A stretch of 64,000 bases of DNA from Anaerolineales bacterium (GTDB taxonomy: Bacteria; Chloroflexota; Anaerolineae; Anaerolineales; Villigracilaceae): the NCBI GenBank assembly GCA_017985935.1, contig JAGNWT010000010.1:1-64000 (forward strand), read 5' to 3'. This document shows positions 1 through 64,000 of this stretch, piece after piece. The position numbers were made by a program, and so were the translations under genes. The stretch's first letter is position 1; each line of letters opens with the position of its first letter. The notes below the pieces were generated by a model, which saw only the letters and a list, made by a program, of their open reading frames with translations, did no database searches and was not told the DNA's origin.

Positions 1-2
1 CC

Positions 3-869
3 GGCAAATACATCACCAGCCGTTTGCTTGCGCGCGGCGAAGAAGTGATCACGCTCACCAATCATCCCAACCGCCCCGACCCGTTTGCAGGAAAGGTTAA
101 AGCCTTTCCGCTGAACTTCGCGAACGAAGTGGAACTCATCGAAAGCCTGCGCGGCGTGGATGTGCTCGTCAACACGTATTGGATCCGTTTTGACAAAGGC
201 AATAACACACAGCCGCAAGCGGTGAAGAACACAACCATCCTCGTGAACGCGGCGGTAAAGGCGGGCGTAAAGCGCATCGTCCACATCAGCATCACCAACC
301 CGTCGGCTGATTCGCACCTTCCGTACTTTTGGGGCAAAGCCGCCAACGAAAAATCAGTGATCGACTCAGGCATGAGTTACGCCATTCTGCGCCCCACCGT
401 GTTGTTCGGCAAGGAGGATGTGCTTATCAACAATATCGCGTGGCTGCTGAGAAGGCTTCCGCTTTTTGGCCTGCCCGGCGACGGCTCTTACAAGCTCTCC
501 CCCGTTTATGTGGACGACCTCGCTCAACTGGCCGTGGATTCGGTCTACCGCACAGACAACTTCATTTGGGACGCGGTTGGTCCCGACGAGTTGACGTTCA
601 AACAAACTGTGGAGTTGATCGAAAAAACGATCGGCATCTCGCGCCCTTTGATGCCCCTGCCGCCGCGCCTTGCATTGCTCGCCGCGCAATTCCTCAGCCT
701 CTTCGTCAAGGATGTGATGCTCACCCCTGAAGAAGTGGATGGTCTCATGGCCAACCTGCTCATTTCAAAAGAACAGCCTCGCTGCAAGACCAGCCTGAAA
801 GACTGGCTCGAACAAAACAAGTTCACCGTTGGAAAGCAATACGCCAATGAACTTGCAAGACATTTCTAG
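3..869 (+). CDS. NAD(P)-binding epimerase/NmrA-like protein, 5' truncated
   Basis: The reading frame is open to the window edge, so the true start and the first glycine-rich beta strand lie upstream; the first visible residues (GKYITSRLLARGEEV) fit the helix after a GxxGxxG Rossmann loop. The middle shows the atypical-SDR pattern: a strand ending VDVLVNTYW, a strand VKRIVHISITNPS and then the PYFWGKAANEK helix, where the lysine replaces the usual YxxxK lysine. The C-terminal part (YVDDLAQLAVDSV) matches the complex-I-assembly/NmrA-like branch. The likely role is NAD(P) binding, as an oxidoreductase or sugar epimerase; the substrate is unknown. It ends at a shared hairpin terminator facing the next gene. 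Confidence 0.8.
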   Translation, partial: GKYITSRLLARGEEVITLTNHPNRPDPFAGKVKAFPLNFANEVELIESLRGVDVLVNTYWIRFDKGNNTQPQAVKNTTILVNAAVKAGVKRIVHISITNPSADSHLPYFWGKAANEKSVIDSGMSYAILRPTVLFGKEDVLINNIAWLLRRLPLFGLPGDGSYKLSPVYVDDLAQLAVDSVYRTDNFIWDAVGPDELTFKQTVELIEKTIGISRPLMPLPPRLALLAAQFLSLFVKDVMLTPEEVDGLMANLLISKEQPRCKTSLKDWLEQNKFTVGKQYANELARHF

Positions 870-878
870 AAATAAGAA

Positions 879-906
879 AAGACCCGCTTCTTTCGAAGCG
901 GGTCTT
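879..906. terminator. bidirectional hairpin terminator
   Basis: Arms AAGACCCGCTTC (879-890) and GAAGCGGGTCTT (895-906) enclose a 4-nt loop. A-rich and T-rich flanks lie on either side, so it can end both the upstream plus-strand gene and the downstream minus-strand gene, whose stop codon starts just after it. Confidence 0.9.
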
Positions 907-908
907 AT

Positions 909-1499
909 TTAATCCAGTGGAACCAATCCCGTGCAACGCGGGCTATCCATACAGCCGTAATATTTCTTTCCTTTCAAGCCATCACGTTGGATCCGCAAGA
1001 CCATCATCTTGCCGCAGACCGGGCAATTCGGCACTGTGTCAGAGGAGCTATCCACTCGCAGGGCGGCGGTGCTTCCGATCTTTGCCATCGCAGTTTGAAA
1101 TGCGGTGACCAGTTCGGCCGCGTCATACCGCTCACTCGCGGTAATATGCACCAACGGGATGCCCGCATCGGTGAACAGATCGCTGATGAACTTGTCCGCT
1201 TCACGCGCCGCGCCTTTTGAAATGGTCTTCATCACCTCCACGCCAAAAGCCGGCGTCATGGTGGTTGGGTCGCACAACAAAAAGTCAATGTGCTTGCGAA
1301 AGAACTTGTTGAAGAAATGCACATTTTCGTTCGGGCGCACAATGTAAAAAAGATCGTTCAACGCAACTTTCGGGCAGATCACATAACGGCTGCCCATCAT
1401 GGAGGTAAGCACACGAAAAAGAGCCAGTTCCGTAGTTGAGAGGAACGGCTCTTTTAGCCGGTAAGGCAAGCGTTGAATTTCCGCCTTGTCATCAATCAT
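909..1499 (-). CDS. DUF2726 protein with C4 zinc finger
   Basis: The protein has 196 residues. Residues about 20-140 match the DUF2726 pattern: FLSTTELALFRVL at the start, then a core with FFRKHIDFLLCDPTTMTPAFGVEV and the strand AGIPLVHI, which resembles a PD-(D/E)XK nuclease-like fold. The C-terminus has CPVC and then CMDSPRC, a topoisomerase-type C4 zinc finger. Nucleic-acid binding or processing is plausible from the family, but no activity is established. The ATG lies 6 nt after a TATAAT box on the minus strand and has no Shine-Dalgarno sequence, so the mRNA is probably leaderless. It is monocistronic. Confidence 0.8.
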   Translation of the reverse strand: MIDDKAEIQRLPYRLKEPFLSTTELALFRVLTSMMGSRYVICPKVALNDLFYIVRPNENVHFFNKFFRKHIDFLLCDPTTMTPAFGVEVMKTISKGAAREADKFISDLFTDAGIPLVHITASERYDAAELVTAFQTAMAKIGSTAALRVDSSSDTVPNCPVCGKMMVLRIQRDGLKGKKYYGCMDSPRCTGLVPLD

Positions 1500-1505
1500 G
1501 CTGAC

Positions 1506-1511
1506 ATTATA
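1506..1511 (-). promoter_or_regulatory. -10 box, leaderless gene
   Basis: TATAAT on the minus strand is separated by six bases (GTCAGC) from the ATG at 1499. This spacing would put the transcription start on or next to the A of the start codon. I see no good -35 box. Confidence 0.55.
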
Positions 1512-1539
1512 AAGTAGGATTGAAGTACAGTACAGGAAA

Positions 1540-2307
1540 TTACGAACCGCGCATCAATTCCAGCACCTCGGGCTTGAGCGCGGCGTTACAAGCGATCCCC
1601 TCGCCGTGATAATGTCCCTCTTCGCCATTCCACGAGCCGAAGAATCCGCCGGCTTCCTTGAGCAAGACCGGGTATGGACCGCAATCATAGACATCCATGC
1701 GCGGATCAAGAGCCACCTCAGCTCTGCCCGTGGCCACCATCAAATAGCCGTAGGCATCGCCCCAGGTGCGAAGCAAAGCGCCCTTCCGCTCGAAGCGGTG
1801 GACGACATCGCTCATCTTCGCTGTCAGGTGTTGAAAGTCCGAGGTCACCACGCAAGCCTCGGCAAATCGACTGACCGTTGAAACGCGGGCGCGGCGTCCA
1901 TTCCACCAGCAGCCGAGACCCTCGCCTGCGCACAACATTTCGTCCAGCGGCGGGAAGTAAGCCGCGCCTGCCTTTACCTCCCCATCGATCTCCAATGCGA
2001 TCAAAACGCCGTACATCGGAACCCCGTGGATAAAGGAAATCGTCCCGTCGATGGGATCCACGATCCAACGGAACGATTTGCCGCTCCCTGCGCTTTCGCC
2101 AAACTCCTCGCCCACAATCGCATGACCCGGATAGACCCTCTCAACCTCCGCGCGGACAAAGGCTTCCGCTTCACGATCTGCGATGGTCACAGGGTCATTA
2201 TTTTCTTTTCGCTCGGTATGTACCCGGGTATTGAAATATCGGAGGGTGATCTTTCCAGCATGATAGGCAAGAGAAGTGGCAAAGTCGAGGTAAGTTTGCA
2301 GATTCAT
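1540..2307 (-). CDS. inositol monophosphatase family phosphatase, probably histidinol-phosphatase-like
   Basis: A 255-residue Mg-dependent phosphatase of the inositol monophosphatase superfamily. Metal-ligand motifs are present in order: GEEFG (about 67-71), DPIDGT (about 84-89), and DVYDCGPY near residue 205, the C-terminal metal aspartate. The wording IDGTISFIHGVP and DCGPYP is closer to HisN-type histidinol-phosphatases than to inositol or fructose-1,6-bisphosphate members, so histidine biosynthesis is a reasonable guess, but no other his gene is nearby. The start overlaps the stop of the CCA-adding enzyme gene by 4 bases, so it is translationally coupled as the last gene of the operon. 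Confidence 0.85.
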   Translation of the reverse strand: MNLQTYLDFATSLAYHAGKITLRYFNTRVHTERKENNDPVTIADREAEAFVRAEVERVYPGHAIVGEEFGESAGSGKSFRWIVDPIDGTISFIHGVPMYGVLIALEIDGEVKAGAAYFPPLDEMLCAGEGLGCWWNGRRARVSTVSRFAEACVVTSDFQHLTAKMSDVVHRFERKGALLRTWGDAYGYLMVATGRAEVALDPRMDVYDCGPYPVLLKEAGGFFGSWNGEEGHYHGEGIACNAALKPEVLELMRGS

Positions 2308-3521
2308 AGCAAGGTTTTCAACATTTCCTTTTCCTGAGATTCATTGCTTACTGCGCCATCCAGCCACGCGGCTCGCAGGCTGGTGAGGATCTCTTTGTAT
2401 CGCGGGCCGGGCAAAACGCCAAGCGCTTTTAGGTGATTACCGGTGGTCATTGGTTTTACATGCCGCCAGGTGGAAAGATACTCAGCCAAAGCGGGCTCGC
2501 GGCTCACCAAATGTACAGCGTAAATGGAAACCGGCGGATGTTTCTCAAGCTCAAATGTCCACACGCTTGGATTTCGGCCGGAAAAGGTCGGAAGTGTTGA
2601 ACGGATATGCGAAGCAGATGTTAAAGCGGTCGTGAGATCAGATGAAAAATCCAGCCGCTGGGCAAGCACAGGGAAAATCCCCGCAGGAGCATCCGTGAGC
2701 CAGAGCAAATAACGGACTGTGAGTGGGTCAAATTCATCTGATAGCCGGTCGGGGAATGGATGCGGCTCGACTTTTGCAAGATCGGGGTGAATTGCGCTCG
2801 GAAGCCCCATATTGGCTATCCGCAAGATGGATGCGAAGGCATTTTCTTCTGCCAACAGCAAGTCCAGCTCGTGGCGAATGCGCTCACCGCTCAAGCTGGC
2901 AAGCACCGCAAGCGCCTCGTTGCTGACGAGGGATGCTGTTGAAGGGTCAAGTTGAAAACCATAGCGTTGTTCGTAGCGGACAGCACGGAAGATACGCGTG
3001 GGGTCGTCTACGAAGGATCGCGGATGCAGAGCACGAATGGTCTTCTTTTCGAGGTCGTCCCGGCCATTTAATGGATCGAGCAATTCACTGAAAAGATCTC
3101 CACCCAATCGAAGCGCCATCGCATTGATGGTGAAGTCACGGCGGCGCAGATCATCTTCAATGGTGGATGGCGTGACGCTCGGCAAAGATCCCGACTTGAC
3201 ATAGGTTTCTTTGCGGGCAGTGATGAGATCGATCGTTTCGGATGTGGATGGCAATTGCCAGATGGCGGTATGGAATTTGTGATGAGCAGTGAGTTTGCCG
3301 CCCATTTGTTTTACGAGCGACTCCCCGAACCGAATGGCATCCCCTTCTATGATGACATCGAGATCCTTGACCGGGCGGCGCAAAAACAGGTCACGGACGA
3401 ATCCTCCCACCACAAAAGCACGCACATCCAGCGCGGAGGCTTGGGCAGACATGCGTCGAAGCAGATCCTGCTGCTCGGACGGAATCAGGCTCAGGTCAGG
3501 AAGGGAACGCGAAGAGGTCAT
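2304..3521 (-). CDS. cca: CCA tRNA nucleotidyltransferase/poly(A) polymerase family
   Basis: A class II nucleotidyltransferase of 405 residues. The head contains FVVGGFVRD (motif for nucleotide binding), then the catalytic aspartates in VKDLDVII, and DDLRRRDFTINAMAL, the conserved RRDF helix. The neck domain begins with DDPTRIFRAVRYEQRYGF. No HD phosphohydrolase motif is visible in the C-terminal half. It adds or repairs the 3'-CCA end of tRNA. The gene overlaps both neighbours by 4 bases, which puts a tRNA-maturation enzyme inside a transporter operon. Confidence 0.9.
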   Translation of the reverse strand: MTSSRSLPDLSLIPSEQQDLLRRMSAQASALDVRAFVVGGFVRDLFLRRPVKDLDVIIEGDAIRFGESLVKQMGGKLTAHHKFHTAIWQLPSTSETIDLITARKETYVKSGSLPSVTPSTIEDDLRRRDFTINAMALRLGGDLFSELLDPLNGRDDLEKKTIRALHPRSFVDDPTRIFRAVRYEQRYGFQLDPSTASLVSNEALAVLASLSGERIRHELDLLLAEENAFASILRIANMGLPSAIHPDLAKVEPHPFPDRLSDEFDPLTVRYLLWLTDAPAGIFPVLAQRLDFSSDLTTALTSASHIRSTLPTFSGRNPSVWTFELEKHPPVSIYAVHLVSREPALAEYLSTWRHVKPMTTGNHLKALGVLPGPRYKEILTSLRAAWLDGAVSNESQEKEMLKTLL

Positions 3522-4483
3522 TGAGCGCGTTTGGGGTCAAGCATCTCTGTGAGCCCGTCGCCCAACAGATTCCATCCCGTTCCAAAAAGGATGATCGCAA
3601 GTGTGGCAGGAACAAAGACCCACCACGCGGCAAAGATATCGCCGCCGGGTCCAATGACCCAGTTGCGTCCCATCGATAAGAGGATGCCCCAGGCAGATTG
3701 CCCACCCAAGCCAATGAAGGTGATGGTGGCTTGAAGGATGACAGAACTGCCGACATCACGCGCAGAAAGCACGATGGCGGGTCCAATGGAATTGGGAATG
3801 ATGTGGCGGCGAATGATCCAAAACGGCTTTCCGCCGAGCGCACGCGCAGATTGAATGAAGTCGGTGTTCTTGAGGGTGATGACAATGGAATTGACAAGGC
3901 GTGCAACCGGCATCCATGAAAATAGAACGAGACTGATCAGGATGGGGTCAACCTTCATCAGGAAGACTGCGAACGGCGGAGGGGTAAACTGAAAGTCCAC
4001 GACCCGCCCAACATAATCGTTGTTGAACCAGTAGATGCCGCCCATTGATTCAATGGTGATCGCCACGATCTGCTGCAAAAAGACCACGCCTGCCAATGGC
4101 GGGAAGGCAATGAACGCATCCGAGATTCGCATCATGATACTGTTGACCGCGCCGCCCGAGTAGCCGGCAGTGACGCCAAAGAGCACGCCGATGACGAAGG
4201 TTCCCAACGCCACAAGCAAACCAAAGATCATTGCTTCGCGCGCACCCCAAACAAGGGCGTGATAGACATCGATCTGCCCGGGCAATGTGCCAAGCGGAGC
4301 CTCGGCGCTCGGCGGGTGAGGAACCCGATCGGTGGAGCGACCGACTTTCATGAATACCCCTTGCGTGGTCTTGTTGGCTGGGGATAAAACAGGCGCGAAA
4401 ACGGCCATGATGGTGAAGGTCAGGACGATGATCAGCCCGATCCAATTTTGCCAGCGAGAAAGAAAGAAGCGTAGTCGGCTCAT
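3518..4483 (-). CDS. peptide/nickel-type ABC transporter permease (DppC/OppC-like)
   Basis: A 321-residue inner-membrane permease with about six membrane segments. An N-terminal OppC-like segment (GLIIVLTFTIMAVFAPVLSP) is followed by a periplasmic stretch. The cytoplasmic EAA loop is seen as ALGGKPFWIIRRHIIPNSIG. A hydrophilic insert between the third and fourth membrane segments (around YWFNNDYVGRVVDFQ) is longer than in enteric DppC. It pairs with the upstream DppB-like permease through a 4-base overlap. The ATPase and solute-binding subunits are not in the window, so the substrate (peptide, oligosaccharide or metal chelate) cannot be told. Confidence 0.9.
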   Translation of the reverse strand: MSRLRFFLSRWQNWIGLIIVLTFTIMAVFAPVLSPANKTTQGVFMKVGRSTDRVPHPPSAEAPLGTLPGQIDVYHALVWGAREAMIFGLLVALGTFVIGVLFGVTAGYSGGAVNSIMMRISDAFIAFPPLAGVVFLQQIVAITIESMGGIYWFNNDYVGRVVDFQFTPPPFAVFLMKVDPILISLVLFSWMPVARLVNSIVITLKNTDFIQSARALGGKPFWIIRRHIIPNSIGPAIVLSARDVGSSVILQATITFIGLGGQSAWGILLSMGRNWVIGPGGDIFAAWWVFVPATLAIILFGTGWNLLGDGLTEMLDPKRAQ

Positions 4484-5547
4484 GATTGCAAAACCTCCTC
4501 ACGCACCCGCGGATCAAGGATGGCTTGCACGATATCCAAAACAAGCATCAGCCCGAGCACCATTACCACGCTGTAAACAGCAAAGCCGAGCGCGGCGGGA
4601 GCATCGGGATAACTGCTCATGGCGATCACAATGACCTGAGAAATCCCCGGCAGATCAAAGATGATCTCAGCCACGAAGACACCGGTCACGATACTTGTAG
4701 CAGACAATACCATGGTGGTCAGTGACGGGGCAAGAATGGCTCGCAGAGCGTGCTTCCAGATCAAGTCCCATTCATGCACGCCGCGCGCACGCGCCGCGGT
4801 GATGTAATCTTTGCTGCGCTCGCCGATCATGGTGGAGCGGGCGATGCGAGCCAAAGTCGCCCAGTGATAAAGAGACAAGGTCACGACTGGCATTGCCAGA
4901 TGGCGCAAGGAGACCAGTAGAATGTCGAGGCGTCCATTGACGAGGCTATCGAGAATGAGCGAACCTGTGTATTCCACAAAGCCGGATTTCTCCATTTGGA
5001 GTTGAGTGGCAATATCCAGCCGACCGGGAGCGAACCAGCCCAACTTAAGATAAAAAACTGAAAGCAGGATCATGGACAAAATGAAGGGCGGCATGGACGT
5101 CCCCAGAAATGCCAGGAAGCGAAAAACACCATCGAAAGTTCCTCCGGGCTTCCAGCCTGAAAGCAGACCACTGTATAAGCCAAGCGGAATGAGCAGAAGC
5201 AAAGAGAGAGTCGCCAATTCCAGTGTTGCGGGGGTGCGATGCAAAAGCGCAGGGAGCACATCCGCCCGCATGGTGGGGCTGTATCCCCAGGAACCGGTCA
5301 ACAGGGATTTGACCCAATAGGCATATTGAACGAGGTAGGGTTCATCCAAATGGTTTTCTCTAATAACCACCGCAATATAATTTTCAGATGCCCGTTCCCC
5401 TCCCTTGCCCGGAGGAATATACAGGCGGGCGCGCGCTTCAGGCGGGGTCAACATGATACCGGCGTACAACATCATGGTGATGACAACCATGGAAAGCAGC
5501 GCATAAAACAAACGTCTGATCACAAACTGGAGAAATGGGGGTAGCAT
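4480..5547 (-). CDS. peptide/nickel-type ABC transporter permease (DppB/OppB-like)
   Basis: A 355-residue permease. The N-terminal membrane anchor FVIRRLFYALLSMVVITMML and a long periplasmic loop are typical of DppB, and the EAA motif appears as ARGVHEWDLIWKHALRAIL. It forms a heterodimer with the next gene product. It is the first gene of a four-gene minus-strand operon (permease, permease, CCA enzyme, phosphatase), all joined by 4-base overlaps. A GAGG-containing ribosome site lies about 8-10 nt before the ATG. Confidence 0.9.
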   Translation of the reverse strand: MLPPFLQFVIRRLFYALLSMVVITMMLYAGIMLTPPEARARLYIPPGKGGERASENYIAVVIRENHLDEPYLVQYAYWVKSLLTGSWGYSPTMRADVLPALLHRTPATLELATLSLLLLIPLGLYSGLLSGWKPGGTFDGVFRFLAFLGTSMPPFILSMILLSVFYLKLGWFAPGRLDIATQLQMEKSGFVEYTGSLILDSLVNGRLDILLVSLRHLAMPVVTLSLYHWATLARIARSTMIGERSKDYITAARARGVHEWDLIWKHALRAILAPSLTTMVLSATSIVTGVFVAEIIFDLPGISQVIVIAMSSYPDAPAALGFAVYSVVMVLGLMLVLDIVQAILDPRVREEVLQS

Positions 5548-5662
5548 CCTGAACCTCGATCGAGCATCAATTAACTGATTGCTATTTTACCCTGTACTCC
5601 ATACCCTAAAAGGGCGAAAGTGTATAATCATCACAGCAAATCTTTTATGAGGTGGTGGCACA

Positions 5663-6151
5663 ATGGACGGAAACTTGTACTGTCTGGGTATTTTTGGCTT
5701 GATCTTTTTTCTCGCGGCGCTGATGGCTGCCTCACGCGCCGTGAAGGATTGGCAAAAATACCGTGCCAGCCAGCACTGGCTCAGCGCCAATGGGCAGGTC
5801 CTCAACACTTATATATCCACGCAGGGCAGCGCGAACAAGGGAAAGTCCCATCAAGTTCACATCTCCTATTCTTATGAAGTGATGGGACAGGGATATCAGG
5901 GCAATCAACTATCCTTTGGCTCGGAGGGAAATTCTTACGACACCCGTTCCAGCGCCGAGAAAGAGATCGCCCGCTTCCCCGAAGGAAGTCCCGTTACCGT
6001 TTATTACGATCCAGATCGACCGGCAGAAGCGGTGCTGGAAAGGAAATATAACTCCACAGGAGCCATTCTTGCAGTCATCCTAGGGGTGCTCGGCGCCGGA
6101 ATTATGGTCTATGCCTATTTTCAGCTGTCCTCGCTTGGATATTTGGGATAA
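5663..6151 (+). CDS. DUF3592 membrane protein
   Basis: The 162-residue protein has an N-terminal membrane helix (LGIFGLIFFLAALMAAS), a central extracytoplasmic beta domain and a C-terminal helix (GAILAVILGVLGAGIMVYAYF). The pattern WLSANGQVLNTYIS, then VHISYSYEV, FPEGSPVTVYYDPDRPAEAVLE is characteristic of DUF3592. The function is unknown. A TATAAT box at 5623-5628 and a GAGGTGG ribosome site precede the ATG. It is divergent from the ABC permease operon. Confidence 0.85.
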   Translation: MDGNLYCLGIFGLIFFLAALMAASRAVKDWQKYRASQHWLSANGQVLNTYISTQGSANKGKSHQVHISYSYEVMGQGYQGNQLSFGSEGNSYDTRSSAEKEIARFPEGSPVTVYYDPDRPAEAVLERKYNSTGAILAVILGVLGAGIMVYAYFQLSSLGYLG

Positions 6152-6156
6152 TCGTG

Positions 6157-6162
6157 TATAAT
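6157..6162 (+). promoter_or_regulatory. -10 box before a 20-codon ORF
   Basis: TATAAT is followed by GTCGGC and an ATG at 6169. The arrangement is nearly identical to the box before the DUF2726 gene (TATAATGTCAGC-ATG). Confidence 0.5.
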
Positions 6163-6168
6163 GTCGGC

Positions 6169-6231
6169 ATGTTTTTGAACCCTAACCCGTCCCCTCGAAA
6201 CACTTTGTGTAAATCTACCCGGTCTGGCTAG
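6169..6231 (+). CDS. possible 20-residue leader peptide (MFLNPNPSPRNTLCKSTRSG)
   Basis: An ATG placed 6 nt after a TATAAT box opens a 20-codon frame ending in TAG at 6229. It is followed 19 nt later by a strong terminator hairpin, and the next gene starts after that. The ORF is too short to support by composition. It may be an attenuator leader, a small protein, or simply part of a structured RNA, because the same bases form a stem (GAACCCTAACC at 6177 with GGCTAGGTTC at 6226). Confidence 0.25.
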   Translation: MFLNPNPSPRNTLCKSTRSG

Positions 6232-6249
6232 GTTCGCTTTTGTTTGTTC

Positions 6250-6284
6250 AAACGGCTCCCAGACTTGGCGAGCCGTTTTTGTTT
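6250..6284 (+). terminator. intrinsic terminator upstream of the MazG-like gene
   Basis: AAACGGCTC (6250-6258) pairs with GAGCCGTTT (6270-6278), with an inner CCA/TGG extension, followed by a T-rich tail. It lies only about 20 nt before the ATG of the next gene, so it can act as an attenuator. Confidence 0.75.
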
Positions 6285-6302
6285 GTAACCAGAGACAACC
6301 AA

Positions 6303-6635
6303 ATGAACAGAGATCTAAACCTAAAAGAGTTGACCGCCTTAATGCATGAGTTGGTGAAGTCTAAAGGCTGGTACGAAAAAGACAGCAAACGCCCGCAGAC
6401 TCCGCGCAACCTGGCTGTATCCTTGTCGATCGAAGCGGCAGAAATACTGGAACATTTTCAATTTGGTGAAGAGGTCAAAGACCGCGAAGAACTGGGGAGT
6501 GAACTCGCAGACGTAACCCTGTATCTTTTACAGCTCGCTTCGGTCTCAGGGATCGACCTGCAAGAAGCGGTGCTAAAGAAGATCGAAGTGAATAAAACAA
6601 GAATTTGGGATGAAGAAGCAAAAGAAAACAAGTAA
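6303..6635 (+). CDS. MazG-like nucleotide pyrophosphohydrolase
   Basis: A 110-residue all-alpha NTP pyrophosphatase. The Mg-binding helices are visible as LSIEAAEILEHFQF and ELADVTLYLLQLA, the EAAE...ELAD pattern of RS21-C6/dCTP pyrophosphatase-type MazG proteins. The C-terminal VNKTRIW is also typical. The likely role is hydrolysis of non-canonical or excess dNTPs to monophosphates. I chose the ATG at 6303 because an in-frame upstream start would run through the terminator hairpin. The LOG gene follows 14 nt later and is probably co-transcribed. Confidence 0.85.
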   Translation: MNRDLNLKELTALMHELVKSKGWYEKDSKRPQTPRNLAVSLSIEAAEILEHFQFGEEVKDREELGSELADVTLYLLQLASVSGIDLQEAVLKKIEVNKTRIWDEEAKENK

Positions 6636-6649
6636 TAAGTGAGATGACG

Positions 6650-7180
6650 ATGAACATCACAGTATTTGGCGGCGCACAACCGAAGGAAGGCTCGGCGGCT
6701 TACGAACAAGCCCGCGAACTTGGCGCGCTTCTCGCCCAAAGCGGACATTCCGTGCTGACCGGCGGCTATATGGGCACCATGGAAGCCGTGTCTCGCGGGG
6801 CACACGAAGCGGGCGGACATGTCATCGGCGTGACCTGTATCGACATTGAGGAGTGGCGAAAATCCAAACCGAATCAATGGGTGAAGGAAGAGCGGCGCAA
6901 GCAAACCCTGATGGAGCGCTTATCCGGTCTGATCGAAGGCTGTGATGCCGCCATTGCCCTGCCCGGTGGAGCCGGCACTCTGGCTGAAATATCCCTGATG
7001 TGGAATTTGATGATCGTGGAATCCCTGCCTCCCAGGCCTCTTATACTGGTCGGAAGCGGTTGGCAGTCCACCTTCGCCCAGTTCTTCAATGAGTTCAATA
7101 CTTACATGCCCATACATCAGCGAGAGTTGTTATACTTTGCGGAAGATGTAAAAACTGCTGTAGAGAAATTAAAAGGTTAA
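6650..7180 (+). CDS. LOG family (TIGR00730-like) nucleotide phosphoribohydrolase
   Basis: A Rossmann-like protein of about 176 residues. Motifs are TGGYMGTMEAVSRGAHEAGG (replacing the SGGGxxGLMG loop) and ALPGGAGTLAEI (PGGxGTxxE), which form the phosphate/ribose-binding site of LOG and related enzymes. Such enzymes release the base from nucleoside 5'-monophosphates (cytokinin riboside monophosphate or purine monophosphates). Two in-frame ATGs lie at 6644 and 6650; the second gives the usual MNITVFGG N-terminus. It follows the MazG-like gene, which suggests shared nucleotide housekeeping. Confidence 0.85.
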   Translation: MNITVFGGAQPKEGSAAYEQARELGALLAQSGHSVLTGGYMGTMEAVSRGAHEAGGHVIGVTCIDIEEWRKSKPNQWVKEERRKQTLMERLSGLIEGCDAAIALPGGAGTLAEISLMWNLMIVESLPPRPLILVGSGWQSTFAQFFNEFNTYMPIHQRELLYFAEDVKTAVEKLKG

Positions 7181-7182
7181 AT

Positions 7183-7235
7183 GTTGAAGGCTGAAAGATC
7201 CAAAACCTGCTACCTGTAACCTTTACCCTTCAAAC
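7183..7235. repeat. imperfect intercistronic inverted repeat
   Basis: GTTGAAGGCTGAAAG (7183-7197) pairs imperfectly with CTTTACCCTTCAAAC (7221-7235). It is one of at least five such elements made of short degenerate units between same-strand genes in this window. It lies between the LOG gene and proS and has no T-tract. Confidence 0.5.
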
Positions 7236-7250
7236 AAGATAAGAGGAAAA

Positions 7251-8690
7251 ATGGCTGAAGAAAAATTAACCACCCGAGCGGAAGACTTTTCAGAATGGTA
7301 CAACCAACTCGTGCTGAAAGCAGACCTTGCAGATTACGCCCCCGTGCGCGGATGCATGGTCGTCAAACCCTACGGCTGGGCGCTGTGGGAAAACATCACT
7401 TCCTGGCTTGACGCCGAATTCAAAAAGACCGGTCACGTCAACGCGGCGTTTCCCACTCTGATCCCCATGTCGTTCTTTGAAAAAGAAAAAGACCACGTGG
7501 AAGGTTTCGCTCCCGAGCTGGCAGTTGTGACCCACGGCGGCGGTGAAGAGCTGGAAGAAAAATTAGCGGTCCGCCCCACCTCCGAAACCATCATCGGTCA
7601 CATGTATTCCAAATGGATCAAATCCTGGCGCGACCTGCCGATCCTCATTGTGCAATGGGGTTCCGTCTTGCGCTGGGAACTGCGCACGAAGTTATTCCTG
7701 CGCACGGCTGAGTTCTACTGGCACGAAGGTCACACCGCGCACGCCAGCTCAGAAGAAGCCAAAGAGGAAATGTACCGCATCCTCGATATTTACGAACGCT
7801 TCTGCTACGAACTTGCCGCCATCCCTGTCATCAAAGGGACGAAGAGCGAGACGGAGCGATTCGCAGGCGCTCACACCACCACATCCATTGAAGCGATGAT
7901 GTGGGACAAGCGCGCCTTGCAATCGGGCACATCGCATTACTTCAGCACCAACTTTGCCAAAGCCTTCGACATTCAATACCTTGATACCAACAACACCCTG
8001 CAATACGCCGAGACCACCTCGTGGGCGATTTCTTCCCGCATCATTGGCGCGTTGATCATGGTACATGGCGACGATCAGGGTCTTGTACTTCCCCCGCGCC
8101 TCGCCCCCACACAGGCGGTCATCGTGCCTATCTTCAAGACCGCCGATGAAAAAGCCAAGGTTATGGAAGTGGCAGACCGCATCTTCAAGGAACTCAAAGC
8201 CGCGGGCATCCGCATCAAGATGGATGACCGCGACAACGTCAGCAGTGGATTCAAATTCAACGACTGGGAAATGCGCGGAGTCCCTGTTCGTGTGGAGATC
8301 GGTCCCAAGGACGTGGAAAAGGGAACGGTCGCGCTTGCCCGCCGTGACAAGCCCGGTCGTGAAGGTAAATCCTTCGTCTCACAAGCCGGTCTGGACTCCG
8401 CTGTGAGCGGGCTGCTGGTCGATATCCAAGCCTCACTCCTCAAGCGCGCCACCGAATATCGTGATGCCAACATCGTCGATGTGAAGACCTACGACGAACT
8501 CAAAGAGGTTGTCAAAGATAAATGGGCATTCGCCTACTGGTGTGAATCACGTGAGTGCGAGACCAAAGTCAAGGAAGAGAACAAGGCCACCACGCGCAAC
8601 ATCCCCTTCGACCAGCCCAAAGAAGAAGGCACCTGTGTGGTGTGCGGCAAGCCATCCAAACGCAAAGTGTATTTCGCGAAAGCATATTAA
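7251..8690 (+). CDS. proS: prolyl-tRNA synthetase, archaeal/eukaryotic type
   Basis: A 479-residue class II aminoacyl-tRNA synthetase. It starts with the type-3 ProRS signature FSEWYNQLVLKADLADYAPV. Motif 2 is in SVLRWELR...LRTAEFYWHEGHTAH and motif 3 in WAISSRIIGALIMVHGDDQGLVLPP. The anticodon-binding domain follows (about 285-390). The C-terminal domain carries four zinc-type cysteines (CESREC, CVVC) and ends in KAY, with the conserved terminal tyrosine. It charges tRNA-Pro and lacks the editing domain of the bacterial long form. A GAGG ribosome site precedes the ATG. Confidence 0.97.
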   Translation: MAEEKLTTRAEDFSEWYNQLVLKADLADYAPVRGCMVVKPYGWALWENITSWLDAEFKKTGHVNAAFPTLIPMSFFEKEKDHVEGFAPELAVVTHGGGEELEEKLAVRPTSETIIGHMYSKWIKSWRDLPILIVQWGSVLRWELRTKLFLRTAEFYWHEGHTAHASSEEAKEEMYRILDIYERFCYELAAIPVIKGTKSETERFAGAHTTTSIEAMMWDKRALQSGTSHYFSTNFAKAFDIQYLDTNNTLQYAETTSWAISSRIIGALIMVHGDDQGLVLPPRLAPTQAVIVPIFKTADEKAKVMEVADRIFKELKAAGIRIKMDDRDNVSSGFKFNDWEMRGVPVRVEIGPKDVEKGTVALARRDKPGREGKSFVSQAGLDSAVSGLLVDIQASLLKRATEYRDANIVDVKTYDELKEVVKDKWAFAYWCESRECETKVKEENKATTRNIPFDQPKEEGTCVVCGKPSKRKVYFAKAY

Positions 8691-8697
8691 AGGTATC

Positions 8698-8755
8698 AAG
8701 TGTTCAAGTGTCAGGTGTCAGGTTAAGAGCCTAAACGCCCGACACTTGACACCTT
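8698..8755. repeat. imperfect intercistronic inverted repeat (GTGTCA-type)
   Basis: AAGTGTTCAAGTGTCAGG (8698-8715) faces CCCGACACTTGACACCTT (8738-8755), with 14 of 18 bases complementary. The arms are built from a repeated AAGTGTC/AGGTGTC heptamer. It has no T-tract and lies in the 80-nt gap between proS and the next gene. Confidence 0.6.
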
Positions 8756-8770
8756 GTATCTGACACTCCT

Positions 8771-10144
8771 ATGCCCGCCATAGATCTCGCCCGCCTCCGC
8801 AAGCAAGCCAACCGTTTGGCAGATTTTTTCTTTCTGCCAGACGAGTTCATGAAGCACCTGCGCGAGATGCTCGACTTCTATGTCAACTACACCCTGCGGA
8901 CAAAAGAGAACGTCGCCCCCGGCTCCAACCTCAAAACCTACCGTACGCCTGCCGCAGTTTTAACCCAGATCGAAAATGAACTGCGCGCAACAGCAGAATC
9001 CAATCCCGATTTCACCCTCGAACTGGCAGATACCTTGTGGGAAGAAGGGACTCTGGAGACCTGCCTGCTCGCCGCGTACCTGCTCGGGAGGATTCCTCCG
9101 CAAGAAGACAGACTGCTTCCCCGCCTGACCCTATGGACACAACAGGTTCGTGACGCAGATGTGCGGCTTGCCCTTCTCTCCACCAGCCTCTCGCGCTTGA
9201 GACGAGAAAACCCCGCGAAGTTCCTCAACCTCGTCCGCGAGTACCTGCACCCCGCCCGGATGCGGACCTGGTCTAATGGCATTCAGGCGCTCATCCCCAT
9301 GATCGCCGAAACCGGCAACGAAAACCTTCCGCCAATCTTCGACCTGGTCGAGCCGATCATTGAAGAATCTCCTTCCAATCTTCAGAACGATCTCGCAGAC
9401 CTGATCATCGCCTTGTATCGAGCTTCCCCGAGTGAAACTGTTTTTCTTTTAAAACTAATTCTAACGAACCCCGAGAATCAAATGGCGGCCGTCACCATGC
9501 GCCGCATTTCCACCACCTTCCCGCCAAGTTTGCAGGCGGAATTAAAAGAGCTCTTAAGGGTCAAACCGTTATCGACCCTGCAGCCTGAAGAAGAAGATGA
9601 CTTCATTGTTGAAGAGTTGGTCGAAGCCAAACCAGTTGTCCGCAAAAAGAGAAAAGCAAAATTGGATAATTCACGCATCATCTACCTGCATGGACTTGAA
9701 AGCACCAGCCAGAGCGGCAAGGCGCGCCAGTTCGCCGAGAAATTCCCCGGCATGGTCACGCCCGATTTCACCGGCTCCTTTGAAGAACGCATGGCTCAAC
9801 TCAAACCGATCCTCGGGCGCAAAGGGAATTGGACCATCATCGGCTCATCATTTGGCGGCTTGATGGGAACGGTCTTCACCTGCAAGCACCCCAAACAAGT
9901 GCGGAAGTTGATCCTGCTTGCGCCCGCTTTGCTGCTTGAACACTTCGCATCATATCTGGATCTTGAACCTGTCTCCGTTCCAACGGTCATTGTCCACGGG
10001 ACGGAAGATGATGTCGTTCCGTTGGCTCCGGTGCGTGAATTGGCAGAAAAACTTTTCACTGACTTGACCTATCACATTGTCGATGACGGTCATCGCCTGC
10101 ACAAAGCTTTCGAAGAATTGAACTGGGAAGAGATTTTGAAATAG
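8771..10144 (+). CDS. helical-repeat domain fused to YqiA-like alpha/beta hydrolase
   Basis: A 457-residue two-part protein. Residues 1-290 are alpha-helical and HEAT-like (ETCLLAAYLLGRIPPQEDRLL, VRLALLSTSLSRL). A short basic linker (VRKKRKAKLD) follows. Residues about 300-457 are a small esterase domain: oxyanion strand IIYLHGLEST, nucleophile elbow GSSFGG with Ser360, acid in HGTEDDVVP, and histidine in DDGHRLHKAF. The hydrolase part resembles YqiA/UPF0227-type thioesterases and esterases. The combination is unusual, and I infer that the helical part recruits a partner or substrate. The substrate is unknown. A terminator follows directly. Confidence 0.75.
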   Translation: MPAIDLARLRKQANRLADFFFLPDEFMKHLREMLDFYVNYTLRTKENVAPGSNLKTYRTPAAVLTQIENELRATAESNPDFTLELADTLWEEGTLETCLLAAYLLGRIPPQEDRLLPRLTLWTQQVRDADVRLALLSTSLSRLRRENPAKFLNLVREYLHPARMRTWSNGIQALIPMIAETGNENLPPIFDLVEPIIEESPSNLQNDLADLIIALYRASPSETVFLLKLILTNPENQMAAVTMRRISTTFPPSLQAELKELLRVKPLSTLQPEEEDDFIVEELVEAKPVVRKKRKAKLDNSRIIYLHGLESTSQSGKARQFAEKFPGMVTPDFTGSFEERMAQLKPILGRKGNWTIIGSSFGGLMGTVFTCKHPKQVRKLILLAPALLLEHFASYLDLEPVSVPTVIVHGTEDDVVPLAPVRELAEKLFTDLTYHIVDDGHRLHKAFEELNWEEILK

Positions 10145-10167
10145 CGCAGACTTTTGTCTGCGTTTTT
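10145..10167 (+). terminator. intrinsic terminator
   Basis: CGCAGAC (10145-10151), TTTT loop, GTCTGCG (10156-10162), then TTTTT. It immediately follows the stop codon of the hydrolase fusion. Confidence 0.85.
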
Positions 10168-10206
10168 ATAATGCGGACTGAAATCCGCGACCCGAAAAGA
10201 GAGAAC

Positions 10207-11487
10207 ATGAATCAACAGATCTTCTGGCACACCACTGTGGACATGCCCAATGATTCCAGCCTCACCCCCATCCCTGAAAATGTGGACGTGGCGATCATCG
10301 GCGGCGGATACACGGGGTTGAGCGCGGCGCGGACTCTGGCGAAACGCGGCACAAAGGTCGTTGTGCTGGAAGCGGAGACAATGGGCTGGGGTGCAAGCTC
10401 ACGCAATGGCGGCATGACACTGACCGGGCTGAAGGTTGCCATGCAGACGGTCATCAAAGATTATGGGCGGGATCTGGCACGGGAATTATTTCAGTATTCT
10501 TTGGATTCGGTCAATACGGTGGAACAGATCGTCAACGAAGAAAATATCAACTGCGGCTTTGCGCGGACGGGTCACCTGCTGGCAGCGAACAAGCCGAAAC
10601 ATTTTGAGGCGCTCAAAGGCGAAGTGGACTTCATGGCAAAGGAGTTCAATCACAATGTACATCTTGTGCCGCCGAGTGAAATGCGCAGCGAGATCGGCAC
10701 GGACATTTATCACGGTGCGCTGGTGGATGAAGTCAGCGCGGGACTGAACCCTGCTCAATATGTGGCAGGTCTCTCAGGCGCGGCGGAAAAGGCGGGAGCC
10801 ATGCTCTGCGCGCGAGCGCGGGTCACCAAGCTGGAGCGGAGTCACGACCGCTTTACCATCGAAACAAACAGGGGCTCACTCACAGCACAATCCGTTTTGG
10901 TGGCGACATCCGGCTACACCGGGAATGTCACACGCAATTTGCAAAAGAGAATCATCCCCATCGGATCGTTCATCATTGCAACGGAGAGATTGTCGAATGA
11001 ACTCGCTCACGAACTCAGCCCGAAGAACCGCATGATCTTTGATTATCGGCATTTCCTGAATTATTTTCGGTTGTGGGATAACCGCATGATCTTCGGCGGA
11101 CGCGCGGCGTTCTTCCCTGAAAATGAAAACACGATCGCGCAAAGCGGAGAGATACTTCGGCGCGAGATGGTGACGGTGTACCCGCAGTTGAAGGATGTGA
11201 AAGTGGAGTATGTGTGGGGCGGCACGCTCGATTTCGCGTTCGACCAGATGACGCACGTGGGCGAAATGGATGGCGTGAATTATTCCCTGGGCTACGCCGG
11301 GCACGGTGTGGCGATGGGCACACATTTGGGGATGAAGGTTGCCGAGGCAATGCTGGCGGGGGCGGTGAACGAGAACCCGTTCGCGAAGGTTAGATTCCCA
11401 TCTGCGCCGCTAGGGCTATACAACGGCAGCCCGTGGTTCCTGCCATTCGCGGGGCTGTACTACAAAGTGTTGGACTGGGTGGAGTGA
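10207..11487 (+). CDS. FAD-dependent amine/D-amino-acid oxidase family protein
   Basis: A 426-residue DAO-family flavoprotein. The N-terminal dinucleotide fold has AIIGGGYTGLSAARTL and an acidic residue after the second strand (VVLEAE). GWGASSRNGGM is the conserved FAD-contact loop of the PuuB/glycine oxidase branch, and the C-terminal LGYAGHGVAMGTHLGMKVAE closes the FAD site. It probably oxidises a secondary amine or a gamma-glutamyl polyamine; the substrate is not evident. I used the ATG at 10207 with an AAGAGAG ribosome site; the frame extends upstream to 10171, but that start sits next to the terminator. Confidence 0.85.
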   Translation: MNQQIFWHTTVDMPNDSSLTPIPENVDVAIIGGGYTGLSAARTLAKRGTKVVVLEAETMGWGASSRNGGMTLTGLKVAMQTVIKDYGRDLARELFQYSLDSVNTVEQIVNEENINCGFARTGHLLAANKPKHFEALKGEVDFMAKEFNHNVHLVPPSEMRSEIGTDIYHGALVDEVSAGLNPAQYVAGLSGAAEKAGAMLCARARVTKLERSHDRFTIETNRGSLTAQSVLVATSGYTGNVTRNLQKRIIPIGSFIIATERLSNELAHELSPKNRMIFDYRHFLNYFRLWDNRMIFGGRAAFFPENENTIAQSGEILRREMVTVYPQLKDVKVEYVWGGTLDFAFDQMTHVGEMDGVNYSLGYAGHGVAMGTHLGMKVAEAMLAGAVNENPFAKVRFPSAPLGLYNGSPWFLPFAGLYYKVLDWVE

Positions 11488-12027
11488 AAATAGAATTGGT
11501 GGGGGCAAAAAGATAGGCAAAATTTCGAAAATAGATATAATCGAGAAAATTTTTGAAGAGGCGCAACCTTTTTGCAAATGGTGTGTTTCTTCAACAAATT
11601 ATATAGAGGAATTTCTTTTTAGTGGTAATTGGGAGCAAGCGTTTGCATTGGGCGTGGCAAGCACACGCGTCAACGGCGTAACAAGTAGAATGTACGATCC
11701 TGCCGAGTCACCGCTCCTGTAATCCCTCCGGCCGGATACCCCAACTGCTCCCCGCCGATTTAGAAATGGAGCAAAATGCAAAGATTCCTCGAACTCCACA
11801 ATCCCCCCATACTTTCAGAAACCTAATTGCGCTTCGGCGCACCATATCGTTGTCTGGCATCGCCTTTGTGGCTCAAACACACAGAGATGTGTGTGCATTT
11901 TGTGTTGAACCAAATGCAACAAGGCGACCCGGAATCCCATGGGACAGGGTGAAGAACCCGCCCGGCGTTCGTATCCATTTCCACGTACTCATGGAGTCCA
12001 CTCCATAACTCGTCAAAGGAGAATGAC
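11488..12027. other. 540-nt intergenic region with several small hairpins, no convincing gene
   Basis: It holds a TATAAT-like box near 11533 and short perfect hairpins: GCGCTTCGGCGC near 11829, ACACAC...TGTGTG near 11880, and ATGGAGT-CC-ACTCCAT near 11991, just before the transporter's ribosome site. The middle (11640-11760) is GC-rich and looks structured. No open frame has gene-like features. It may be a long 5' leader of the transporter mRNA or a decayed gene. Confidence 0.4.
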
Positions 12028-13416
12028 ATGGCTAAGGAAGAACAGGCTCAAGGTTTACCCCGCATTATTTTCGCTTCCGCCGCGGGAACAATGATCGAAT
12101 GGTACGACTTTTATATTTTCGGCAGTCTCGCCACCGTAATTTCCAGCAAGTTTTACCAGACAGGCACTCCGCTCGGCGACTTGATCGCCTGGCTGGCGGC
12201 TTTTGCAGTAGGCTTTATTGTGCGCCCCTTCGGCGCGATCGTATTTGGACGCGTCGGCGATCTGATCGGACGCAAATACACATTCCTTGTCACCATGACC
12301 CTGATGGGTCTATGTACCTTCGCGGTCGGCTTGCTGCCCACAGCCGAGCAAATCGGACCCATAGCCGGCGTGATCCTCATTGCTCTTCGCATCCTGCAGG
12401 GTCTGGCTCTCGGTGGTGAATACGGCGGCGCGGCTACTTATGTTGCCGAACACTCCCCGAACGGACGCCGCGGCTTCATGACCAGTTGGATCCAGATCAC
12501 CGCCACGCTCGGTCTTTTTGTCTCGCTGGGCGTCATCCTCACCACCCGCTCCATCATGGGCGAAGAAGCCTTTGGACAAACCGGCTGGCGTGTTCCCTTC
12601 CTCATCTCCATTCTGCTGGTTGGTCTCTCGTTGTGGATCCGCTACTCCCTCCGTGAGTCTCCCATGTACGCCAAGCTCAAGGAAAAGAAACAAATTTCCA
12701 AGAATCCCCTCAAGGAAAGCTTTGGCAATCCCTACAACCTCAGCTTCGTGATCATGGCTCTCTTCGGCGCCACGATGGGACAAGGCGTGGTGTGGTACAC
12801 CGGTCAATTCTATGCGCTTTTCTACCTGCAAAAGATCTTCGGCGTATCCCTTGTGGACTCCAATCTGATCGTGGGTGCAGCCCTGTTGGTGGGAACTCCG
12901 CTCTTTGTGGTGGTCGGACATCTCTCCGATAAATACGGACGCAAGCCCTTTATGATGGCCGGCATGCTTCTGGCGGTCCTCACCTATCTGCCCATTTACC
13001 AGACCATGGCAAGGTTCGCGCCTTACATCGGCAATGCCGCGGACAAAGTAGTCAACCCCGGCTACAGCCCGGTCATGTTGAGCGTGCTGGTCTTCGTTCA
13101 AGTGATCTATGTGACCCTGGTGTACGGTCCGATCGCAGCCTTCCTGGTCGAACTGTTCCCAACCAAGATCCGCTATACCTCCATGTCCCTGCCGTATCAT
13201 ATCGGCAATGGCGTGTTCGGTGGACTTGTGCCGATCATCGGCTTGTCCCTCATCCAATCCACGGGCAACAACTTTGCCGGTCTGTGGTATCCGATGGCAG
13301 TGGCTGGGATCTGTTTTGTGATCGGCATGTGGAAAATCCCAGAGACCTTCCACATCGACATTGAATCAGACGCTTCAGTGGCCACCCTTGGCGCGCCAAA
13401 GACCTCCGGGGATTAG
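12028..13416 (+). CDS. MHS-family MFS transporter
   Basis: The 462-residue protein has twelve predicted membrane helices. The metabolite:H+ symporter signature is clear: AAGTMIEWYDFYIFGSLA at the N-terminus, GRVGDLIGRKYTFL between helices 2 and 3, ILQGLALGGEYGGAATYVAE in helix 4, and GHLSDKYGRKPFM in the second half. Family members take up proline/betaine, oxoglutarate, shikimate or short carboxylates with protons. The two acyl-CoA synthetase genes directly downstream suggest a monocarboxylate such as acetate or propionate; this is an inference. AAAGGAG precedes the ATG. Confidence 0.9.
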   Translation: MAKEEQAQGLPRIIFASAAGTMIEWYDFYIFGSLATVISSKFYQTGTPLGDLIAWLAAFAVGFIVRPFGAIVFGRVGDLIGRKYTFLVTMTLMGLCTFAVGLLPTAEQIGPIAGVILIALRILQGLALGGEYGGAATYVAEHSPNGRRGFMTSWIQITATLGLFVSLGVILTTRSIMGEEAFGQTGWRVPFLISILLVGLSLWIRYSLRESPMYAKLKEKKQISKNPLKESFGNPYNLSFVIMALFGATMGQGVVWYTGQFYALFYLQKIFGVSLVDSNLIVGAALLVGTPLFVVVGHLSDKYGRKPFMMAGMLLAVLTYLPIYQTMARFAPYIGNAADKVVNPGYSPVMLSVLVFVQVIYVTLVYGPIAAFLVELFPTKIRYTSMSLPYHIGNGVFGGLVPIIGLSLIQSTGNNFAGLWYPMAVAGICFVIGMWKIPETFHIDIESDASVATLGAPKTSGD

Positions 13417-13438
13417 TGTTTGACCTTTAATTAAAACG

Positions 13439-13466
13439 CAGGCGGGGTTGTGAACAACCCCGCCTG
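13439..13466 (+). other. perfect 12-bp intercistronic hairpin without T-tract
   Basis: CAGGCGGGGTTG (13439-13450), TGAA loop, CAACCCCGCCTG (13455-13466), followed at once by the AAAGGAG ribosome site of the next gene. With no T-run it is more likely an mRNA processing or stability element, or a Rho-independent-like attenuator, than a full terminator. Confidence 0.7.
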
Positions 13467-13483
13467 TAAAGGAGACGATTCCA

Positions 13484-15403
13484 ATGAACCTCATCAGTCC
13501 GATCGTCAATCGTTGGATTCAGGATGGGAAGAACGACCCCGAAACATTTTGGGAGAATGCAGCCAAGGAACTGCACTGGTTCCGCACGTGGGATAAAGTG
13601 TTCGAATGGAATTATCCGAACTTCCGCTGGTTTGCCGGTGCGCAAACCAATCTTTCATTTAACGCCCTTGATGTACATGTCAAAGAAGGTTGGGGCGGAC
13701 ACACAGCCCTGATCTATATGAACGAGCGCGGCGAACGCCGTCTTTTTACTTATGCCAAGTTACTGCACGACGTGGAGAAGATCGCCGCCTCCTTGAGAGG
13801 AATGGGGATATCCAAAGGTGACCGCGTCACAGTTTACATGCCCACCTGCCCCGAAGCCATCATGCTTATGCTGGCCGTGGTTCGGATCGGCGCGATCCAC
13901 TCTGTGGTGTTTGCCGGGTTCGGTGAGAAGGCATTGGGAGACCGCATTCAGGCCAGCGGATCCCGCCTGGTTTTCACATCTGACATCACCTACCGCAAAG
14001 GCAAGGATGTTCAACTAAAGACCATCGTAGATGGCGCACTCGAACAGGTCGAGAACAGCGTGGAGCACGTCATCGTCCTCAAACGCGGCAGTGAAGAGCC
14101 CTCCATGCAGACCCCGCGTGACATCACCTGGGATGAATTCATTGAGCGGTCAGCCGGACAAAGCGGCGCTTGCACTCCCATGGAAGCCAATGAGCCTGCG
14201 TTCATCCTCGCGACTTCTGGCACCACCGCCAAACCCAAGCTGGCGATCCACACCCACGGCGGCTATCAAGTCCACATCTATAGCATGGCTAAATGGGTGT
14301 TCGGTCTCAAACCCACTGACGTGTGGTGGTCCACTTCTGATATCGGCTGGATCGTGGGGCATAGCTACATCGTCTACGCGCCGCTCATCGTGGGCTGCAC
14401 CACGCTCGCCTTTGAAGGCTCACTGGACTTCCCCAACTCCGAATCCAACTGGAAGGTAGCCATTGAAGAATTTTCTGTCAGCGGAGTTTTCACCTCACCC
14501 ACGGCAGTCCGCTTGCTCATGCGCTATGGCGATCTTCCCCTGAACTCGGTGAATCATGACAACCTGGAACGCATCTTCTGCGCCGGCGAAGTGCTAAACG
14601 CCCCGGCATGGGATTGGCTGCAAAATAAAATCCTTAAGAACCGCATCCCGGTCATAGATCACATGTGGCAGACCGAAACCGGCGGACCGGTCTTCGGCAA
14701 CCCCTACGGACTCGGAATGCTGCCCATCAAGCCCGGGTCTGCCACCATCCCATTGCCCGGCATTGAAGTCGGCGTAATGACCATGGAAGGCGAGGAATGC
14801 CCGCCCAACGAAAAGGGCATCATGGTCATCAAGCGACCGTTCCCCGGTCTAACTCCCGCCTTGTGGGGCGAACCGGAAAGATACGGCAATGACTACTGGA
14901 GCAAGATCCCCAATGTGTATTACACCGGTGATTCCGCCCACATCGACGAGGATGGATATGTCTGGTTTGCCGGTCGTGCAGATGAGATCATCAAGATCGC
15001 GGGGCATCGCATCGGAACCATCGAAGTCGAGACCGCCTTTCTCAAGCATCCTGCAGTCGCCGAATCCGGTGTGATCGGCAGGCCGGAAGAACTGCGCGGC
15101 GAGGTCATCTCTGCTTTCGTTTTGTTGAAGAATGGCTTCAAAGCATCGCCGGAACTGAAAAAGGAATTACTCGAAACCGTCCGTCAGGAATTGGGACCGA
15201 TCGCCGTCATCGGCGAGTTGAACTTCGTCAGCATGCTGCCCAAGACCCGCAGTGGAAAGATCATGCGCCGCGTGTTGAAGGCCGTCACCCTCGATAAAGA
15301 TCCCGGCGACATCACCACCATCGAAGATGAGGGTTCTGTAACCGAAGCCCGAGAGGCCTGGCAGCAGATGAGAGCCGAGATCACAGGTGGCAATCCGGGT
15401 TAA
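13484..15403 (+). CDS. acyl-CoA synthetase, acetyl/propionyl-CoA synthetase family
   Basis: A 639-residue ANL-superfamily ligase with an ACS-type N-terminus (LHWFRTWDKVFEWNYPNFRWF). The adenylation loop reads SGTTAKPKLAIHTHGG, where ACS normally has SGSTGKPKG. The acyl-pocket motif reads DHMWQTETGG instead of DTWWQTETG. The C-terminal hinge and lysine loop YTGDSAHIDEDGY...PKTRSGKIMRR is intact, with the acetylatable catalytic lysine. It should make an acyl-CoA from a short carboxylate, ATP and CoA. The altered motifs suggest a different substrate from its neighbour, possibly propionate or a branched acid. It is likely in an operon with the transporter upstream. Confidence 0.85.
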   Translation: MNLISPIVNRWIQDGKNDPETFWENAAKELHWFRTWDKVFEWNYPNFRWFAGAQTNLSFNALDVHVKEGWGGHTALIYMNERGERRLFTYAKLLHDVEKIAASLRGMGISKGDRVTVYMPTCPEAIMLMLAVVRIGAIHSVVFAGFGEKALGDRIQASGSRLVFTSDITYRKGKDVQLKTIVDGALEQVENSVEHVIVLKRGSEEPSMQTPRDITWDEFIERSAGQSGACTPMEANEPAFILATSGTTAKPKLAIHTHGGYQVHIYSMAKWVFGLKPTDVWWSTSDIGWIVGHSYIVYAPLIVGCTTLAFEGSLDFPNSESNWKVAIEEFSVSGVFTSPTAVRLLMRYGDLPLNSVNHDNLERIFCAGEVLNAPAWDWLQNKILKNRIPVIDHMWQTETGGPVFGNPYGLGMLPIKPGSATIPLPGIEVGVMTMEGEECPPNEKGIMVIKRPFPGLTPALWGEPERYGNDYWSKIPNVYYTGDSAHIDEDGYVWFAGRADEIIKIAGHRIGTIEVETAFLKHPAVAESGVIGRPEELRGEVISAFVLLKNGFKASPELKKELLETVRQELGPIAVIGELNFVSMLPKTRSGKIMRRVLKAVTLDKDPGDITTIEDEGSVTEAREAWQQMRAEITGGNPG

Positions 15404-15469
15404 TTTTTTATTGCCAGATAAAGAATTTTCCTGTATAAACAACAAAATTCTTCCCAAAGGAGATAAATT

Positions 15470-17374
15470 ATGGCAAAGTCAAAAGGCAAGGAAATGGAAG
15501 GCGAAGTCTATTATCCATCAGATGAGGTTGTGGCTCAGGCGCGCCTGAAAGATTGGGACGCTCTGGCTGAAAAAGCCGAAAAAGACCTGCAAGGTTTTTG
15601 GGCGGCTGAAGCCGAAGAACTTGAGTGGTATCAGAAATGGGACAAGGTTCTCGATGATTCCAACAAGCCCTTCTACAAGTGGTTTGTCGGCGCGAAGACC
15701 AACATCGTCCACAACGCCGTGGACAGGCATCTCAAGACCCATCGCAAGAATCAACTTGCATTGATCTGGGAATCCGAAGACGGCAAGATCGAACGCACCT
15801 TCTCCTACTACTCCCTGAATCGTGAAGTCTCGCGCATGGCGAACATCATCAAGTCCATGGGCGTGCAGAAGGGCGAGCGCGTCACCATCTATATGGGACG
15901 TGTGCCCGAGATCGTCTTTGCCATGCTTGCTTGCGCCAAGATCGGCGCGATCCACTCGGTGGTGTTCGGCGGCTTCTCGGTTGACTCACTGCAGGGACGC
16001 ATTGATGACAGCCAGTCCAAGCTGGTGATCACCTGCGATGGTTCCTACCAGAACGGCAAAGTCGTTGAACTCAAGAACATCGTGGATGAGTCGGTCAAGA
16101 AATGCCCGTCGGTGGAGAACATCATCGTTGTCAAACGCACCGGGCAACCCGTCAGCATGGAAGCGGGACGCGACCACTGGTATCACGACCTGTGCGCGCT
16201 TCCCATCGCCAACGGCAAGTGCGTCACCGAAGTCCTTGACGCGGAAGATCCCCTTTTCATTCTCTACACCTCCGGCTCCACCGGCAAACCCAAAGCCATT
16301 CTCCACACACATGGCGGCTACATGGTCGGGACATATTCAACACTCAAGTATGTCTTCGATATCAAGGATGAAGACCGCTGGTGGTGCACGGCAGACCCAG
16401 GCTGGATCACCGGACATTCCTATATTGTGTACGGTCCCATGATCGCCGGGGCAACATCCATGCTCTTTGAAGGCGGACCCACCTTCCCGTATCCGAACCG
16501 CTGGTGGCAGGTGGTGGAACGCTACGGCATCACCGTTTTCTACACAGCGCCGACCGCCATCCGTGGTCTGATGCGCTTCGGAGAGGCCTGGCCAAACAAG
16601 CACGATCTTTCCTCCCTGCGCCTGCTTGGCTCTGTCGGTGAACCGATCAACCCCGAAGCGTGGAAGTGGTATCACCGTGTCATTGGCAAGGATAAGTGCC
16701 CGATCATCGACACATGGTGGCAGACCGAAACCGGCTCCTTCCAAATCACCCCGACCCCGGTTGTGCCGCTCAAGCCCGGCTCGGGCACACGCCCGTTCTT
16801 TGGGCAGAAAGCCGAGATCGTGGACGAGCAGGGTAATCCCGTTCCGGACGATACCGAAGGCTACCTGACATTGTTGAATCCGTGGCCTTCCATGCTCCGC
16901 ACGATCTATGGTGACGATCAACGCTACGTCAGCCAGTATTGGTCCAAATACCCCGGTCGCTACACCACCGGCGACTCTGCCAAACGTGACAAGGATGGAT
17001 ATTTCTGGATCATCGGCCGCGTGGATGATGTGATCAAGGTTTCCGGTCACCGCCTTGGCACCGCCGAAGTGGAATCGGCACTTGTCAGTCACCCCGCTGT
17101 GGCAGAAGCCGCCGCGATCGGTCTTTCGCACGAAGTGAAGGGACAAGCCATTTACACCTTCGTGATCCTTCGCGCAGGGTACGCACCCTCAGCAGAACTG
17201 TCTGAGGAATTGCGCCAGCATGTATCGAAGCACATGGGTCCCATTGCGCGCCCCGAAGAAGTTAAATTCCTCGATAAGCTTCCGAAGACCCGCTCAGGCA
17301 AGATCATGCGCCGCGTGTTGAAAGCACGCGCGCAGGGTCTCCCCGAAGGCGATATCAGCACGCTCGAAGAATAA
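15470..17374 (+). CDS. acs: acetyl-CoA synthetase
   Basis: A 634-residue AMP-forming acetate-CoA ligase. The canonical sites are present: YTSGSTGKPKAILHTHGGY (P-loop), DTWWQTETGS (acetate pocket tryptophan), YTTGDSAKRDKDGYFWIIGR (hinge), and PKTRSGKIMRRVLKA (catalytic lysine, normally acetylation-controlled). It is about 45 percent similar by eye to the preceding synthetase, so the pair looks like an old duplication with divergence in the first copy. It activates acetate for central metabolism. It starts 66 nt after its neighbour with a good AAAGGAG site and ends at a strong terminator. Confidence 0.95.
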   Translation: MAKSKGKEMEGEVYYPSDEVVAQARLKDWDALAEKAEKDLQGFWAAEAEELEWYQKWDKVLDDSNKPFYKWFVGAKTNIVHNAVDRHLKTHRKNQLALIWESEDGKIERTFSYYSLNREVSRMANIIKSMGVQKGERVTIYMGRVPEIVFAMLACAKIGAIHSVVFGGFSVDSLQGRIDDSQSKLVITCDGSYQNGKVVELKNIVDESVKKCPSVENIIVVKRTGQPVSMEAGRDHWYHDLCALPIANGKCVTEVLDAEDPLFILYTSGSTGKPKAILHTHGGYMVGTYSTLKYVFDIKDEDRWWCTADPGWITGHSYIVYGPMIAGATSMLFEGGPTFPYPNRWWQVVERYGITVFYTAPTAIRGLMRFGEAWPNKHDLSSLRLLGSVGEPINPEAWKWYHRVIGKDKCPIIDTWWQTETGSFQITPTPVVPLKPGSGTRPFFGQKAEIVDEQGNPVPDDTEGYLTLLNPWPSMLRTIYGDDQRYVSQYWSKYPGRYTTGDSAKRDKDGYFWIIGRVDDVIKVSGHRLGTAEVESALVSHPAVAEAAAIGLSHEVKGQAIYTFVILRAGYAPSAELSEELRQHVSKHMGPIARPEEVKFLDKLPKTRSGKIMRRVLKARAQGLPEGDISTLEE

Positions 17375-17391
17375 ACGATCAGAATTGAATT

Positions 17392-17433
17392 GAAGAGCCT
17401 GATGTCTTAACGCCGTCAGGCTCTTCTTTTTTT
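17392..17433 (+). terminator. intrinsic terminator after acs
   Basis: GAAGAGCCTGA (17392-17402) pairs with TCAGGCTCTTC (17416-17426) around a 13-nt loop and is followed by seven T. Confidence 0.9.
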
Positions 17434-17449
17434 AGAATAGCGAGAATTA

Positions 17450-17878
17450 ATGACAATCGAAAATTATTTACAGGAAGCCAGCGCGCTTGCAACATTGGCG
17501 GGGATTTTGGGAGGTTTCGCCTTTTCAGCCGTGGTGCAGCTGCTCGGCTTAGAAAAGCAGAGCAAGGTTTTGACCGCAAGTATCATCACCTTTGCTTTTT
17601 CTTCCATGCTATCCTTCTACGCGGTGATCGTGTTTGTCTTTTCACTGGCGGCTGCCGCGGAGGCAAATCAGGTGCTTGACCAGCTCGATGTCAGCGGCGC
17701 CGGCGGGCTGCTGTCGTTATTGGCCGGAGTGTATATCTTTCTGGTGGGAGTCGCTCTTGCAGGCTGGATACGATCCAAAGTGACAGGGATCGCGACTACA
17801 GCATTTGCGGTCTTTACGATGTGCATCACCGGCTACACTGTGCTCAGCATCATCTCATCCCTGCCGGTGGTTCAATAA
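17450..17878 (+). CDS. small four-helix membrane protein, unknown function
   Basis: The 142-residue protein has four hydrophobic segments: LAGILGGFAFSAVVQLL, a long one from SIITFAFSSMLSFYAVIVFVF, LLSLLAGVYIFLVGVAL and TTAFAVFTMCITGYTVLSII. A polar N-terminus (MTIENYLQEASA) resembles small integral membrane proteins often annotated only as hypothetical. I recognise no catalytic motif. It sits alone between two strong terminators, with its start 17 nt after the acs terminator, so its promoter must overlap the acs end. Confidence 0.65.
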   Translation: MTIENYLQEASALATLAGILGGFAFSAVVQLLGLEKQSKVLTASIITFAFSSMLSFYAVIVFVFSLAAAAEANQVLDQLDVSGAGGLLSLLAGVYIFLVGVALAGWIRSKVTGIATTAFAVFTMCITGYTVLSIISSLPVVQ

Positions 17879-17895
17879 CAAAAGTCATCTTCCCT

Positions 17896-17939
17896 GAATC
17901 AAAAAGAGTCTGCCGCATGCGGCAGACTCTTTTTGATTC
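17896..17939. terminator. perfect 44-nt palindromic bidirectional terminator
   Basis: GAATCAAAAAGAGTCTGC is mirrored exactly by GCAGACTCTTTTTGATTC around CGCATGCG. It lies between convergent genes and has A/T tracts inside the arms, so it works in both directions. Confidence 0.95.
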
Positions 17940-17946
17940 GTTCGGA

Positions 17947-19485
17947 TTACAAACCTGCTCGAGTCTTCATCACTTCACGAATCTCACTTTCGAGCGCGTC
18001 GGCTTTGAGTTCCAACGCGGCAAGTTCCACAAGCATTTTTTCACCGGCAGATTTATCTTCCAGCGAGTTGATATTAATGCGGACGTTGTATCCCGCGGCG
18101 GTTAGGGCTGCGCGAGCCATAGCAAAACCAGACATCGAGTCGCTGATGGCATTCAGGTTCGCACGGCGGACGCACTTAAGAGCCAACTCCATGACCTTCA
18201 CAGACTGCTCGGAAACATGCAGGGGAATGTGTGCCGCATTAAGCGTGGACTGCACAATGGCGGCATTGCGTGAGGCTTTCTGCTCCTCGGTTTCCTTGGG
18301 CATCTTGAAGGTAGCCATCAACACTTCAAATGACGCGGCGTCATCATCCACAGCCTGCATCAATTCACTGCGAAGGTTCTCTGCCACCACCCGGATGGCC
18401 TGCATCTCAGCTTCAACTTCTGCATATTTTTTCTTGCCGATCGTCAAGCCGGCAACCATGGAGATCAAACCCGCGCCCATTGCACCTGCGAATGCGCCCG
18501 CAGAGCCGCCGCCCGGGGTTGGTGTCGGGGCGGCCAACTCTTCGATGAAAGAGAAGCGGCTATCAGCGGAGTCTGATGCGGGTGCGGCTGGGGAGGCTGA
18601 AAAAAGCCTGGACTCAAGGACCTGTTCTTTATCAAATTGATCCAACTGGGTGTACCAGACCGCCGCATCCACCAAAGCTTCCTGAGGGATCAGCCCAACA
18701 AGTTCGCTGTGATGAACTGCCACGCCATACCGTTGAGCTTCACGACGAATAAATTCGACTACCCTCGCAATGGGAGTGTCGTGGAAATTGGTCAGGTTCA
18801 TTGAGATCTGCGCCCGGCCATCTACAAGCAAGCCCAGACCTTTTACATATCGCAAACCGCCCGATGAATGGCGAATTGCTTTTGCGATCTTTTTGGCGAT
18901 ATCAACATCGTCTGTGGTGAGATAGACATTGAACGCGATCAACGGATTGCGGGCGCCGATGACAGTTGCACCGGCTTTGGGAAGTTTAGCGGGACCAAAA
19001 TCGGGTTTGCGGTTTATGTCGGTTTCGATCTCTGATTTGAGACCCTCGTATTGTCCCTTGCGGATATTTTCAAGATTTGTTCGTTCGGGTCGGGTGGCTG
19101 CCGCCTCATACAAATAGACGGGGATATTGAGCTCGCCCCCAACACGCTGCCCCAGTCTTTGGGCGATGGCAATGCAGTCTTCCATGGTCGCGCCGCTCAA
19201 CGGCACGAACGGACAGACATCGGTTGCGCCGATGCGCGGATGCGCACCTGAATGCACGTCCAGGTCAATGAGTTCGGCAGCGGTCTTGATGGCGCGGAAC
19301 GCAGCCTCCTCCACGCCTGCTGCTGACCCGGCAATGGTCAGCACCGTGCGATTATGATCAAGGTCAGAGGAACGGTCGAGGAGTTTTACATCTCCCACCG
19401 AATTGATGGCGGCGACGATCTGATCAATGATCTCAGGTCTTCGCGCTTCGGAAAAATTTGGAATGCATTCAATGAGTTGGGTCAT
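17947..19485 (-). CDS. bifunctional glutamate formiminotransferase / formiminotetrahydrofolate cyclodeaminase
   Basis: A 512-residue fusion of two folate enzymes. The N-terminal formiminotransferase (1-290) begins IECIPNFSEARRPEIIDQI and has DLDVHSGAHPRIGATDVCPF with the catalytic histidine. The C-terminal cyclodeaminase (about 310-512) begins ELAAPTPTPGGGSAGAFAGA, the typical folate-binding start, and contains GKKKYAEVEAEMQ. Together they move the formimino group from formiminoglutamate to tetrahydrofolate and convert it to methenyl-THF with ammonia release. This is the last part of histidine breakdown, but no hut genes are nearby. The fused order is the same as in animal FTCD. A TATAAT-like box lies about 45 nt upstream. 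Confidence 0.92.
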   Translation of the reverse strand: MTQLIECIPNFSEARRPEIIDQIVAAINSVGDVKLLDRSSDLDHNRTVLTIAGSAAGVEEAAFRAIKTAAELIDLDVHSGAHPRIGATDVCPFVPLSGATMEDCIAIAQRLGQRVGGELNIPVYLYEAAATRPERTNLENIRKGQYEGLKSEIETDINRKPDFGPAKLPKAGATVIGARNPLIAFNVYLTTDDVDIAKKIAKAIRHSSGGLRYVKGLGLLVDGRAQISMNLTNFHDTPIARVVEFIRREAQRYGVAVHHSELVGLIPQEALVDAAVWYTQLDQFDKEQVLESRLFSASPAAPASDSADSRFSFIEELAAPTPTPGGGSAGAFAGAMGAGLISMVAGLTIGKKKYAEVEAEMQAIRVVAENLRSELMQAVDDDAASFEVLMATFKMPKETEEQKASRNAAIVQSTLNAAHIPLHVSEQSVKVMELALKCVRRANLNAISDSMSGFAMARAALTAAGYNVRININSLEDKSAGEKMLVELAALELKADALESEIREVMKTRAGL

Positions 19486-19632
19486 GGGACTCTTCGTTTT
19501 TTTAGTTTGGATTAACGTTCAGGGTAATTATAAGGGATGAATGGAAAGTGTAATAATACTTTGGGGGCTTGTCGATTTTCCTCCATGCCCGTATAAATGG
19601 TTTGTCGATAATTTTTGAAAACGGAGGAATAT

Positions 19633-19860
19633 ATGTCCAAAACCTTGATCAAAGGATTTGTCGCAGTGGCTGGAGGGCTGATCCTTGGCATTGTTGGCTT
19701 GCTGGTTGGAATTTGGTTCGGCGGTAACTTCACTCCAGACTTCGCATTTCTCAACGTTCGCGGCTACGAAGCGACCGGGCCCATTGGTTTTGTGATCTTT
19801 GCGCTTCTGGGGTTGGTCGTGAGCTGGCGCGCGATGACAAAAATACTTGAAACAAAATAG
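19633..19860 (+). CDS. small two-helix membrane protein
   Basis: The 75-residue protein has two membrane helices (FVAVAGGLILGIVGLLVGIWF and GPIGFVIFALLGLVVSWRAM) joined by a polar loop containing FTPDFAFLNVRGYEATG. The start at 19633 is set by a perfect GGAGG five nt upstream; an in-frame TTG at 19615 is less likely. The function is unknown. It is 9 nt from the following hydrolase gene, so they are co-transcribed. Confidence 0.75.
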   Translation: MSKTLIKGFVAVAGGLILGIVGLLVGIWFGGNFTPDFAFLNVRGYEATGPIGFVIFALLGLVVSWRAMTKILETK

Positions 19861-19869
19861 GATAATCAA

Positions 19870-20700
19870 ATGGCTTGGAAATCTGACTTTGTAACAACGA
19901 ACAAGATCAACATTCACTACACCCGCACCGGCGGAGACAAGCAGCCGCTCATTCTCATGCATGGTGTCGCAGATGACGGTCTATGCTGGACCCCGGTAGC
20001 CAGAGCGCTGTGCTCTGATTACGACATCATCATGGTCGATGCCCGCGGGCATGGACGTTCAGATGCGCCACTGAGGGGGTACGGTCCCGACATGCACGCC
20101 AAAGACCTCGCGGGGCTGATCTCCAAATTGCAAATAAAGCGACCGCTCATCCTGGGTCATTCCATGGGAGCGATCACCACGCTCACTCTCGCGGGGACCT
20201 TTCCTGAAATTCCGCTCGCCATTCTTTTAGAGGATCCCCCTCACTTGTGGATGAACAAATCAATTTTGAGAGAAGACGATATCCATCGGGCACAGATCCG
20301 CAACTGGATGATCTCGGTCAAAAGAAAGACTCACCAGGAACTGCTCAAAGGGGAGCGCGAAGCCAACCCGCACTGGTCCAGCACAGAGTTGAAATATTGG
20401 GCAGACTCAAAGCAGCGATTCAGCGTCAACTTGATCGACGCCTTCAAAAACGAGAAGGACCGGTCTGCAGGATTATCCACTTTGCTTTCATACATCACCT
20501 GCCCCACGCTCTTGATCACGGGCGACCCCGCGCGCGGAGCGATCGTCACCCCTGAAAGCGCGAGCGCGTTACAGAAATTCATTCCGCAGGCCAAAGTGGC
20601 GCATATTTCAAAAGCCGGGCACAGCATTCGCCGCGATCAATTTGAAAAATACTTGAAAACCATAAGATCATTTTTACTTGGCTCAAGCCGTTGGGCATGA
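19870..20700 (+). CDS. alpha/beta hydrolase
   Basis: A 276-residue alpha/beta-hydrolase fold enzyme. LILMHGVADDGLCW is the oxyanion-hole strand, GHSMGA the nucleophile elbow (Ser about 98), the acid lies in LLITGDPARGAIV, and the histidine in SKAGHSIRRDQF. The early MVDARGHGRSD is classic for this family. The reaction is not predictable; an ester, lactone or carbon-carbon hydrolase are all possible. It is cytoplasmic and has no signal peptide. It follows the small membrane protein. Confidence 0.85.
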   Translation: MAWKSDFVTTNKINIHYTRTGGDKQPLILMHGVADDGLCWTPVARALCSDYDIIMVDARGHGRSDAPLRGYGPDMHAKDLAGLISKLQIKRPLILGHSMGAITTLTLAGTFPEIPLAILLEDPPHLWMNKSILREDDIHRAQIRNWMISVKRKTHQELLKGEREANPHWSSTELKYWADSKQRFSVNLIDAFKNEKDRSAGLSTLLSYITCPTLLITGDPARGAIVTPESASALQKFIPQAKVAHISKAGHSIRRDQFEKYLKTIRSFLLGSSRWA

Positions 20701-20734
20701 TCTTTGGTCTCGCGGCTCACCAGGTAAAAGCGGA

Positions 20735-20740
20735 TATAAT
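20735..20740 (+). promoter_or_regulatory. -10 box before HAD gene
   Basis: TATAAT ends 9 nt before the ATG at 20750. The leader would be zero to three nt long, and there is no Shine-Dalgarno sequence. Confidence 0.5.
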
Positions 20741-20749
20741 CTCGGCGCC

Positions 20750-21394
20750 ATGAATAAACCCGAATATAAACTTATGATCTTTGACTGTGACGGCGTGCTG
20801 GTGGATAGCGAGCCGCTTGCCAACCAGGTGTTTTGCGAATTACTGACCGAGCACGGGCATCAGCCCGATGTGGCGCAAATTCAAAAGGCAATGTATGGCA
20901 TCACCCTGCCGCAAAGATTGGAAATGGCTTCGCGCCTTTTCAATTGGGATCCCCCTGAAGACTTCCTGCCCAGATTTCACGAGCGCTTGATCGCGCTGAC
21001 CCGAACCGGGCTCCAACCTGTAGCCGGGATCCATACTTTGTTGGAAAATCTTCACACGCCCAAGTGTGTTGCTTCCAATGGCTATCGCACCGAGATCGAC
21101 CTGCGACTGCAAACCTGCGAGCTGACCCATTTTTTTGGCAATGCCATTTTCAGCGGGATGGAAGTGCCCAACCCCAAGCCCGCACCGGATGTGTACCTCG
21201 CTGCCGCTCAGTCGTTCAATATCCGCCCTGAAGAATGCATCGTGATCGAAGACAGCATCCCCGGGGTGACAGCGGGCGTCCGGGCCGGGATGAGAGTTTA
21301 TGGTCATGCAGCATTCACACCAATGGAATCCCTGCGTCAGGCAGGAGCGATCCCATTTGCGAACATGCAGGAGCTTTTGCAAATTCTATCCTGA
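20750..21394 (+). CDS. HAD-superfamily phosphatase (phosphoglycolate/sugar-phosphate type)
   Basis: The 214-residue protein carries all four HAD motifs: MIFDCDGVLVDSEP (nucleophile aspartate and acid/base), CVASNGYRTE (motif II, where serine or threonine is usual), PKPAPDVYL (lysine) and CIVIEDSIPGVTAG (Mg-binding acids). The helical cap between motifs I and II is of the beta-phosphoglucomutase/GPH type. The substrate is a small phosphorylated sugar or glycolate. The start at 20750 follows a TATAAT box directly, suggesting a leaderless message, although the frame is open further upstream. Confidence 0.85.
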   Translation: MNKPEYKLMIFDCDGVLVDSEPLANQVFCELLTEHGHQPDVAQIQKAMYGITLPQRLEMASRLFNWDPPEDFLPRFHERLIALTRTGLQPVAGIHTLLENLHTPKCVASNGYRTEIDLRLQTCELTHFFGNAIFSGMEVPNPKPAPDVYLAAAQSFNIRPEECIVIEDSIPGVTAGVRAGMRVYGHAAFTPMESLRQAGAIPFANMQELLQILS

Positions 21395-21424
21395 CGAGCC
21401 ATCAGAATTATTTTCGGAGGGTAT

Positions 21425-22126
21425 ATGTCTGAAGAACTAAGAATGTACGTTGAGGTGGGATTTAATATTATTTATCTCATTGTCGTATGGACCATGACCG
21501 GCATCATGTCGCTGCGCATGGGCAAGGTCAGCGAAAAGAACAGGAAGTCTGCGAATCTTTTCCGCTGGGCATTCCTCCTGCTTGCCCTTGGAGATACAGG
21601 ACATGTCGGGTTTAGGGTCGCCGCGTACGCTCTGGGCGGGCTGGAGCAAAATAATTTACTGGTGGGGCTGGGAGCGCTGGCAACAGCGGTCACTGTCACC
21701 TTCTTTTACGTGGTCATGCTCTTCATTTGGAGAGATCGATTTAACGGGAAGTTCGGAATGCTGGAATACGCGTTACTTGCCAGCGTACCCATCCGCTTGC
21801 TGGTAATGACATTCCCCCAAAATGATTGGGGGAACAGCGTCCCGCCTGAATTTTGGGGTATCTTCCGCAACGCCTTTCTGGTGTTTTTGGGAGTAGGCGT
21901 GCTCTATCTGTACCTGCGGGATTCCATCAAGCACAAGGACAGGCTTTTCCGCTGGATCGGGTACTGCGTATTTTTTTCTTATCTCTTCTACACACCGGTC
22001 ATCCTCTTCGCCCGTGATATCCCCGCGATCGGAATGTTGATGATCCCCAAAACGATCATGTATGTCGCGATCCAATTCCTTGCCTACCGGGGTTTGTGGG
22101 AGCAGAATAGCCCTGACATAAACTAA
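21425..22126 (+). CDS. seven-helix membrane protein, unknown function
   Basis: The 233-residue protein has about seven membrane helices, beginning VGFNIIYLIVVWTMTGIMSL and ending IPKTIMYVAIQFLAYRGLW. Charged motifs between helices (RMGKVSEKNRKSANLFRWAF, RDSIKHKDRLFRWIGY) suggest a compact sensor or transporter-like bundle, but I do not know the family. GGAGG precedes the ATG by 6 nt. It ends at a strong terminator facing the SUF operon. Confidence 0.7.
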   Translation: MSEELRMYVEVGFNIIYLIVVWTMTGIMSLRMGKVSEKNRKSANLFRWAFLLLALGDTGHVGFRVAAYALGGLEQNNLLVGLGALATAVTVTFFYVVMLFIWRDRFNGKFGMLEYALLASVPIRLLVMTFPQNDWGNSVPPEFWGIFRNAFLVFLGVGVLYLYLRDSIKHKDRLFRWIGYCVFFSYLFYTPVILFARDIPAIGMLMIPKTIMYVAIQFLAYRGLWEQNSPDIN

Positions 22127-22142
22127 CCTCCCCAAAAATAAT

Positions 22143-22178
22143 CAAACGCCTTGCGGAAGATAATCCGCAAGGCGTTTG
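22143..22178. terminator. bidirectional terminator
   Basis: CAAACGCCTTGCGGA (22143-22157) pairs perfectly with TCCGCAAGGCGTTTG (22164-22178). It closes both the plus-strand membrane protein gene and the minus-strand SUF operon. Confidence 0.95.
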
Positions 22179-22203
22179 CGATTCACCGGTCGGTCGTGCT
22201 GAT

Positions 22204-22551
22204 TTATTCCTTCAGAACTCCGACAAATATTTGTCCATCGCGGATCTGAACCGGATAGGCTGGAATATCCACCACAGCGGGCATCTGCACTGCCTGCCCG
22301 GTTCTCACATCGAACTCCGCACCGTGTCGCGGACAAACAACATTGTGACTTTCGAGCAATCCATCTCCCAGCGGACCGTCATCATGGGTGCAAACATCGC
22401 CGATCGCAAAGTACTGCCCGGCGATATTGAAAATAACGATCGGCTTGTCGCCAAGTTCCACGAACAAGCGCTCGCCATTCGGGAGTTCAGAAATGGGAGC
22501 GATCTCCACAAACTCCAGTTTTGATTCTTCCAATGCTTTGTAATTGAACAT
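22204..22551 (-). CDS. Rieske [2Fe-2S] ferredoxin-like protein
   Basis: A 115-residue Rieske-fold protein. The cluster ligands are in CTHDDGPLGDG (Cys-X-His) and VVCPRHGAEFD (Cys-X2-His). It lacks a membrane anchor, so it is a soluble ferredoxin of the kind that serves dioxygenases or the SUF pathway. It is the last gene of the SUF operon, 5 nt after sufU. That fits a role in supplying electrons for cluster assembly, as often seen in SUF loci of Gram-positive-like bacteria and Chloroflexota; this is inferred from position. Confidence 0.9.
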   Translation of the reverse strand: MFNYKALEESKLEFVEIAPISELPNGERLFVELGDKPIVIFNIAGQYFAIGDVCTHDDGPLGDGLLESHNVVCPRHGAEFDVRTGQAVQMPAVVDIPAYPVQIRDGQIFVGVLKE

Positions 22552-22556
22552 ATTCT

Positions 22557-22952
22557 TTACTCCACCAGATCGTCGCTGGCTTCACCAAGCCCGTAAACAC
22601 CAGCCTTCAATACCTTGAGAGAAAGCAAGGCGCACTTCAAGCGAACCGGACCCAGGTCAATTCCGAGGAGGTCCAGCACGGATTCCTTGTTCAACTTCTT
22701 CACCTCTTCAAGCGGTTTGCCGATGATGAATTCCATCAACAGATCGGCGGAAGCCTGTGAGATCGCGCAGCCATGACCATCAAAGCGGGCATCGGTCACC
22801 ACCCCGGAGGAATCCACCCGCAGATCGATCTGAATATGATCGCCGCACAGAGGATTGTTATCTGCAAAGGTAATATCACGCGGATCGAGCTTCCCGCGAT
22901 AGGCAGGGTTTTTATAATGCTCAATGATGACTTCTCGATATAGATCATCCAT
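22557..22952 (-). CDS. sufU: SufU iron-sulfur scaffold/sulfur acceptor
   Basis: A 131-residue IscU-fold protein. The three conserved cysteines are in NNPLCGDHI, GHGCAISQAS and LKCALLS, together with the aspartate following the first cysteine. The sequence between the second and third cysteines is longer than in IscU, the usual mark of SufU, which takes persulfide from SufS by zinc-ligand exchange. The ATG at 22952 (MDDLYREVII) is preceded by AAGG; an in-frame extension to 23060 has no family similarity. It lies between sufS and the Rieske gene. Confidence 0.93.
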   Translation of the reverse strand: MDDLYREVIIEHYKNPAYRGKLDPRDITFADNNPLCGDHIQIDLRVDSSGVVTDARFDGHGCAISQASADLLMEFIIGKPLEEVKKLNKESVLDLLGIDLGPVRLKCALLSLKVLKAGVYGLGEASDDLVE

Positions 22953-23000
22953 AAGGAACCTTCTTTGTGTTTGAAATTGATTTTGAAAAGGCAAAGAAAA

Positions 23001-23046
23001 ACAGCGGCATGTGGAAGAAGTGTATCGTTCTCCACTATACCGCTGT
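23001..23046. other. interrupted hairpin between sufS and sufU
   Basis: ACAGCGG (23001-23007) pairs with CCGCTGT (23040-23046) and, inside it, GTGGA (23011-23015) pairs with TCCAC (23031-23035). It lies in the 186-nt gap inside the operon and could be a processing or partial termination point that sets sufU levels. It has no T-tract on the minus strand. Confidence 0.5.
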
Positions 23047-23138
23047 AGTATTACCGTCACTGGCTTGGGGGATTTCCTGAACGAAAGGACCGGGCGCAGT
23101 CAGGATACTTGTTTCGCTTCATGGAGTCGTCTTTCGTT

Positions 23139-24365
23139 TTACGCGAAGTATTTTTTGACCTTGTAAATCCCATCCACCAGCATGTCCACTTCCTGCTTTG
23201 TGCTGTAAAGATAGAAGGATGCGCGGCTGGTGGCAGGGATGCCAAATTTCTCATGCAGGGGCTGGGCGCAGTGATGTCCAGCCCGCACCGCGATCCCATC
23301 CTGATCGAGGATCTGTGCCACGTCATGGGGGTGAATCCCATCGAGCGTGAAAGCTGCTACGCCGCCCTTCTTGTCAGCCGTGGGACCGAACAACTTAACA
23401 CCTGGAATTTCCACCAGGCGTTCGAGCGCATACTCAGTGATCTCATGCTCGTGCGCGGCAATCATATCCATGCCGACCGCTGTGAGGTAATCCACCGCCG
23501 CGCCAAACCCAACCGCTTCCGCGATGGCGGGAGTGCCTGCTTCAAATTTATGCGGCAGGGTGTTCGCGCGGAAGGAACGGAGTTTCACTTCCTTGATCAT
23601 GTCGCCGCCGCCCAAAAACGGGGGCATGGATTCCAACAGGGCAGCCTTTCCATACAAAACGCCTATGCCCGTCGGTCCGCACATCTTATGCGCGGAGAAA
23701 GCGTAGAAGTCCGCGTCAAGGGCTTGCACATCCACTTGCAGGTGCGGGACAGATTGCGCACCATCCACCAATGTGACCGCACCCGCGTCATGAGCCATGC
23801 GGATCATTTCAGCGACGGGATTTATGGTGCCGAGGACGTTGGACATGTGCGTAAACGAGACCAGTTTCGGGCTCCGGTCAAGGAGCGATTTGTAAGCCTC
23901 CTGATCAAGAACGCCATCTTCGGTCACAGGGATGAAATCCAGTTCAATATCGCGCTCCGCTTGCAGCATGTGCCACGGAACGAGGTTGCTGTGATGTTCC
24001 ATCTCGGTCAGAACGACAAGGTCGCCCTGCTTGAGATTTGCGCGTGCCCAACTATACGCGACAAGATTGATCGACTCGGTGGTGTTGCGGGTGTAAATGA
24101 TCTGCCGTGCCGATGCGGCGTTAACGAATTTTGCAATGCGTTCGCGCGCGCCTTCGTAAAGCGCGGTCGATTCTTCAGCCAGTGCATGCACACCGCGATG
24201 AATGTTCGCGTTCGATCGGCGGTAAAAATCATCCATCGCCTGAATGACCGATAAAGGCTTCTGCGATGTCGCCGTGGAATCAAGGTAGGTCAATCGCACG
24301 CCGGGGCGCACTTCGCGATCAAGGATGGGAAAATCTTTTCTGATCTCAGTTATGTTTAGTTTCAT
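23139..24365 (-). CDS. sufS: SufS cysteine desulfurase
   Basis: A 408-residue PLP enzyme of the class V aminotransferase fold, group II desulfurase. The PLP lysine is in FYAFSAHKMCGPTGIG and the phosphate-binding TTESINLV is present. The catalytic cysteine sits in RAGHHCAQPL on the short loop typical of SufS. It removes sulfur from cysteine and passes persulfide to SufU. It is followed by sufU after a 186-nt gap with a hairpin. Upstream, only 23 nt separate it from the basic-protein gene. Confidence 0.96.
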   Translation of the reverse strand: MKLNITEIRKDFPILDREVRPGVRLTYLDSTATSQKPLSVIQAMDDFYRRSNANIHRGVHALAEESTALYEGARERIAKFVNAASARQIIYTRNTTESINLVAYSWARANLKQGDLVVLTEMEHHSNLVPWHMLQAERDIELDFIPVTEDGVLDQEAYKSLLDRSPKLVSFTHMSNVLGTINPVAEMIRMAHDAGAVTLVDGAQSVPHLQVDVQALDADFYAFSAHKMCGPTGIGVLYGKAALLESMPPFLGGGDMIKEVKLRSFRANTLPHKFEAGTPAIAEAVGFGAAVDYLTAVGMDMIAAHEHEITEYALERLVEIPGVKLFGPTADKKGGVAAFTLDGIHPHDVAQILDQDGIAVRAGHHCAQPLHEKFGIPATSRASFYLYSTKQEVDMLVDGIYKVKKYFA

Positions 24366-24388
24366 GGAAGATATAAATTCGAGGCGGG

Positions 24389-25000
24389 CTAATAATCAGG
24401 AATGAAATCCCTTTTATCTTTTACGGTTTTCTTGCTGCCAACCTCGCGGATGTGTTCGGAGTTGACCGGATACCAAAGAATGCGGTCGGGAACCATCCAA
24501 CCGTCGGTTAGATACACGTTGGAGCGGAACTGCACCGCCACCATCTTGTGATCCACCTGCACAACGATGCCTTTGATCCAACCACGAATGCGTTCGCGAT
24601 TCTTGTCGTGGTCGCAGAATACTTCCACAGTATCGCCCACTTCGAACGCGCTTTCCATCTCAGGCGCTTTCATGAAATCGAATTGAGCGCCGCGGGTCAC
24701 ACGCTTGATGGGTCTGCGCTTTTCGAGCAGCGGGTTCATCGGACGCTTGACGACCGGCACAACGGCAGGCTTCGGAGTCGCGAGCAATTTTGCCTTTGGC
24801 GCTTCAGCAACTGCCTGGGGTTGAACGGCAGCCACAGGAGCGGGCTTGTGTTTTGACTCTGCAGATTTTACAGACACGGTCTTGGGCGGTTTCGCCTTGA
24901 TCGCAACCTTCGCGATCTTCTTCACCGACTTGGTCTTCGCCGCCGCCTTTGGTCCCACCTTGATCTTTGCCTTCACTTTTACTTTCGATTTCACGGTCAT
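24389..25000 (-). CDS. unknown protein with lysine/alanine-rich tail and small beta-barrel-like domain
   Basis: The 203-residue protein has two parts. Residues 1-95 are low complexity, rich in Lys, Ala, Val and Pro (repeats such as VKVKAKIKV and AKPPKTVSV), like histone H1-type tails. Residues about 105-203 are globular: FEVGDTVEVFCDHDKNRERI, then WIKGIVVQVDHKMVAVQFR, DGWMVPDRILWYPV, which looks like a Tudor/SH3-type small barrel. I do not recognise a named family. It sits between sufD and sufS, so it may be part of the SUF unit; nucleic-acid or anionic-surface binding is a guess from the tail. Confidence 0.65.
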   Translation of the reverse strand: MTVKSKVKVKAKIKVGPKAAAKTKSVKKIAKVAIKAKPPKTVSVKSAESKHKPAPVAAVQPQAVAEAPKAKLLATPKPAVVPVVKRPMNPLLEKRRPIKRVTRGAQFDFMKAPEMESAFEVGDTVEVFCDHDKNRERIRGWIKGIVVQVDHKMVAVQFRSNVYLTDGWMVPDRILWYPVNSEHIREVGSKKTVKDKRDFIPDY

Positions 25001-25082
25001 AACTCACATCCTATTCTGGATTATAGAGACGCCCTCCGCCTCTTTCTTAACCTTCAACATGCTACGATCTGATCGGGTTTTT

Positions 25083-26414
25083 CTACCCCGAGAGTTTATC
25101 CTTTATCGCCTGCTGAAATCTCTCGCGCACGCCTTCAAATGGGATGCGCTGCATGATGGGGTCAAAGAAACCTTCAACCACCAATCGCTCGGCATCAGCC
25201 TGCGGAATGCCGCGGCTCTTGAGATAGAACAACGGCTCTTTCTCCAACTTGCCGACTGTCGCACCGTGGGTGCAGCGCACATCATCCGCGAGGATCTCCA
25301 AACCGGGGATCGAGTCCGCGCGGGACTGGTCATCCAACACCAGATTTCGATTAGCCTGGTAGCCGTCTGTCTTTTGCGCGCCGGGCGCAACATAGATCAT
25401 TCCCTGCCACACCGAGCGGCTCTTGCCGCGCAGCGCGCCTTTGAAGAGCAGGTCGCTTGTGGTATGCGGAGCGAGATGATTCTGCTGGGTATCGTGATCT
25501 AGGTGCTGGGTGCCGTCGGTGAAATAAAAACCAGACATGCGTCCCTGCGCGCCTTCGCCCGCAAGGTCCAGATCGGAGAAATTCTTGGTCAAGCGCGACC
25601 CCACTGCGCCGAAGATCCAATCGAGGTTGCCGCCGCGCTCGACACGGGCGCGCTCATGCGAGAAGTTCCACACGTGGCGTCCCCATGATTGCAATTCCAC
25701 AAAGCGCAGGTTTGCATCCTTGCCGACAGAAATTTCAACGATGCCGGCGTGCATGGCGTGACCGACCTCATTGGGTGAAGCGGACTCGTGGACATAGGTC
25801 ACTGACGCGCCGTCTTCCACACAGACGATCAAATGTGAGAAGTGAGCAAGGTCTGCGCCCGGTCCCCACAGCACAGAGTGAAGCGGAGTTTCAACCTGCA
25901 CATTCTTCGGTACGTACAACAACACGCCGTTCCCAGCTAAAGCAGAAGCGAGCGCGGCGAACTTGCCGTCTTCGGGCTTGACCACCTGACCGATCAGTTT
26001 CTTGAGCAATTCAGGGTACTCACGCTCGGCGGTGCGGATATCGGTGAAGACAACGCCTTTCGAAACGAGAGCAGGGTCAAGGTCTACGCGAGAACCGCCG
26101 GGCAGAAGTGTGATCTGTCCGCCGTGCTGTTCGCCCGTCAACGGTTTGAGAAGATACTCGGGCACAATAGGCAGGTCTTCAAATGCGCCGTCCTGCGGAA
26201 TTTTGAAATCCGAAGCGGGGAGCAATCTCAGGTCAGTGCGGCGCCAGGCCTCATCTGTGGTGACGGGCATGGAAAATTTTGTGAATGCATCCCAAGCCCT
26301 GGCGCGAACATCCTTCAGCCCGCCTTCGGGAATGGAATTATTGGTGAATGAAAACTCTTTCGCGGCAGAGTCGCGACGAGTTCTGGTGACTGATACTTTT
26401 GGTTTCTCTTGCAT
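25083..26414 (-). CDS. sufD: SufD, Fe-S assembly complex subunit
   Basis: A 443-residue SufB/SufD-family protein. The beta-helix core shows GASVTYVHESASP, LRFVELQSWGRHVWNF, QGRMSGFYFTDGTQHLDHDTQ and the C-terminal CTHGATVGKLEKEPLFYLKSRGI. It pairs with SufB and the SufC ATPase in the SufBC2D scaffold that builds clusters. It is one-third longer at the N-terminus than the conserved core, as usual. It lies 69 nt downstream of sufB, in a gap that holds an imperfect inverted repeat. Confidence 0.95.
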   Translation of the reverse strand: MQEKPKVSVTRTRRDSAAKEFSFTNNSIPEGGLKDVRARAWDAFTKFSMPVTTDEAWRRTDLRLLPASDFKIPQDGAFEDLPIVPEYLLKPLTGEQHGGQITLLPGGSRVDLDPALVSKGVVFTDIRTAEREYPELLKKLIGQVVKPEDGKFAALASALAGNGVLLYVPKNVQVETPLHSVLWGPGADLAHFSHLIVCVEDGASVTYVHESASPNEVGHAMHAGIVEISVGKDANLRFVELQSWGRHVWNFSHERARVERGGNLDWIFGAVGSRLTKNFSDLDLAGEGAQGRMSGFYFTDGTQHLDHDTQQNHLAPHTTSDLLFKGALRGKSRSVWQGMIYVAPGAQKTDGYQANRNLVLDDQSRADSIPGLEILADDVRCTHGATVGKLEKEPLFYLKSRGIPQADAERLVVEGFFDPIMQRIPFEGVRERFQQAIKDKLSG

Positions 26415-26428
26415 GTGTTTAATCCATT

Positions 26429-26484
26429 GAAAGTCGAAGGTTCAAAGTTGAAGGTAAATGCTCACCTCTCAACCTGTAACTTTC
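26429..26484. repeat. imperfect intercistronic inverted repeat (GTTGAAG-type)
   Basis: Direct units GTCGAAGGTT and GTTGAAGGT (26433-26455) face CCTCTCAACCTGTAACTTTC (26465-26484) on the other arm. It is similar in build to the elements at 7183 and 39292 and lies between sufD and sufB. Confidence 0.45.
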
Positions 26485-27911
26485 TACCCAATCGACCCTT
26501 CCATCTGTAATTGAATTAATCGATTCATTTCCACCGCATATTCCATCGGCAGTTCTTTGACGAGCGGCTCAATAAAGCCAGAAACGACCATGCCTGTGGC
26601 TTCCTCTTCGGAAAGTCCGCGCGACATGAGGTAGAAAAGCTGTTCCTCACCGACCTTGGAGACCGAAGCCTCGTGACCAATGGTCACATCATCTTCATCG
26701 ATCTCGATCGAAGGATAGGTGTCGGAGCGGGATTTCGGGTCGAGCAGCAACGCATCACACACCACATTAGACTTCACGCCCTTCGAGCCTTTGTACACTT
26801 TGACGAGCCCGCGGTAGGAAGCGCGTCCGCCATTCTTGGAAATGGATTTGGATGTGATCTTGCTGGTGGTGTTCGGCGCAAAATGCACCATCTTCGAGCC
26901 GGCATCCTGAATTTGACCTGCGCCTGCGAATGCCATGGAGAGCATTTCGCCATGAGCGCCGGGCTCCATCAAATAGCAGGAGGGATATTTCATCGTGAGC
27001 TTGGAGCCGAGGTTAGCATCCACCCACTCATGCGTGCCGTTCTCAAAAACTTTTGCACGCTGGGTCACGAGATTGAATACATTGGTGGACCAGTTCTGGA
27101 TAGTCGAATAGCGCGAGCGAGCGCCTTTCTTGACCACGATCTCGATCACACCGGAATGGAAGGAGTTGGTGGTGTACTGCGGAGCGGTACAACCTTCCAC
27201 ATAATGCACCGAAGCGCCTTCATCCACAATGATGAGCGTGCGTTCGAACTGACCGACATTGGCGGTGTTCAAGCGGAAGTAAGCCTGCAATGGCAGATCC
27301 ACTTTCACACCCTTCGGCACGTAGACGAACGATCCGCCCGACCAGACAGCGCTGTTCAATGCGGCAAATTTATTATCTTCAATGGGAACGACCGTGCCAA
27401 AATATTCACGGAACAGGTCTGGGTACTGACGCAAGCCATCTTCGATCGAGAGGAAGATCACGCCCTGCTTTTCGAGATGTTCAAGGATCGAGTGATAGAC
27501 CATCTCCGACTCGTACTGCGCGCCGACGCCTGCCAAAAATTTCTGTTCGGCTTCGGGAATGCCCAGTTTGTCAAATGTGTTCTTGATGTCGGATGGCACA
27601 TCGTCCCAGTTCTTCTCGCTCTTCTCGGTCGGCTTGACGTAATAAAAAATATTATCAAGTTCGAGATCGCCAAGCTCGGGTCCCCAATTGGGCATGGGGC
27701 GGCTGATGTAATGCTCGTACGCCTTAAGGCGGAATTCGAGCATCCATTTCGGTTCGCCCTTCATGCGCGAAATATTTTCCACGACCTCGCGGCTTAATCC
27801 GCGCTCAGACTTGAATACATAATTGTCGTCGCGGTCATGGAAGCCGTACTTGTAATCGCCAATTTCATCGAGGATCTTGGCGTCTTCGTTAAGTTTGGTA
27901 TCTTCTGCCAT
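26484..27911 (-). CDS. sufB: SufB, Fe-S assembly complex subunit
   Basis: The 475-residue SufB has the hallmark N-terminus [20 protein letters not shown], the central [40 protein letters not shown], and C-terminal [20 protein letters not shown]. It is the Gram-positive-like SufB form rather than the enterobacterial one. I chose the ATG at 27911 (MAEDTKLN); the frame opens at a GTG 9 nt earlier. It is the major scaffold for Fe-S assembly with SufC and SufD. Confidence 0.96.
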
Positions 27912-27986
27912 TCGGTTCACCGTTTATTTTTCTGATGAAGCCCCGCATCGAGCGGACCTTCGACCTACTACCGATTAAAAGAGATT

Positions 27987-28763
27987 CTAGGCCTCTGCCG
28001 TTTCTTCATACTTCTCGCGCACCCAATCATAGCCGTGCTCTTCAAGGTGCAGCGCGAGGTCGGGTCCACCAGATTCGACGATGCGACCATCGAGCATGAT
28101 GTGGACGAATTGAGGCTTGATGTAATTCAACAGGCGCTGATAATGCGTAATGACCAGCACGCCAAGTTCGGGTCCAGAAAGAGCGTTTACGCCTTCAGAG
28201 ACGATGCGCAGGGCGTCAATATCCAGCCCTGAGTCGGTCTCATCCAAAATGGCGATCTCTGGTTTGAGGGCTGCCATTTGCAGGATCTCGGCACGCTTCT
28301 TTTCACCGCCGGAAAAACCATCGTTGAGATAGCGACCCGCAAAAGCATGGTCCATCTTGAGGGTATCCATCTTTTCCTTGAGCATTTTTCGGAACTCAGG
28401 AATGGGCATGCCCTTATCTTCGGGGTTGACCGCGCGGCGACGGGCGTTGAGCGCAGAACGCAGGAAGTTCGCCACGGTCACGCCGGGGATGGCGACCGGG
28501 TACTGAAAGGCCAAAAAGATTCCAGCGCGAGAGCGTTCATCAGGCTCCAGTTCCAGAATGTTTTGCCCCTTAAAGATGACTTCGCCATCAGTTACCGTAT
28601 AATTGGGATGCCCCATCAATGTGTAAGCGAGTGTAGACTTGCCTGTGCCGTTCGGACCCATGATCGCATGGATTTCACCCTGATTAATGGTCAACGAGAG
28701 TCCTTTGAGAATTTCCTTACCTTCAATGCTAACGTGCAAGTTCTTGATTTCGAGTTGCGACAT
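27987..28763 (-). CDS. sufC: SufC ATPase
   Basis: A 258-residue ABC ATPase. Walker A is GPNGTGKST, the Q-loop lies in [10 protein letters not shown], the signature is [11 protein letters not shown] and Walker B is [12 protein letters not shown]; all match SufC. It powers conformational change of the SufBC2D complex. It is the first gene of the SUF operon, with an AGGAG site and a strong promoter about 50 nt upstream. Confidence 0.97.
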
Positions 28764-28817
28764 ACCTTCTATGCTCCTGAATTAAGCCATTACTGGCGTT
28801 TTTATCAACAGAGTGGC

Positions 28818-28846
28818 ATTATAGCAGGGTTGGATAAATATGTCAA
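28818..28846 (-). promoter_or_regulatory. suf operon promoter, full consensus
   Basis: On the minus strand TTGACA (28841-28846) and TATAAT (28818-28823) are exactly 17 nt apart, a perfect housekeeping-sigma promoter. The start point would be near 28811, giving a 5' leader of about 48 nt for sufC. The operator-like dyad overlaps the first base of the -35 box. Confidence 0.9.
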
Positions 28847-28871
28847 TATTTATGATATTTTTCTAGTATAT
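28846..28871. promoter_or_regulatory. candidate SufR operator at the suf promoter
   Basis: ATATTTATGA, six-base spacer, TCTAGTATAT. The arms share ATAT-N4-GA / TC-N4-ATAT symmetry. The same 26-bp element with two changes occurs at the sufR promoter (32207-32232). It abuts the -35 box, which fits repression. Two further TTCTA-containing sites lie at 28889 and 28914 (ATTCTAGAAT is a perfect palindrome). Confidence 0.75.
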
Positions 28872-28996
28872 TTCACTACGCGCAATTATTCTAAAACGGG
28901 TTTATCAATGAATATTCTAGAATTTGCACAGATAAGCTGAATCCCTTTCGCAATGCCTTATTCTTCGGTCTGTATTACACTTGAATGACCTGACTT

Positions 28997-29002
28997 TATA
29001 AA
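28997..29002 (+). promoter_or_regulatory. -10 box of phosphoesterase gene
   Basis: TATAAA ends 7 nt before the ATG at 29010, with a weak -35-like ATTACA at 28974. There is no ribosome site, so the transcript may be leaderless. Confidence 0.45.
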
Positions 29003-29009
29003 AGTAAAA

Positions 29010-32000
29010 ATGAAAAAAATCCCACTTCAAAAAAGATTTCCCTACTGGCTGATTATCACTTCCACACTGGCGGCAAGCATTTTTTCGTCAGTAAATCCCA
29101 AACAAGCGTCGGCAACGAGTGAAGACAGCGCGAACGCTCTCCCATCTCTTCAGACCGAAAATATCGTCTTCGCTGTGATCGGAGATTATGGCATTGCGGG
29201 TCAAGCCGAAGCGGATGTTGCGAATCTGGTCAAGAGCTGGAATCCCAACTTCATCGTCACGGTCGGCGACAACAACTACGAAAACGGGCTTGCCGAAACC
29301 ATTGACCAAAACATCGGGCAGTACTATCACGATTACATTTTCCGCTACACAGGCAAATACGGAGCCGGCTCCCCCACCAACCGATTCTTTCCCGCCCTTG
29401 GAAATCACGATTGGGGAAATAACGGCATCAGACCTTACCTTGCATATTTCACCCTGCCAGGAAATGAAAGATATTACGACTTCGTCAGCGGTCCCGTCCA
29501 TTTCTTTATTTTAGACAGCGACCCCAAAGAGCCGGATGACGTCTCTTCCACGGGCAAGCAAGCCGGGTGGCTCAAGAACGGACTAGCCGCATCCACCTCC
29601 ACCTTCAACATTGTCATCGCGCATCACGCGCCTTACTCCTCAGGCAGGCATGGACCGAACACGTACATGCAGTGGCCCTTCAAAACCTGGGGAGCACACG
29701 CCGTCTTAAGTGGGCATGACCATACCTACGAAAGGCTTTTGATCAGCGACCTGGTCTATTTCGTCAACGGGCTGGGCGGAGATACTCCTTACAACTTCGG
29801 CACCACCGTAGTGGGCAGCCAGGTCCGCTTCAACAAAGATTACGGGGCAATGCGCGTGGAAGCGAACAGCGTCTCCATGAAGTTTCAATTTTACACACGG
29901 GCAAACATTCTCGTGGATGAGTACACCATCACAAAAAATGTACCCATCGTCAATTCGATCCTCCGCGCCGCCGCCAGCCCAACCAACGCCTCGACCATTA
30001 ATTACTCTGTCACTTTTTCTGAACCAGTGACCGGCGTGGATGTTTCAGACTTTCAATTGACTGCAACAGGAATTAGCGGCGCATCCGTCACAAGTGTGAG
30101 CGGCGCAGATGCGACTTACACGGTCTCAGTCAATACTGGAAGCGGCAGCGGATCGCTCAGGCTGGATATTCTTGACGACGACAGCATCCTCGACGCAACC
30201 AATAATCCCCTTGGGTCGTTGGGTGCTGGCAATGGAAATTTCAGCAACGGCGAATCGTACGTGGTCGATAAAATTCCCCCAGTCGTAACTGCCATCACAC
30301 GCGCAGGCGCGTCACCCACTTACGCGCTCAACGTGGACTTTAACATCGTGTTCTCTGAACCCATGAGTGGCATCAATGTCTCGGACTTCAAACTTGAAAC
30401 AGCAGGCATTACGGGCGCATCAGTCAACAGTGTAAGCGGCGCAGGCACGAATTACGTTGTTTCCGTCAATACGGGCAGCGGCAATGGCACAGTTCGCCTC
30501 GACGTGATAGACAACGACGCCTTCACAGACACGGTTGGTAACAAACTGGGCGGTGACGGCGCCGGTAACGGCAACTTCACCGGCGAGGCTTTCACGATCG
30601 ATAAATCCATCCCCAAAGTGATCTCGATCGCCCGGTCTTCTCCCAGCCTGACAAATGCGGCAAGCGTGGATTTTGTCGTGACCTTTTCCGCGTCTGTGAG
30701 CGGGGTGGACCCGAGCGACTTTTTCGCCGCCACAAATCTCAACAGCGCATCGATCGGCGCAGTGAGCGGTTCGGGCAATATTTACATCGTCACCGCCCTG
30801 ACCGGGTCTGGGGACGGCACATTGCAGATCAACCTCATCGATGACGACAGCATCCTAAACGAGGCAGGTACCCCTCTGGGTGACTTTGGGAAAGCGAATG
30901 GCGATTTTTCAGGCGGAGAAAGTTACACGATAGACAGAACCGCGCCTGTGGTGACATCGATCATTCGCTCGAGCGGGAATCCTTCCACATCTTCCAGTGT
31001 AAGTTTCATTGTCACTTTTTCAGAATCAGTGATCGGCGTGGAGCAGACCGACTTCTCGCTTTTCACGAACAGCATCTCCGGAACCTTTATCGAAGGCGTC
31101 AGCCCATCCGATCCGTTCTATGTGGTCAGCGTCAACACCGGAGACGGCACAGGCAACCTCCGTCTGGACGTGATCGATCATGACAACATCACAGATCTGG
31201 CTGGCAATTTCCTGGGCGGACTCGGCAGCGGCAACGGAAATTATATTAATGGCGAAACCTACACCATTGAAAAATCTGCGCCCGGCGTAACATCCATCAT
31301 CAGCGCCGGCTCAAATCCTTCGAATGCTTCCAGCATTGACTTCATCGTCACATTTTCAGAATCTGTGAGCGGAGTGGATGCCGCTGACTTTAGCTTGACC
31401 GCTCAAAATATCCTCAATGCTTCGATCATCACGGTCAATAATTTTGACCCTTTCTATATCGTCTCGGTGAATACCGGCGTTGGGATGGGAACTCTGCGTT
31501 TGGATTTTTTGGACAACGACAGCGTGCAGGATGCTTCGGGCAATAAACCCGGCGGCGACGGAATCGGGAACGGTAGTTTTTTCAACGGGCAAACGATTTC
31601 CATTGTCAAGGCGCAAACTAATTTCCCGCCCCCAACCCTGCGTGATCCCAAACGAAATTTTTTGACTAACAACTCAAGACCAGAATTCTCATGGATGAGG
31701 GTCCGCAATGCGGCAGCCTACGAGATATCCATTGCGTCAGATAATAATTTCACGAACATTCTTGCCACTCAAGTGGTCAATGGGGTTTCTTATACTCACC
31801 AGTCAAACTTAGCTGACGGGATATATTTTTGGCGCGTGCGGGCTTACGGTCCCGATCTTCAGCCCGGAAAAGACAGCGCCAACAACTCATTCATCGTAGA
31901 CACTTCCCCGCCGGTGGCTCCGGGATTGATCAGCCCTGTCAACGACGCGAACATCAGCGCAAGGCTGAAATTCTCCTGGTTCAAAATCCAGGATGCCACC

Positions 32001-32186
32001 CGGTACCAAATCGAGATCGACAATAATTCCGACTTTTCAAGTCCTGAATGGAGCTCGATCCGGTCGGAACCAGGTTATCAGATTCTAACCTTCCGCTCTG
32101 GCAGGTATTTTTGGAGAGTCCGCGCGAAGGATATGGCAGGAAATTGGGGCGACTGGTCGTTTGTAAATGTCTTCAATATCCGGTAA
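29010..32186 (+). CDS. secreted metallophosphoesterase with five Ig-like repeats
   Basis: The 1058-residue exported protein has an N-terminal signal segment (WLIITSTLAASIFSSV, possible cleavage near residue 36). Residues 50-300 are a purple-acid-phosphatase-like metallophosphoesterase with all ligands: VIGDYG, GDNNYENG, GNHDWGN, HHAPYSSG and GHDHTYER. Five repeats of 111-112 residues follow (311-867), each with VTFSE.VSGVD..DF and VSVNTGSGxGxLRLD..D.DS. Two fibronectin-like units (about 870-1058; PEFSWMRVRNAAAYEISIA, LKFSWFKIQDATRYQIEID) close the protein. It probably hydrolyses phosphate esters at the cell surface, with the repeats as a stalk or adhesive part. Confidence 0.85.
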   Translation: MKKIPLQKRFPYWLIITSTLAASIFSSVNPKQASATSEDSANALPSLQTENIVFAVIGDYGIAGQAEADVANLVKSWNPNFIVTVGDNNYENGLAETIDQNIGQYYHDYIFRYTGKYGAGSPTNRFFPALGNHDWGNNGIRPYLAYFTLPGNERYYDFVSGPVHFFILDSDPKEPDDVSSTGKQAGWLKNGLAASTSTFNIVIAHHAPYSSGRHGPNTYMQWPFKTWGAHAVLSGHDHTYERLLISDLVYFVNGLGGDTPYNFGTTVVGSQVRFNKDYGAMRVEANSVSMKFQFYTRANILVDEYTITKNVPIVNSILRAAASPTNASTINYSVTFSEPVTGVDVSDFQLTATGISGASVTSVSGADATYTVSVNTGSGSGSLRLDILDDDSILDATNNPLGSLGAGNGNFSNGESYVVDKIPPVVTAITRAGASPTYALNVDFNIVFSEPMSGINVSDFKLETAGITGASVNSVSGAGTNYVVSVNTGSGNGTVRLDVIDNDAFTDTVGNKLGGDGAGNGNFTGEAFTIDKSIPKVISIARSSPSLTNAASVDFVVTFSASVSGVDPSDFFAATNLNSASIGAVSGSGNIYIVTALTGSGDGTLQINLIDDDSILNEAGTPLGDFGKANGDFSGGESYTIDRTAPVVTSIIRSSGNPSTSSSVSFIVTFSESVIGVEQTDFSLFTNSISGTFIEGVSPSDPFYVVSVNTGDGTGNLRLDVIDHDNITDLAGNFLGGLGSGNGNYINGETYTIEKSAPGVTSIISAGSNPSNASSIDFIVTFSESVSGVDAADFSLTAQNILNASIITVNNFDPFYIVSVNTGVGMGTLRLDFLDNDSVQDASGNKPGGDGIGNGSFFNGQTISIVKAQTNFPPPTLRDPKRNFLTNNSRPEFSWMRVRNAAAYEISIASDNNFTNILATQVVNGVSYTHQSNLADGIYFWRVRAYGPDLQPGKDSANNSFIVDTSPPVAPGLISPVNDANISARLKFSWFKIQDATRYQIEIDNNSDFSSPEWSSIRSEPGYQILTFRSGRYFWRVRAKDMAGNWGDWSFVNVFNIR
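29940..31610 (+). repeat. five tandem coding repeats of about 333 bp
   Basis: Units begin near 29940, 30273, 30606, 30939 and 31275. The protein repeat is well conserved in its VTFSE and VNTGSG segments while DNA identity is lower, so these are old domain duplications under selection rather than a recent expansion. Confidence 0.85.
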
Positions 32187-32206
32187 ATACTTCAATTTTC
32201 GATAGG

Positions 32207-32232
32207 ATATTTATGATATTTATCTAATATAT
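32207..32232. promoter_or_regulatory. candidate SufR operator at the sufR promoter
   Basis: ATATTTATGA, spacer TATTTA, TCTAATATAT. It differs from the suf-promoter element at two positions only. Its last base touches the -35 TTGACA (32232-32237), so a bound regulator should block its own promoter. Confidence 0.75.
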
Positions 32233-32260
32233 TGACAATCGTTCATGTCTTGTGTATACT
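32232..32260 (+). promoter_or_regulatory. sufR promoter, leaderless
   Basis: TTGACA (32232-32237), 17-nt spacer, TATACT (32255-32260), six nt, then ATG at 32267. With a start 6-7 nt after the -10 box the mRNA begins at the start codon. Confidence 0.85.
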
Positions 32261-32266
32261 CAAAAC

Positions 32267-32890
32267 ATGAAATCTACGAGAGACAAGATCTTACAAACTT
32301 TACTTCAAAAGCCGCGCTCCACAATCAACACACTGGCTGAAGCTGTCGGCATAAACCCAATCTCTGTCCGGCATCATCTCACGAATCTTCAGATGGAAGG
32401 ATTGGTTGAAGGTCAGGAAGAACGCCACGGAGTGGGACGGCCGCGCCTGGTGTATTTATTAACCACAGAAGGCATGGAGCGCTTCCCCACCCGCTACATG
32501 CAGCTCACCACGCGCCTGCTTTCGCAAATGAAGGACACCATGCCAGAACCGGTGGTGGCCAAACTGTTCAATCAGATCGCTGAAGACCTCGCCAGCCAGT
32601 ATTCCAAAGACATGCAGGGATTGAGTATGGAAGAGCGCCTTGACTTCGTCAAGGATATGCTTGCTCGCGAAGGCTTCACTGTTGAATGGGAAAAGAAGGA
32701 TGGACAATATCAGATCCATGAGATCTCCTGCCCATACTATCAGATCGGCGTTGCCCACCCGGAAGTTTGTACTGTCGATCAGACCTTGATCTCAAAGATG
32801 CTTGCCCTGCCTGCGAATAAAGTTCAATGCATTTTGGACGGCGGCTCCCACTGCACCTACGTCATCCAAAAAGCAGATAACAAGAATTAA
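32267..32890 (+). CDS. sufR: SufR-type iron-sulfur-sensing transcriptional regulator
   Basis: The 207-residue DeoR/ArsR-like winged-helix protein has its HTH at residues 10-60 (INTLAEAVGINPISVRHHLTNL) and the wing with GVGRPRLVYLLTTEG. The C-terminal half has the SufR cysteine pattern: ISCPYYQIGVAHPEVCTVD, VQCILDGGSHCTYVI, which in cyanobacterial SufR binds a [4Fe-4S] cluster. It should repress suf and itself when clusters are plentiful. The ATG at 32267 is 6 nt after a -10 box; the frame extends 5 codons upstream into the promoter. The DUF59 gene follows after 24 nt. Confidence 0.9.
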   Translation: MKSTRDKILQTLLQKPRSTINTLAEAVGINPISVRHHLTNLQMEGLVEGQEERHGVGRPRLVYLLTTEGMERFPTRYMQLTTRLLSQMKDTMPEPVVAKLFNQIAEDLASQYSKDMQGLSMEERLDFVKDMLAREGFTVEWEKKDGQYQIHEISCPYYQIGVAHPEVCTVDQTLISKMLALPANKVQCILDGGSHCTYVIQKADNKN

Positions 32891-32914
32891 TTTATAGATC
32901 AATCAAGAGGAACC

Positions 32915-33262
32915 ATGAGCGAAACAGAAATCAATGAAATCCGCTGGACCATTCACGATACCCACCCGGACAAAGTAAAGAACGCCCGCGCCAAACTTTC
33001 TGAGGTGGTGGACCCCGAGATCGGAATGAACATCATCCAGTTGGGATTGATCCGCAATGTTGAGATCGTGGATGGGATCGGGCGCGTCAAAATGATCCTC
33101 ACCACACCGTTCTGTCCCTACGGACCCGCCATGATCGAGATGACCAAAGCCAAAGCCGTCGAAGGGTTGGATATGCCCGTCAACATTGAGATGGGCATGG
33201 AAATGTGGGACTTCTCCATGATGGAAGACCCCTCCGCTTTGGATTGGGGCATGTACGCCTAA
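32915..33262 (+). CDS. DUF59/MIP18-family Fe-S assembly factor (SufT-like)
   Basis: A 115-residue protein of the metal-sulfur cluster assembly family. VVDPEIGMNIIQLGLIRNVEI is the DPE motif strand, and TTPFCPYGPAMIEM carries the conserved cysteine. Such proteins (SufT, PaaD-like, human CIAO2) help transfer Fe-S clusters to target proteins. It is in one unit with sufR and has a GAGG site. It ends at a terminator shared with the convergent cupin regulator. Confidence 0.88.
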   Translation: MSETEINEIRWTIHDTHPDKVKNARAKLSEVVDPEIGMNIIQLGLIRNVEIVDGIGRVKMILTTPFCPYGPAMIEMTKAKAVEGLDMPVNIEMGMEMWDFSMMEDPSALDWGMYA

Positions 33263-33285
33263 AGACAGTAGTCTTTCAAAATAAT

Positions 33286-33324
33286 AAAAAAGGACGCCAT
33301 CCAAAACGGATGGCGTCCTTTTTT
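33286..33324. terminator. bidirectional terminator
   Basis: AAAAAAGGACGCCATCC (33286-33302) pairs perfectly with GGATGGCGTCCTTTTTT (33308-33324). It separates the SufR unit from the convergent XRE-cupin gene, whose stop overlaps it. Confidence 0.95.
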
Positions 33325-33934
33325 ATTCTCCCTTTTTCCAGTGCATCGCGTGCGGAATTTCGCCTTCTGCAAAACCAGAGATGACAACCAAAGCATTGGT
33401 GACGTTCTTCGATGGGTTCTTCCAACGATGCTGGAGCTTCGAAGCGAACAACAAACTATCCCCAGGCGACAAAAGGAAAACGCTCTTTTCCACGTGATAT
33501 TCCAACTGTCCGCGCAGACAAAACACGAACTCATGCCCCGAGTGGACGATGTTATGCGGTCCGCTGGATGAGCCGCTTTCCAAGGTCAGCATAAAAGGCT
33601 CCACCCTGCCGGAAAACTGCTCCCCACCCAGTGCCTCGAACACACCGCGAGTAAACGGCATTCGGGTGCGTTCATCAGACTTCAAAAAAACGATCTGCTT
33701 CTTCTCGGTCTCTGCGCCGAAAAACGCTGTGATCGAAACCCCCAAGGCATCTGCTAATTTATAAAGTGTACTGACTGATGGAGAGGTCTTTCCACGCTCG
33801 ATCATACTGAGAGCGTTCGCAGAAAGCCCGCTTTTTGTCGCGAGGGTCCGCATGGAAATGCCGCGCGCCTCGCGAAGTTCGCGCAGACTTTTAGCTACAT
33901 CGACCGAAGTTGCTTCTCTCACAAACGAATCCAT
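33323..33934 (-). CDS. XRE-family regulator with cupin sensor domain
   Basis: A 203-residue regulator. The HTH_3 domain (residues about 10-65) reads LRELREARGISMRTLATKSGLSANALSMIERGKTSPS. The cupin domain (about 100-195) has HNIVHSGHEFVFCLRGQLEYH and a second strand LQHRWKN, so it can hold a small ligand or metal. This architecture resembles PuuR and other metabolite sensors. The ATG at 33934 is set by GGAGG 5 nt upstream; the frame opens at a TTG four codons earlier. It is divergent from the ArsR-cytochrome operon, with a TATAAT box at 33978-33983. Confidence 0.88.
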   Translation of the reverse strand: MDSFVREATSVDVAKSLRELREARGISMRTLATKSGLSANALSMIERGKTSPSVSTLYKLADALGVSITAFFGAETEKKQIVFLKSDERTRMPFTRGVFEALGGEQFSGRVEPFMLTLESGSSSGPHNIVHSGHEFVFCLRGQLEYHVEKSVFLLSPGDSLLFASKLQHRWKNPSKNVTNALVVISGFAEGEIPHAMHWKKGE

Positions 33935-33991
33935 GAATTCCTCCAAGATTGTGTGTAATTATGCTCTAACTAGTCTAATTATACACCTTTA

Positions 33992-34022
33992 TGTGACATT
34001 AAACGAAACTTAATATGACACA
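33992..34022. promoter_or_regulatory. inverted repeat in divergent regulator promoter
   Basis: TGTGACAT...TTAATATGACACA: arms TGTGACAT (33992-33999) and ATGACACA (34015-34022) are near-perfect inverted copies. A third half-site, TGCGTCACA, lies at 34039. It overlaps the expected -35 of the XRE-cupin gene and lies upstream of the ArsR gene, so either regulator could bind it. Confidence 0.55.
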
Positions 34023-34100
34023 AACCACTATTGTACATTGCGTCACAATATTATTATATGGATGCAAATATACGTTTATGCACATATAGGTAAGGATACC

Positions 34101-34436
34101 ATGCTCAATCAAACCCTTAAACAGGAAATCTCAGAACTCGAAGCAGATTTTTGCTTCGCCCTCTCTGACCCGAGCCGCATTCTCATGCTTTACGCTCTGA
34201 GCGAAAAGCCGCTCAATGTGACCGAACTCACCAATGAGCTTGGGATCAACCAGCCCACAACCTCGCGCCACCTCAAAGTCCTGCGCGAACGCGGCTTGGT
34301 ACACACCGTCCGCAATGGAACCACCATTACCTATCACCTCTCAGACAAAAGACTAATTCAGGCACTCGACCTACTACGATCTGTTATGCGGGATCGTTTA
34401 ACCGAGCGTGCAAGCCTGATAAATGAAATCGCATAA
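34101..34436 (+). CDS. ArsR-family regulator
   Basis: A 111-residue winged-helix repressor. It shows FCFALSDPSRILMLYALSEKPLNVTELTNELGINQ as a typical ArsR start, the recognition helix PTTSRHLKVLRERGLV and a wing RNGTTITYHL. It has only one cysteine (residue 18), so it lacks both the CxC metal site and the cysteine pair of SqrR/BigR persulfide sensors; the inducer is unknown. It begins the operon of the octahaem cytochrome 12 nt downstream and probably controls it. The ATG at 34101 follows TAAGGA. Confidence 0.85.
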   Translation: MLNQTLKQEISELEADFCFALSDPSRILMLYALSEKPLNVTELTNELGINQPTTSRHLKVLRERGLVHTVRNGTTITYHLSDKRLIQALDLLRSVMRDRLTERASLINEIA

Positions 34437-34447
34437 GGAGAATGTTG

Positions 34448-35884
34448 ATGAAGAACCGCTTCCCTTTCTGGACCTTGGGGCTGGCCGGCATTCTATTGCT
34501 GATCCTCGTTCCTGTCCTTTATTTCCTCCCCCGCTCTCAGGCCTCCAATGACCCCGCGGCCTATCTTCCCACCAAAGCAGTTCACGTGGATCACAAAGAC
34601 ATTGTCAACGGCGAATTCAAAACCGGGCAGGATGTAACCCGAGCCTGCCTTGAATGCCATGAAGACGCCGCCACTGAATTTATGAAGACCACGCACTGGA
34701 CCTGGGAATCGAAAGCCTTTGACGTCCCCTGGCGCGATGACGATGTGACCATCGGCAAGATCAACCAGATCAATAACTTTTGCATCGGGTCACAGGGCAA
34801 TGAGAACAAATGCATGTCTTGCCACGCCGGGTACGGTTGGGAACAAGGCAAGGAAACCCAGCAGTCAAACCCCGAAAATGTGGACTGCCTCGCCTGCCAT
34901 GCAGACTCGGGTTCCTACGGCAAAGGCTTGTTTGGCAATCCCGCCGAAGGTGTTGACCTACTCGCGGCCGCGCAGAGTGTCCGCGCACCCACACGTGAGA
35001 ACTGCGGCAAATGTCACTTCGACGGCGGCGGCGGCAACGGCGTCAAGCACGGCGACCTCGACGAAAGCCTGTACTTCCCCGATGAATCTCTCGACATCCA
35101 CATGGGCGGCGAGAACAACATGCAATGCACCGACTGCCATTGGACGAAAGACCACCAGATCCTCGGGCGTATGATCGCAGATAACTACACCATTGACCCC
35201 AAGGAACAGGTTTCATGCGAGCAATGCCATGTAGATCAGAAGCATGAAGACGAGCGCATCAATACCCATCTCTCTGCCGTGGCATGTCAGACCTGTCACA
35301 TTCCTGCCATCGCGCTGGAAGACCCCACCAAGGTCACATGGGACTGGTCACAAGCCGGACAGGAAGGACGCACCGACGACCACTTCACTTATCTCAAGAT
35401 CAAGGGTGAATTCGTTTACGACAAGAACTTTGCCCCCACCTACATGTGGTTCAACGGCAACAACGAATACCGCTACATCCTCGGCGACCCGATCAACAAC
35501 GACGGACCCACTTATATCAACAAGCCGGCTGGCAGCATTGAAGACAAGAACGCCAAGATATTCCCCTTCAAACTGCACATCGCCAAACAGCCGTACGACG
35601 TGAAGAACAACTACCTGCTTCAGCCCATCACCTCCGGCAAAGACGGCTTCTGGACCACCTTCGATTGGAACAGCGCCTTCGAACTTGCTGCGCCCATCAC
35701 CGGGCTTGAATACAGCGGTGAATATGGCTTCACAGAGACCTACATGTATTGGGCTACCACACACATGGTTCAGCCTGCCAAAGACGCCCTGCAATGCGAT
35801 GCCTGTCACGGCGACACCAGCCGTTTGGATTGGGAAGCCCTCGGCTACCCCGGCGACCCGATCGAATGGGGCGGAAGGCAATAA
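34448..35884 (+). CDS. octahaem c-type cytochrome, tetrathionate reductase (Otr) family
   Basis: A 478-residue exported multihaem protein. An uncleaved or cleaved signal anchor (LGLAGILLLILVPVLYFL) is followed by eight CXXCH sites at residues 67, 122, 147, 186, 227, 257, 280 and 450. The spacing and the last isolated haem match the octahaem tetrathionate reductase family. Shewanella Otr reduces tetrathionate, nitrite and hydroxylamine in vitro; the physiological substrate here is unknown, but the YeeE neighbours favour a sulfur compound. I chose the ATG at 34448, 7 nt from AAGGAG; the ATG at 34442 is too close. Confidence 0.9.
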   Translation: MKNRFPFWTLGLAGILLLILVPVLYFLPRSQASNDPAAYLPTKAVHVDHKDIVNGEFKTGQDVTRACLECHEDAATEFMKTTHWTWESKAFDVPWRDDDVTIGKINQINNFCIGSQGNENKCMSCHAGYGWEQGKETQQSNPENVDCLACHADSGSYGKGLFGNPAEGVDLLAAAQSVRAPTRENCGKCHFDGGGGNGVKHGDLDESLYFPDESLDIHMGGENNMQCTDCHWTKDHQILGRMIADNYTIDPKEQVSCEQCHVDQKHEDERINTHLSAVACQTCHIPAIALEDPTKVTWDWSQAGQEGRTDDHFTYLKIKGEFVYDKNFAPTYMWFNGNNEYRYILGDPINNDGPTYINKPAGSIEDKNAKIFPFKLHIAKQPYDVKNNYLLQPITSGKDGFWTTFDWNSAFELAAPITGLEYSGEYGFTETYMYWATTHMVQPAKDALQCDACHGDTSRLDWEALGYPGDPIEWGGRQ

Positions 35885-35894
35885 ATTAGGAATT

Positions 35895-35940
35895 GTGAAT
35901 TAGGAATTACAAAACACCTAATCCCTAGTTCCTAATCCAC
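35895..35940. repeat. imperfect intercistronic inverted repeat (TTAGGAA-type)
   Basis: GTGAATTAGGAATTA (35895-35909) faces TAGTTCCTAATCCAC (35926-35940) with 13 of 15 bases complementary. The left arm carries TTAGGAATTG twice. It sits between the two multihaem genes and has no T-tract. Confidence 0.65.
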
Positions 35941-35951
35941 AAGGACGAATT

Positions 35952-38669
35952 ATGAACAAATACAAACTCCTCACAGTAATCGGACTCTTGCTCCTTGTCC
36001 TCGCCATCGGAATCGGAACGGTCCTTGCCTCGCCTGAGCCTGCTCCTGCCCAAGCGGCATCACCTCTTCATCCTGACTTTGCCCTGCTCGATGCAGACGG
36101 CGTGAATGTCCTCGAAAGCAATGGCGCAGTCTCGACCATGAAGACCTGCGGACAGTGCCACGACACCGCATTCATCGAAAGCCACGCCTTCCACGCAGAC
36201 CTTGGACTCTCGGCTTACAAAGAATCCAAAGATCTGAACGCCGGCAATGGTCTGTTCGGCAGATGGGATCCACTCACCTACCGCTATCTCTCCCAGAGCG
36301 GAGATGAGCTCCTCGATCTCTCCACGGCTGAATGGCTCATGCTCAACGGCGAAAGAGTCGTCGGAGGCGGACCCGCCACCACGTCCCGCACGGATGCGCT
36401 GTTGACGGATCTCAAAGCCAGCAACGAGAATCCTGAGACCGCAATCCTGAAGAATGGAAACGCATCCACCTGGAATTGGGACGACTCAGGCACAATGGAA
36501 ATGAACTGCTTCCTGTGCCACCTCGAAGCGCCCAACACCGCAGCCCGCGCAGAAGCCATTCAGGCTGGTGAGTTCGGCAATGCCAACACCGCCACCCTGC
36601 TTGATCTGGACATCGTTTCCAAATCTGCAGAAGGCTGGGCATGGAATGCGGCCGCCTTCAACGAAACCGGTGAACTCAAAAATGAGAACATTGGCATTCA
36701 AGACCCAACCAATGCCAATTGCGCCGCCTGCCACGGGGAAGTTCACCCCAACGCCGGTGAGCCGCTGACCATCAATCAATGCGATCTCGATTATCCACAG
36801 ACCGCCACCACAGGGCAGGTCGTGAGCGGACAGCGCATCAACGAATCGGGCGTGAACCTGACCAACAAGAACGATCTCGACCGCTCGTGGGACATCCACG
36901 CCGAACGCCAGCTGCAATGCACCGACTGCCACTACGCATTGAACAATCCTTCGCACTTGAGCGAAGTCCAAAGCAACAATCCAGACCACCTTGTGTATGA
37001 CCCGCGCGCGTTGGAGATCGGCGAATATCTGGAACGACCCGATCACAACTTTGCCCGCGGACAAAGCGCGCAATTCAACTCTGCGCCAGAATACAAAGGC
37101 ACCATGCGCCGCTGTGAGAACTGCCACGATTACAACAAGGGACATGCCGACTGGCTGCCCTACGTGGAAACTCACATCAATGCGGTTGCCTGCGAAACCT
37201 GCCACATCCCGCAGATGTACGCTCCCGCCATTCAGACTTACGACTGGACCGTTATCACCGTCAACGGGGATGCTGTTTCAGCCTGCCGTGGCGTGGAAGG
37301 TACTCCAAACGATGTGACTTCACTTGTCACCGGCTACGAACCTGTCTTGCTCAACCGCACCAATATCGACGGGCAGAAATTGCTCGCCCCGTACAACCTC
37401 GTGACTTCTTTCTATTGGGTGTACGATGACGCAAATGGCAACACCCGCCCAGTGCGCCTCGTGGACCTTGAAGCCGCCTACCTCGATAATGGCAGTTACG
37501 CCAGCGACATCGTGACCGCATTCGATGCCAACAGCGACGGCAATCTCAGCGGCAAGGAATTGGTGATCGACTCTGCTACAAAAGAAGAAGTTGTCAAATC
37601 CAAGTTGACCGCCTTTGGGCTGAACAATGTCCGCATTGAAGGCATGGTGCAGCCATACAGTATCAATCACAATGTGACCCGCGGCGAAGATGCGGTCAAT
37701 GAATGCCAGTCTTGCCATAATGAAGATTCGCGCATGACCCAATCCATCAAGCTCGCAGACTTTGCACCGGTCACACCTGTATTCGATGCGAACAATAACG
37801 TCAACGGGACGGGCGACCTTGTACAGGGCGCAGACGGCTCGCTGTATTACCAACCCGATCCCGCCAAAGACAATATGTATGTCTTCGGCTCCAGTCGTGT
37901 GAATTGGATCGACTGGTTCGGCGCAATTGCTTTCGCAGGTTCTCTTCTGGGCGTGCTCGGGCATGGGACGCTGAGATATTTCTCAGGTCGCAAGCAGGCA
38001 AAAGGTCACGCAAAGACCGAGCGCATTTACATGTACGAACCCTATCGCCGCTTCTGGCATTGGACGCAGACCGCTTCCATCGTCATCCTGCTCTTCACTG
38101 GCTTGATCATTCACAGACCGGATATCTTCGGCGCATTCTCCTTCCGCGGCGTGGTGACCGTTCACAATGTGATCGCGGTGATCCTTGTGCTCAACGCAGC
38201 TCTCTCGCTCTTCTATCACATCACCACCGACAGAATGCGTGAGTTCATCCCGCACCCCTACGGTTTCTTTGACGATGCCATCGTGCAAGCCAAGTACTAC
38301 ATCAACGGCATCTTCAAGGGCGAAGGACATCCCTTTGAGAAGCGACCGGACAGCCGCATGAACCCGATCCAGAAAGCGACTTACTTCGCCATTCTGAACG
38401 TGCTCCTGCCGTTGCAGATCATTACCGGCGCGATGATGTGGGCTGTGCAAAAGTTCCCGGAAATCGCGGGCGGACTGCCCTTCCTTGCTCCGTTCCACTC
38501 GCTTGTGGCATGGCTGTTCGGGACCTTCATTCTCGTCCACGTGTACATGACTACCACAGGCGCAACTCCGCTTGAAGCGATGCGCGCCATGGTGACCGGC
38601 TACGAAGAAGTGGAAGTCCACGAAGAAAAGAAAGAAGAATCAAAGAAAACTGCCAAAGGTAAAAAATAA
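35952..38669 (+). CDS. heptahaem cytochrome c fused to membrane cytochrome b
   Basis: A 905-residue electron-transfer protein. After a signal anchor (LLTVIGLLLLVLAIGIGTVL), seven CXXCH sites lie at residues 66, 186, 257, 323, 388, 414 and 585. An EF-hand-like loop DANSDGNLSGKE is at 524-535. A C-terminal membrane domain (655-880) of about five helices has histidines at 703, 738, 756, 849 and 863, matching di-haem cytochrome b561/PhsC-type quinol oxidases. The tail is charged (EEKKEESKKTAKGKK). It likely takes electrons from quinol and passes them to the octahaem enzyme encoded upstream. Fusion of both parts in one chain is unusual. Confidence 0.85.
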   Translation: MNKYKLLTVIGLLLLVLAIGIGTVLASPEPAPAQAASPLHPDFALLDADGVNVLESNGAVSTMKTCGQCHDTAFIESHAFHADLGLSAYKESKDLNAGNGLFGRWDPLTYRYLSQSGDELLDLSTAEWLMLNGERVVGGGPATTSRTDALLTDLKASNENPETAILKNGNASTWNWDDSGTMEMNCFLCHLEAPNTAARAEAIQAGEFGNANTATLLDLDIVSKSAEGWAWNAAAFNETGELKNENIGIQDPTNANCAACHGEVHPNAGEPLTINQCDLDYPQTATTGQVVSGQRINESGVNLTNKNDLDRSWDIHAERQLQCTDCHYALNNPSHLSEVQSNNPDHLVYDPRALEIGEYLERPDHNFARGQSAQFNSAPEYKGTMRRCENCHDYNKGHADWLPYVETHINAVACETCHIPQMYAPAIQTYDWTVITVNGDAVSACRGVEGTPNDVTSLVTGYEPVLLNRTNIDGQKLLAPYNLVTSFYWVYDDANGNTRPVRLVDLEAAYLDNGSYASDIVTAFDANSDGNLSGKELVIDSATKEEVVKSKLTAFGLNNVRIEGMVQPYSINHNVTRGEDAVNECQSCHNEDSRMTQSIKLADFAPVTPVFDANNNVNGTGDLVQGADGSLYYQPDPAKDNMYVFGSSRVNWIDWFGAIAFAGSLLGVLGHGTLRYFSGRKQAKGHAKTERIYMYEPYRRFWHWTQTASIVILLFTGLIIHRPDIFGAFSFRGVVTVHNVIAVILVLNAALSLFYHITTDRMREFIPHPYGFFDDAIVQAKYYINGIFKGEGHPFEKRPDSRMNPIQKATYFAILNVLLPLQIITGAMMWAVQKFPEIAGGLPFLAPFHSLVAWLFGTFILVHVYMTTTGATPLEAMRAMVTGYEEVEVHEEKKEESKKTAKGKK

Positions 38670-38676
38670 AAAGTGT

Positions 38677-38713
38677 GGTTCGGGTGTGGAAGGATCTATT
38701 CCACACCCGAACC
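38677..38713 (+). other. perfect 15-bp intercistronic hairpin
   Basis: GGTTCGGGTGTGGAA (38677-38691), 7-nt loop, TTCCACACCCGAACC (38699-38713). It has no T-tract and is followed by the ribosome site of the transporter gene. It is probably an mRNA stability or processing element that separates cytochrome and transporter levels. Confidence 0.75.
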
Positions 38714-38737
38714 GTAAGAATTAATAAGGAGTATCAA

Positions 38738-39283
38738 ATGACTACTCAAGCAAAAAAATCGATCATGAACCGCCCCGAAAGACCATACGTTCACCCGTAT
38801 TTTGGCGGAGTGGTGTTGGGAGTTGTGCTCTTCCTTGCCTTCTTCCTGACTGGCAATGGGCTTGGCTCTTCCGGCGCAACCAGCCGCATCGATGCGCTGA
38901 TCGCAGACACCATCTCGCCCTCGCATGTGGATAACAATCCCTATCTTTTGAAAATGGCGGGCGGAGATAAAAATCCGCTCGATGACTGGATCGTGCCCGT
39001 GTTCTTTGGCGCGTTGCTCGGCGGCTTTTCCTCAGGCTTGTTCAATGGACGCCTGAAGCTGATGACCACCAAGGGACCCAACATCTCAAATCAGACCCGC
39101 TGGCTAATGGCTTTCCTCGGCGGTGTGATCTTCCTTTACGGCGCCCGCATGGCACGCGGATGCACCTCCGGGCAGGCCCTCTCCGGCGGCGCAACTCTCT
39201 CCGCCGGCTCGTGGGTTGTGATGTTCGCCATCTTCGGCGGCGCGTACGGACTGGCTTACTTCGTCCGGAAATTGTGGAACTAA
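38738..39283 (+). CDS. YeeE/YedE-family transporter, short half
   Basis: The 181-residue protein has about four membrane helices, with family motif YGARMARGCTSGQALSGG holding the conserved cysteine of thiosulfate/sulfur transporters such as TsuA. HPYFGGVVLGVVLFLAFFL starts helix 1 after a polar tail. The second YeeE gene downstream supplies the other half, as in split YeeE/YedE systems. The ATG at 38738 follows TAAGGAG; an upstream in-frame ATG at 38675 would read through the hairpin. Import of thiosulfate or a related sulfur species is the family expectation. Confidence 0.88.
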   Translation: MTTQAKKSIMNRPERPYVHPYFGGVVLGVVLFLAFFLTGNGLGSSGATSRIDALIADTISPSHVDNNPYLLKMAGGDKNPLDDWIVPVFFGALLGGFSSGLFNGRLKLMTTKGPNISNQTRWLMAFLGGVIFLYGARMARGCTSGQALSGGATLSAGSWVVMFAIFGGAYGLAYFVRKLWN

Positions 39284-39291
39284 AAACAGTT

Positions 39292-39337
39292 GCAAGTTTC
39301 AGGTAGATCGGCATTCAACATTCGACCTCTAACTTGC
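39292..39337. repeat. imperfect intercistronic inverted repeat
   Basis: GCAAGTTTCAGGT (39292-39304) pairs with ACCTCTAACTTGC (39325-39337), 11 of 13 bases. It lies between the two transporter genes and has no T-tract. Confidence 0.5.
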
Positions 39338-39353
39338 GCACAGGAGATTTATC

Positions 39354-40655
39354 ATGAACTTTCCTCTCCCCGAACTTGTAGCAGTCAGCGCGGCAAACCC
39401 GTGGACATATGTGCTCTTTGGGTTTATCGGTTTCGCTTTCGGCTTCACACTTGAAATGTCTGGCTTCGGCGATTCGCGCAAACTCGCCGCGCAGTTTTAC
39501 TTCACCGAATTGACCGTGCTCAAGGTCATGTTCACCGCCATCGTCACCGCCATGGTCCTGCTATTCGGCGCGGTCGGTCTTGGGCTGCTAGACTTCAGCC
39601 AGGTCTGGGTCAACCCCACCTACCTGTGGTCTGGAATTATCGGCGGGCTCATCATGGGCGTCGGTTTCATCATCGGCGGCTTCTGCCCCACCACTTCCCT
39701 TGCATCAGCTTCCACCGGCAAGATCGACGGCATGATGTTCATGCTGGGCGGGTTTGTCGGCGCGGCGATCTTCGCTGAGACCGAACCTCTCTTCACCAAC
39801 TGGTACAACAACGCCGGCTACTTCGGCCGGGTCACATTGGACCAGGTCTTTGGCATTCCGATGGGCGCGGTAGTTGTGATCGTTGTCCTCATGGCGCTCT
39901 TCATGTTCTGGGGCAGCGAACAACTGGAACGCATCATCGGCAAAAAAGACATGAGCAAAGAACCGAAGCTTCGACTTGTCGGCGCAGCCGCCTTGGTCGT
40001 AGGTGCAGTTGCGGTCTTCGCACTTGGCAGCCCCAGCCTCGAAGAAAAATACAACAAGGTCAGATTCACCCGCACCGAAACGATCGAGCAGTTGAACGCC
40101 GACCCCATCGTCAACACTTATGTATACACCGCCGATGACATGCTCCAAAAGCGGCTTGTCTTCATCACCCCCGCAGAAGCCTTCAAGGCAAAGTACAACC
40201 AATCCATGAATCCCGTGTACATCGATGTACGCTCAGAAGCTGACTACAACCTGTATCACATCGAAAACGCGGTCAACGTCCCCGCGGAACGCATGACAGA
40301 GGTTATCCCTGTGCTTCTTAGCGAACCGCCTGCCAACACGGTCTTCATTCTCATGAGCAATGACGAAACCGCCGCAGTGGAATCATGGAAGACTCTCGTG
40401 GGATCCAGTGTGCAGAATGTGTACATCCTCGAAGGCGGAGTGAACAACTGGATCGCTTTCTTCGGCAAGGAAGACAAGACGCTCAAAGCCAACCCGAATG
40501 CGGGTGACGACCAATTGGGCTATCTCTTCCCCGCCGCATTGGGCAACCGCTACGAGTCCTGCTCACCCAGCCCCATCGAATACGAAGACCTCGAATTCGA
40601 AGCCAAGATCATTCTGCAACTCAAACGTGATAAGTCCGGCGGTGGCTGCGGATAA
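39354..40655 (+). CDS. YeeE/YedE transporter fused to degenerate rhodanese with GGGCG tail
   Basis: A 433-residue fusion. Residues 15-225 are a YeeE/YedE membrane domain with GGFCPTTSLASASTGKIDG (conserved cysteine 111). Residues about 265-372 are rhodanese-like: VYIDVRSEADYNLYHIENAV and YILEGGVNNW are intact, but the active-site cysteine is replaced (LMSNDETAAVESW), so it cannot act as a sulfurtransferase by the usual route. The tail carries Cys403 (ESCSPS) and ends KSGGGCG, close to the SoxY GGCGG carrier arm. I infer coupling of sulfur import to a swinging cysteine. It is the last gene before a terminator. Confidence 0.88.
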   Translation: MNFPLPELVAVSAANPWTYVLFGFIGFAFGFTLEMSGFGDSRKLAAQFYFTELTVLKVMFTAIVTAMVLLFGAVGLGLLDFSQVWVNPTYLWSGIIGGLIMGVGFIIGGFCPTTSLASASTGKIDGMMFMLGGFVGAAIFAETEPLFTNWYNNAGYFGRVTLDQVFGIPMGAVVVIVVLMALFMFWGSEQLERIIGKKDMSKEPKLRLVGAAALVVGAVAVFALGSPSLEEKYNKVRFTRTETIEQLNADPIVNTYVYTADDMLQKRLVFITPAEAFKAKYNQSMNPVYIDVRSEADYNLYHIENAVNVPAERMTEVIPVLLSEPPANTVFILMSNDETAAVESWKTLVGSSVQNVYILEGGVNNWIAFFGKEDKTLKANPNAGDDQLGYLFPAALGNRYESCSPSPIEYEDLEFEAKIILQLKRDKSGGGCG

Positions 40656-40680
40656 ATATCCAACAACTAAACTGAATTAC

Positions 40681-40716
40681 AAAAACACCCAAGAAAGCAT
40701 TTTCTTGGGTGTTTTT
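40681..40716 (+). terminator. intrinsic terminator of the cytochrome-transporter operon
   Basis: AAAAACACCCAAGAAA (40681-40696), GCAT, TTTCTTGGGTGTTTTT (40701-40716): a perfect 16-bp stem with a T-run. Confidence 0.95.
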
Positions 40717-40870
40717 CATATATCAGGCAGGTAATATCCTAAATTAGGGAGAAATTATCCATTAATTGTATGACATTAATCACTTTCGTTACAGAAAGAA
40801 TAAAGTTTAATTATTCTTGGTGGTCTTGCCGATGCAATTCTGCCTGCCAAACCAAAGAGTGGAGAAGAGA

Positions 40871-41017
40871 ATGAGTATTCGCGTTCCAGTTATTGAGGAG
40901 AGCCAACCCGTCAATGACTGCCCGGTACAGGATCATCACGGACAACAGGGGTTTATCGAAGGATCGATCCTCACCGACAAGACTGATCGTTCAGCCAGAT
41001 CAGCAGGGAAATTGTGA
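40871..41017 (+). CDS. 48-residue ORF coupled to HypF-like gene
   Basis: The polar peptide (starts MSIRVPVIEESQPVND, ends RSARSAGKL) contains CPVQDHHGQQG, a possible Cys/His metal site. GGAGAAGAG precedes the ATG and its TGA overlaps the GTG start of the next gene (GTGA), so translation is coupled. It has no family that I recognise. The coupling and good ribosome site support a real gene, but a short leader is also possible. Confidence 0.5.
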   Translation: MSIRVPVIEESQPVNDCPVQDHHGQQGFIEGSILTDKTDRSARSAGKL

Positions 41018-42126
41018 TCACAAAAAAACGCATCCTGGTTAGCGGAGCGTTACAAAGCGCAGAGTTCCGGCCTTTTGTCCATAGGCTGGCATCGCGCTTT
41101 GATCTGCATTGCTGGGTGACCATCACCCCCACTGGAGTGGAGATCGAGATCCTGGGACACGCCTCCAAAGTGGAAGAATTTCTCAACAGCCTGAACATTG
41201 AAGCGCCCGCCAAGTCAGCGATCGAATATTTGAGCGTAAGCGACCTCCCCGCCAATACCACCCGCGAAAGTTTTCAGCAACATTTTTACCCGGCATCAGA
41301 AAGCGGTTACCACCAAAACTCCATGGCTTTATGTGCCGACTGTGAACGGGAATTATTCGACCCGGAGAACAGACGTTACCTGTATCCCTTCATCAATTGC
41401 AAAAACTGTGGACCGCTCATTCCCCTTTCAACTCAAAATGATCTTCAAATGTGCAAAACATGCCGCAGCGAGTACGAAGACCCACACGGACGAAGATATC
41501 ACATCAAGTCTACGAGCTGCCCGGAATGTGGACCCTTTGCCCAGCTTCGGTATAAATCAAACATCACCTCATCCATTTCAAACATCGACCTGCGTCACTC
41601 GGCGATCATGAAGGCGCGCAAACTTTTGCACGAAGGGCGGATCTTAGCTCTAAAGGACTCCAGCGGATTCCAACTCGTTTGTGACGCCATCAATGAGAAA
41701 GCTGTGAAAGAATTACGAGCCAGAAAAGGCGGCTCTGAAACACCCTTCGCGTTGATGTTTGCAGGCTTAAGCGCGATCCAAAGTTTGTGCGAAGTGGATG
41801 AGCAGCAACGTGCCTACCTCAACTCGCCAGACAAGCCAGCCATCCCTGCGCGGATTCGCCCAAACAACAAGATCGCCCAGACGGTTGCTCCCAATATGGA
41901 AACGCTCAACGTGATGCTTCCGCATTCTCCGCTGCATCACTTATTGTTGTGCCAGACCGATCAAACTCTAGCCAAGAACCCGTCTCCTCCCATTCTGGCA
42001 GTGGTCAACGCCAACATGCTCGGGGAGTCGGCCATCCTCTACAATGATGACGCTCTGGAAAAACTTGAACTGCTCGCCGACGCATTCCTTTTACACAATC
42101 AGGAATTTTTTGATCACCAAGGATAA
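41014..42126 (+). CDS. truncated HypF-like protein (acylphosphatase, zinc-finger and YrdC parts only)
   Basis: The 370-residue protein matches the N-terminal half of HypF (normally 750-800). An acylphosphatase-like domain (1-90) has EFRPFVHRLA but lost the VQGVG loop (LVSGALQSAEF). Two zinc fingers follow: CADC...CKNCGP and CKTC...CPECGP. A YrdC-like domain (about 200-355) has LKDSSGFQLVCDA and LPHSPLHHLLL. The frame stops after LADAFLLHNQEFF, exactly where the Kae1-like carbamoyltransferase domain would start. No hydrogenase or other hyp gene is in the window. It may be a degraded HypF or a stand-alone carbamoyl-adenylate enzyme. Confidence 0.8.
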   Translation: MITKKRILVSGALQSAEFRPFVHRLASRFDLHCWVTITPTGVEIEILGHASKVEEFLNSLNIEAPAKSAIEYLSVSDLPANTTRESFQQHFYPASESGYHQNSMALCADCERELFDPENRRYLYPFINCKNCGPLIPLSTQNDLQMCKTCRSEYEDPHGRRYHIKSTSCPECGPFAQLRYKSNITSSISNIDLRHSAIMKARKLLHEGRILALKDSSGFQLVCDAINEKAVKELRARKGGSETPFALMFAGLSAIQSLCEVDEQQRAYLNSPDKPAIPARIRPNNKIAQTVAPNMETLNVMLPHSPLHHLLLCQTDQTLAKNPSPPILAVVNANMLGESAILYNDDALEKLELLADAFLLHNQEFFDHQG

Positions 42127-42146
42127 GCTCCCACATTAGTAATTTC

Positions 42147-42177
42147 AAAACGTCTGATCGAGATCAGACGTTTTTTT
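42147..42177 (+). terminator. intrinsic terminator
   Basis: AAAACGTCTGATC (42147-42159) and GATCAGACGTTTT (42162-42174) around a tight GA turn, followed by more T. It closes the HypF-like unit. Confidence 0.88.
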
Positions 42178-42327
42178 ATGAAAACTCCGCAGACGAGTGC
42201 AACGAAACCTTTACGAAGCCGTCTCCGCAGTAGGTGTAGACTCTTTCACAGTGCAAAAAATATCACTCGAAATAGAATCCGATGGCGGGTAGAAAGAACG
42301 CTTTTTCTTGCAGAAGGAATAAACCGA

Positions 42328-43392
42328 ATGGCTGTCAAATCTACAAAGGCGAAGAAACCCCGAAAACAGGAATCTCCAGATGAACCGGTCTGGACGTACC
42401 GCGGTTATCAACTAAAGAGCGGAGAATTTGTAACCGCGATGGTTCATTTTTTTCGCGCAGAGATCCAGCGCGCGAACGTTTGGCGGCAAAGGCTCGACGC
42501 CACCACGAACTGGGCAGTGGTCGCCACAGGCGCGACCCTTTCAGTTGCTTTTGGTCAGTCCACAGTGCATCATGCGGTTATCATCCTGAATACTTTGCTG
42601 GTGTTATGGTTTCTTTTCATTGAGGCGAGGCGCTACCGATATTACGAACTTTGGAGTTATCGTGTGCGGTTGATGGAAACGGATTTTTACGCGGCCATGC
42701 TGGTGCCGCCTTTTCACCCTTCGCCTGAGTGGGCGGAAAATCTTGCAGAGAATTTACTCACCCCGAGTTTTCCGATCTCCATGCAGGAAGCATTCGGCAG
42801 GCGGCTGCGAAGAAATTATTTGTGGATGTTCCTGATCCTTGGCGCGGCCTGGGTTGGCAAGTTGTGGTTGTTTCCGCAGGCACCTGCCAGTATGACAGAA
42901 TTCATTGCTCGCGCAGAGGTTGGGCATATTTCCGGTCGGGTCGTTTTCGTGTTTGCTGCGATCTTTTATTCCATACTTTTTTTGATCGCGCTTGCCACCA
43001 TCAATATGACCCGCGCCACAGGCGAAGTGCTTCCAAGATTTGGAGATGAGTCTGCGCCTGCCACCCAAACCGGGGAACAAAGACCCACCGGACTACGGGC
43101 AATGCTTGTGCCGCGCCGCCGCCGCAGACAACTGCTGGCGTTCATCATTACCGATAAAACTGACTCTGTTTCGAACAGAATTCTCACCGACCTGAAACGC
43201 GGCGTGACATCCATGCAGGGCAAGGGCATGTACACGGGCAAAGACCGATCCATTTTGATGTGCGCCTTGACCATTACCGAAGTCCACAACCTGAAGGCCG
43301 CGGTGGCAAAGGAAGACCCCAAAGCAGTGGTGATCGTTTCGCCCGCGCAGGAGATTCTCGGAGGCGGTTTCGCTCCCCTTGAAGAGAAATGA
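42328..43392 (+). CDS. DUF2270 membrane protein with C-terminal DUF2179-like domain
   Basis: The 354-residue protein begins with a basic tail (AVKSTKAKKPRKQ). Residues about 35-230 are DUF2270: FVTAMVHFFRAEIQRANVWRQRLD, two membrane helices near AVVATGATLSVAF and LNTLLVLWFLFIEARRYRYYELW, then further helices near 165-240. The last about 85 residues (LLAFIITDKTDSVSNRILTDL, GRGV-like GVTSMQGKGMYTG) match DUF2179, the nucleotide-binding-like tail of YitT proteins. The fusion suggests ligand-regulated membrane function. The ATG at 42328 follows AAGGA; a longer frame to 42178 starts inside the terminator. Confidence 0.75.
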   Translation: MAVKSTKAKKPRKQESPDEPVWTYRGYQLKSGEFVTAMVHFFRAEIQRANVWRQRLDATTNWAVVATGATLSVAFGQSTVHHAVIILNTLLVLWFLFIEARRYRYYELWSYRVRLMETDFYAAMLVPPFHPSPEWAENLAENLLTPSFPISMQEAFGRRLRRNYLWMFLILGAAWVGKLWLFPQAPASMTEFIARAEVGHISGRVVFVFAAIFYSILFLIALATINMTRATGEVLPRFGDESAPATQTGEQRPTGLRAMLVPRRRRRQLLAFIITDKTDSVSNRILTDLKRGVTSMQGKGMYTGKDRSILMCALTITEVHNLKAAVAKEDPKAVVIVSPAQEILGGGFAPLEEK

Positions 43393-44556
43393 TCAGCCGA
43401 GAAGTTTTTCGTACACCTTGCCCAATTTTTTCTGAGACTCGTGCCAGGTGAATTTGGTCAGCGCGCGCTCAGATGCAGACTGAGCCAACCGCTTCGAAAG
43501 ATCCAGGTCATCCAACAGGTGAATTGCCTGCCGCGCAAGATCGTCGGGGTCGCTCGGAGAGAACAGGAGCGCATCCATATCCTCGCGCACAAGCTCACGG
43601 ACGATGGGCATGTTCGATGCCAATAACGGACGTCCCGCCGCCATGTACTCGAGTACTTTGATGGGGCAAGCGCCCTGGGTAACGTTGCGGTCGTTCAGCC
43701 CAAGCGGAGCGACACAAATATCTGCTTCAGCAATGAGCGCGGGAATTTCATGATGTGGAATGGCAGGCAGGATGAACACGCTTCCTTCCACGCCCAGTTT
43801 GCGGATCTGTTTCGAGAGCAGTTTCCTCTGCCGTGAACGTCCGCGCCCAACAATGCGGAGTTGAATGGGATGACGCTCAAGTATCTTTGGCAGGGCACGA
43901 ATGACAATGTCCAATCCCTGCCAATCGGCGAGGGTGCCGATATACAACAAAACGGGAACCCGTCCTTCGCGCGCAGGCAGTGGCGATGGGGAAAAATCTG
44001 AAGGGCTGACCCCGTTCGGGATGACAGTGACCAGCTTTCGGTTAAGTCCGAGCGAGGCAATGTAGTCGCGAGTCACGTTGGATGGGCAGATGATGGCGTC
44101 GCTCAAGTGCAGGGTGGCGATCTCCTGCTCCTTGATCTTGGCGACCAGATCGGAATCCAAGCCGGGGTAGTGATACTTGAGCTCAATGGAGGGAAGCCCG
44201 TTCACCTCGAAAAGTGTTTTGTATCCAAGGGATTTTTTGTTCTGCGCAATGTGAAGCCCATCCCAGACATTTCGATAATGCACCACATCATAGTTTGGGT
44301 TGAGGGAGAGATGCGAAAGAACGGAACGCCCAAAATGAGTTGCGCGGGCGAGGAAATTCTGCGAAAGGTCCTGGGTGATGCGTGTGACCTGCGCACCCTC
44401 GATCACATCCTCGGCGGGTAGAAGTCCGTCATTTGGAGTGATGAGGTGAACACCATAATTCCTATTGACCAGCCCGCGAATGTTGTGCAAAATATGTGTG
44501 GACGCACCCTTCGGGCTTGGTACAATATCGAAGGCTGTATAAAGAATTTTTTTCAT
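43393..44556 (-). CDS. glycosyltransferase family 4-like
   Basis: The 387-residue GT-B enzyme has an N-terminal acceptor domain with IVPSPKGASTHILHNIRGL. The nucleotide-sugar domain has LLYIGTLADWQGLDIVIRAL, RIVGRGRSRQRKLL, and the EX7E region CPIKVLEYMAAGRPLLASNM. It transfers a sugar from an activated donor, probably in exopolysaccharide or glycolipid synthesis. It is convergent with and directly abuts the DUF2270 gene. Its ATG lies 7 nt after a TATAAT box (44564-44569) with no ribosome site, so it is likely leaderless. Confidence 0.9.
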   Translation of the reverse strand: MKKILYTAFDIVPSPKGASTHILHNIRGLVNRNYGVHLITPNDGLLPAEDVIEGAQVTRITQDLSQNFLARATHFGRSVLSHLSLNPNYDVVHYRNVWDGLHIAQNKKSLGYKTLFEVNGLPSIELKYHYPGLDSDLVAKIKEQEIATLHLSDAIICPSNVTRDYIASLGLNRKLVTVIPNGVSPSDFSPSPLPAREGRVPVLLYIGTLADWQGLDIVIRALPKILERHPIQLRIVGRGRSRQRKLLSKQIRKLGVEGSVFILPAIPHHEIPALIAEADICVAPLGLNDRNVTQGACPIKVLEYMAAGRPLLASNMPIVRELVREDMDALLFSPSDPDDLARQAIHLLDDLDLSKRLAQSASERALTKFTWHESQKKLGKVYEKLLG

Positions 44557-44563
44557 TGCTGAG

Positions 44564-44569
44564 ATTATA
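44564..44569 (-). promoter_or_regulatory. -10 box, leaderless glycosyltransferase gene
   Basis: TATAAT on the minus strand, CTCAGCA, then the ATG at 44556. It lies in a divergent spacer of only 31 nt. Confidence 0.5.
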
Positions 44570-44587
44570 AGTCACGCGGAGGAATGT

Positions 44588-45529
44588 ATGCCAGTTTTAT
44601 GTGTGGTCGGCGGAATTGGGATCGTGATGCTGTCGCTGTTCTTTTATCTCTTGAACACCGCCCGCAAGAAGACCGCTCCCGCCCCCGCGGCAGGCAGAAA
44701 GAACTACACACCCGTTTATGTGTCGATAGCCGACAAGCCCGATTCGATCATGCGCGGCATGGATAACTTCGTTCGCAAGGTGCAAACCACCGAAACCGCA
44801 GGCGATAAGTGGCGTTGGATCCCCATGTTCATTTTCCTCGCGGGCGTGGGGCTTTCTGGAATAGACCTGCTACTTTTATTGTTCGGATATTTCTCCATCA
44901 TCTTCACGGGCGGCGGCGTGGCGTTATGGATCGCCTCCTTTGTGATGGCGCGCAGTCTGCGCAAGAGCGACTCGGCGGATTTTTCTCCGCGTTACAACGG
45001 CACGAAACAAATCCTGCACACGCTCCGCGACGACCTGAAACCCGGAGCAACCTTTCTCGGTCACCTCGACCTGACAGGCGCCATGCTCAAGACCAAGGTG
45101 GCACGTGAAGCCAAAGACACGCAAGACCGCACCACGCAATACTTCCGTGATGAGTGGTTGGCGTTGAAAGCCAAACTATACGACGGCAATGTGCTGCGCG
45201 TTTCCGCCATTCAAAAATCCAAGAACCGAAAATCCTACTGGAAGCGCAGCCGCATCAGCGGTAAATCAAAATTGAAGCCGGAAAAATTCAAAGGCACAGA
45301 GCATGACATCAAAGTGCGCATCGTGGTCAACCCAGAAGCATACGACATCGTGCCGAACGCCAATTTCAGGCAAGGTGCAAGCATCGGAAAGTACACCATA
45401 TCCCAACTCAGCACCGAAGGCGGCATGATCAATGTTGTCGCCAACTCGCAAGCAGAGGAAGTGGAGCAGGAACACATCCTCAGTTTTTTGAAATCCACCT
45501 ATTCACTCTTACAACGGAAGGCTGCATAA
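44588..45529 (+). CDS. membrane protein of unknown function
   Basis: The 313-residue protein has an N-terminal helix (VVGGIGIVMLSLFFYLL), then two central helices (IPMFIFLAGVGLSGIDLLLLLFG and FTGGGVALWIASFVM) and a hydrophilic C-terminal half of about 185 residues containing GATFLGHLDLTGAML and VRIVVNPEAYD. I recognise no family. It ends directly at the start of the beta-propeller gene (stop and ATG are adjacent), so the two form a pair. GGAGG precedes the start. Confidence 0.7.
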   Translation: MPVLCVVGGIGIVMLSLFFYLLNTARKKTAPAPAAGRKNYTPVYVSIADKPDSIMRGMDNFVRKVQTTETAGDKWRWIPMFIFLAGVGLSGIDLLLLLFGYFSIIFTGGGVALWIASFVMARSLRKSDSADFSPRYNGTKQILHTLRDDLKPGATFLGHLDLTGAMLKTKVAREAKDTQDRTTQYFRDEWLALKAKLYDGNVLRVSAIQKSKNRKSYWKRSRISGKSKLKPEKFKGTEHDIKVRIVVNPEAYDIVPNANFRQGASIGKYTISQLSTEGGMINVVANSQAEEVEQEHILSFLKSTYSLLQRKAA

Positions 45530-47089
45530 ATGAGTCGCAAAATCATTCCCTTTATTGTCGCGTTCGTCCTCGCCTGCATGGTCATGGTCGTGGCGGGCAT
45601 CTTCTCTTTCAGCGGGTTGGCGACCGCCGAAAAATTTGGCAGTGACGTGGCATGGGTCAAACCCTACAACACCGCAGAAAGCATGAAGGTCATAGACCTG
45701 ACAGGCGACGGGCAGGACGAGCTATTTATTCAGAACACAACAGATGTCACCGTGTACGATGGCGGCGGAAACATCATCCAAAATTTTGCCTACTCTGCGC
45801 CCAAGACCACACTTGGCGATGTGGACGGCGACAGCGTGGAAGACATCATCGTCTTTCACATCGGCACGGGCGCGGCGGTGGATACCATCATCAAGGGACA
45901 GCAATCCACGCTGACAGAGGCTCTTCCCCTCGGACAGCCCTCACGCGTGATCCTTTTGCGCTTCTCTTCTGGACCTGAAATTGTGCTGGGCGATTCCAGC
46001 GGCAGTCTCCTCGCCTTGAGCACCAACGGTCAGACCGCCTGGGAAAATGATTTTGCCAGCGAAGAGATCCGCGGCATGGACGATGCCAAGATTGGCGGGC
46101 AGGCTTACCTCGCGGTGGCTTCTCACGATGGCACGGTCGCCGTACTGGACTCACAAGGCAAAGCGGTGTGGCAGATTCAGCAGGAACAACTGCGCCGCAT
46201 GCGCGCCTTCGACCTGAACGCAGACGGCAACAGCGAAGTCATCACAGGCGGCGAGTTTGGAGCGTTCTTTATTTACAGCGCAGCGGACGGAAGCGTGCTC
46301 TTCAAGCAGTCACTGGGGCAGGCGGTGAGCGAAGTGCGCGAAGTGGAATTGAACGGCGACCCCGCCTCACGCGAGATCATCGTCGGCGGCAAAGATGGCG
46401 GTGTGTGGGCATTCTCCTTTAACGGCACTACAGCCACCCAACTGTGGACAGGCTCACTCTCGGACAAAGTGACCGAGATCTCAGGCATTGACATTGACGA
46501 GGACGGCAAGCAGGAAGCCGTGCTGGGCGATGAAGCGGGCAATGTGGCAGTTTTCACCGAAAGCGGCTCGCGCAACAATCTGCCCAAGCATTCAAGCGGC
46601 ATCACCCGCATCGACGTGGGTAAACTCAACGGCGAGCGATATGTGGTCGTTGCTGATGGCAGCGAAGTGCAGACCAACAAGGTCAACTTCAGTTCCATCC
46701 CCGGCTTCCAGTTCACGCCGTTGATCGTCGGGCTGATCGTCTCGATCGTCTTCATGGTCATCGCGGGCATCCTGGCTTCCATCCCTGCCAAACCCGAGAT
46801 GAAATTATCCCTGAAAGACAAGAGCGCTGAGTCTCTGACCGCTGAGCGCCGCATGCTGAAGGAGTCCATTGCCGACGTGGAACGTTTGCGCAAATCTGGC
46901 GAAGTGACAGGCGACGCCTACCTTGCGCGGCTCAAGCGCTTGCGCGGCGATCTCGCTGAGAACGAGGCAGCCTTCAAGTCCGCGGGGCATCCGGTCAAGG
47001 TAGAGACATTCCAATGTCCGCATTGCGGCGGCACCCTGGAACTCGGCATGGATAAATGCGAATACTGTGGACAGGTGATCCTCTCGTAA
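45530..47089 (+). CDS. membrane-anchored beta-propeller protein with zinc ribbon
   Basis: The 519-residue protein has an N-terminal helix (VAFVLACMVMVVAGIFSFSG), then seven or so FG-GAP/PQQ-like blades (KVIDLTGDGQDELFIQN, LGDVDGDSVEDIIVF, FDLNADGNSEVITGGEFG, IDIDEDGKQEAVLGDEAG) with calcium-type D-x-D-x-D/N loops. A second helix is near 400 (PLIVGLIVSIVFMVIAGIL), then a coiled coil, and a C-terminal zinc ribbon CPHCGGTLELGMDKCEYCGQ. The propeller should be outside and the ribbon in the cytoplasm. It probably senses or organises something across the membrane with the upstream protein. Confidence 0.75.
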   Translation: MSRKIIPFIVAFVLACMVMVVAGIFSFSGLATAEKFGSDVAWVKPYNTAESMKVIDLTGDGQDELFIQNTTDVTVYDGGGNIIQNFAYSAPKTTLGDVDGDSVEDIIVFHIGTGAAVDTIIKGQQSTLTEALPLGQPSRVILLRFSSGPEIVLGDSSGSLLALSTNGQTAWENDFASEEIRGMDDAKIGGQAYLAVASHDGTVAVLDSQGKAVWQIQQEQLRRMRAFDLNADGNSEVITGGEFGAFFIYSAADGSVLFKQSLGQAVSEVREVELNGDPASREIIVGGKDGGVWAFSFNGTTATQLWTGSLSDKVTEISGIDIDEDGKQEAVLGDEAGNVAVFTESGSRNNLPKHSSGITRIDVGKLNGERYVVVADGSEVQTNKVNFSSIPGFQFTPLIVGLIVSIVFMVIAGILASIPAKPEMKLSLKDKSAESLTAERRMLKESIADVERLRKSGEVTGDAYLARLKRLRGDLAENEAAFKSAGHPVKVETFQCPHCGGTLELGMDKCEYCGQVILS

Positions 47090-47116
47090 AGGACTGTCAG
47101 TCATCCGTTAAGAAAG

Positions 47117-47157
47117 AAGCGCTTCTGTTCGTCATCCCGCAGGAGCGCTTTTATTTT
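47117..47157 (+). terminator. probable intrinsic terminator
   Basis: AAGCGCTTCTG (47117-47127) pairs, with one wobble, with CAGGAGCGCTT (47140-47150), followed by TTATTTT. Confidence 0.7.
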
Positions 47158-47224
47158 CCATACAAAGATGTAAACCTTTCGCTCGATTTCCAAGTTAAAA
47201 TTATCCGCACACGGAGACCTGCCC

Positions 47225-48394
47225 ATGAACAATCCAACCGAGACCATCGAACTCAGCATCGTCCTGCCCTGTTTGAACGAAGAGCGGACAGTCGGCGTGT
47301 GCGTGTCGAAAGCGGTGAATTTTCTCAAACAGTACGGGGTCAGCGGCGAGGTGATCCTTGCCGACAATGGAAGTACAGACGGTTCGGTGGAGATCGCAAG
47401 CAAGGCTGGCGCGGTCATTACGCATGTCGAGCAAAAGGGATATGGCATGGCGCTGCGCGGCGGATTCGCATCTGCGCGCGGGAAGTACATCATCATGGCT
47501 GATTCGGATGACAGCTACGATCTTGAAAACTTGATGCCGTTCGTTGAAAAATTACGTAAAGGGTACGACCTGGTGATGGGCAACCGCTTCAAGGGCGGCA
47601 TCAAAAAGGGAGCGATGCCCTGGCATCACCGATACATCGGCAACCCTGTGCTCTCCTTTTTGGGCAAACTTTTTTTCAAAACCCCGGCGAACGATTTTCA
47701 CTGCGGCTTGCGCGGCTTCACCAAAGATGCCATTGAAAAAATGAACCTGCAAACCACAGGCATGGAACTGGCAAGTGAGATCGTCATCAAGTCTTCGATC
47801 ATGGGGATGAAGACCTGCGAAGTGCCGACCACCCTCTCTCCCGACGGCAGAGACCGCCCGCCCCACCTGCGCAGCTTCCGTGATGGGTGGAGGCATCTGC
47901 GCTTTTTGCTGATCTACAGCCCGACCTGGTTGTTCCTTTACCCGGGGCTGGCATTGTTCGCGCTCGGTGGAATCATCAGCACGATCCTCTTCCTCGGTCC
48001 GATCCAGATCGGGTATCGGCTGATCGACTTCCACAGTTTTATTGTGACCGGCACAGCGATGATCCTCGCCATCAATATGATCTCCTTTGCGGTGATCACA
48101 CGCGTCTACGCCTATTATTCGGGCTTGCTCCCGACACAGCCTGAGTTCTTTCCGCTCTTCAAATTTTTCAACCTCGAAAAGGGGCTGGGACTTGGCTTTC
48201 TCTTGTTTATGATCGGGCTTGCCACGGTGGTCAGCGCAACGATCCTCTCGCCTGACTTCAACGCCATCGGCTTCGACAAAAGCATCCGCTGGGTCTTTGG
48301 CGGCAGTCTCGCCATGATCATCGGCGGGCAGACCATCTTGACCAGCTTTGTGTTGAGTACGCTTGGGATCAACCTTAGTGCACAACACCGATAG
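47225..48394 (+). CDS. family 2 glycosyltransferase with membrane tail
   Basis: A 389-residue GT-A enzyme of the dolichyl/undecaprenyl-phosphate sugar synthase type. The catalytic part has LSIVLPCLNEERTVGVCV, ADNGSTDGS, MADSDDSYD (the DXD-like metal site) and ANDFHCGLRGFTKDA. The C-terminal about 150 residues hold four membrane helices. It probably makes a lipid-linked sugar that serves as donor for a GT-C enzyme such as the next gene product. GGAGA precedes the ATG. Confidence 0.92.
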   Translation: MNNPTETIELSIVLPCLNEERTVGVCVSKAVNFLKQYGVSGEVILADNGSTDGSVEIASKAGAVITHVEQKGYGMALRGGFASARGKYIIMADSDDSYDLENLMPFVEKLRKGYDLVMGNRFKGGIKKGAMPWHHRYIGNPVLSFLGKLFFKTPANDFHCGLRGFTKDAIEKMNLQTTGMELASEIVIKSSIMGMKTCEVPTTLSPDGRDRPPHLRSFRDGWRHLRFLLIYSPTWLFLYPGLALFALGGIISTILFLGPIQIGYRLIDFHSFIVTGTAMILAINMISFAVITRVYAYYSGLLPTQPEFFPLFKFFNLEKGLGLGFLLFMIGLATVVSATILSPDFNAIGFDKSIRWVFGGSLAMIIGGQTILTSFVLSTLGINLSAQHR

Positions 48395-48432
48395 TGGACA
48401 GACAACCCCAAAGTTACAACGAAAGGATTCAA

Positions 48433-50265
48433 ATGGGAGAATCTAAAAGTCCCTTTGGCCGCTTCAAGGTGGATGCTCCTACTATCATCCTTGGCGTTCT
48501 ACTCCTCGTTTTTATTTATTCTGCCGCTTTTTTTGCCCTAAAGCTCAGGCAAGGTATCATCCCCGATGAGCCTGAGCATTTCATTCTCTCAAAACATTTT
48601 GCAACTTCATGGGGGATTCCGGCGGATGCGCCGGCAACGTATGCATTTGGTCCTGTCGTGCAACGTCCCATGGCTTTTTATTGGATCAACGGCAGGGCGC
48701 TTAATCTGCTTGAAATCTTTTCACCGAACCCAAGCGAAAGAGAAATGCTGGTCTCGCTCCGCCTCATGGGTGTATTTTATTCCGCTCTGGCGGTCTTCTA
48801 TTGTTACTTTCTTGCAGGTGAGATTCTAAAAAGCAAGTGGTGGCAATTGCTTGCGGTCTTTATGTTGACCAACACTCTGATGTTCGTTTTTCTCTCGGGG
48901 GGAGTCAATTACGATAACCTGTCGAACCTGTGCGCTTTTGCCGGCATCTATTATCTGGTTAGCGTGCTGAAGAGTAAGCCGTTCTACCTCAATAGCCTGG
49001 CGTGGATGACATGGATCGGACTCGGCACATTATCCAAGATCACAATTCTTCCGCTAGCCGCCATCATGGCAGCGATCTGGATCTTTTATATCGCAAAGAA
49101 GCGTACTCAAATCAATCTCCAGATTCGGCCAAATTTTTCGACCGGGCTGCTCACAGCGCTGTTCGTTATTGTTACGGTCATCAACTTTTCAACCTATGGC
49201 ATCAGTCTTCTAAAGAACAGGGCAATATTTCCCGAATGCCGCCAAATTCTTACGGAAGAGCAATGCACGAATGGTGTGACGGCCCAAAGGAGTAGTAAGG
49301 AGAATCTCCCCGAGAAGCTCACTCTCTTATCTGTCATCCGTGACGGATACCCGGATCCAATTGAGTGGTTTCTGGATTTTTGGATCGCAAGAATTTCAGT
49401 GATGAATTATGGGATTTTTGGACATCTGTATTACTTCCCTGACATCACGATCACTTTTTTTCGCCTCTTCTTTATTTTGATGCTGGTAATTGCGATCAGA
49501 TATTGGGAAAAGCCGGATATCGCTCTTGGCAGTTTGCTGACTCTGACTGTTTTTTATACCTTGGTCCTACTGCAAACCAATTACCAGGCAGAGCTTATCA
49601 GCGGCTTCAAACACATAGCCATTCAGGGCAGGTATATTTTCCCAGTGATCGGAATCATATATATATTGATGGTCCACTATCTGTCCCAACCGCCAAATAC
49701 ATTTGCCAGACGTTCGATCATCTACTTTGTGCTAATTTTGTTTCTTTGGAGCAGTTGGGTGAGTCCGCTATCCGCTTCGTTCCTAAAACGAACCGAGATC
49801 ACCGCCTACCCGGCCGCTTTAATCCCACCGGAAAGATCGATCGCTGAATTGCAAACTGGAATTAGAATTACCCAAAGTTTTACATCCCAATGTCATGGAA
49901 CCGTTGATAAGTTTTACTTGAAACTCACCACCCCTGATCAGGAAAATTCTCCGAGCCTCACGCTCGAGGTCTTTGATGTTCAAAACAAAGAAAAGATCGC
50001 AGAGCAGACCATTTCTGGAAATGCCGTCACGAACGATGGCTGGAGTGAATTTTCGATCGATCCGTTAAACAACTCACTGGGTAATAATTATCAAATTTCG
50101 ATCACCTCACCCAATACCACCCCTGAAGACGCAGCGACACTCTGGGGCAGTCAGGCGGACAGTTATTTACAAGGTCAGTCTGCCATCAATGACGAACCGA
50201 TCGGCAGCGATATCAGTTTTGCATATCAATGTACTCAGCCTGCCTTCTCAGACTGGTTTGAATAG
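48433..50265 (+). CDS. polytopic GT-C-like (DUF2142-type) membrane protein
   Basis: The 610-residue protein has about eleven membrane helices. The first periplasmic loop carries IPDEPEHFILSKHF, the acidic DE motif of GT-C and DUF2142 proteins. The C-terminal about 150 residues are a soluble beta domain (SLTLEVFDVQNKEKIAEQTI). It likely transfers a sugar from a polyprenyl-phosphate donor made by the preceding gene product. The ATG at 48433 has GAAAGGA 7 nt upstream; the frame is open to 48394. Confidence 0.75.
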   Translation: MGESKSPFGRFKVDAPTIILGVLLLVFIYSAAFFALKLRQGIIPDEPEHFILSKHFATSWGIPADAPATYAFGPVVQRPMAFYWINGRALNLLEIFSPNPSEREMLVSLRLMGVFYSALAVFYCYFLAGEILKSKWWQLLAVFMLTNTLMFVFLSGGVNYDNLSNLCAFAGIYYLVSVLKSKPFYLNSLAWMTWIGLGTLSKITILPLAAIMAAIWIFYIAKKRTQINLQIRPNFSTGLLTALFVIVTVINFSTYGISLLKNRAIFPECRQILTEEQCTNGVTAQRSSKENLPEKLTLLSVIRDGYPDPIEWFLDFWIARISVMNYGIFGHLYYFPDITITFFRLFFILMLVIAIRYWEKPDIALGSLLTLTVFYTLVLLQTNYQAELISGFKHIAIQGRYIFPVIGIIYILMVHYLSQPPNTFARRSIIYFVLILFLWSSWVSPLSASFLKRTEITAYPAALIPPERSIAELQTGIRITQSFTSQCHGTVDKFYLKLTTPDQENSPSLTLEVFDVQNKEKIAEQTISGNAVTNDGWSEFSIDPLNNSLGNNYQISITSPNTTPEDAATLWGSQADSYLQGQSAINDEPIGSDISFAYQCTQPAFSDWFE

Positions 50266-50340
50266 TTCCAAAGCGATAAAGTAAAATCGATCTCGTTCAG
50301 GGGATAGGGAATCCCTGATAAATTATAAGGATGCAAAAAT

Positions 50341-52356
50341 ATGTGCGGTATCTTTGGCTTTATAAGTGGACCGAAGTCTAATTTCGAAATCAGCAAGTTC
50401 GACAAACTCTTAAACAATCTATTCGTGCTGTCCGAGTCTCGCGGCAAGGATGCGTCGGGCGTTATGCTCTTCAATGATTCAAATATCACGATCATGAAGC
50501 GCCCACTGCGAGCAAGGCTATTGCTGCGGGACAGGGAATATGCAAAAACCATAAGCCATTTCAAAAACCGAAGCAGAAGTGCGGGAGAGACGATCGGCTT
50601 CATGGGGCATGCCCGAATGGTCACCAATGGCAGTGAAGAAACACATGACAACAATCAACCAGTGATCGCGCATGAAATGTGCATCCTCCACAACGGCATC
50701 ATCGTCAATGACCAGAAACTATGGACGGAGTTCCCTGCTTTGGAACGCCGATTTGAAGTTGACACCGAAGTCGCCCTGAGTCTGATCGATCATTACCGAA
50801 GTGAAAATGAATCCATTATCGATTCCTTCCGCGAGTCATTCCACCATTTGGAAGGAGCAAATACTTTCGCGTTCATCCCCGCAGACATGGACCTGATCAT
50901 CCTTGCCACCTCGAACGGGTCCCTATATTTCGCGACAAGCATTACCGGGCATGAATTGATCTTCTCTTCGGAGCGCGCCATTCTCGAAAAAGCGCTGTCC
51001 CACACGTCGGTCCAGAAAATATTCTCCAATTCGAATATCGTTCATGTACCTGCGGGAGAAGGAAACCTTTTTCAGTATAAAAACCTATCTCCAGTTAAAT
51101 TTCAGCTAGACAAGCCAGCACCAGAAAAGACCCCATCTTTTGAAAAGCGGGCAACAGCCAGAACTCTCCTTGACATCCGACCGCAACGGGAAGCAAAAAC
51201 CATTCCCACGCCCCGCTTCAATCAGGATGCGATCAAGGATAACGACCAATTCATAAAAAGAGTGAACGATTCCATAAAGAACCTGAGACGATGTACTAAA
51301 TGCGTGCTGCCAGAGACCTTTCCATTTATTGAATTTGACGAAAATGGAGTTTGCAGTATTTGCCGTCAATACGAAACCCTTCAATTCAAGGGAAGAGATG
51401 CACTGGATGCCGTTGTAAAGCCGTTCAGGAAAACTCACAACCAGCCGGATTGTCTGGTTCCCATCAGCGGCGGGCGGGATAGTTGCTATGGATTGCACTA
51501 CATTAAGAACGAATTGAATTTAAATCCGGTTGCCTACACATATGACTGGGGCATGGTAACAGACCTTGCGCGCAGAAACATCTCCCGAATGTGCGGGGCG
51601 CTTGGCGTGGAGCATATCCTGATCTCCGCAGATATAAAGACAAAACGCAAGTACATCCGTCAAAATGTTCTGGCATGGTTAAAACATCCGGTACTGGGCA
51701 CGGTTCCGCTTTTTATGGCAGGAGATAAGCAATTCTTCTATTACGCCCAAATGCTAAAAAAACAAATGAATATTGACCTGCTGCTTTTCAGCTTCAACCG
51801 TTTGGAGCAAACTGATTTTAAAGTAGGTTTTGCAAATATTAACAGAACACAAAAAATGGCACACGCAATTGCAAACACCACCAAGATGCAGTTAATGGGA
51901 TACTACGGACTTGAATACCTAAGAAACCCTGCGTACATAAATTCATCCCTACTAGACACAGTATTCAGTTTCTTCTCTTATTACATGGTTCCTAAAACCT
52001 TTGAAACACTTTACGATTACATTCTATGGAATGAATCTGAAGTAAACGATCTATTAATCAATAATTACAAATGGGAAACCGCCAATGACACCAAATCTAC
52101 CTGGCGTATTGGAGATGGCACTGCATCTTTCTATAACTATATTTACTATGTCATGGCGGGGTTTTCCGAAAATGACACGTTTAAGAGCAACCAGATCCGC
52201 GAAGGAATGACAACTAGAGATAAAGCAATGATTGTCATAGAACAGGAAAACCAGCCCCGCTACGACTCGTTCCAATGGTATTGCGATACGATCGGCATTG
52301 ATATGCAATCAACGCTCAAGGTCATCAACAACACGCCCAAACTATATCCATTCTAA
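50341..52356 (+). CDS. fusion of class II glutaminase with N-acetyl-sugar amidotransferase (WbpG/PseA-like)
   Basis: A 671-residue two-domain enzyme. It starts MCGIFGFISG, the N-terminal cysteine nucleophile of class II glutamine amidotransferases, followed by ESRGKDASGV and LHNGIIV (residues 1-235). The C-terminal part (300-671) has the zinc knuckle CTKCVLPETFPFIEFDENG...CSIC and the PP-loop PISGGRDSCYGLHY, typical of WbpG/PseA sugar amidotransferases that make acetamidino groups. The usual enzymes get ammonia from separate HisH/HisF-like partners, whereas here a glutaminase is fused. The role is modification of a surface sugar. Confidence 0.88.
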   Translation: MCGIFGFISGPKSNFEISKFDKLLNNLFVLSESRGKDASGVMLFNDSNITIMKRPLRARLLLRDREYAKTISHFKNRSRSAGETIGFMGHARMVTNGSEETHDNNQPVIAHEMCILHNGIIVNDQKLWTEFPALERRFEVDTEVALSLIDHYRSENESIIDSFRESFHHLEGANTFAFIPADMDLIILATSNGSLYFATSITGHELIFSSERAILEKALSHTSVQKIFSNSNIVHVPAGEGNLFQYKNLSPVKFQLDKPAPEKTPSFEKRATARTLLDIRPQREAKTIPTPRFNQDAIKDNDQFIKRVNDSIKNLRRCTKCVLPETFPFIEFDENGVCSICRQYETLQFKGRDALDAVVKPFRKTHNQPDCLVPISGGRDSCYGLHYIKNELNLNPVAYTYDWGMVTDLARRNISRMCGALGVEHILISADIKTKRKYIRQNVLAWLKHPVLGTVPLFMAGDKQFFYYAQMLKKQMNIDLLLFSFNRLEQTDFKVGFANINRTQKMAHAIANTTKMQLMGYYGLEYLRNPAYINSSLLDTVFSFFSYYMVPKTFETLYDYILWNESEVNDLLINNYKWETANDTKSTWRIGDGTASFYNYIYYVMAGFSENDTFKSNQIREGMTTRDKAMIVIEQENQPRYDSFQWYCDTIGIDMQSTLKVINNTPKLYPF

Positions 52357-52375
52357 TACTCCATAAAAGGCGAAA

Positions 52376-53323
52376 ATGAATCTGATCATTTATATGCCAG
52401 CGCTCAATGAAGCTGATAATATCCAGCAGGTGATCGCCAGACTGCCCCGCAAATTGAAAGGGATTGGAACCATCCAATATCTCGTGATCGACGATGGTAG
52501 CACCGATGCCACAGCAGAGATCGCGCTTGCAAACGGTGCACAGGTTGTCCGTCACGGTAGGAATCGCGGCGTAGGAGCGGCTTTTCACTCCGCCGTTCAG
52601 TTCGCGCTCGAAAATCATGCTGATATCCTGATCGGCATGGATGCAGATGGGCAATTCAATCCGGCGGACATTCCTGCCATGATCGAACCGATCCTCAAAA
52701 AACGGGCGGATATGGTTATGGGGAATCGTTTTGCATCGGGCATGCCGGAACACATGCCCCGTGCCAAATATTGGGGCAACCAAAAAGTGGCGCAATTGAT
52801 CCATTATGTCAGCAGGCAAAAATTTCAGGATGTCTCATGTGGGTTTCGCGCCTACAGCCGCGAGGCGCTGTTTCGAATGAATATCTTCGCCGAGTTCACC
52901 TATACTCATGAAACGATTCTGTCGCTGGTATTTCAAGGCTTGCAGGTTGAAGAGCGTTCCATTTGGATAAAATATTTCCCCGAAAGAAAATCGCGAGTGG
53001 CGGCTTCGATTTCAAATTATGCAGTCCAAACCAGTCGAATTATCCTGCGCGTCATGCTGGATTACCAACCATTACGAATATTCGGGACGCTCGGTAGTAT
53101 CTGTTTAGTTATTGGAAGTGGTTTTATCATCTTTCTCATGGGGTATTTTGCACTAACAGGCAGTTTTACTCCGTACAAAAATACAGGTTTCATCGGTTTA
53201 GGATTCATTGTTTTTGGCATGCTGGTTCTACTGATCGCTCTGATCGCAGACATGCTTAACCGGGTACGCTTAAATCAAGACAAGTTGCTTTACGAATTAA
53301 AAAAATCTAAATACAAAGAATAA
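52376..53323 (+). CDS. family 2 glycosyltransferase, polyprenyl-phosphate type
   Basis: A 315-residue enzyme. LIIYMPALNEADNIQQVI, VIDDGSTDAT, MDADGQFNPADIP (metal site) and VSCGFRAYSREAL are the DPM1-like core. Two C-terminal helices (GSICLVIGSGFIIFLMGYF, LGFIVFGMLVLLIALIADM) anchor it. It adds a sugar to a polyprenyl phosphate. It starts 20 nt after the amidotransferase gene with AAAGG upstream, and the next gene follows after 3 nt, so the block from here to 55.1 kb is one operon. Confidence 0.9.
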   Translation: MNLIIYMPALNEADNIQQVIARLPRKLKGIGTIQYLVIDDGSTDATAEIALANGAQVVRHGRNRGVGAAFHSAVQFALENHADILIGMDADGQFNPADIPAMIEPILKKRADMVMGNRFASGMPEHMPRAKYWGNQKVAQLIHYVSRQKFQDVSCGFRAYSREALFRMNIFAEFTYTHETILSLVFQGLQVEERSIWIKYFPERKSRVAASISNYAVQTSRIILRVMLDYQPLRIFGTLGSICLVIGSGFIIFLMGYFALTGSFTPYKNTGFIGLGFIVFGMLVLLIALIADMLNRVRLNQDKLLYELKKSKYKE

Positions 53324-53326
53324 AAT

Positions 53327-54394
53327 ATGAAGTCTGTTTGCTATGTTCTTGCTTACCGAAGTCCGAATTATATTAGAACGCGAACGCTTGTCAGCGCTCT
53401 AAAAAAAAACCGCGCAATAAATCTCTATTTGGCTATAAATACTTCCAAGGGAATCAAAAGGTATTTTGAGACCTTGTGGAAGCTGATCAACATACGTTTC
53501 AAAAATAATCCTGATTACTATATTCTGGGTTTTCGAGGTTACGAATTATTCTGGGCTGTTCGCATCGTCACGCTGGGAAAAACTTTAATTTTTGACCACA
53601 TGATGTCTCCATATGATAGCCTGATTAATGAGCGCAAGACCGTAAATAAACGTAGTTTTATGGAAAAGTTAATTTTCTTCTACGAAAAAAACATACTTGC
53701 AAGCGCAGACATCATTCTGACAGACACAGAAATTCACAAGAATTTTTTTCAGGAATTATTTACTATCAACGAGAAAAAAATTGTTGCAATCCCTGTGGGT
53801 GCAGACGAAGTCTTATTTCATGAATTCCAAAGAACGCCTGAATTGGGTACATCTTCCAAGTTTGAAGTTTTATTTTACGGTACATTCCTGCCCTTACACG
53901 GAATTGACATCATTCTTTCAGCAGCATTAAAAATCGCCCACCTCCCCATTCATTTCACATTAATTGGAGGCGATCAGGATAACCAATATGTGAAATTGAT
54001 CAAACAATATCCCGCTAAAAACATCAGTCATATCAATTGGGTGGAATTCGAGAAGATACCAGAATTGATTTCTTCAGCGGACATTGGTCTCGGCGGTCCA
54101 TTTGGGAATACCGGGCAAGCACACAGGGTCATCACAGGAAAAACCATGCAATTTCTTGCGATGAGAAAACTCGTTATCATCGGTAAAATCCCGTCAGAAT
54201 ACGGATTCAAAGACAAGCTCAACTGTCTTATAGTCTCTCAGGGTAATGCGGACGAACTCGCGGATGCCATAAGTTGGGCGTTCGCTCACAAAGGAATCAT
54301 TGGACAAATTGGAACCCATGGTTTTTATCTGTATCAAGAACGATTTTCTATTCAACAAATATCAAAAAAACTTGAAGGAATTTTCAATCAATGA
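53327..54394 (+). CDS. GT-B glycosyltransferase, family 1/4-like
   Basis: A 355-residue protein. The C-terminal nucleotide-sugar domain shows EVLFYGTFLPLHGIDIILSA, the middle a DIGLGGPFGNTGQAHRVITG segment, and then MQFLAMRKLVIIGKIPSEYG, equivalent to the EX7E site with changes. The N-terminal acceptor domain is weakly conserved. It is more A+T-rich than the flanking genes. Its last base triplet overlaps the start of the methyltransferase gene (ATGA), so translation is coupled. The sugar is unknown. Confidence 0.8.
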   Translation: MKSVCYVLAYRSPNYIRTRTLVSALKKNRAINLYLAINTSKGIKRYFETLWKLINIRFKNNPDYYILGFRGYELFWAVRIVTLGKTLIFDHMMSPYDSLINERKTVNKRSFMEKLIFFYEKNILASADIILTDTEIHKNFFQELFTINEKKIVAIPVGADEVLFHEFQRTPELGTSSKFEVLFYGTFLPLHGIDIILSAALKIAHLPIHFTLIGGDQDNQYVKLIKQYPAKNISHINWVEFEKIPELISSADIGLGGPFGNTGQAHRVITGKTMQFLAMRKLVIIGKIPSEYGFKDKLNCLIVSQGNADELADAISWAFAHKGIIGQIGTHGFYLYQERFSIQQISKKLEGIFNQ

Positions 54395-55146
54395 AATACG
54401 CCCCTCCACGATTTCTCTTTCGAAGGTACGAAGTGATGAAAAATATAGAAAGGGGAGGTCACTTCCTGGAAATTGGGCCAGGGAATCTGCTTCTTGCCCT
54501 CGAAATACTAACAAAGTTTGACAAAGGTACGCTGATCGACTTTAATACAACGAATGTAGAGCAAATCTACAATTCGTTGAATGACGGGCAAAAACAAAAA
54601 TTAAAATTAATTATTGCTGACTTTTTTGAGCAAGATCACCTTAATGAAAGGTTTGACTGTGTTGTATTTTGCGAAGTATTGGAACATATTCAAGATGACG
54701 CAGCCTTCCTGAAGAAAGTCAACAAGACTTTGGTAGAAGGTGGACAACTCATTTTATCCGTGCCGTCACGGAAAATATATTGGTCAATTCATGACGAGAT
54801 CGTGGGGCATTGCAGGCGATATGAGAAAAATGACCTGCAAGAGAAACTTATCAATGCCGGATACACCCAGATCAAGATCATCTCGTATGGGTTCCCATTC
54901 GTTAATATTGCGAGAATTGCAAGAATCGCACTTGCAAAAATCCAATATAACGAAAAATCTAGATGGGACCAAAAAACAAAAACCCAACAAAGCAGCTTCA
55001 ACGTCAAGCCAAATCCCTTGTTGGATTGGGTTGCGATTATTATCAATAAATATACCTTCTATCCTTTGAGCTTGCTTGCAGCCGCGTTCAACGACTTTGA
55101 CCTATCTGACGGCTACGTTGTGTCTGCCTTCAAGTCCAGATCGTAA
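54391..55146 (+). CDS. class I SAM-dependent methyltransferase
   Basis: A 251-residue methyltransferase. Motif I is FLEIGPGNLLLALEIL, the acidic residue after strand 2 is in TLIDFNT, and motif IV/post-I is DCVVFCEVLEHIQDD. A late hydrophobic segment (INKYTFYPLSLLAAAF) may associate with the membrane. It sits in the glycosyltransferase block and probably caps or modifies a sugar or lipid intermediate. The 4-base overlap with the preceding gene supports joint function. Confidence 0.85.
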   Translation: MKYAPPRFLFRRYEVMKNIERGGHFLEIGPGNLLLALEILTKFDKGTLIDFNTTNVEQIYNSLNDGQKQKLKLIIADFFEQDHLNERFDCVVFCEVLEHIQDDAAFLKKVNKTLVEGGQLILSVPSRKIYWSIHDEIVGHCRRYEKNDLQEKLINAGYTQIKIISYGFPFVNIARIARIALAKIQYNEKSRWDQKTKTQQSSFNVKPNPLLDWVAIIINKYTFYPLSLLAAAFNDFDLSDGYVVSAFKSRS

Positions 55147-55205
55147 TAATATCCACACCATCGGTCAAAGTATCAACCTTACTTCAAATCAACATAGGAA
55201 ATTCA

Positions 55206-56192
55206 ATGAAAAAGATATCGATCGTCATTCCTGTTTATAACGAGGAGTTTTTTATCTCCGGAACTCTGGAAAGTGTACTTAAAATTGAGTATCCGAGGGA
55301 AGATTTTGAAGTGCTTGTTGTGACTGATGGCTGTACTGACGGCACTGTCTCCGCTGTAAAGAAATTTCCATTTGTTCGTATTCTTGAACTCAAGCAAAAT
55401 GTCGGCAGATATGCCGCCCGCAAAGCCGGAGCGGAAGCGGCAATTCACCCTAACATCCTATTTATCGATTCCAGAACCCGCGCTGACCCCCAAATACTAT
55501 CCGTGATCAACCAAGTCAATGCTCTTGTGATTCAGGGAGTCAACTTTAGCGTAGAGAACCCCGGCTTATTCGAAATTTTTTACAAATCAGTACGCAGGAA
55601 GGTATTCTCACAATATTACTCAAAAAGCAGCGAGATCATTGAACTGACCAAGGATAACTTTGATTTCCATCCCAAGGGAACCAATGTCTTTTTCATTCAA
55701 AAGGACGTTTTGTTTCAAGCTTACAAGGATCTGGACGGCATTGACATGAGCGGAGACTCTTCAGATGACACAAAGTTGATCAATAAGATCGTTCAACAGA
55801 CCCCCGCAATCATTCACCCTGACGTAAAAGTTCTTTACTATTATAGAAGCACTTTCCTGGCAAATGCGCGACATTTGTATGGATTTAATGCAACCTCATT
55901 TGTTGATTATTATTTTCACCCTTCACAAAGATATTTTTGGATCGTCATCGTCATCCCACTGATGGTACTCTTAGTCCTTTTAGCTGGTTTAATTTTCATA
56001 CCAATCCAACTATGGATCAAGATTACAACTCTGGTAGTTCTTGATATCTTTATTTCACTCTATCTTGCGCAGTCTCTGAAAGAATTCACCATCATCCTTT
56101 TCATGATGCCGCTTAGCGTATTAATCTTCTATTTGGGTATCATTCGAGGGATTTTCATCAAGTTCAAAAAAGAGATGCGAAGCAAACAATGA
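55206..56192 (+). CDS. family 2 glycosyltransferase with C-terminal membrane helices
   Basis: A 328-residue GT-A enzyme. ISIVIPVYNEEFFISGTLES, VVTDGCTDGT and FIDSRTRADPQ (metal-site region; the usual DXD is changed to DSR) are visible, and three hydrophobic segments follow after residue 240 (VIVIPLMVLLVLLAGLIFI). It may build a surface polysaccharide. The gene is A+T-rich and ends 5 nt from the end of the convergent flippase-like gene. Confidence 0.85.
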   Translation: MKKISIVIPVYNEEFFISGTLESVLKIEYPREDFEVLVVTDGCTDGTVSAVKKFPFVRILELKQNVGRYAARKAGAEAAIHPNILFIDSRTRADPQILSVINQVNALVIQGVNFSVENPGLFEIFYKSVRRKVFSQYYSKSSEIIELTKDNFDFHPKGTNVFFIQKDVLFQAYKDLDGIDMSGDSSDDTKLINKIVQQTPAIIHPDVKVLYYYRSTFLANARHLYGFNATSFVDYYFHPSQRYFWIVIVIPLMVLLVLLAGLIFIPIQLWIKITTLVVLDIFISLYLAQSLKEFTIILFMMPLSVLIFYLGIIRGIFIKFKKEMRSKQ

Positions 56193-56197
56193 TACGC

Positions 56198-57157
56198 TCA
56201 ACCTTTGAGTGCAGATAACCGCCTTAACAGAATCAAATAACATATCCCGCCAATAACAAAAGTTGTGCATAGCGAAATTGCCCTTAGCACCAGCGAGCCA
56301 AGAACCAGAATCCCATCTGGAATGCGAACCAATTCCGACGAGAAAACGTAAACTCCCTCTTTAATACCGATCCCATCCGGAGTGAAGTTGAGAAACGCAA
56401 GGATTATCCCCAAAGTAGCTAGGAATACCATCGAGATCATATTCGTCTGCACACCAAGCGCCTGATAGCTAAAATAAGCCTGCAATGTAGACAAAGTCAG
56501 CAACGCTACCGAAAAAAAAGCATAGATCAGTATCAACTTCGGGTCTTTTTTTAGAACATGCCAACCATCAAATATACTACCTACAAATCGAACTAATCTA
56601 TTCTGACTTTCAGGAATTTTAGGCGAAAAAGCGATTGTACCAAGGCAAAAAAGGAAAATCCCCATAAAAGCAAGAAAAATCGTCAAACCGAACACCTGTC
56701 TGGTTACGAATATCATTACAAGACAAAACATCCCAATAAAAGAAGTAATCAAGAAGCTAATAACATACAAGCCAGCGATTGTAGAAATAAACTGTGGGTA
56801 TGAAAGCTGATAAATCTTTTTGAGATAAACAGCGCGAAAAGCTGCCCCTCCGCCAATAGTAGGCAAAATCTTGTTAAGAAAATTGTTTGCATAACCTAGC
56901 ATATAGCAATCCCAAAAACTTACCCGGGAATCAAACCTGCCAATCATTGATTGATCTAATCCACCTGAAATTACAAATGTCATAATATCTAGCAAAACAA
57001 TCCATAATAAAGGCTGCCAGCCAATATTTTTCAGCGAAGTAAGTAAATCTTTATTTTTAATTAGGTAGGTAATTAAAAGAAAAAGCACTATCACCCCAAG
57101 GATGTAGCTCAAATATTTATTACGTTGATTTCGGGAAGTAGAAGCGGGGACTTCCAT
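56198..57157 (-). CDS. lysylphosphatidylglycerol-synthase-type (UPF0104) membrane protein
   Basis: A 319-residue protein with about eight helices, matching the LPG_synthase_TM family: GYANNFLNKILPTIGGGAAFRAVYL, a YVISFLITSFIGMF helix and the family motif FTPDGIGIKEGVYVFS. Members translocate or modify lipids and lipid-linked glycans. The start at 57157 overlaps the stop of the methyltransferase gene by 1 nt (TAATG), which supports coupling. The frame extends upstream to 57265 without family similarity. A+T-rich. Confidence 0.85.
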   Translation of the reverse strand: MEVPASTSRNQRNKYLSYILGVIVLFLLITYLIKNKDLLTSLKNIGWQPLLWIVLLDIMTFVISGGLDQSMIGRFDSRVSFWDCYMLGYANNFLNKILPTIGGGAAFRAVYLKKIYQLSYPQFISTIAGLYVISFLITSFIGMFCLVMIFVTRQVFGLTIFLAFMGIFLFCLGTIAFSPKIPESQNRLVRFVGSIFDGWHVLKKDPKLILIYAFFSVALLTLSTLQAYFSYQALGVQTNMISMVFLATLGIILAFLNFTPDGIGIKEGVYVFSSELVRIPDGILVLGSLVLRAISLCTTFVIGGICYLILLRRLSALKG

Positions 57158-57813
57158 TACAATTTTCTGCCTAACACAAATAATGTGTAATACCCTGGAA
57201 CTAAAATGCGAAGCCAATCTGGAAGAAACCACAGGAATGGAATAATATTGAATGATCGATAGCAATTATATAAAACGACAGTCTCGACCTTAAGAGTTTT
57301 TGGAAATTTCGAAAGAAACGAATCGATATCCGTATATTCCCTAAGATGAGTTGGATCTAGAGCCCATCCACCCGGAGAGCGGTAAAAATACCAAGCCCAC
57401 CATTTTTTATACACAGTATCTATTTGAAACCCGCAACCCGGCACAAGGATTCTATCTATCTCTTTCAGCATTTGTTCATCATCCGCAACATGTTCTATAA
57501 CCTGCGAAGTCACAACATAGTTCATAGAAGCATCTTCAATAGGCAAATTCCCAGCATCACCAACCCGAAACTCTGCTTTGTTTATTTTTTTTGAAATCGC
57601 TTTCTCAATGCGGGTTTTCGAAAGATCAACCCCGAAAAAATAATATTTATCAGGAAATAAAGACTCCAGCCATTGAATTGTGCTTCCTTCAGCAGAACCA
57701 ATGTCCAATATTTTTGAGTTTTCTAATAAACCCGCAATTTGATGGATTGTTTCAGACAATAAAACACCTGGCTTGCTTTTCGGATGATACTTTGCATATT
57801 TCTCAATGTTCAT
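57157..57813 (-). CDS. SAM-dependent methyltransferase
   Basis: A 218-residue class I methyltransferase with motif I ILDIGSAEGSTIQWLE, acidic residue in FFGVDLSK, and motif IV MNYVVTSQVIEHVADDE. The C-terminal end (FLPDWLRILVPGYYTLFVLG) is hydrophobic and may contact the membrane. The ATG at 57813 gives the normal N-terminus; the frame opens at a TTG five codons earlier. It is coupled to the UPF0104 membrane protein. A sugar, polyprenyl or ubiquinone-like acceptor is possible. Confidence 0.85.
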   Translation of the reverse strand: MNIEKYAKYHPKSKPGVLLSETIHQIAGLLENSKILDIGSAEGSTIQWLESLFPDKYYFFGVDLSKTRIEKAISKKINKAEFRVGDAGNLPIEDASMNYVVTSQVIEHVADDEQMLKEIDRILVPGCGFQIDTVYKKWWAWYFYRSPGGWALDPTHLREYTDIDSFLSKFPKTLKVETVVLYNCYRSFNIIPFLWFLPDWLRILVPGYYTLFVLGRKL

Positions 57814-57911
57814 TTTCGTCACTCTCAAAAAAGGTTTGAAATCTACCTGTCAAGAGTATACTTTAGGGATAATTGACAAACAAGTCTAATAAATTAGAAA
57901 TTGGAGCTCAC

Positions 57912-58541
57912 ATGCCAATAGGTCCCTTGGTTCGCCAGATGCTAGGCCCACTGGAAAAACCCATATCCAATATTTACAGGGGAATTTTTATAGACCTCGA
58001 AACTTTGGTTCAGCAAATACACAAATGGACGCCATCCGCTTCCAGCATTTTTGAATTTGGGTGTGGAGAAGGAGCAGTAGTCGAGATATTAACCCAAACA
58101 TTTCCCTTGTCACACATTACAGGAATCGACATTAGCCCCAGAATCGGGCGAATGTATCAGGGAGATACACAAAGGGTCGTATTCAAACAACAAGACATCA
58201 AGGATTTTGCAGCCGAAAACCCAGCATCATTCGACTTAATAATCATCAACGATGTGATGCACCACATTCCTTGGGACATGCACGAACCGATCCTTGAGTA
58301 TGTAAAAAGCGCCCTAAAGTCGGGCGGACATCTAATCCTTAAGGATTGGAACAGAAATTATTCACCGATCTACTTCATATGCTACTTTATGGACAGGTTT
58401 ATTACTGGGGATCGCGTGCGCTACAAAACCACACTGGAATTACAAGACCTCTTACGATCCATATTTGGCGTGGAAAGCATTAAGTCAGAGGCAACGATCC
58501 GCCCATGGTCAAACAATATTGCCTTCCTGATCCAAAAGTAG
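57912..58541 (+). CDS. SAM-dependent methyltransferase
   Basis: A 209-residue methyltransferase: motif I IFEFGCGEGAVVEIL, acidic residue in ITGIDISPR, and motif IV IIINDVMHHIPWD, then LKSGGHLILKDW. GGAG precedes the ATG at 57912; the frame is open to a TTG at 57873, which lacks a good site. It is divergent from the previous methyltransferase, with a 98-nt A+T-rich promoter region between them. The acceptor is unknown. Confidence 0.85.
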   Translation: MPIGPLVRQMLGPLEKPISNIYRGIFIDLETLVQQIHKWTPSASSIFEFGCGEGAVVEILTQTFPLSHITGIDISPRIGRMYQGDTQRVVFKQQDIKDFAAENPASFDLIIINDVMHHIPWDMHEPILEYVKSALKSGGHLILKDWNRNYSPIYFICYFMDRFITGDRVRYKTTLELQDLLRSIFGVESIKSEATIRPWSNNIAFLIQK

Positions 58542-58553
58542 CCATCTGGCACT

Positions 58554-59522
58554 ATGCAAAATCCCTGGTTGACCGTCATTATTCCCACCTACAACGGCGA
58601 GAAGTATCTCACAGCCACCCTCGATTCCATTCTGGCGCAGTCGGAATCGGATATCGAATACATTGTAGTAGACGACGGCTCGACCGACGCCACCCTCGAA
58701 ATTATAAAAGCCTATCAGCAAAAGATCCCGCTCACGCTCCTGCAGAGACAGAGACAGGGCAACTGGGTCGCCAACACAAATCACGCCTTGTCGCTTGCCG
58801 CAGGGGAATATGTTTGTTTTTTACATCAAGATGACCGCTGGCATCCCGGTCGATTAAAGACCATAAAAAAACTGGTCGAGCAAAATCCGCAGATTGGACT
58901 CTTCCTGCACGACTCGGATTTCATCAACGATAAGGGAGAGCGCCTCGGCAAATGGAGCTGTCCCCTGCCGCCCCACCCAACCATCGTCACGCCGCAAATG
59001 CTGATCGAGCGATTACTGATCCAAAACTTTATTTCCATCCCTGCCCCCATCTTCAAGCGGAAAACAGCTCTGAACGTCGGCGGACTGGATGAGACTCTGT
59101 GGTACACGGCAGATTGGGACTTGTGGCTCAAAATTGCAAAAGAAGGCACCACGCTCTACCTTCCCGAAACGCTTTCAGATTTCAGAGTTCACCTCCACTC
59201 ACAAACCATTGCCCGAAGCTCCTACCTGCACGAATTCAAAAAACAACTGGAAGACGTCCTGCAAAAACATTTTTCAGTTTGGAATGCGCCCCAAAAAACG
59301 AAAGAGCGGGTGTATAAAGCCGCCATATTTTCGATCGAAGTTAACACAGCCCTGGCAGGTACCATTCATCATCAACCAATTAATTTTTTCAAACTGCTTG
59401 CGAGTTTTCTACGATTGGGTCCGCTCCAGTGGCAGTGTTATCTTGTAAATTCGCGAATCTGGGAAAGGTCCACAGCCAGGATCAAAGCTCAATTGGCAGG
59501 GCAAAAGGAGAACTCCGTATGA
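58554..59522 (+). CDS. family 2 glycosyltransferase
   Basis: A 322-residue GT-A enzyme. LTVIIPTYNGEKYLTATLDS, VDDGSTDAT, FLHQDDRWHP (metal site) and ETLWYTADWDLWLKI (WD catalytic region) are all clear. It lacks long membrane helices, so it is cytoplasmic and peripheral. It is coupled to the next gene by a 4-base overlap (ATGA). It probably elongates a surface glycan. Confidence 0.92.
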   Translation: MQNPWLTVIIPTYNGEKYLTATLDSILAQSESDIEYIVVDDGSTDATLEIIKAYQQKIPLTLLQRQRQGNWVANTNHALSLAAGEYVCFLHQDDRWHPGRLKTIKKLVEQNPQIGLFLHDSDFINDKGERLGKWSCPLPPHPTIVTPQMLIERLLIQNFISIPAPIFKRKTALNVGGLDETLWYTADWDLWLKIAKEGTTLYLPETLSDFRVHLHSQTIARSSYLHEFKKQLEDVLQKHFSVWNAPQKTKERVYKAAIFSIEVNTALAGTIHHQPINFFKLLASFLRLGPLQWQCYLVNSRIWERSTARIKAQLAGQKENSV

Positions 59523-61627
59523 AAAGACCGCAAGGGACGATCATCCAAAATTTATTTTTTATGTCCTGGGCAGCCTTTTGCACCGCTCTATTCATTATTT
59601 TTTCCGGCAGAGTGAGCGCCCTGCACAGCACCATGCTAGTGGATCTGGACTCCTTCCTCCCTAAACTTGGGCGCATTGAACTGATTAAATATTTCCTTGA
59701 TCTCGCAGTCGCCATTTTGGGAGTATCGATATTCACCCTCGCCTGCCTTTCTCTCGGCTCGGTCCTTCTTGACTGGTTGTTGGTTCGCCGCAACAGACAG
59801 ACTCCGGACGTTTTGGCAAGACCCGTCCGGCTTGCAACCGCATTCCTGCTTGGCAGCGGGGTCTTCTCAATTTTCTTTCTTACACTGGGTGCAGCCTTTA
59901 AACTCACAACCGTATCTGTTCTGATCATCCTTGCGTTTGGTACATTGACCGGCATCCGCTCATTGGTCACTTCCCTGAAAGCAACCGCAGAAGATTCGGC
60001 ATTCAACATTCTGGAAGGAAATGCCGACCGAAAGATATACATCCTCTCGATCAGCATCCTATTACTAAGTCTGATGTACACTTCCGCGCGGCTTAGTTAC
60101 GACTCGGTCGCCTTTTACTTTTCAGACGCAAAGATCACAGCTCTAACAGGCATTTCTCAATCCTACGCACACGACTCATTTGTGGTCAGTTCATTCCACG
60201 CAGGCGTCTCTTACTCGGCACTGATCCTGACCTTTGGCGACCAGGCGGCGCGGATGTTTTCCTGGGTCAATGGTTTGGTCATCATCATTTTCGCGCTCGC
60301 GCTCGGCGAACAGTTTGGGTTATCCAAATCATCAAAGCGGATCCTCCTTGCATTACTGATGACCACGACTGCCTTCATTGACCTGTTCGGCGATGGAAAG
60401 ATCGATCTCGCCACTTCTGCTCCGGCCCTCGCAGCTGTTTACTGGATGGTTCGAAGTGAATCAAAATCGCATATCGGTTACTACATTACGATCGGTCTGT
60501 TCGCCGGGTTGGCGATCATCTCCAGACCGTTCAATGCGCTTCTTCTGGGAATTTTATTCGCGCTTTATTATCTCGGTCAGATTTATCAACTGACAAAAAC
60601 AGAAAAGGATTATTTACGAACTTATTTTGCCCGCCTAGCCGCGATCATCACCACGATCTTGATCCTTATTCTCTTTCATCTTTCGGTCAACTGGATGATC
60701 CTGGGTGATCCGCTCGCGCCATTCACGAACGCAGCCAAGATCAATACCGGCGTCTGGCAATGGTCGTTTGACCCTAAAAATCTCTGGATCATGCGCCTGC
60801 TTTACCCACTGACCGTGACATTCATCAATTCACCACAAAGCCTAGGGACGATCTCGCCGTTATTCATTGCGTTTCTTCCCGCGATCTTCATCAAAGAGAT
60901 CAGGCGGCATTTATTTTCCAATAAAGCGTTGATCGGTTTGACAACCATGGCGATCATCACGATTGCCATTTGGATCACCACCTTTTTTACAGTGGTCGAG
61001 ATCCGATATGTGTTCTTTCTGTGGGTCATTCTCTTCCTTCCACTTTCGGTGATCGCCGAAAAAGTGATCGGGCTCCAGGATCACACCGGCCGGATCATGG
61101 AATTGATGTTGGTGCTCGTCCTGATCTTCGTTAACTTTCGGGTCATCTACATTTCTCTCGATACATATTCCCCCATGGACGAAAATGGGAATGCCCATTG
61201 TTACGATCATCCCTTCTGCGATTTTCTGCAGCCGATCAACGTATCCGCCGGTTCAGGTGAACGGGTGTTGACGATGAACGCTTTCAGGTACTATCTTCGC
61301 ACCGACCTGTTTGCCTGCTCCACCAAAGCGGATGAATATTCCAAACTTCGCGAGTCTTCCCTCGTCAGCGCAGACAAATTCTGGCAAGAAGTCGCTCGTC
61401 AAGGCTATACTTTCATCGCCTATGAAAAGAACTATGGCGTACGTCACCTCTTTATGGAGTTTGCTCCCAGCCCCGAGAACGCACCACCTTGGATAAAGCT
61501 CGACCCGGTCTACGGGACATTTCCGGAAGACAACGAGGTCGCCTATCGAGTCACGGTGCTTCAGCCGCAAGCCTTCAATACATTGAAGTGCGTTCAAGAT
61601 CAAAACGGAGTTTGGGTAATTAAATAA
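59519..61627 (+). CDS. large polytopic membrane protein, GT-C-like
   Basis: The 702-residue protein has about thirteen membrane helices and two extracytoplasmic loops; a loop near residues 205-235 includes RLSYDSVAFYFSDAKI, a possible acidic site. The C-terminal about 120 residues are extracytoplasmic and contain GSGERVLTMNAFRYYLRTDL. The overall build resembles ArnT/PMT-type glycosyltransferases, but no exact family is recognised. The start at 59519 overlaps the previous stop; the frame is open to 59429. It ends at a strong terminator. Confidence 0.75.
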   Translation: MKRPQGTIIQNLFFMSWAAFCTALFIIFSGRVSALHSTMLVDLDSFLPKLGRIELIKYFLDLAVAILGVSIFTLACLSLGSVLLDWLLVRRNRQTPDVLARPVRLATAFLLGSGVFSIFFLTLGAAFKLTTVSVLIILAFGTLTGIRSLVTSLKATAEDSAFNILEGNADRKIYILSISILLLSLMYTSARLSYDSVAFYFSDAKITALTGISQSYAHDSFVVSSFHAGVSYSALILTFGDQAARMFSWVNGLVIIIFALALGEQFGLSKSSKRILLALLMTTTAFIDLFGDGKIDLATSAPALAAVYWMVRSESKSHIGYYITIGLFAGLAIISRPFNALLLGILFALYYLGQIYQLTKTEKDYLRTYFARLAAIITTILILILFHLSVNWMILGDPLAPFTNAAKINTGVWQWSFDPKNLWIMRLLYPLTVTFINSPQSLGTISPLFIAFLPAIFIKEIRRHLFSNKALIGLTTMAIITIAIWITTFFTVVEIRYVFFLWVILFLPLSVIAEKVIGLQDHTGRIMELMLVLVLIFVNFRVIYISLDTYSPMDENGNAHCYDHPFCDFLQPINVSAGSGERVLTMNAFRYYLRTDLFACSTKADEYSKLRESSLVSADKFWQEVARQGYTFIAYEKNYGVRHLFMEFAPSPENAPPWIKLDPVYGTFPEDNEVAYRVTVLQPQAFNTLKCVQDQNGVWVIK

Positions 61628-61631
61628 AAAA

Positions 61632-61660
61632 GGTCGGGCAAAATTGCCCGACCTTTTTTT
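61632..61660. terminator. bidirectional terminator
   Basis: GGTCGGGCAA (61632-61641) pairs with TTGCCCGACC (61644-61653), flanked by A6 and T7, so it serves both the glycan operon and the convergent pyrophosphatase gene. Confidence 0.93.
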
Positions 61661-61672
61661 CATCAGATATCT

Positions 61673-64000
61673 TTACTTTTTCTTGCTCTTCGAAGTTGCA
61701 GCCGCAGGCTTCTTCTTGGCAGCCGACTTCACAGCCTTGACCGCTTTCGGCTCCGCAACAGGGGCGGATGATTCCGAAGCAGAACCCGTAGGTCCGGTCA
61801 TGGAAGGAGCGGGAGCCTTCGAGCGCATGACAGCCCAAGCCAACACTCCAAGCAAAACCACGCCAACGCCGTAAACAGCAACCTGAGTCCCGCCGGTAGC
61901 GGTGGAATACTGCACAATGATCGGAGCAATGATAACCGCGACAAGGTTCACCACCTTGATCATCGGGTTGAGGGCAGGACCAGCCGTATCCTTGAACGGA
62001 TCACCAACGGTATCGCCCACCACGCCAGCCTTGTGACGTTCGGAGCCCTTACCGAGGTTTCTGGCAGGATCCTTGGGTTCATCTTCGATCAACTTCTTGG
62101 CATTATCCCAAGCGCCGCCAGAGTTGTTGAGGAACACAGCAAGCAACTGACCGGAGACAATGATACCGGCAAGGAAACCGCCGAGGGCTTCCACTTGCAG
62201 GAACAGACCCACCACGATCGGGGTCACAATGCCGAGCAAAGCGAGCGAAACCAATTCCTTCTGCGCAGCGGCAGTGGAGATGCTGACAGCCTGAGCGTAA
62301 TCGGGTTTGATCTTGCCTTCCAAAACGCCCAGCTTGAACTGGCGGCGGACTTCAAGCACGATCAAAGACGCAGCGCGGGTCACAGCCTGAATGGCGAAGG
62401 AAGAGAACAACCAGGGAAGAGCGCCGCCGATGAGCATACCCACAAAGATCTGCGGAATGTCCACGCGGATACCGATCGCCTGGATCTGCTCCGCAGCAGG
62501 AACGCCAAGGCTTTCTTGAGCGCGGGAAACATCCACAAGGAATGAACCAAAGAGCGACACAGCCGCGATCACCGCTGAACCAATGGCAACGCCCTTGGTA
62601 ATCGCTTTGGTGGTATTGCCTACCGCATCAAGGTCAGCCATGATCTGCTGAGCCTTCTTGGTTTCTTTGTCTTCCATACCCGACCAGGACATTTCACCGA
62701 TGCCGTTCGCATTGTCTGCGATGGGTCCAAAGGAGTCCATGGCTACGTTGTTACCGGTCAGGGTCAACATGCCGATACCGGTCATGGCAACGCCGTACAA
62801 AATAAATGTCGCGCGTTCGGCGCCGGAAATTCCGGGAATGGTACCAAAGATGAAGATTGAAGCGATGATGGTCAACGCGATCACAAGCACAGACCAGACC
62901 GAGGATTCAAAGCCAACCGAGATACCGTTCAAGATCAAGGTCGCGGGACCGGTATCGGCAGCCTTCTTGATATCATTCACAGGAGAGGCGTGTGTGCCGG
63001 TGAAGTATTCGGTCAGACGGTCGATCAAGATCGCAAGCAACACACCCACACCCACGGCCATGGGCATACGCCACCAGCCGCCATAGTTCACCATGGTGTC
63101 TTTCATGTATAAATAGCCGGCGATAAAGAACAACGCTGCAGAAATTCCAGCAGAAGTAATGAAGCCGCTGAAGATGGCCTTCATCGCATCTTCACTCTTG
63201 CCGGTCTCGCCGCCCTTAACGAAGTAGGTGCCGATGATGGAAGACAAAACGCCGATACCACGAACCATCAACGGGAAGATGATCCACTCAAGGCGTCCAG
63301 TCGTATGCCAGAGAGCCAGACCAAGGATCAAGCCTGAAACGATCGTTACTTCATAAGATTCGAAAATGTCGGCAGCCATACCAGCGCAGTCACCGACGTT
63401 ATCGCCCACGAGGTCGGCGATCACAGCCGGGTTGCGTGGATCATCCTCAGGGATGCCTGCTTCCACTTTACCGACCAGGTCAGCGCCGACATCTGCCGCT
63501 TTGGTGAAAATACCGCCGCCCACGCGCATGAAGAGCGCAAGGAGCGTACCACCAAAGCCGAAACCAAGCAGAGCATCGGGAGCCGCAATACCGAGGATAA
63601 TGAAAATGATGGTTCCACCAAGCAGACCAAGACCATCGGTCAACATACCCGTGATGGTGCCTGCGCGGTAAGCAATGCGAAGGGCATCACCGAACGACTT
63701 CTTGGAAGCAGCAGCCACACGCACATTGCCTTCAACAGCCATGCGCATGCCAAGCTGACCCACAGTGAGGGAGAAACCAGCGCCCATGATGAATGCCAAC
63801 GCGCGCGCGAGACCGATCCAGAAACGAACCTGGCTGTCATCCATGGTGGAGAAACGCTCGCGAGCTTCAGGAGAAGGCGGAACAACATAAACAGAAAGGA
63901 ACAAGGCGATCGTCAAAACACCGATCAACGGCAAAATGGAACGGAACTGCTTACCCAGGTACGCATCCGCACCATCTTTGATCGCGCCCCAAACTTCCTG
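61673..64000 (-). CDS. hppA: membrane-bound proton/sodium-pumping pyrophosphatase, 5' truncated
   Basis: The frame is open to the window edge (at least 775 residues seen, N-terminus missing). The signature DVGADLVGKVEAGIPEDDPR and DLVGDNVGDCAGMAAD bind Mg-pyrophosphate. VGNTTKAITKG carries lysine at the position that marks potassium-independent enzymes, which are usually proton pumps. About fifteen helices are predicted. It couples pyrophosphate hydrolysis to ion export at the membrane. The C-terminus is an added lysine/alanine/proline tail (KAVKSAAKKKPAAATSKSKK) not present in most homologues. Confidence 0.95.
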   Translation of the reverse strand, partial: QEVWGAIKDGADAYLGKQFRSILPLIGVLTIALFLSVYVVPPSPEARERFSTMDDSQVRFWIGLARALAFIMGAGFSLTVGQLGMRMAVEGNVRVAAASKKSFGDALRIAYRAGTITGMLTDGLGLLGGTIIFIILGIAAPDALLGFGFGGTLLALFMRVGGGIFTKAADVGADLVGKVEAGIPEDDPRNPAVIADLVGDNVGDCAGMAADIFESYEVTIVSGLILGLALWHTTGRLEWIIFPLMVRGIGVLSSIIGTYFVKGGETGKSEDAMKAIFSGFITSAGISAALFFIAGYLYMKDTMVNYGGWWRMPMAVGVGVLLAILIDRLTEYFTGTHASPVNDIKKAADTGPATLILNGISVGFESSVWSVLVIALTIIASIFIFGTIPGISGAERATFILYGVAMTGIGMLTLTGNNVAMDSFGPIADNANGIGEMSWSGMEDKETKKAQQIMADLDAVGNTTKAITKGVAIGSAVIAAVSLFGSFLVDVSRAQESLGVPAAEQIQAIGIRVDIPQIFVGMLIGGALPWLFSSFAIQAVTRAASLIVLEVRRQFKLGVLEGKIKPDYAQAVSISTAAAQKELVSLALLGIVTPIVVGLFLQVEALGGFLAGIIVSGQLLAVFLNNSGGAWDNAKKLIEDEPKDPARNLGKGSERHKAGVVGDTVGDPFKDTAGPALNPMIKVVNLVAVIIAPIIVQYSTATGGTQVAVYGVGVVLLGVLAWAVMRSKAPAPSMTGPTGSASESSAPVAEPKAVKAVKSAAKKKPAAATSKSKKK

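Follow-up and report, generated by a model that had tools for sequence, protein, structure and literature searches.

A putative SufR operator distinct from CAAC-N6-GTTG at the suf and sufR promoters of an Anaerolineales bacterium

Introduction

The suf operon and the gene of its regulator, sufR, are divergently arranged in cyanobacteria. Earlier descriptions limit SufR to cyanobacteria and some actinobacteria (PMC8593673), and wherever it has been studied, that is, in cyanobacteria, Streptomyces and Mycobacterium tuberculosis, it acts as a repressor (PMC8593673, PMC6034842). The published SufR site, common to cyanobacteria and Streptomyces avermitilis, is CAAC-N6-GTTG (PMC8593673, PMC11995493). 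In the M. tuberculosis protein Rv1460, the cysteines C203, C216 and C244 are required (PMC6034842).

Here, we describe a locus from the Chloroflexota class Anaerolineae which resembles the cyanobacterial and S. avermitilis systems in that a SufR-family regulator lies beside suf and in that a putative operator covers both suf and sufR; the divergent orientation of the two units is that of cyanobacteria. As in those systems, this operator is an inverted repeat with a 6-bp spacer that overlaps core promoter elements. Unlike CAAC/GTTG, however, the Anaerolineae half-site is TATGA/TCATA, set in A+T-rich arms of ∼10 bp, and the recognition helix of the protein reads (N/S)PxxVRHH; moreover, the element sits at the −35 box, whereas the S. 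avermitilis operator sits at −10. A comparison of protein and gene order with Rv1460 (PMC6034842) shows that the three cysteines of the local SufR (C155, C168 and C196) are spaced in the same way, at intervals of 13 and 28 residues, and that the two proteins have control of suf in common, which is predicted for the local one; in M. tuberculosis, however, the suf operon begins with sufR. Our literature search, outside of which the RegPrecise predictions lay, found no work linking SufR with Anaerolineae, and an earlier in silico prediction is possible; going by their titles and abstracts, papers naming both SufR and Chloroflexi appear not to treat this link.

Results

The window, as we call the whole 64,000-nucleotide stretch of DNA analyzed, carries a suf operon on the minus strand. 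Its first gene is sufC (27987..28763, TIGR01978), followed by sufB (26484..27920, TIGR01980), sufD (25083..26414, TIGR01981), a protein without a family match (24389..25000) whose N-terminus is basic and of low complexity and whose C-terminus weakly resembles an Agenet domain (PF05641, below cut-off), sufS (23139..24365, TIGR01979), and a sufU-like ORF (22557..23060) that was judged by reading the sequence and whose start codon is uncertain. Directly after the latter lies a Rieske-type ferredoxin-like ORF (22204-22551), recognized by reading from its CTH...CPRH motif, which is possibly the last gene of the operon. On the plus strand, sufR (32267..32890) is followed after 24 bp by a sufT-like gene of the MIP18/DUF59 type (32915..33262, PF01883), with which it is probably cotranscribed, and then by a strong, bidirectional intrinsic terminator (33283..33327, plus strand). 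Between the two units, a plus-strand gene (29010..32186) encodes a secreted metallophosphoesterase of 1058 residues with Ig-like domains (PF00149, Big_12, Big_13).

The original prediction had placed a 26-bp dyad, in two copies that differ at two positions, upstream of both suf and sufR. Both copies were found at exactly these positions, in the same orientation on the plus strand; specifically, ATATTTATGATATTTTTCTAGTATAT at 28846..28871 on the suf side and ATATTTATGATATTTATCTAATATAT at 32207..32232 on the sufR side, with the shared pattern ATATTTATGATATTTWTCTARTATAT and the differences at position 16 (T/A) and position 21 (G/A). The accompanying claim that each copy adjoins or overlaps a TTGACA box 17 nt away from TATAAT or TATACT was borne out by a promoter scan, in which the suf and sufR promoters were the top matches of the window. 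The suf promoter (28818..28846, minus strand) combines a −35 box TTGACA (28846-28841), a 17-nt spacer and a −10 box TATAAT (28823-28818) preceded by TG, with 12 of 12 matches to consensus; that of sufR (32232..32260, plus strand) combines TTGACA (32232-32237), again a 17-nt spacer, and TATACT (32255-32260), with 11 of 12 matches. Each −35 box shares exactly 1 base with its copy of the element. The claimed symmetry holds in part: the left arm fits the palindrome that is found class-wide (see below), whereas the right arm, TCTARTATAT, is degenerate, so that both copies are imperfect dyads.

As a side note, the TATACT box of sufR (region 32255-32269) ends 6 nt 5′ of the ATG, and the sufR mRNA is therefore probably leaderless. 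A distance of 34 to 36 bp between operator and ATG is kept in ∼40 of 50 sites of relatives.

At up to three mismatches, the window holds no further match to the element (0.00 expected from 100 dinucleotide-preserving shuffles), and the entire 3.8-Mb genome holds these two sites only, with zero matches for the reversed pattern as a control. Exact matches were also sought in ∼85,000 species genomes, and all 78 that were found are in records titled as Chloroflexota. Of these, 77 are no more than 400 bp upstream of sufC and/or sufR; the 78th, beyond which the retrieved DNA ends, is upstream of a suf-type (sufC-type) promoter and ribosome-binding site. Similarly, a profile built from 30 diverse sites and run on 14 genomes, scoring 150 candidates per genome with rough model E-values, gave matches at E<0.05 all of which, among those inspected, are at suf and sufR; G147:C32:34553 is one further match in this range. 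This sequence-only profile yielded no convincing site for regulon members beyond suf and sufR in the 14 genomes.

Class-wide, palindromic expectation-maximization on 28 SufR upstream regions, about one per family, recovered ATATTTATGATAATTATCATAAATAT de novo, with the core TATGA-N6-TCATA; that is, inverted half-sites 6 bp apart. The window copies are thus imperfect versions of this palindrome. The total log-likelihood ratio of the motif was 237.6, as compared to 42.8 to 55.2 in 12 shuffled sets. When each family was left out in turn, 27 of the 28 regions scored better than their own shuffles at p<0.05, with 23 at the floor of p=0.002, and the motif was absent from a single region. As a negative control, we inspected the seven genomes of the class that are sufC positive and lack a good SufR match. 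The motif is missing ahead of sufC in five of them, and weak matches to it occur in the other two, each of which carries a distant SufR-like match; small as this set is (n=7), it lends moderate support to the link between SufR and the motif. In the same scan, two SufR-positive loci (L093 and L098) failed although the motif is seen there in other scans, which we think is due solely to contig ends shifting the assumed start. The same motif also abuts the −35 box at SufR-like genes that do not adjoin suf, in many Anaerolineae families (L126-L145).

These data bear on the possibility that no repressor is involved and that the element boosts two housekeeping promoters as a UP element rich in A+T, or as an extended promoter. 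Its position immediately upstream of −35 and its strong A+T bias would suit such a role. However, UP elements are neither conserved base by base nor symmetric around GA-N6-TC, the G and C positions of the core persist across families, and the same 26 bp occur at no other promoter of the genome and, in ∼85,000 genomes, essentially at suf and sufR only. We consider this explanation improbable.

The protein encoded by sufR has the hallmarks of its proposed function: an N-terminal winged helix of the repressor family, a C-terminal set of cluster ligands, C155-X12-C168 plus C196 (C-X12-C-X27-C), and linkage to the suf genes. These three cysteines are invariant in the ∼230 homologous sequences gathered. 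A fourth cysteine, C188, occurs in every SufR of the order to which the window belongs and in all those of the suf-linked loci of the class, and is absent from the group of Chloroflexota SufRs with CAAC sites described below. TIGR02702, a cyanobacterial model, was the best match in the library, although its score of 85.5 bits stayed below the equivalog cut-off of 178.8, which no genome of the phylum sample passed; we therefore claim membership in the broader SufR family and not in the cyanobacterial equivalog. A predicted structure (pLDDT 73.7, pTM 0.55), used solely for this purpose, placed the recognition helix at residues 31 to 43, which in most Anaerolineae SufRs reads (N/S/T)PxxVRHH or a close variant. 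A fold search with the prediction gave weak winged-helix matches, with no solved SufR among them.

Together, the positions of the two copies, their genome-wide specificity and conservation, the dyad symmetry, the gene linkage and the conserved ligands point to the 26-bp element as the operator of the local SufR, through which suf and sufR(-sufT) would be repressed by coverage of the −35 box. We put the probability of this reading, as judged from sequence, at roughly 0.87; that SufR binds, whether it represses or activates, and in which cluster state it does so are what we infer by analogy. In the proposed mechanism, SufR, as a dimer with its [4Fe-4S] clusters in place, would occupy the dyad and cover the adjoining −35 box, keeping both units silent, and loss of the clusters upon iron shortage or oxidative damage would release SufR, such that both units are expressed.

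SufR might also bind the element as an activator, or activate and repress depending on its cluster state. The promoter-scan positions place the dyad center near −48, which is further upstream than is typical of a simple repressor. Against this stand the repression by SufR wherever it has been studied (PMC8593673, PMC6034842) and the contact of the element with both −35 boxes, and we regard activation as no likelier than a UP element.

Alternatively, the element might be bound by another regulator, be it of the Rrf2/IscR type or a SufR paralog encoded elsewhere. The genome does encode a distant SufR-like paralog (G000:C60:30434, 28% identity), many genomes of the class encode at least two SufR-like proteins, and the motif's occurrence at SufR-like genes away from suf would fit as well. 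Yet the element goes with the promoter of sufR itself, as would be expected under autoregulation, and across most of the genus the local SufR retains ∼80 to 90% identity, where the paralog matches weakly. Such a regulator thus seems to us marginally less probable still than the two preceding explanations, and we retain the local SufR as the protein predicted to bind.

Of 61 genomes searched, counting that of the window, 58 have a SufR match, although some of these matches are distant SufR-like proteins. Within the genus, the element precedes sufR and sufC at every locus examined, with three or fewer differences, and is kept, one copy each, where sufC and sufR are separated by 3 to 16 kb or lie on different contigs; no unrelated matches came up in the search of this genome and its relatives. 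One genome of the genus (G014, 95% complete) has a nearly intact element at sufC and no SufR in the assembly. We set it aside as a natural sufR knockout, since the gene may simply be missing from the assembly.

In eight genomes of the genus, the locus is compact: sufC and sufR diverge 143 to 237 bp apart, with a single element (for example, TGTCAATATTTATGATATTTTTCTAGTATATTGACA) between back-to-back −35 boxes. All eight genomes from the remaining families of the order for which the complete region between sufC and sufR was inspected have the same arrangement, and it characterizes most of the other families of the order that have both genes together, which suggests that the compact form is ancestral. 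With one operator between two −35 boxes, one dimer could silence both promoters. The window represents a split form, in which the phosphoesterase gene lies between two direct copies of the operator, and here each promoter has a copy of its own. Most of the split genomes examined have a homologous phosphoesterase beside sufR, with ∼50% identity to that of the window. The sufR gene tree intersperses split forms with compact ones and forces at least five changes between them. Recombinational deletion between direct copies would, we reason, restore the compact form exactly. In one genome (G033), two copies of the element are separated by 227 bp that contain no gene.

As direct repeats flanking one gene, and with relatives lacking this gene mostly in a single-copy state, the copies might also be a scar, left by target-site duplication or recombination when the gene between them arrived, in which regulatory sequence was caught by accident. 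This is very improbable, since the element is already part of the promoter DNA shared by both units in the single-copy form and the copies are near-identical while the protein between them has diverged to ∼50% identity; such an event may account for the origin of the copies, not for their role.

The gap between suf and sufR (29010-32186 in the window) is a variable insertion region among split genomes. Two of them (G016 and G027) have additional large, probably secreted proteins there, and in two others (G020 and G035) other proteins replace the metallophosphoesterase.

Discussion

The original prediction also held that the site differs from CAAC-N6-GTTG and marks a SufR regulon with an operator distinct to this lineage. 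The first part is confirmed: the window promoters and the inspected upstream regions of relatives show ATGA-type half-sites at −35 in place of the published site. The second is supported, at the level of sequence, by the specificity of the element and by the degenerate palindrome found throughout the class. Of the outcomes named in the original prediction as refuting, neither of the two open to computation, unrelated matches across the genome and loss of the element upstream of suf in close relatives, occurred. The result is a predicted regulon of Fe-S biogenesis for a large and mostly uncultured class, with a motif that is specific enough for annotating suf promoters.

The published site turned up intact in another class of Chloroflexota (family f83), which served as a positive control. 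Here, 20 of the 22 SufR loci have an exact CAAC-N6-GTTG at the promoter, usually ∼35 bp before sufR. This family shares with the window the phylum, the SufR family, the N6 spacer and an operator that overlaps or adjoins −35. Unlike the window, it has the published half-site, a sufR that mostly precedes sufC-sufB in the same direction, and a recognition helix of the form (S/T)(K/R)Q(G/A)ALRH, for example, SKQGALRH. In a SufR tree, the CAAC and TATGA protein groups separate; since the label TATGA was assigned by class and not by site, the tree shows the grouping of the proteins and is no independent test of the operator.

We lean slightly toward the wider view that SufR switched its operator from CAAC to ATGA half-sites within one phylum, through changes in the recognition helix and with the N6 spacer held constant. 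The Anaerolineae form would then be a new class of operator, one site shared between back-to-back promoters, that was repeatedly split and perhaps re-fused by recombination between direct operator copies. With two operator types occurring naturally in a single phylum, it becomes possible to test which residues of the recognition helix specify the SufR site.

A further arrangement is seen in another Chloroflexota family (f77, loci L168-L171), where sufR and sufC form an operon in this order; its promoter has, at −35, a conserved tract resembling AAAAAGG(T)TTTTTG, possibly a third operator type.
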